DNA of 18,705 bases from Burkholderiales bacterium. Lineage in GTDB: Bacteria > Pseudomonadota > Gammaproteobacteria > Burkholderiales > Usitatibacteraceae. The notes under the pieces are model-generated. The model saw nothing but the letters and a program-made list of their open reading frames with translations. It did not search any database and was not told where the DNA came from. Each line of letters begins with the position of its first letter. The first letter of the stretch is position 1. Below are positions 1 to 18,705 of this stretch, piece after piece. The DNA is taken from positions 1 through 18,705 of the forward strand of contig JADGRS010000013.1 of NCBI GenBank assembly GCA_017880705.1. Reading direction: 5' to 3'. The translations under genes and the position numbers were made by a program.

Positions 1-338
1 TCATCGGAGTGAAGCTGCCCACCGACCCCGACGAGAGCTTCAACCTTGGGATCTCCGGGATGAGCGGCGTCGACGCGCAGTACTACCCGCGCTACTACGT
101 TCCCTACGACGACGTGCGGGACCAGGTGAAGGCCAAGGCCCAGCCCATCTCCTTGCTGCGCAAGCGCAATCCGAAGAGCAATCCGCAGATCGACCAGGTG
201 GTCGCGGCGCTCGGCCGCAAGGAGGCGGACCTGCGATTCATCCCGATGCGCGCCGGGAAGACCGACCTCGCGGTCTTCGTCGATCCGAAGGACGGCAGCA
301 TGCTGAGGATCACCTCCCTCAATCCCTGGGCGGAGTGA
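1..338 (+). CDS. TfpX/TfpZ-like type IV pilin accessory protein, C-terminal part (5' end outside window)
   Basis: Only the last 111 codons are visible; the frame is open to the left edge, so the GTG at 9 is probably internal. The visible part runs from an I-G-V-K-L stretch through Y-V-P-Y-DD-V-R and a proline/lysine-rich segment with I-D-Q-V-V-AAL, to a final F-I-P-M then L-A-V-F-V-D and an end in L-N-P-W. This order resembles the soluble C-terminal domain of TfpX/TfpZ proteins, inner-membrane proteins (N-terminal helices, here missing) that help assemble or stabilise particular type IV pilins. The match is from memory of the family pattern, not from a search. A pilin gene lies about 11 kb away in the window, on the other strand, so no operon link is visible here. 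The stop lies 3 bp from the stop of the convergent next gene. It could instead be an unrelated membrane protein tail. Confidence 0.6.
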   Translation, partial: IGVKLPTDPDESFNLGISGMSGVDAQYYPRYYVPYDDVRDQVKAKAQPISLLRKRNPKSNPQIDQVVAALGRKEADLRFIPMRAGKTDLAVFVDPKDGSMLRITSLNPWAE

Positions 339-341
339 TTC

Positions 342-749
342 CTAGCGGCGCACGAGCTTGCGATCGACGATCTTCACCTTGTCGCCCGCCTGGTAGCTGG
401 TGGGCGCGCTGAACGTGAAGGAGCGGTTGCTGCCGTCTTCCATCTTCACGCGCACCACGTAGCTCGTGGTGGTCTTCTTGTTCTTCTCGACCTCGTTGCC
501 GACGTAAGCGCCGCCCGCCGCGCCCGCCACGGTAGCGACGTCCTTGCCGCGGCCGCTGCCGACCTGGTGGCCGAGCACGCCTCCGGCGATGCCGCCGATC
601 ACCATGCCGGCGCCGCTGCCTTCGCCTTCCTTCTTCACGGTCTGCACGTCGGTGACGGTGCCGCAGTCGATGCACGCGGCCTGGACGCCGATCGCTCCCG
701 CCGCTACGAATGCGGCGCACCCGAGAATCGCGAGTCGCTTGATGCTCAT
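342..749 (-). CDS. Exported glycine-zipper (2TM) protein, SlyB-like
   Basis: A 135-residue protein. Residues 1 to about 24 form a signal peptide (basic start, hydrophobic core, A-x-A-like end before ACIDC). The middle, about 46-90, is a glycine zipper: G-x-G-x-G spaced small residues in two hydrophobic halves (GMVIGGIAGGVLG and VAGAAGGAYVGNEV), the hallmark of the Gly-zipper_2TM family of outer-membrane or periplasmic proteins such as SlyB. The C-terminal third (VVRVKMEDGS to the end) looks like a small beta domain, typical of the family. The Cys after the signal is not in a clear lipobox (Q-A-A-C), so a soluble or membrane-inserted form is as likely as a lipoprotein. A strong GGAGG at 755-759, 5 nt before the ATG, fixes the start. 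Family members are often linked to envelope stress; the exact role is unknown. Confidence 0.85.
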   Translation of the reverse strand: MSIKRLAILGCAAFVAAGAIGVQAACIDCGTVTDVQTVKKEGEGSGAGMVIGGIAGGVLGHQVGSGRGKDVATVAGAAGGAYVGNEVEKNKKTTTSYVVRVKMEDGSNRSFTFSAPTSYQAGDKVKIVDRKLVRR

Positions 750-811
750 GATTGCCTCCGAATTGATGCGTTCTAGTATGTTGGAAGACGCGAAAAGGAT
801 AGCACGCAGGG

Positions 812-835
812 TCCTCCCGGCGCCCCGGGGAAGGC
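812..835 (-). terminator. Possible hairpin terminator after lysS
   Basis: Just past the lysS stop the minus-strand transcript can form a GC-rich stem (CCGGG pairing with CCCGG around a GGCG loop, extended with one bulge by the flanking pyrimidine and purine runs). No U-run follows directly; the nearest T-rich stretch (CCTTTT) is over 10 nt away. It could be a weak terminator or only a GC-rich fold. Confidence 0.3.
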
Positions 836-838
836 CGC

Positions 839-2362
839 TCAGATCTCCTCGGCCTTGAGCTGCGGGAAAAGGATCACGTCGCGGATCGAGGGGCTGTCGG
901 TGAAGAGCATCACGAGCCGGTCGATGCCGATGCCTTCGCCCGCCGCGGGCGGCATCCCGTACTCGAGCGCGCGGATGTAGTCGGCGTCGTAGTACATCGC
1001 TTCCTCGTCGCCGGCTTCCTTCGCCTGCGCCTGCGCCGTGAAGCGCGCGGCCTGGTCCTCGGGGTCGTTCAGCTCGGAGAAGCCGTTGGCGATCTCGCGT
1101 CCCGTGATGAAGAGCTCGAAGCGATCGGTGACCGCCGGGTTCGCGTCGTTGGCGCGCGCCAGGGGCGAGACGTCGACGGGATGGGCGATGATGAAGGTCG
1201 GATCGACGAGCTTGTCCTCCGTGGTGGCCTCGAAGAGCTTCAGCTGGAGCAGCCCCACGCCATCGGTCGGAAACACCTCGATGTCGAACGGCGCGAGGGC
1301 GATCTTGAGGTACTCGGGCTTCGCGAGCTCGGCGAGCGGATAGCGAGGGTTGTGCTTCGCGATCGCCTCGGCCATCGTGAGCCGGTCGAACGCCCTGCCG
1401 AGATCCACCGTCACGCCCTGGTAGGCGAGGGTGGTCGTCCCGAGCACCTTCTGCGCGATCTCCTTCAGCAGCGCCTCGGTGAGGTCCATCAGGTAGCGGT
1501 AGTCCTGGTAGGCCTCGTAGAACTCGAGCATCGTGAACTCGGGATTGTGGCGCGTCGAGATACCCTCGTTCCTGAAGTTGCGGTTGATCTCGAAGACCTT
1601 CTCGAGGCCGCCGACGGTGAGGCGCTTGAGGTACAGCTCCGGCGCGATGCGCAGGAAGAGCTCCATGTCGAGCGCGTTGTGATGCGTCTTGAAGGGTCGC
1701 GCCGCGGCGCCGCCGGGGATCGAATGCATCATCGGCGTCTCGACCTCGAGGTAATCGCGCGCGACGAAGAATTCGCGGATCGCCTGAACGATCTTCGAGC
1801 GCTTGATGAACACCTCGCGGGACTCCGGGTTCACGATGAGGTCCACGTAGCGTTGGCGGTAGCGCTGCTCCATGTCCGCGAGGCCGTGGAACTTGTCCGG
1901 CAGCGGCCGCACCGCCTTCGCGAGGAGCCGCAGCTTCGCCGCGTGGATCGAGAGCTCGCCCTTGTTGGTCCGGAACACCATGCCCTCGACGCCGAGGATG
2001 TCGCCGAGGTCCCAGTGCTTGAACGCCTCGTGGGTCTCGGCGCCCGTCACGTCGTTGTTGATGTAGATCTGGATCTGGCCGCTCATGTCCTGCAGCGTCG
2101 CGAACGAGGCCTTGCCCATCACGCGCTTGAGCATCATGCGCCCGGCCACCGTCGCGGAAGGCTTCACCGCCTCGAGCTCTTCCTTCGTCTTCCCACCGTA
2201 GGCGCGCTGCAGCTCCGCCGCGAGGTCCTTGCGGCGGAAATCGTTCGGAAACGCGGGGCCGCTCTCGCGCAGGCGCGCGAGCTTGCCGCGCCGCTCGGCG
2301 ATGATCTGGTTCTCGTCCTGGGGCGGCTCGCCCGATGGGGGCTGGTTCTTGTCGTTGGCCAT
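839..2362 (-). CDS. lysS: Lysyl-tRNA synthetase, class II
   Basis: A 507-residue cytoplasmic enzyme (E. coli LysS is 505) that charges tRNA-Lys with lysine using ATP. Residues about 60-165 are the OB-fold anticodon-binding domain ([20 protein letters not shown] onward). The catalytic domain shows class II motif 1 ([15 protein letters not shown]), motif 2 ([20 protein letters not shown]) and motif 3 ([20 protein letters not shown]). The first 40 residues are a charged, proline-containing extension. It starts only 3 nt after the prfB stop, with an AAGGGG ribosome site inside the prfB 3' end, so the two genes form an operon, as in many proteobacteria. The identification is secure. Confidence 0.98.
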
Positions 2363-2365
2363 GTT

Positions 2366-3470
2366 CTAGACCCCTTGCTTGAGGCTTGCGCTGATGAACT
2401 GGTCGAGGTCGCCGTCGAGGACCGACTGGGTGTTGCCCACTTCCACGTTGGTGCGAAGGTCCTTGATGCGCGACTGGTCGAGCACGTACGAGCGGATCTG
2501 GTGGCCCCAGCCGATGTCGGTCTTGGCGTCTTCCATCTTCTGCTTGGCTTCCGTCTTCTTGCGAAGCTCGAGCTCGTAGAGCTTCGACTTCAGCATCGCC
2601 ATCGCCTCGGCGCGGTTCCTGTGCTGCGAGCGGTCGTTCTGCGAGGAGACCACGATGTTGGTCGGAAGGTGCGTGATGCGCACCGCCGAGTCGGTCTTGT
2701 TCACGTGCTGCCCGCCGGCCCCCGAGGCCCGGTAGGTGTCGATGCGCAGGTCCGCCGGATTGATGTCGATCTCGATGGTCTCGTCGACCTCGGGATACAC
2801 GAACACCGCCGCGAAGGAGGTGTGCCGCCGCGCGTTGGAGTCGAACGGCGATTTGCGCACCAGGCGATGGATGCCGTTCTCCGTGCGCAGGTGGCCGAAG
2901 GCGTAGGGGCCCGTCACCTTGATCGACGCGCTCTTCAGCCCCGCGACTTCGCCGGCGCTTTCGTCGAGGAGCTCCGTCTTGAAGCCCTTCTTGTCGCAGT
3001 ACTTCAGGTACATGCGCAGCAGCATCGAGGCCCAGTCCTGCGCTTCGGTGCCGCCCTGTCCCGCGTTGATGTCCACGAAGCAGTTGTTGGGGTCCATCGG
3101 ATCGTTGAACATGCGGCGGAACTCGAGGTCCGCGACCCGCTTTTCCGCGCCCCTCACGTCGTCGGCGATGGAGCGCAGGGTCGCGTCGTCGCCTTCGCCG
3201 CGGGCGAGTGCGAAGAGCTCCGCGGAATCCCTGAGGCTGGCGTCGATCTTCTCGAGGTTGCCGACGGTATCCTCGAGCATGCGTCGCTCCTTGCCGAGGC
3301 CCTGCGCGCGCTTGGCGTCGGACCAGATGTCGGGGTCTTCGAGGGTGCGGGCGACTTCTACGAGGCGCGACTTCTTGGCGTCGTAGTCAAAGATACCTCC
3401 GCAGCTCCGCCGAGCGGGCGGCGAGGTCGTGGAGGGAGTTCTCGATGAGGTTCAGCTGGTCGGATTCCAT
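2366..3470 (-). CDS. prfB: Peptide chain release factor 2, with programmed +1 frameshift
   Basis: RF2 reads UGA and UAA stop codons in the ribosomal A site and triggers peptide release. The ATG at 3470 opens a 27-codon frame ending LRRYL, then an in-frame TGA at 3389-3387. Skipping one base moves reading to the long frame (DYDAKKSRL onward), giving 367 residues (E. coli RF2 has 365). With this numbering the SPF stop-recognition tripeptide is at 207-209 and the catalytic GGQ at 252-254. The residue four before GGQ is Ala-248, the form found in most bacteria, not the Thr seen in E. coli K-12. The N-terminal 27 residues match RF2 in length and pattern, so this is a real recoded gene and not a broken one. 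It is followed by lysS. Its level should be self-limited through the frameshift. Confidence 0.97.
3386..3400 (-). promoter_or_regulatory. prfB programmed +1 frameshift site
   Basis: On the coding strand it reads GGAGGTATCTTTGAC: an internal Shine-Dalgarno (GGAGG), a 3 nt spacer (TAT), the slippery CTT and the weakly terminating TGA-C. The order and spacing match the classic RF2 site. When RF2 is scarce the ribosome pauses at TGA and slips forward one base, making full RF2; when RF2 is plentiful it terminates after 27 residues. Confidence 0.97.
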
Positions 3471-3476
3471 GGCGCG

Positions 3477-3504
3477 ATTATAGCGGGCGCGTTGCTGGTG
3501 TAAC
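3477..3504 (-). promoter_or_regulatory. Predicted sigma-70 promoter of prfB-lysS
   Basis: A perfect TATAAT lies at 3482-3477 (coding strand), with a GTTACA at 3504-3499 as a possible -35 (four of six bases of TTGACA) and a 16 bp spacer. Only 6 bases (CGCGCC) separate TATAAT from the prfB ATG at 3470. Transcription would then begin at or next to the A of the ATG, giving a leaderless mRNA. There is no ribosome binding site before the ATG, which fits. Confidence 0.55.
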
Positions 3505-3515
3505 CTTGCAACGCG
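3488..3515. repeat. 8 bp inverted repeat in the prfB divergent promoter region
   Basis: CGCGTTGC at 3488-3495 is exactly mirrored by GCAACGCG at 3508-3515, with a 12 bp spacer. The repeat brackets the proposed prfB -35 (3499-3504) and lies 85 bp before the divergent binding-protein gene. The arm length and spacing would suit a dimeric regulator, but no regulator gene is nearby, and short palindromes also arise by chance in GC-rich DNA. Confidence 0.4.
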
Positions 3516-3599
3516 TTTTCGCGGGCCGGAATCGGTGAATACTGAGGATTCCGCGGATGGGCCGCGGGCAGGATCGTCCAACAACCAGGGGAATTCGTC

Positions 3600-4715
3600 A
3601 TGACCTTCAGCCGTTCGCTGCTCGTGGCAGCGCTCACCGCGTTGGGTCTCGGGGCGCACGCCCAGGAAGGCCCGGTCCTGCTCCTCGGCCAGACCGCGGA
3701 TCTCAGCGGCCCCCAGGCGGCGCCGGTGAAGGAGACCGTCGCGGCTGCGCGAGCCTATTTCGACAAGGTTAACGCGCAGGGCGGCGTGAACGGCCGCAAG
3801 ATCGTCCTGGAGACGATGGACGACGGCTTCGACCCCAAGCGCTCGGTGGAGAACGCGAAGAAGCTGATCGACGAGAAGCACGTGCTCGCGCTCTTCCTTT
3901 TCCGGGGCACCGCCAACGCCGAGGCGATGATGCCGTTGATCCTCGAGAAGAAGACGCCGATGTTCGCGGGCGTCGGCAGCTCGATGAAGATGCACGAGCC
4001 CATGAACCGCTATCTATTCAACTTGCGCGCGCCGGTGCAGATCGAGGTCTCGAGCATCGTGACGCAGCTCGCCTCCCAGGGCATCACCGATGTCGCGGTG
4101 GTCTACACCGACGACGGCTTCGGCAAGGACGCCTTCGACGGTGCCAAGAAGACCTTCGAGAAGTTCAAGATCACGCCTAGGGCGGTGGCGGTGATCCCGC
4201 GCGGGCAGGCCGAGGTCGACGCCGCGGTGGACCAGATCGCGAAGGCCGCGCCTTCGGCCACCCTCGGCTTCTGCATCCCCAAGATCTGCGCGTCGATCGT
4301 GAAGAAGCTGCGCGCCAAGGGCTCCCTCACCCAGTTCTTCTCGCTGTCGAACACTTCGTCGGGCGCCTACGTGACGGAGCTCGGCGAATTCGCGCGCGGC
4401 ATCGTCGTGACGCAGGTGATGCCGTATCCCTTCGATGCGCGCGACCAGATCGGGCGCGAGTACCAGACATTCGCGAAGGAGGCCGGCATCACGGAATCCT
4501 ACGCGTCGATGGAAGGCTATCTTTCGGCGCGCATCATGACCGAGGCGTTGAAGCGCATGGGCAAGAACCCCAGCCGCGAGGGGCTGGTCACCGCGTTCGA
4601 ATCGCTCAAGCTGAACCTCGGCGGCTTCCAGGTGGGCTACAGCCCCCAGAGCCGCACCGGATCCGAGTTCGTCGACCTCACGATGATCAGCAAGAACGGC
4701 CGGTTCATTCGCTGA
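3600..4715 (+). CDS. Periplasmic ABC-transporter substrate-binding protein, branched-chain amino acid (LivJ) type
   Basis: A 371-residue exported protein. Residues 1-22 are a signal peptide ending AHA before QEG. The mature part has the type I periplasmic-binding fold of the Peripla_BP_6 family: the opening strand LLLGQTADLSGP, the helix with AYFDKVNAQGGVNGRKI, then DDGFDPKRSVENAKKLI, and the mid-domain VAVVYTDDGFGKDAF. Such proteins bring amino acids or aromatic/amide compounds to an inner-membrane ABC permease; the ligand cannot be told from sequence. A CIPKIC motif lies near the middle and could form a disulfide. There is no permease or ATPase beside it, so it is an orphan binding protein, common in betaproteobacteria. 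AGGGGA at 3587-3592, 7 nt before the ATG, supports the start. Its 3' end overlaps recJ by 11 bp on the other strand. Confidence 0.92.
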   Translation: MTFSRSLLVAALTALGLGAHAQEGPVLLLGQTADLSGPQAAPVKETVAAARAYFDKVNAQGGVNGRKIVLETMDDGFDPKRSVENAKKLIDEKHVLALFLFRGTANAEAMMPLILEKKTPMFAGVGSSMKMHEPMNRYLFNLRAPVQIEVSSIVTQLASQGITDVAVVYTDDGFGKDAFDGAKKTFEKFKITPRAVAVIPRGQAEVDAAVDQIAKAAPSATLGFCIPKICASIVKKLRAKGSLTQFFSLSNTSSGAYVTELGEFARGIVVTQVMPYPFDARDQIGREYQTFAKEAGITESYASMEGYLSARIMTEALKRMGKNPSREGLVTAFESLKLNLGGFQVGYSPQSRTGSEFVDLTMISKNGRFIR

Positions 4716-6396
4716 CGTGCTCGACCACGAGCTGGAGGGTGCTGGCACCCTGGAACTCGTTCAGCTCGATGCGGTAGACGGCGTCGATCGCCGCGGGCAG
4801 CGGCTGCGCGGAGCCGAAGCGGATCGCGCTGAAGCGCCGCTCGTCCAGGGCAAGCGTGAGCTTCGTGTGCTTGTCGCCCACGACGCGCTGCGACTGCACC
4901 GCGAAGCGGCCGGTGAAGCGCGGCTCCGGAAAGCCCTGCCCCCAAACCTGCCGGCGCAATAGCCCCGCGAATTCCGGCGAGATCTCGCTCGCGGCGAGCG
5001 CGCCGTCGGTCTCGATGCGTTGCGCGAGGTCCGCGGGCGTGAGCATCTCGCGGGCCACGGCTTCGAACGCCGCGCGGAAGTCGTCGAGCCCCTCGGGCCG
5101 CAGGGTCACGCCCGCGGCGGCGGCGTGGCCGCCGAAGCGCTCGATGAGGTGCGGGCGGCGCTTGTCGACGAGATCGAGCGCGTCGCGCAGGTTGAGGCCG
5201 GCGATCGAGCGGCCCGAGCCCTTGAGGCGTCCGGCGCTCTCGCTCGCGAAGGCGAACACCGGGCGATGGAAGCGCTCCTTCAGCCGCGACGCGAGGAGCC
5301 CCACGACGCCGGTGTGCCATTCGGGGCGGTGGATCGAGAGCGTATAGGCGTCGTCCGCCTCGATCGCGCCGACCATCGCCAGCGCCGATTCCTGCATCAT
5401 GCCCTCGATCTCGCGGCGCTCGCGGTTCAGCCGGTCGAGCTTCGCCGCGAGCTCCATCGCGCGCCCGTGGTCGTGCGCGAGGAGGCACTCGATCCCGAGC
5501 GACATGTCCTGCAGCCGCCCCGCGGCGTTGAGGCGCGGTCCCACTGCGAATCCCAGGTCGTGGACCGACGCTTGGCGCGCCACGCGTCCCGCCACCTCGA
5601 GGAGCGCCGCGATGCCGGGCGACGCCTTTCCTGCGCGCACGCGCGCAAGCCCCTGGGAGACGAGGATGCGGTTGTTGGCGTCGAGCTTCACCACGTCCGC
5701 GACCGTGCCCAGCGCGACCAGGTCGAGGAGGTCGGAGAGCTGCGGCTCGGGGCGCGCCAGGCTGAAAGCGCCGCGGCGGCGCAGCTCGGCGCGAAGCGCG
5801 AGCATCACGTAGAAGACGACGCCCACGCCCGCGAGGTTCTTGCTGGGGAATCCGCATCCCGCCTGGTTTGGATTGACGATGCACGCGGCCTGCGGCAGCT
5901 CGGCGCCCGGGAGGTGGTGGTCGGTGACGAGCACGCGCATGCCGAGGCGATTGGCCTCCGCGATGCCCTCGACGGCCGCGATGCCGTTGTCGACGGTGAT
6001 GACGAGGTCGGGCTTGCGCACCGCCGCCTCGCGCACGATCTCCGGCGTGAGCCCGTAGCCATGCTCGAAGCGGTTGGGCACGAGGAAGTCAACGGTGGCG
6101 CCCATGGATCGCAACGCCTTCACGCCGAGCGCGCACGCGGTGGCGCCGTCGGCGTCGTAGTCGGCGATGATCAGCATGCGTTCCCCCTTCGCGATGGCAT
6201 CGGCGAGGAGGCGCGCGGCGTCCTCGACGTGCTGCAGGCGGTCGGGTGCCGCGAGCGATCTCAGCGTCGTCGCGAGCTCGTCCATCGAGGTGAGGCCGCG
6301 CGCGGCGAAGATGCGGGCGAGCCTCGGATCGCATCCCGCCGCCTTGAGCGCGCCGAATGCGGCCGCGTCGACGTTGCGCGAGACGATGTCAGGCAT
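4705..6396 (-). CDS. recJ: Single-stranded-DNA-specific 5'-3' exonuclease RecJ
   Basis: A 563-residue cytoplasmic nuclease (E. coli RecJ is 577) used in RecF-pathway recombination, mismatch repair and repair of stalled forks. The DHH phosphoesterase domain shows its metal-binding motifs: D79-Y-D81-A-D83 (LIIADYDADG), D136 (VITVDNG) and D159-H160-H161 (VLVTDHH). The C-terminal DHHA1 domain follows (HRPEWHTGVVGLLASRLKER, then GSGRSIAGLNL and GGHAAAAG), and then the OB-like end. The ATG overlaps the stop of the upstream RpfE-like gene by 8 bp (ATGCCTGA), so translation of the two is probably coupled. All key residues are present and the gene looks intact. Confidence 0.97.
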   Translation of the reverse strand: MPDIVSRNVDAAAFGALKAAGCDPRLARIFAARGLTSMDELATTLRSLAAPDRLQHVEDAARLLADAIAKGERMLIIADYDADGATACALGVKALRSMGATVDFLVPNRFEHGYGLTPEIVREAAVRKPDLVITVDNGIAAVEGIAEANRLGMRVLVTDHHLPGAELPQAACIVNPNQAGCGFPSKNLAGVGVVFYVMLALRAELRRRGAFSLARPEPQLSDLLDLVALGTVADVVKLDANNRILVSQGLARVRAGKASPGIAALLEVAGRVARQASVHDLGFAVGPRLNAAGRLQDMSLGIECLLAHDHGRAMELAAKLDRLNRERREIEGMMQESALAMVGAIEADDAYTLSIHRPEWHTGVVGLLASRLKERFHRPVFAFASESAGRLKGSGRSIAGLNLRDALDLVDKRRPHLIERFGGHAAAAGVTLRPEGLDDFRAAFEAVAREMLTPADLAQRIETDGALAASEISPEFAGLLRRQVWGQGFPEPRFTGRFAVQSQRVVGDKHTKLTLALDERRFSAIRFGSAQPLPAAIDAVYRIELNEFQGASTLQLVVEHVSE

Positions 6397-7393
6397 GGGC
6401 CGCGAGCGGCCTGCGCGGGCGGAACACGCGCCATCGCGCGGAGGCGTCGAGCACGGCGACCCGTGTGCCGCGCTCGAACGGAAGGATCACGCGCACCTCG
6501 CCGAAGCGCGCGATGGCCTCGGGCAGTTTCGCGAACCAGTCCGCCTCGAGCGCTTGCGCTTCGGCGAGCCACGCGGCTTCGTCGCCCCGATGCAGGGGAG
6601 CCGCGAGCGTGTCGATCACCGCGAGAACGCTTTGCGCATCGGGCTCGAGGTCGATGTCGGCGATCGCGCGCGGCCGCGGCCGCGCCTCGGCCCCGGTGAG
6701 CGCCGCCAGGCCGCGTGCGAAGGAGTCGTCCCCATGGACGATCCCGTGCCGCTTGCGGATCTGCGGCGGCTTCGTGCCCTCGCCCCAGAACCACACGCTG
6801 TTGATCGCGGGCTTGCGGTCCTGCGCACGCCGCTCGTTCACCTCGTGCGCGCCGAGCACCATCTGCGCCTCGGTGAGCGCCGATCGCCAATTGAAGGGGC
6901 CGCCCCCCTCGGGGAGGAGGCCGAAGACATTGCGTCCATGAGCATTCCAGAGCGGCGTGGTCGTGGGCAGGCCGTCCCGCAGCGCGCGCACGTACCATCG
7001 GTCCGGAGCGGGCGCCGAGAATTCGAGGCCGTCGCCGCGGAAGTGGCGCTGCAGCGCCTCGATGAGCGCCGCCGCCTCGTGCTTCTGCACGTCGAGGACC
7101 GACGCGTCGTGCAGGATGAGCGCGTCGTGGTCCACGCGCAGGTGGACGGGATCGGCGCGCATCCACGCCCCGGGCTGCGCCTCGCCCTCTCCCGCAAGCG
7201 CCACCGCCGCGATGGGTGCGGGCGAGGCGAGCCCGTACGCCGCGGCGAGCCATTCGTGAGGGCCTCGCGCGGGCTCGCTGCGGATGTCGGCGCGGGCGAG
7301 CCAGCGCTCGAGCGACGGCAAGCGGATCGAGCGCATGCGCTCGGTGGCATCGGCGGGCGGAAGGAGATTCGGGACGACTATATCGAGGGACAT
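6389..7393 (-). CDS. RpfE-like protein of the COG4255 family, function unknown
   Basis: A 334-residue protein without signal peptide or membrane segments. It starts MSLDIVVPNLLPP and has a run near the middle with AINSVWFWGEGTKPP, a pattern I recall from the COG4255/RpfE family. Homologues sit next to recJ in other proteobacteria, including the Xanthomonas rpf region. Databases often label the family a cofactor-independent phosphoglycerate mutase-like protein, but I see none of the metal-binding motifs of that enzyme, so the label should not be taken as a function. The conserved recJ linkage and the 8 bp overlap suggest a role near nucleic-acid metabolism, which is inference. A GATAAT at 7407-7402 lies only 8 bp before the ATG, so this transcript too may have a very short leader. 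Confidence 0.75.
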   Translation of the reverse strand: MSLDIVVPNLLPPADATERMRSIRLPSLERWLARADIRSEPARGPHEWLAAAYGLASPAPIAAVALAGEGEAQPGAWMRADPVHLRVDHDALILHDASVLDVQKHEAAALIEALQRHFRGDGLEFSAPAPDRWYVRALRDGLPTTTPLWNAHGRNVFGLLPEGGGPFNWRSALTEAQMVLGAHEVNERRAQDRKPAINSVWFWGEGTKPPQIRKRHGIVHGDDSFARGLAALTGAEARPRPRAIADIDLEPDAQSVLAVIDTLAAPLHRGDEAAWLAEAQALEADWFAKLPEAIARFGEVRVILPFERGTRVAVLDASARWRVFRPRRPLAAHA

Positions 7394-7401
7394 CGCCCGT
7401 C

Positions 7402-7407
7402 ATTATC
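7402..7407 (-). promoter_or_regulatory. Possible -10 box of the RpfE-like/recJ operon
   Basis: GATAAT on the minus strand, 8 bp before the ATG at 7393. No convincing -35 is seen 16-18 bp upstream. If used, the mRNA would have almost no leader. Confidence 0.3.
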
Positions 7408-7422
7408 GTTCAGCGGGAACGC

Positions 7423-7445
7423 AATTGGAGGGCCGCGCTCCAATT
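7423..7445. repeat. Perfect 8 bp inverted repeat in the RpfE-like/lolC divergent region
   Basis: AATTGGAG at 7423-7430 and CTCCAATT at 7438-7445 are exact reverse complements around a 7 bp GC spacer. The repeat lies between the two divergent -10 candidates and overlaps a TTGGAG (7425-7430) that could be the lolC -35. It could be an operator for both operons, or a hairpin in either leader. Confidence 0.5.
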
Positions 7446-7455
7446 ACGGGATAAT
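7425..7455 (+). promoter_or_regulatory. Possible lolCD promoter
   Basis: TTGGAG at 7425-7430 and GATAAT at 7450-7455 with a 19 bp spacer, slightly long for sigma-70. The predicted start near 7462 leaves a leader of about 27 nt to the TTG at 7489. Confidence 0.3.
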
Positions 7456-7488
7456 CGCGGTCCCGTCTCCATTTTCCGGCGCGCCTCT

Positions 7489-8733
7489 TTGCGACCTTAC
7501 GAGCTCTACGTCGGCCTTCGCTATACTCGAGCCAAGCGCCGCACGCATTTCATCTCTTTCATCTCGCTCATATCGGTCCTGGGCACCGTGCTCGGCATCT
7601 CCGCGCTGATCAGCGTGATGTCGGTGATGAACGGCTTCGAGAAGGAGATCCGCGCCCGCATCCTCGGCGCGGCCGCCCACATCCAGCTGCTGGGCGCCGA
7701 CGGCGCCATCGCGAGCTGGGAGCCGCTGGCCGCCGCGGTGAAGACGAATCCCGAGGTCCTGGCCACGGCGCCCTTCGTGAACGCGCAGGGCCTGCTCACC
7801 AACGGCACCACGGTGCGCGGGGTCTTCGTTCGCGGCATCGTCCCCGAGCTGGAGAACACGGTCGCGGATTTCAACACGCACATGCGGGCCGGCAAGCTCG
7901 AGGACCTGCGGCCGGGCGAATTCGGCATCGCCCTGGGGATATCGCTCGCGCGGGGTCTGAGGCTCAACGTGGGCGACCGCGTGACGCTCGTCTCGCCCCA
8001 GGGGCAGGTGACCCCGGCGGGCCTCATGCCGCGGCTGAAGCAGTTCACCGTGGTCGGCATCTTCTCCATGGATCACAACGAGTTCGACTCCTCGCTCGCG
8101 CTCGTCAACATGCGCGACGCCCAGGTGCTGTACCGGATGGATTCCGGGGTGAGCGGCCTTCGCCTCAAGGTGAAGGACATCGACCGCGCGCCGGAGATCA
8201 CGCGCGAGCTCGCCAAGACGGTGACGAGCGACGTGTTCATCACCGACTGGACGCAGCAGAACGTGAACTACTTCCGCGCGATCCAGATCGAGAAGCGGAT
8301 GATGTTCTTCATCCTCACGCTCAGCATCGCGGTCGCCGCGTTCAACCTCGTCTCGATGCTGGTGATGGCGGTGACCGACAAGCAGCCCGACATCGCGATA
8401 CTGCGCACGCTCGGCGCCTCTCCCGGAAGCATCATGAGGATCTTCATGGTGCAGGGCGTCGTGATCGGCATGGTGGGAACGCTGCTCGGCGTCGCGGCGG
8501 GGATCGTCATCGCCCTCAACATCGACGCGATCGTCCCCGCGATCGAGAGGCTTTTCCATTTCCAGATCCTTTCGCGCGAGGTCTACTACATCAGCGAGCT
8601 GCCTTCCGACCTGCATTGGGCCGACGTCGCCTGGACGGCGGCTATGTCGCTCGTGCTTTCCTTCGTCGCGACCCTCTACCCGAGCTGGCGCGCGGCGCGC
8701 GTGAATCCGGCCGAGGCGCTGCGCTATGAATAG
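7489..8733 (+). CDS. Lipoprotein-releasing ABC transporter permease, LolC/LolE (LolF-like) family
   Basis: Inner-membrane part of the Lol exporter, which extracts outer-membrane lipoproteins and hands them to LolA. With the TTG start at 7489 it has 414 residues beginning [15 protein letters not shown], the usual start of the family; no ATG or GTG fits nearby and no Shine-Dalgarno is obvious. A first membrane helix (about 20-45, ending [11 protein letters not shown]), a large periplasmic domain, and three C-terminal helices (from [20 protein letters not shown]) follow the FtsX/MacB layout. The periplasmic segment around 170-185 ([12 protein letters not shown]) corresponds in place to the LolA-binding Hook of E. 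coli LolC. lolD follows with an 8 bp overlap and no second permease gene is present, so a homodimer (LolF type) is likely unless lolE lies elsewhere. Confidence 0.9.
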
Positions 8734-9421
8734 CCCCGTGCGTGCCGATGCGAACGTGGTCCTCGAATGCGAGGACCTCACCAAGACCTTCGGGCTGGAG
8801 AGCGTCGCCGTGCCGGTGCTGAAAGGCGTGACGCTCCAGGTCATGCGGGGCGAGTCGCTCGCCATCGTCGGCGCGTCGGGCTCCGGCAAGAGCACGCTGC
8901 TGCACCTGCTGGGGGGCCTCGATCGTCCGACTTCGGGCGCCGTGCGATTGCTGGGGCGGGAGCTCTTCGCGCTCACCCCGGCGGCGCAGGGCGAGCTTCG
9001 CAACGAGGCGCTCGGCTTCGTGTACCAGTTCCACCACCTTCTGCCGGAATTCTCCGCTCTCGAGAACGTCGCGATGCCGCTCGTCATTCGCCGCCTCGGC
9101 GACGGGGAAGCCCGGGAGCGCGCCGCGGCGATGTTGGGCGAGGTGGGCCTCGGCCATCGCCTCGCCCATCGTCCGGGCGAGCTCTCGGGAGGCGAGCGTC
9201 AACGCGTCGCGGTCGCGCGCGCGCTGGTGACGCAACCGGCGTGCGTGCTCGCGGACGAGCCCACGGGAAACCTCGATCGGGAGAATGCCTCGAAGGTGTT
9301 CGACCTCATCGTGGAGCTGAACCGCCGGCACAACGCGGCGTTCGTGATGGTCACCCACGATCCCGATCTCGCGGCGCGCATGGACCGGAAGCTCCGCATC
9401 ACCGACGGCGGGCTGGGCTGA
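8726..9421 (+). CDS. lolD: Lipoprotein-releasing system ATP-binding protein LolD
   Basis: A 231-residue cytoplasmic ABC ATPase that powers lipoprotein release by the LolC/E-family permease. Visible motifs: Walker [10 protein letters not shown] at 49-57, the Q-loop region [17 protein letters not shown] (LolD-type, with Q101 and the HHLLPEF signature), ABC signature [15 protein letters not shown] from 153, Walker [12 protein letters not shown] from 174, and the H-loop His-211. Length and motifs fit LolD rather than MacB or FtsE. The ATG lies inside the end of the permease gene (8 bp overlap), indicating coupled translation. Confidence 0.96.
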
Positions 9422-9441
9422 CGCGGGCCCATCGGCCCGCG
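9422..9441 (+). terminator. Perfect hairpin directly after lolD
   Basis: CGCGGGCC at 9422-9429 and GGCCCGCG at 9434-9441 pair perfectly around a CATC loop, starting right after the lolD stop. No T-run follows, so it is not a textbook intrinsic terminator; it may stabilise the 3' end or act as a weak terminator. A second perfect 14 bp palindrome (CTCCGGCGCCGGAG, 9453-9466) lies just downstream. Confidence 0.45.
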
Positions 9442-9525
9442 GCGCAGGAATGCTCCGGCGCCGGAGGCTGTTAGCATGAGCGCGCCGGCCCTTGGCCGCC
9501 ACCACCAACAATATCGGGAGGACTC

Positions 9526-10020
9526 ATGAAAGCAAGCAAGCTTGCCGCCTTCGCGGGCGGAGCCGCATTGGTCTTGGCCACATTCGCGCAAGCGCAGACG
9601 CCGCCGCCGGTTCCGCAATACGGCTCGAACATCACGCTCGAACAGGCGCGCAAGGCCCACGCGGCGGCCGATGGCGAGGCGCGCAAGAACGGCTGGCCGA
9701 TGGCGATCGCGATCGTCGACACCTCGGGCCAGCTGGTGATGTTCTCGCGGGCGGACAACACGCAGACGGCGAGCATCAGCGTCGCGCAGGACAAGGCGGT
9801 TTCGTCGGCGATGTACCGGCGCCCGACGAAGGTGATGCAGGACGCGGTCGCGGGAGGCGGGGCGGGGATTCGCTTCCTCAACCTGCGCGGTGCGAGCACC
9901 GTCGAGGGCGGATTGCCGCTCTACGTCGACGGCCGGATCGTCGGGGCGATCGGCGTCTCGGGCATGGCTTCAGACCAGGATGGCGTGTGCGCCAAGGCCG
10001 GAGTCGACGCCCTCAAGTAG
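9526..10020 (+). CDS. Exported GlcG/HbpS-family (DUF336) haem-binding-like protein
   Basis: A 164-residue protein. Residues 1-24 are a signal peptide (MKASKLAAFAGGAALVLATF, then AQA before QTPPP), so the mature form is periplasmic or secreted. The rest is one GlcG/HbpS domain: ITLEQARKAHAAADGEARK, then MAIAIVDTSGQLVMFSRAD, SISVAQDKAVSSAMYRRPT, a glycine-rich loop, GGLPLYVDGRIVGAIGVSG and a final QDGVCAKAGVDAL, all standard blocks. Some members (Streptomyces HbpS) bind haem and sense redox stress; others lie in glycolate or diol operons, so the ligand here is open. GGGAGG at 9516-9521 supports the ATG. It follows lolD after two hairpins, so it is probably a separate unit. Its 3' end overlaps the convergent HAD gene by 8 bp. 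Confidence 0.88.
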   Translation: MKASKLAAFAGGAALVLATFAQAQTPPPVPQYGSNITLEQARKAHAAADGEARKNGWPMAIAIVDTSGQLVMFSRADNTQTASISVAQDKAVSSAMYRRPTKVMQDAVAGGGAGIRFLNLRGASTVEGGLPLYVDGRIVGAIGVSGMASDQDGVCAKAGVDALK

Positions 10021-10642
10021 CTTCGAGCCAGGGCCGCAGGGCGTCCTCGACGTCCTGCGCAGCTCGCACGTGCACGGCCCGAAGTCCCGCGGCGCGCGCG
10101 GCTTCCACGTTTTCCATCGTGTCGTCGAAGAAGAGGATGCGATCCAGGGGGACGCCGATCGCGTGCGCGATCGCCTCGAAGGCCGCGCGCTCGGGCTTGC
10201 GCTTGCCGAGATCCGACGACACGAACACCTGACGGAAGTGTCCGAGCGTCGCGGCGAACCGGCGCGACCACACGCGCTGGTGCGCGGCGTTCGAATTCGA
10301 GAAGGCGTAGACCGGGACGCGGCCCTTCACCTTCGCGATCGCATCGACCGTCGGCGTGATTTCGCCGGTGAAGATCGCGCCCCAGCCCGCGTCCCACTGG
10401 GCGTCGGTCAGCTCGATCCCCAGGGACTCGCGCAGCGACGCGTAATAGTCGCGCTCGCCGATCTCGCCGCGCTCGTGGCGCTCGTAGGGAAGGTCGAACC
10501 GGAAACGGCCGCGCAACGCCTCGACACTCTCTCCCGAATCGCCGGCCCAACGCGAGAACGCGCGATTCCAGTCGATCGACACGACGACGTTCCCCAGGTC
10601 GAAGAGCAGGGCATCGGCGGGAAGACTGGTGTCAGAGACCAT
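10013..10642 (-). CDS. HAD-superfamily phosphatase, YihX-like
   Basis: A 209-residue soluble protein of the haloacid dehalogenase superfamily, which cleaves phosphate esters through an aspartyl-phosphate. Motif I is LLFDLGNVV with nucleophile Asp-15; the second Asp of the usual DxD is Gly-17, as in E. coli YihX (glucose-1-phosphate phosphatase), whose pattern DLGNV followed by I-D it shares. Motif II is SNSN at 115-118, the motif III Lys is in GKRKPE (about 149), and motif IV is FFDD at 171-174. The cap is the alpha-helical C1 type (RFRFDLPYERHERGEI). The substrate cannot be read from sequence. It starts 11 bp inside the glycosylase gene and is the last gene of a three-gene minus-strand unit. 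Confidence 0.88.
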   Translation of the reverse strand: MVSDTSLPADALLFDLGNVVVSIDWNRAFSRWAGDSGESVEALRGRFRFDLPYERHERGEIGERDYYASLRESLGIELTDAQWDAGWGAIFTGEITPTVDAIAKVKGRVPVYAFSNSNAAHQRVWSRRFAATLGHFRQVFVSSDLGKRKPERAAFEAIAHAIGVPLDRILFFDDTMENVEAARAAGLRAVHVRAAQDVEDALRPWLEAT

Positions 10643-11246
10643 TTATCGGGTCGAGGGAGCGCCACAGGTACCAGGTGGCGACGGTGCTCCACGGTGCCCA
10701 CTTCTCGCCGATCGCGCGCATCTCGGCTTTGCTGAGGAGCTCGCCCGCGTTGTAGGCGCGCTCCATCGCGCGTTGCAGGCCGAGGTCGCCGACGGGCAGC
10801 ACGTTGGGTCGCATCATGTGGAAGATGAGGAACATCTCGACGCTCCAGCGCCCGATGCCCTTCACCTGGACGAGGTCCTCGATGATCGCCTCGTCATCCA
10901 TCTTCGGCCAGCGGCGCGGCTTGATCGTCCCCCCATGGAAGCGCTCGGCGAGGTCCTTCACGTAGGCGACCTTGCTGCCCGAGAAGCCGCAGGCGCGAAT
11001 CGCCTCGGGCGCGAGCGCCACTACATTCCTGGCATTCACCGTTCCCGCGCATGCGGCGAAGCGGTTCCAGATGGACTGGGCCGCCTTGACGGAAATCTGC
11101 TGCCCGGTGATCGAGCGCGCAAGAGTCTGGAAAGCATCGCCACGCGTGGCGAGGTCCGCGTCGGGATATCGCTTCATGAGCTTGCGCAGCACCGGATCGC
11201 GCCGCGCGAGGTGCTTCTTCGCCTCGCTCCAGTATTCGGGCGTCAT
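10632..11246 (-). CDS. DNA-3-methyladenine glycosylase, AlkA-like HhH-GPD
   Basis: A 204-residue base-excision-repair enzyme that removes alkylated bases from DNA. The HhH-GPD fold is clear: SITGQQISVKAAQSIWNRF at about 45-63, the helix-hairpin-helix LVQVKGIGRWSVEMFL at 125-140, and the catalytic Asp-154 in LPVGDLGL, placed as in AlkA. It lacks AlkA's N-terminal domain and no Fe-S cysteine cluster is seen, so it is the short form common in proteobacteria, not an EndoIII or MutY. I chose the ATG at 11246 (MTPEYWSEAKKHL) because it starts the conserved helix and overlaps the pilin stop as ATGA; the open frame extends upstream only through the pilin gene. Both overlaps (4 bp before, 11 bp after) indicate one operon. 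Confidence 0.92.
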   Translation of the reverse strand: MTPEYWSEAKKHLARRDPVLRKLMKRYPDADLATRGDAFQTLARSITGQQISVKAAQSIWNRFAACAGTVNARNVVALAPEAIRACGFSGSKVAYVKDLAERFHGGTIKPRRWPKMDDEAIIEDLVQVKGIGRWSVEMFLIFHMMRPNVLPVGDLGLQRAMERAYNAGELLSKAEMRAIGEKWAPWSTVATWYLWRSLDPINGL

Positions 11247-11749
11247 TGCGGAGCCGAGCGGCACTCGATCGGCAGCCAGTTCAGGGGAATGTCGGTGACG
11301 TCGTTGCCGCGCACCTCCATCTTTGGGGGCGTGGCCGTGAAGTGGCACAGCCATGCGATCGGCACGAGCGGCTCGCCGGGCACCACCGCGGGGCGCACCG
11401 TGAGCTTCTTGTTCTCGAGGGCCTTGTTCGCATTGTTGCCGAAGGTGAGGGTGATCGCGCCGCCCTCGACGATGACGTCCTTCACGAGGTTGCCCACGAT
11501 CTTGTCATGGTCCGGAATCCCCGCGGCCTTGTTGTCCGCGGGCATGTTGCCCGTTGCGGTGTACGCGGCCTGCACTCCGCCCTTGGCGACGTCCGCGAGC
11601 GCGAGTCCGTCCTTCACCTGGCGCTTCAGAACGCTCTCCTGCATCGCGGGGATCGCCATGAGAGCGAGGATGGCCAGCACCGCCATGACGGCGAGCATCT
11701 CGACCCACGTGAAGCCGCGGGCACGGGAGGGGCTGCGATCAGAATTCAT
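11243..11749 (-). CDS. Type IV pilin (PilA/PilE-like major or minor pilin)
   Basis: A 168-residue secreted fibre subunit. A short basic leader (11-12 residues, MNSDRSPSRARG) precedes the prepilin-peptidase site G12/F13; the mature end FTWVEMLAVMAVLAILALMA has Glu at +5 and the hydrophobic N-terminal helix. The C-terminal globular part follows the Pilin (PF00114) pattern: AAYTATGNMPADNKAAGIP, GAITLTFGN, and PIAWLC, with Cys-135 and Cys-163 placed to form the D-loop disulfide. A Trp at +3 replaces the usual Leu. The start could also be the ATG at 11758, 9 bp upstream and in frame; neither has a clear Shine-Dalgarno. The stop overlaps the next start as ATGA. Close placement to comEC suggests a DNA-uptake or adhesion pilus, which is inference. 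Confidence 0.9.
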   Translation of the reverse strand: MNSDRSPSRARGFTWVEMLAVMAVLAILALMAIPAMQESVLKRQVKDGLALADVAKGGVQAAYTATGNMPADNKAAGIPDHDKIVGNLVKDVIVEGGAITLTFGNNANKALENKKLTVRPAVVPGEPLVPIAWLCHFTATPPKMEVRGNDVTDIPLNWLPIECRSAPQ

Positions 11750-11813
11750 TGGGGCCATGATACCGAACCGATGCGGCCGCCCGCGGTCTACCCCGCATCG
11801 CCGAGGAAAGACC

Positions 11814-11999
11814 ATGGCCCGAGAAAAGCACCCGACCCTTCCCAGCAAGCGCCCCCCCATGCCGCCTCCCGGCACGCCCGAGCACGAGGAGTGGCTCATC
11901 GACGAAGCAGGGGAAGAGAGCTTTCCGGCGAGCGACTCTCCCGCGCCTTCGCAACCGGGCGGCATGCCCGAGGTGAGGGAATCGCCGAAGAAGAAATAG
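11814..11999 (+). CDS. Small acidic/proline-rich conserved protein, function unknown
   Basis: A 61-residue protein starting MAREKHPTLPSKRPPMPPPG and ending in a Lys run (SPKKK). Its centre, IDEAGEESFPASDSPAPSQP, carries the E-E-S-F-P-A-S-D-S/P-P core that I recall from many small, uncharacterised bacterial proteins. No signal peptide or membrane segment is seen; the proline and charge content suggests an unfolded chain. A good ribosome site (GAGGAAAG, 11803-11810) before the ATG and the conserved core make it a real gene. It is divergent from the pilin gene and 54 bp upstream of comEC on the same strand, so it may be co-transcribed with it. Confidence 0.75.
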   Translation: MAREKHPTLPSKRPPMPPPGTPEHEEWLIDEAGEESFPASDSPAPSQPGGMPEVRESPKKK

Positions 12000-12053
12000 A
12001 ACGCGGGCGGGCGTCGCGGTCGTCGGCCGCGCGCGGCGCCGCGTTGGGAGAAG

Positions 12054-14438
12054 GTGCGTCTCTTCGTCCTCGCCTTCGTGCTCGGGGCCCTCGGCCTGCA
12101 ACAGGCCGCGGAGCTGTCGCAGCTTCCGATCCTTCCAGAAGCGCTCGCGGCATTGCTGTGCGTGCGGCTGGTTCCCGCGCGGCATCGCCTCGCGCGTTGC
12201 GCGTTGCTTCTCGTCGCGGGAGGGCTCGCGGGATACGGCATCGCCGCCTCGCGCGCCGAGTCGCTCCTCGCGCATTCGCTGCCGAGAGCGTGGGAAGGCG
12301 AAGAGATCGACCTCACCGGCGTTGTCGCCGGGCTTCCGCAGCTCACCGAGAGCGGCACGCGCTTTCCCTTCGACGTCGAATCGGTGCAAACGCGGGGTGT
12401 CGTCGCCGGCGTCCCGCTGGCGGTCCCGCCCACGCTCGCGCTGGCGTGGTACGCGCAGCGCGCGAAGGGCGACGGCGACGCCATTGCGCCGCCGCCCATC
12501 GTGTCGGGCCAGCGATGGCGCGTCGTCGTGCGCCTCAAGCGCCCGCGCGGACTCGCCAATCCGCACGGATTCGACTTCGAGCCGTGGGCGCTGGAGCGCG
12601 GCATCCGCGCGACGGGCTACGTGCGCTTCGGCCCGGGCAACGTGCTCCTCTCGGCGCGGGTCGACGGCTGGCCGTACACGCTGCACCGGTGGCGCGGCGA
12701 GATCCGCGATGCGATGTTCGCGCATCTGGGAAATGACCGATTGCGCGGCGTGCTGGTGGCGCTCGCGATCGGCGACCAGGATTCCATCGCGCCCGACGAC
12801 TGGGAGGTCTTCTGGCGCACCGGCGTGGGCCACCTCATGAGCATCTCGGGCCTGCACATCACCATGTTCGCGGGGCTCGCGTTCACGCTCGTGTATCTCG
12901 CGTGGGTGCGCGTCCCGGCGCTCGCGCTGCGCATCCCCGCGCGCAAGGCGGCGATTGTGGTTGGCGTCGCCGCGGCCCTCGCGTACTCGCTGATGACGGG
13001 ATACCAGGTCCCGGCGCAGCGAACCTTCGTGATGCTCGCCGTCGTCGCCGCGTGCGTCCTCGCGGATCGCCACGGCTCGGCGTCGCGCGTGCTCGCCCTC
13101 GCCGCCCTCGCGGTGGTCGCGCTCGACCCCTGGGCGGTGCTTTCCGCGGGATTCTGGCTCTCGTTCGGCGCCGTCGCCTCGATCTTCTACGTGATGGCCC
13201 TGCGCACCGGGCACGGTGGCAAGCTCCAGGGCGCGGTGCTCGAGCAACTCGCCGTGACCGTGGGAATGCTGCCGACGCTCATCGCGCTCTTCCAGGAAGT
13301 CTCGATCGTCTCCCCCATCGCCAACGCGTTCGCGATTCCGGTCGTGAGCCTCGTCGTGGTGCCGCTCACCATCGCGGGAAGCTTCCTGCCGCTGCCCTTC
13401 CTGCTCGACGCGGCGCACGCGCTCATGCTCGGCGTGATGGTGCCGCTCGAGTGGCTGGCCGACCTGCCGATGGCGATGCTCGAAAGCCACGCGCCGGCAC
13501 CGTGGACATTGGCCGCGGCGGTGGCGGGATGCGCCTGGCTCCTCGCGCCGCGAGGCGTGCCGCTGCGCTCGGCGGGCCTCGCCTGGATGGCGCCGATGTT
13601 CACGGTGCTTCCACCCGGCCCCGCGCCCGGCGAGGCGTGGCTCGACGTCCTCGACGTCGGCAACGGGCTCGCCACGGTGGTGCGCACCGCGAGCCACGCG
13701 CTCGTCTACGACACCGGTCCCGCGTGGAGCGCCGACGTGGATAGCGGCAGCCGCATCGTCGTTCCGTTCCTGCGCGGCGAGGGCGTCAACCGGCTCGATG
13801 GCGTCGTGGTCTCCCACGCCGACGACGATCACTCGGGCGGCGCGGCCTCGATCGCGTATGCGCGCGCACCCGGGTGGCTCCTGTCGCCGCTGGACCCGGG
13901 GCACGCGCTGCATGCGGCATTCGTGAAATCGACGCGCTGCGAGTCGGGCCAGCGCTGGCAATGGGATGGCGTCGACTTCCGAGTGCTCCATCCCTCCGAT
14001 GCGGTGTACGCCGAAACGCGCAAGCGCAAGGAGAACGATCGCGGCTGCGTGGTGCGCATCGCGACCGCGGGCCATTCGCTGCTCCTCGCCGCCGACGTCG
14101 AGGCGCGCAGCGAGGCCGAGATGATCGCGCGCGATCGCGTCGCGCTCGCATCCGACGTGCTCCTCGTGCCGCACCACGGCTCGAAGACCTCGTCGTCGCC
14201 GGACTTCATCGACGCCGTGTCCCCGCGGATCGGCCTGCTCTCGGTGGGCTATCGGAATCGCTTCCACCACCCGAATGCCGCGGTGGTCGCGCGCTACGAG
14301 GCGCGCGGCATCGAGCTGCACCGAACCGATCGGGAAGGCGCGCTGCGCATCATATTGCCTGCACAATCTTCCGCCAGGATCGCTGTCGCGGGCCACGCAA
14401 GCGAGGTGCGATACTGGAGCGAACGGAAACTTCAGTAG
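12054..14438 (+). CDS. comEC: DNA internalisation competence protein ComEC/Rec2
   Basis: A 794-residue polytopic inner-membrane protein that forms the channel for single-stranded DNA in natural transformation. The N-terminal hydrophobic segments and the OB-like DUF4131 region (EEIDLTGVVAGLPQL and QRWRVVVRLKRPRGLANPHG) come first. The Competence domain follows with the family motif LMSISGLHITMFAGL at 261-275 and many membrane helices to about 515. The C-terminal metallo-beta-lactamase-like domain (from about 529, LDVLDVGNGLATVV) has SHADDDHSGG with H588, D592 and H593, and VPHHGSKTS with H707/H708, so putative nuclease residues are kept. Start: GTG at 12054 behind GGGAG (12046-12050). The 3' end overlaps the convergent transglutaminase gene by 7 bp. 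The gene looks intact and full length. Confidence 0.96.
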   Translation: MRLFVLAFVLGALGLQQAAELSQLPILPEALAALLCVRLVPARHRLARCALLLVAGGLAGYGIAASRAESLLAHSLPRAWEGEEIDLTGVVAGLPQLTESGTRFPFDVESVQTRGVVAGVPLAVPPTLALAWYAQRAKGDGDAIAPPPIVSGQRWRVVVRLKRPRGLANPHGFDFEPWALERGIRATGYVRFGPGNVLLSARVDGWPYTLHRWRGEIRDAMFAHLGNDRLRGVLVALAIGDQDSIAPDDWEVFWRTGVGHLMSISGLHITMFAGLAFTLVYLAWVRVPALALRIPARKAAIVVGVAAALAYSLMTGYQVPAQRTFVMLAVVAACVLADRHGSASRVLALAALAVVALDPWAVLSAGFWLSFGAVASIFYVMALRTGHGGKLQGAVLEQLAVTVGMLPTLIALFQEVSIVSPIANAFAIPVVSLVVVPLTIAGSFLPLPFLLDAAHALMLGVMVPLEWLADLPMAMLESHAPAPWTLAAAVAGCAWLLAPRGVPLRSAGLAWMAPMFTVLPPGPAPGEAWLDVLDVGNGLATVVRTASHALVYDTGPAWSADVDSGSRIVVPFLRGEGVNRLDGVVVSHADDDHSGGAASIAYARAPGWLLSPLDPGHALHAAFVKSTRCESGQRWQWDGVDFRVLHPSDAVYAETRKRKENDRGCVVRIATAGHSLLLAADVEARSEAEMIARDRVALASDVLLVPHHGSKTSSSPDFIDAVSPRIGLLSVGYRNRFHHPNAAVVARYEARGIELHRTDREGALRIILPAQSSARIAVAGHASEVRYWSERKLQ

Positions 14439-17400
14439 TAAACCTCGGGAGCCTTGCGCATGTCGAGGGTCACGGGGAAGCGGGGATTGCGCGCCTCCTT
14501 CTGCACCGCCATGGTCCCGGGCGTATGTCCCATCGCCTGGAAACGCGCGACCCGTCGGGCCTCGGCCTCGAGCGCGTTCACCGGGAAGGTCGAGTAGTTG
14601 CGTCCGCCCGGATGCGACACGTGATACGTGCAGCCGCCAAGCGAGCGCTGGTTCCATAGATCGACGAGGTCGAACACCAGCGGCGCGTGGATGCCGATGG
14701 TGGGATGCAGCGCCGAAGGCGGCGCCCACGCGCGGTAGCGCACGCCGGCGACGAACTCTCCCGCGCGCCCCGTCGAGGTCATCGGCACGTAGCGCCCGTT
14801 CACCGTGATCGCGTGCCGCTCCTCGTTGAAGCGCATCGCCTTGACCTGCAGGCGCTCTATCGACGAATCGACGTAGCGCGAGGTGCCCGTCTGCGCGACC
14901 TGCTCGCCCAGCACGTGCCACGGCTCGATCGCCTGCCTCAGCTCGAGCCCGATGCCGTCGTAGGAGACCGAGCCGTAGCGCGGAAAGCGGAACTCGTGGA
15001 ACGGCGCGAACCACTCGAACTGGAAGGGATATCCCGCGGCCTTGAGCTGGTCGACCACGTCGCGCATGTCCTGCGCGACGAAATGCGGCAGCATGAACTC
15101 GTCGTGCAGGCGCGTGCCCCAATGCACGAGCTTCTCGCGATACGGAGTGCTCCAGAAGCGCGCGACCAGCGCGCGCAGCAACAGGATCTGCAGCAAGCTC
15201 ATGCGCGCGTGGGGCGGCATCTCGAAGGCGCGGAATTCGAGGAGGCCGAGGCGGCCCGTCGCGGTCCCCGGCGCGTACAGCTTGTCGATCGAAAACTCCG
15301 CGCGATGGGTGTTGCCGGTGAGGTCCACCAGGAAATTGCGCAGGATGCGGTCGACGAGCCATGGCTTCTCGTTCGGCTGGCTCGGCTTGAACTCCCGCTC
15401 GAGCTGCTCGAAGGCGATCTCGAGCTCGTAGAGCGTGTCGCTGCGCGCCTCGTCCACGCGCGGCGACTGGCTCGTCGGCCCGATGAACGTCCCCGAGAAG
15501 AGATACGAAAGCGCGGGATGGTTCTGCCAATAGGTGACGAGGCTTTGCAGGAGATCGGGGCGGCGCAGGAGCGGGCTGTCGGGCGCGGTGGCCCCGCCGA
15601 GCGTCACGTGGTTGCCGCCGCCGGTGCCCGTATGGCGGCCATCGAGCATGAACTTCTCGGTGCCGAGGCGCGTCGCGCGCGCTTCCTCGTAGAGCGTCGT
15701 GACGTATTGCTTGAGCTCGTCCCAGTTGCCGGCCGGGTGGATGTTCACTTCGATCACGCCGGGATCGGGCGTCACCGCGAAGCGCCCGAGGCGCGGATCG
15801 TCCGGCGGCGGATAGCCTTCGAGCCGCACGCGCACGCCGAGCGCCTGCGCGGTCGCCTCGATCGCGCCGATGAGCGAGATGAAGTCCTCGAGGATGTCGA
15901 CGGGCGGAAGGAAGACGTGGAGCGCGCCCTTGCGCACCTCGACGGCGAGCGCGCGCTTGATCACCTCGCGCGGCGCTCCGGGCGGAAGCGCCTTCGGCTT
16001 CGCGTGCTTCGCCCCCAGCGGCGACTTCGCGGCCTTCCTCTTCCCCAGCGCGTCGCGGCGATCGAACGGATCCTGCGGAATGCTCGGCTCGTCATCCTCG
16101 GGAAGGACCTCGGGGAGCGAGGCAAGCGGCAGGCGATAGCCGAGCGGCGAATCGCCCTCGATGAGGAACACTTTCTCGCGGCGCAACGGCCAGGGCGAGC
16201 TTTGCCAGGTCGTCGGATGGCTCGCCTTGCCGCGCGCGACGGGCTTCAACGGCAGCACGTAGCCCACGGGGTTGCCGAGCCCCCCCGCGATCTTCCCGGC
16301 GAGGCGGCGGCGCGCGGGCTCGCTCGCCGTGTCCTCCGCGAAGAGATCCACGTTCACGGGCAGGTTCGCCTCGTCGCGGAGCGTCCGCCACGGATCCTCG
16401 TAGGCCGGCAGCACGTATTCCGGCGAAAGCTCGAGCGCCTGCGCGAGCTCGGTGGCGAGGCGCCGCGCATCTTCCTCCGTGTTCTTGCCGCCTTCCGGGG
16501 GCCTCGCGTCCTCGTCTTCGCGCTCCCACAACGCGACCCCGTCCTTGCGCCAGAAGCACGACAGCGCCCAGCGCGGCAGCGGCTCGCCGGGATACCACTT
16601 GCCCTGGCCGAAGTGCAGCAGACCGCCCGGCGCGAAGCGCTTGCGCAGCCTGTACAGGAGCGCGGTGGCGAGCTCGTGCTTCGCCGGCGACATCGCGGTG
16701 TAGCTCCACTCGGGGCCTTCCATGTCGTCGATGGAGATGAAGGTCGGCTCGCCGCCCACGGTGAGCCGCACGTCGCCGTCGGCGAGCTCGCGATCGACCT
16801 GCTTGCCGACGGCGTCTATCGCCGACCACTGGGCCTCGGTGAAGGGCTTGGTTACGCGCGGGTCCTCGTTGATGCGCGTGACCGTCATCTCGAACTCGAG
16901 CGTGGTCTTCGCGACTTCCGTCATTCCCGTCACCGGCGCCGCGCTCGTGGGGAGCGCCGCGCTCGCCAGCGGAATGTGGCCTTCGCCCGCGAGCAATCCC
17001 GAGGTCGCGTCGAGGCCGATCCATCCGGCGCCGGGAATGTACGCCTCCGCCCACGCGTGAAGGTCCGTGAAGTCGCGCTCGGTTCCCGACGGGCCGTCGA
17101 GGGATTTCTGGTCCGCGGTGAGCTGGATCAGGTATCCGGACGTGAAGCGCGCCGCGATGCCGAGGAAGCGCAGGATCTGCACCAGGAGCCACGCCGAGTC
17201 GCGGCACGAGCCCTGCATGCATTCGAGCGTCTTCTCGGGCGCCTGGATGCCTTCCTCCATCCGCACGAGATAATTCACGTCCTCGCGCACCATGTGGTTG
17301 ACCGCGATGAGGAGGTCGATGGTGGAGATGGCCTTGCCGAGGAAGCGCGTGCGCGCCTTGTCCACCCACGCTTGCAGGAGCGGCGTCGGGGCAACCTGCT

Positions 17401-17755
17401 CAAGATAGGGCGCGAGCTCGCGGAAATTCTCGTCGCTGTAGGCGAACGGAAACTTCTCGGCGCTCGGATCGACGAAGAAGTCGAACGGGTTGATCACCGT
17501 CATGTCGGCGACCAGGTCCACCACGATCTCGAGCTCGCGCGACTTCTCCGGGAACACGAGCCGCGCCACCCAGTTGCCGTAGGGATCCTGCTGCCAGTTC
17601 AGGAAATGCTTCGCGGGCTTCACCGTGAGCGAGTAGCTCTCGATGGGCGTGCGCGTGTGCGCCGCGGGCCTCAACCGCACCTCGTGCGGCGACAGGCCGA
17701 TCGGCCGGTCGAACGCGTACCGGGTCCTGTGGTGGAGCGCTACCTTGATGGTCAC
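14432..17755 (-). CDS. Transglutaminase fused to DUF2126 (putative amidoligase)
   Basis: A 1107-residue cytoplasmic protein with no signal peptide. Residues 1-115 are the bacterial transglutaminase N-terminal domain (MTIKVALHHRTRYAFDRPIG). Residues about 150-255 are the papain-like transglutaminase core with the triad Cys-184 (QGSCRDSAWLLVQ), His-233 (DLHAWAEAYIPG) and Asp-249 (GLDATSG). From about 329 (LTVGGEPTFISIDDMEGPEW) to the end is DUF2126, split by a charged Lys/Pro linker (555-595). Its C-terminal half has VIEVNIHPAGNWDEL (E669, N671), GGGNHVTLGG (H716) and LEFRAFEMPPH (E840, R842), a pattern like the metal/ATP-site residues of glutamine-synthetase-fold ligases; Pfam calls DUF2126 a putative amidoligase. 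The GTG start has no strong ribosome site. The upstream gene is the Anbu protease, separated by an inverted-repeat element. Substrate unknown. Confidence 0.92.
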   Translation of the reverse strand: MTIKVALHHRTRYAFDRPIGLSPHEVRLRPAAHTRTPIESYSLTVKPAKHFLNWQQDPYGNWVARLVFPEKSRELEIVVDLVADMTVINPFDFFVDPSAEKFPFAYSDENFRELAPYLEQVAPTPLLQAWVDKARTRFLGKAISTIDLLIAVNHMVREDVNYLVRMEEGIQAPEKTLECMQGSCRDSAWLLVQILRFLGIAARFTSGYLIQLTADQKSLDGPSGTERDFTDLHAWAEAYIPGAGWIGLDATSGLLAGEGHIPLASAALPTSAAPVTGMTEVAKTTLEFEMTVTRINEDPRVTKPFTEAQWSAIDAVGKQVDRELADGDVRLTVGGEPTFISIDDMEGPEWSYTAMSPAKHELATALLYRLRKRFAPGGLLHFGQGKWYPGEPLPRWALSCFWRKDGVALWEREDEDARPPEGGKNTEEDARRLATELAQALELSPEYVLPAYEDPWRTLRDEANLPVNVDLFAEDTASEPARRRLAGKIAGGLGNPVGYVLPLKPVARGKASHPTTWQSSPWPLRREKVFLIEGDSPLGYRLPLASLPEVLPEDDEPSIPQDPFDRRDALGKRKAAKSPLGAKHAKPKALPPGAPREVIKRALAVEVRKGALHVFLPPVDILEDFISLIGAIEATAQALGVRVRLEGYPPPDDPRLGRFAVTPDPGVIEVNIHPAGNWDELKQYVTTLYEEARATRLGTEKFMLDGRHTGTGGGNHVTLGGATAPDSPLLRRPDLLQSLVTYWQNHPALSYLFSGTFIGPTSQSPRVDEARSDTLYELEIAFEQLEREFKPSQPNEKPWLVDRILRNFLVDLTGNTHRAEFSIDKLYAPGTATGRLGLLEFRAFEMPPHARMSLLQILLLRALVARFWSTPYREKLVHWGTRLHDEFMLPHFVAQDMRDVVDQLKAAGYPFQFEWFAPFHEFRFPRYGSVSYDGIGLELRQAIEPWHVLGEQVAQTGTSRYVDSSIERLQVKAMRFNEERHAITVNGRYVPMTSTGRAGEFVAGVRYRAWAPPSALHPTIGIHAPLVFDLVDLWNQRSLGGCTYHVSHPGGRNYSTFPVNALEAEARRVARFQAMGHTPGTMAVQKEARNPRFPVTLDMRKAPEVYY

Positions 17756-17777
17756 TTAGCGGCTGACGGAGAGAAAG

Positions 17778-17930
17778 GGCTTTGAATCCGCAGATAAACG
17801 CAGATGAACGCCGTAAAACCACTCTGCAAGATCATTCCGGTTCGACTTGCGCAACCATGGGCACGACATTGCGGAGAGTCGCCTTTCGGGGTTACCGCGT
17901 TCATCTGCGTTTATCTGCGGATCCAAAGCC
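17778..17930. repeat. 153 bp inverted-repeat element with 43 bp arms
   Basis: The left arm (17778-17820) and right arm (17888-17930) are reverse complements over 43 bp with only about four mismatches; the central 26 bp (17786-17811 against 17897-17922) is perfect. Each arm contains the near-tandem units CGCAGATAAA and CGCAGATGAA followed by CGC. A 67 bp middle separates the arms, and parts of it (ACTCTGCAA against TTGCGGAGAGT) can nearly pair too. It has no open frame of its own and is more A/T-rich than the genes around it. Similar 'cgttcatctgcgtttatctgcgg' words, which I recall as dispersed intergenic repeats in several proteobacteria, suggest a MITE- or REP-like family; this needs a genome count. 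It fills nearly all of the gap between Anbu and the transglutaminase. Confidence 0.9.
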
Positions 17931-17941
17931 TCTTGCCCGCA

Positions 17942-18676
17942 TCACTCCAGCCAGTCGGGATCGGGAAGCTCGGAGAAGACGCGCCGAAGGCCGCCGCCCC
18001 AGCGCGAGCGAAGCATCGTGAAGTAGGGGTCGCCTTCGCGGACGCGATGCTGCATGCCGACCCGCAGGCTGTCGCGCGGATACCAGAGGACGTCGATCGG
18101 AAGGCCCACGGAAATGTTCGACTTCATGGTCGAATCGAAGGAGATCAGCACGCACTTGGCGGCCTCCTTCTGCGGCGTGGCCATCGAGACCACGCGGTCG
18201 AGGATCGGCTTGCCGTACTTGGACTCTCCCAGCTGGAAATAGGGGGTGTCGTCGGTGGCCTCGATGAAGTTGCCCTGCGAATAGACGTGGAACAGGCGCG
18301 GCGGCTCCTTGCCGATCTGCCCGCCGACCAGGAGGTTCGCGTTCGGCTCGATGCTCGATTGCGCGAGAAACGGGGCGTCGCGCCGCTGCATCTCGCGCAG
18401 CGCGTCGCCGACGAGCGAGGTCGCGTCGTACATCGAGTTCGAGGTCCAGATGGTCTCCTCGCCCTCGGCGGCCTTCGCGTGCTTGTCGAGGATGTTCACG
18501 ACGCCCTGGGTCATGGCGAGGTTTCCCGACGAGAGGACCACGATCACGCGGTCGTCCTTCCTTTCGTAGACGCGCATCTTCGAGAACGTGGCGATGTGGT
18601 CCACGCCGGCATTGGTGCGCGAGTCCGAGGCGAAGATCATCCCGGAATCGAGGCGGAGGGCTACGCAGTAGGTCAT
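17942..18676 (-). CDS. Proteasome-type protease, Anbu family (COG3484)
   Basis: A 244-residue Ntn-hydrolase related to proteasome beta subunits and HslV. It starts MTYCVALRLDSGMIFASDSR: once Met is removed, Thr becomes the N-terminal nucleophile, and Asp-17 (ASDSRTNAG) and Lys-32 (TFSKM), counted from that Thr, fill the other active-site places (Asp17/Lys33 in proteasomes). The family-specific LVGGQIGKEPPRLFHVYSQG and TPYFQLGESKYGKPILDR segments separate it from HslV, which is shorter, and from true 20S subunits. Known Anbu proteins assemble as rings or open lock-washers and co-occur with transglutaminase, alpha-E and ATP-grasp genes. Here the transglutaminase/DUF2126 gene follows on the same strand, 186 bp downstream. 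No clear Shine-Dalgarno precedes the ATG at 18676. Its physiological substrate is unknown. Confidence 0.93.
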   Translation of the reverse strand: MTYCVALRLDSGMIFASDSRTNAGVDHIATFSKMRVYERKDDRVIVVLSSGNLAMTQGVVNILDKHAKAAEGEETIWTSNSMYDATSLVGDALREMQRRDAPFLAQSSIEPNANLLVGGQIGKEPPRLFHVYSQGNFIEATDDTPYFQLGESKYGKPILDRVVSMATPQKEAAKCVLISFDSTMKSNISVGLPIDVLWYPRDSLRVGMQHRVREGDPYFTMLRSRWGGGLRRVFSELPDPDWLE

Positions 18677-18705
18677 GGTGGGTGAATGTTACTCGACCAC
18701 GCGGG

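Follow-up and report, generated by a model that had tools for sequence, protein, structure and literature searches.

The DNA analysed here is a stretch of 18,705 bp (the window), which forms the entire contig C320 of a MAG of 3.28 Mb (509 contigs, 87% complete). Two ORFs lie side by side on the minus strand near the end of this contig, at the positions given in the original prediction. One of them encodes Anbu, a proteasome-like Ntn-hydrolase of 244 aa (17942..18676), and is transcriptionally upstream of the other, which has a GTG start codon and encodes a transglutaminase-DUF2126 fusion of 1107 aa (14432..17755), hereafter TG-DUF2126. The two genes are separated by a gap of 186 bp (17756-17941), and both have a GC of 0.91 at the third codon position. 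At the very end of the contig, the last four codons and the stop codon of an alpha-E gene (RVVE*; 18689..18703, minus strand) are still present. On the other side, a ComEC-like competence gene (12054..14438, plus strand) is convergent with TG-DUF2126; it lies outside the operon, of which it is the conserved downstream flank in the family.

The Anbu protein scored only 25 bits against the Pfam Proteasome profile. Searched against the PDB, it gave five matches at E up to 0.01, all with E between 6e-96 and 3e-73. Three of them carry the name Anbu (5loy, 5nyj, 5nyf); the other two, 5nyw and 5lox, are entered as Peptidase, and PMC8665760 refers to 5lox as Anbu. By sequence, the protein belongs to the Anbu family, as solved Anbu structures are its nearest matches. 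The candidate catalytic residues of Anbu are Thr1, Asp17 and Lys32(33) in the numbering of PMC6376114, and a script found the mature Thr1, Asp17 and Lys32 of the predicted Thr/Asp/Lys site in place. According to the same paper, purified Anbu showed no peptidase activity in vitro on three proteasome substrates (standard proteasome peptides) and formed no stable or specific complex with other proteins of its operon, while the operon ATP-grasp protein frees phosphate from ATP. Anbu has solved structures, yet no known substrate or activity in the literature that we found, so that the account of proteasome evolution is incomplete at this point.

Pfam divides the fusion protein into a Bact_transglu_N domain (residues 6-83, 92 bits), a Transglut_core domain (residues 147-250, 61 bits; 17006..17317, minus strand) and DUF2126 (PF09899; residues 281-1100; 14456..16915, minus strand). 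The last of these scored 1285 bits over positions 2-826 of the 826 in the profile and passed the gathering score. The intact triad claimed for this 1107-residue protein consists of Cys184, His233 and Asp249, which were invariant in 37/37 aligned sequences, and on these residues the domain would fit among active transglutaminase-like proteins. The predicted structure of DUF2126 shares the glutamine synthetase fold, which supports the earlier suggestion that this domain may be an amide-forming ligase (amidoligase). Invariant Glu, His, Asn and Arg residues occur in the aligned sequences and are candidates for ATP or metal binding. The model of the fusion was of moderate quality, with a mean pLDDT of 71 and values under 50 at residues 205-236 of the transglutaminase.

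The original prediction expected an ATP-grasp (DUF404/407) and an alpha-E gene as partners. Their absence from the window is due to the contig edge rather than to biological absence, because only 29 bp of the contig remain upstream of the Anbu ATG. The RVVE-stop at this end is also the C-terminus of an alpha-E gene on contig C131 (9043 bp) of the same MAG, where both partners are complete and stand in the order ATP-grasp - alpha-E - Anbu. The ATP-grasp protein is of the type-2 circularly permuted kind (PF14403, 561 bits; E 2e-217 to PDB 3n6x), and alpha-E matches PF04168 with 346 bits. The Anbu gene of C131 matches that of the window with 90% identity at the DNA and 95% at the protein level. 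We considered it as a paralogue; since the genome yielded a single gene each for alpha-E, ATP-grasp and DUF2126, it is better read as the same locus in a co-binned strain. A third Anbu gene, on contig C497, is 57% identical and adjoins a small transglutaminase. C131 also carries the upstream flank of the family, a RelA/SpoT-like gene, as the window carries the downstream flank, ComEC. We infer that one locus is split between C131 and C320, each half coming from a different co-binned strain.

The full order ATP-grasp - alpha-E - Anbu - TG-DUF2126 was present in 11 other genomes of the family (L086-L089, L009/L090, L091-L095, L098), with a contig cut in the first gene of L095 and in the last gene of L098. 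Across the family sample of 28 genomes, own included, Anbu occurred in 22 and DUF2126 in 18, and no genome had DUF2126 without Anbu (0/28; Fisher p 6e-4). The two genes lay side by side on one contig in 13 of the 18 DUF2126-bearing genomes; in G018 the contig breaks off within the fusion gene, directly after Anbu, and the remaining four carried them on different contigs. In each of the four genomes that consist of a single contig (G010, G023, G024, G025), the two were adjacent. G023, G024 and G025 are closed genomes of the same genus as the source genome, which its protein names put close to Usitatibacter.

The gap in the window is filled by a palindromic repeat element (17756..17941, minus strand) with 24-nt arms at 17788-17811 and 17897-17920. 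It folds as a long hairpin (-97 kcal/mol, z -9.4), and its arm occurs 52 times in the genome with up to three mismatches, mostly as inverted pairs about 90-110 bp apart. Among relatives the distance between Anbu and TG-DUF2126 varied from 0 to 860 bp, and some of these gaps held other repeats, a putative GIY-YIG-like ORF (read from its letters) or an unknown ORF. The ORF that fills the gap in L086-L088 had no Pfam match in the two copies scanned; it was not counted as a member of the system, because the gap of the window holds a repeat instead. Sigma54-like sites were scored against the consensus TGGCACG-N4-TTGCW (16 points). Neither a sigma70-like promoter nor a terminator was found on the operon strand between 14300 and 18705, and no site in the gap scored above 10 for sigma54, the best value there. 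Hence, Anbu and TG-DUF2126 are likely co-transcribed across the 186-bp gap. A mobile-looking repeat in this position, and the other insertions in relatives, would also suit two separately transcribed units that are neighbours by chance or shared descent. We regard that explanation as very improbable, since the gap shrinks to 0-1 bp in three loci (L004, L007, L098) and since the two genes were within 1 kb of each other, in several gene orders, in many genomes of the class (see below).

The class sample comprised 276 genomes, own included, with DUF2126 in 53 and Anbu in 69. Leaving out the own genome, 43 genomes had both, 25 Anbu only, nine DUF2126 only and 198 neither, an association with an odds ratio of 38 (p 9e-24, uncorrected for kinship). 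The pair is therefore co-conserved in class as well as family genomes, as had been predicted. Of the 43 genomes with both, 18 had Anbu and DUF2126 no more than 1 kb apart, 12 times on the same strand and six times on opposite strands, and around these 18 pairs the four genes stood in several different orders. We also compared 92 TG-DUF2126 loci, made up of 80 named best hits, 11 loci of the family and the window itself. Anbu was directly upstream on the same strand in 20 of these loci, and a second, diverged ATP-grasp, mostly fused to alpha-E, was downstream in 62, while the two arrangements never occurred together (0/92). In a quick tree of 91 rows, all 19 Anbu-adjacent rows of the first 80 loci fell in one clade of 24 (SH-aLRT 99). 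A single origin of the pairing was dropped, however, because the wider class sample had the pair in other Anbu clades and gene orders as well.

The neighbours of Anbu were counted within 6 kb around 60 Anbu genes in 59 fetched loci, a subset of all Anbu places. ATP-grasp and alpha-E were both present at 15 of the 19 Anbu genes with an adjacent DUF2126, at both in L122-L123, at 18 of the 25 in Anbu-only genomes and at seven of the 14 in genomes with both genes non-adjacent. Of the 60 Anbu genes, 21 had TG-DUF2126 nearby and eight a small transglutaminase. Together, ATP-grasp, alpha-E and Anbu thus form the steadier core (42/60), and the transglutaminase is the variable part. Eleven of the 60 Anbu genes had no operon gene within 6 kb.

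Regulatory signals were sought ahead of the first gene in each unit, against a background of 4800 random windows of equal length, of which 1.3% scored at least 14 and 0.19% at least 15 for sigma54. In loci with Anbu and DUF2126, 15 of the 27 ATP-grasp leaders scored at least 14 and ten at least 15; the other 12 were under 14, including four without any candidate. The threshold of 14 was reached by eight of the 28 ATP-grasp leaders where the stretch had Anbu but lacked DUF2126, and by nine of the 13 leaders in loci that lack Anbu and carry the fused second ATP-grasp. It was also reached by three of the 14 TG-DUF2126 leaders in Anbu loci and six of the 48 in Anbu-less loci of the fused type, and by 2/39 and 0/17 Anbu leaders in two sets. 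The own candidate site on C131 matches the consensus with 15 of 16 points. Including this one, the 12 ATP-grasp leaders of the own family scored 13-16 (mean 14.9; 9/12 at least 15), compared with a mean of at most 11.83 in 400 random draws of 12 windows. Pairwise identity of the family sites was 84% in the core letters and 26% in the flanks, against 52% for randomly chosen best sites. The own site falls within the ATP-grasp ORF at its greatest possible length and precedes the homology-based start by 61 nt. No NtrC-like site with up to three mismatches was found within 300 bp of it; across 18 loci, five had an NtrC-like site with up to two mismatches (background 3.5%). The original prediction missed the sigma54 signal, and with it nitrogen limitation, because it lies on another contig.

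Published data link related genes to nitrogen. In B. cenocepacia H111, a cluster annotated as DUF404/407, DUF403, a transglutaminase and a large transglutaminase protein is reported to depend on NtrC and sigma54 (PMC5491218). Similar genes in five other Burkholderia loci (L021, L026, L028, L033, L042) have a sigma54-like site upstream of ATP-grasp with 14-15 of 16 points. By analogy with these loci, the large protein of H111 is probably TG-DUF2126. In P. putida, the promoter of PP_2688 (ATP-grasp) responds to nitrogen depletion, whereas that of PP_2685 (Anbu) does not (PMC8050072), which fits a sigma54-like site at ATP-grasp rather than at Anbu. Moreover, a predicted sigma54 regulon includes COG3484, the Anbu group (PMC12316311). 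In a P. putida rpoN mutant, the induction of PP_2686-2688 was retained at 14-20 fold, and so was that of urtA-D in the same table; in the wild type, PP_2685 changed 1.12 fold (PMC7801951).

The induction of the P. putida Anbu genes at nitrogen limitation (PMC8050072) could also reflect general protein turnover in nitrogen starvation, with Anbu degrading proteins and the other genes processing peptides or ammonia, as proposed in PMC5666114. The Anbu genes that stand alone, seven of the 14 whose genomes carry a DUF2126 not next to Anbu and four of 25 in Anbu-only genomes, would suit such a role. The promoter signal, however, is at ATP-grasp (15/27 at least 14) and not at Anbu (2/39, 0/17), and in P. 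putida it is PP_2688 and not PP_2685 that responds to nitrogen (PMC8050072). On balance, we consider turnover unlikely.

The explanation that we favour, and hold to be rather probable, is an NtrC-switched version of the known Anbu operon, which would bank and recover amide nitrogen. Anbu and TG-DUF2126 would be the downstream half of an operon ATP-grasp - alpha-E - Anbu - TG-DUF2126, in which a fusion of transglutaminase and a predicted glutamine synthetase-fold ligase replaces the transglutaminase-like protein of the published operon. NtrC most likely switches this operon on at nitrogen limitation, through the promoter-like sigma54 site upstream of ATP-grasp. ATP-grasp and the DUF2126 domain would then join a carboxylate to an amine using ATP, and the transglutaminase may shift or strip amide groups at glutamine or gamma-glutamyl positions. 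Hydrolysis of the product or modified protein by Anbu would allow amide nitrogen to be banked and later recovered. A module that builds and breaks amides in nitrogen-poor conditions is favoured because a second ATP-dependent ligase fold is predicted and because of the nitrogen-limitation signal. The amide-bond enzymes and the conserved sigma54-like site make the role of Anbu testable, in nitrogen-limited cells and by new amide products.

Several observations were counted against this explanation: the rpoN mutant data with PP_2685 at 1.12 fold (PMC7801951), the inactivity of Anbu and its lack of a stable complex (PMC6376114), the lack of an own NtrC-like site and the own sigma54 site inside the ATP-grasp ORF, the low-scoring ATP-grasp leaders, the moderate fusion model, the gaps of up to 860 bp in relatives, and the lone Anbu genes (11/60). 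The latter speak for turnover rather than against it, so they slightly raised our estimate for turnover and slightly lowered that for the amide-nitrogen operon.

More tentatively, and with a somewhat better chance than turnover, the genes may form a nitrogen-starvation pathway on gamma-glutamyl (isopeptide) amides. The fusion of glutamine synthetase-fold ligase and transglutaminase, together with ATP-grasp and alpha-E, would build an amide rich in nitrogen, or load it, on a peptide or a protein, and Anbu, which has no ATPase, would be a dedicated hydrolase. If true, this would be the first function for Anbu, making it a proteasome relative for nitrogen storage or recovery instead of protein destruction.

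The Pup ligase has a glutamine synthetase fold. The predicted presence of such a ligase fold next to a proteasome relative raises the option of protein tagging and destruction as in the Pup-proteasome system, in which DUF2126 would attach a tag, the transglutaminase edit it and Anbu remove or degrade it. This hypothesis has already been published (PMC6376114), and we rate it as unlikely as turnover, in view of the inactivity of Anbu on proteasome substrates in vitro (PMC6376114) and of a search for the tag. ORFs of at least 35 aa from 18 loci were compared by BLASTP (E 1e-6, 60% coverage, low-complexity filter on). Judged by position, the 46 largest groups of recurring ORFs were the four genes, the family flanks (RelA/SpoT-like upstream, ComEC downstream) and shadow frames. 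None of these groups was a candidate for a Pup-like tag gene in or beside the operon; shorter, faster-evolving or distant tags may escape such a search.

The claim that this is an undescribed system did not hold, because an Anbu operon with transglutaminase, ATP-grasp and alpha-E has already been published; it appears together with a peptide-synthesis idea in PMC5666114 and PMC6376114, both citing Iyer et al. 2009. The term DUF2126 did not occur in the literature searched, outside which Iyer et al. 2009 lay, and the variant may thus be published as well. Iyer et al. 2009 is the paper most likely to have described the set of ATP-grasp, alpha-E, Anbu and TG-DUF2126. The kind of operon is known, and this set with its sigma54-like switch is a variant of it. 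It shares the ATP-grasp, alpha-E and Anbu families and a transglutaminase with the known operon (P. putida PP_2685-2688, Y. bercovieri), for which induction by nitrogen limitation is reported in P. putida (PMC8050072, PMC7801951). ATP-grasp and alpha-E stand beside Anbu as expected. The published order has the transglutaminase ahead of Anbu (PMC6376114), whereas here it is TG-DUF2126 that follows Anbu, so that Anbu is third instead of last. Furthermore, the transglutaminase is a separate gene in P. putida by annotation (PMC7801951), and here it is part of a 1107-aa fusion to a predicted glutamine synthetase-fold domain.

Other systems share parts of this set. B. cenocepacia BCAM1233-1236 (NtrC/sigma54) and similar Burkholderia loci have ATP-grasp, alpha-E and the large transglutaminase protein taken for TG-DUF2126, but the B. 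cenocepacia type also has a small transglutaminase, unlike here. In the five Burkholderia loci named above, a second ATP-grasp fused to alpha-E follows and Anbu is absent. The Anbu-less system of TG-DUF2126, fused ATP-grasp~alpha-E and transglutaminase (Pseudomonas L036) has the same TG-DUF2126 family, but no Anbu directly upstream and a second, diverged ATP-grasp. The rlo/rim systems likewise pair a protease with ATP-grasp, and the available part of their description names neither alpha-E nor DUF2126 (PMC12239564). Their protease is retropepsin-like, of another class than Anbu, and rlo also has a transglutaminase-like protein, which is membrane-bound and inactive (PMC12239564).

The 186-bp gap between the Anbu and TG-DUF2126 genes contains a palindromic interspersed repeat with 24-nt arms at positions 17788-17811 and 17897-17920 of the window, which also occurs genome-wide. 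A search of the same genome with the repeat arm yielded 52 matches at ≤3 mismatches, against 0 for a reversed-pattern control. The repeat looks like a REP/MITE-type element. At this position in the operon, three closed genomes of the same genus (L086, L087 and L088) instead carry an ORF of ~160-170 aa. Its product looks to be secreted, judging from the N-terminus, and a Pfam scan of two of the three copies (L086 and L087) gave no match.

Among the 25 Anbu loci from genomes without DUF2126 (L124-L148), ATP-grasp and alpha-E genes accompanied Anbu in 18, whereas a transglutaminase was detectable within 6 kb of Anbu in only four. This differs from the published four-gene Anbu operon, which includes a transglutaminase-like gene. 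Three loci (L034, L003 and L020) encode a TG-DUF2126 protein of the Anbu-paired clade, yet have no Anbu gene directly upstream; these are possibly secondary losses or moves. ATP-grasp and alpha-E were retained in L034.

In Usitatibacteraceae, the operon's neighbour is a divergently oriented RelA/SpoT-like gene (positions 3526-5766 of locus L084). For P. putida, stronger induction of the Anbu operon PP_2685-2688 is reported in a relA/spoT mutant (PMC7801951).

A second type of Anbu, 55-57% identical, adjoins a small transglutaminase gene in the same genome (L085, on contig C497) and in two relatives (L100 and L101). In the tree, these three Anbu proteins grouped together with support, and two Anbu genes from other families fell in with them.
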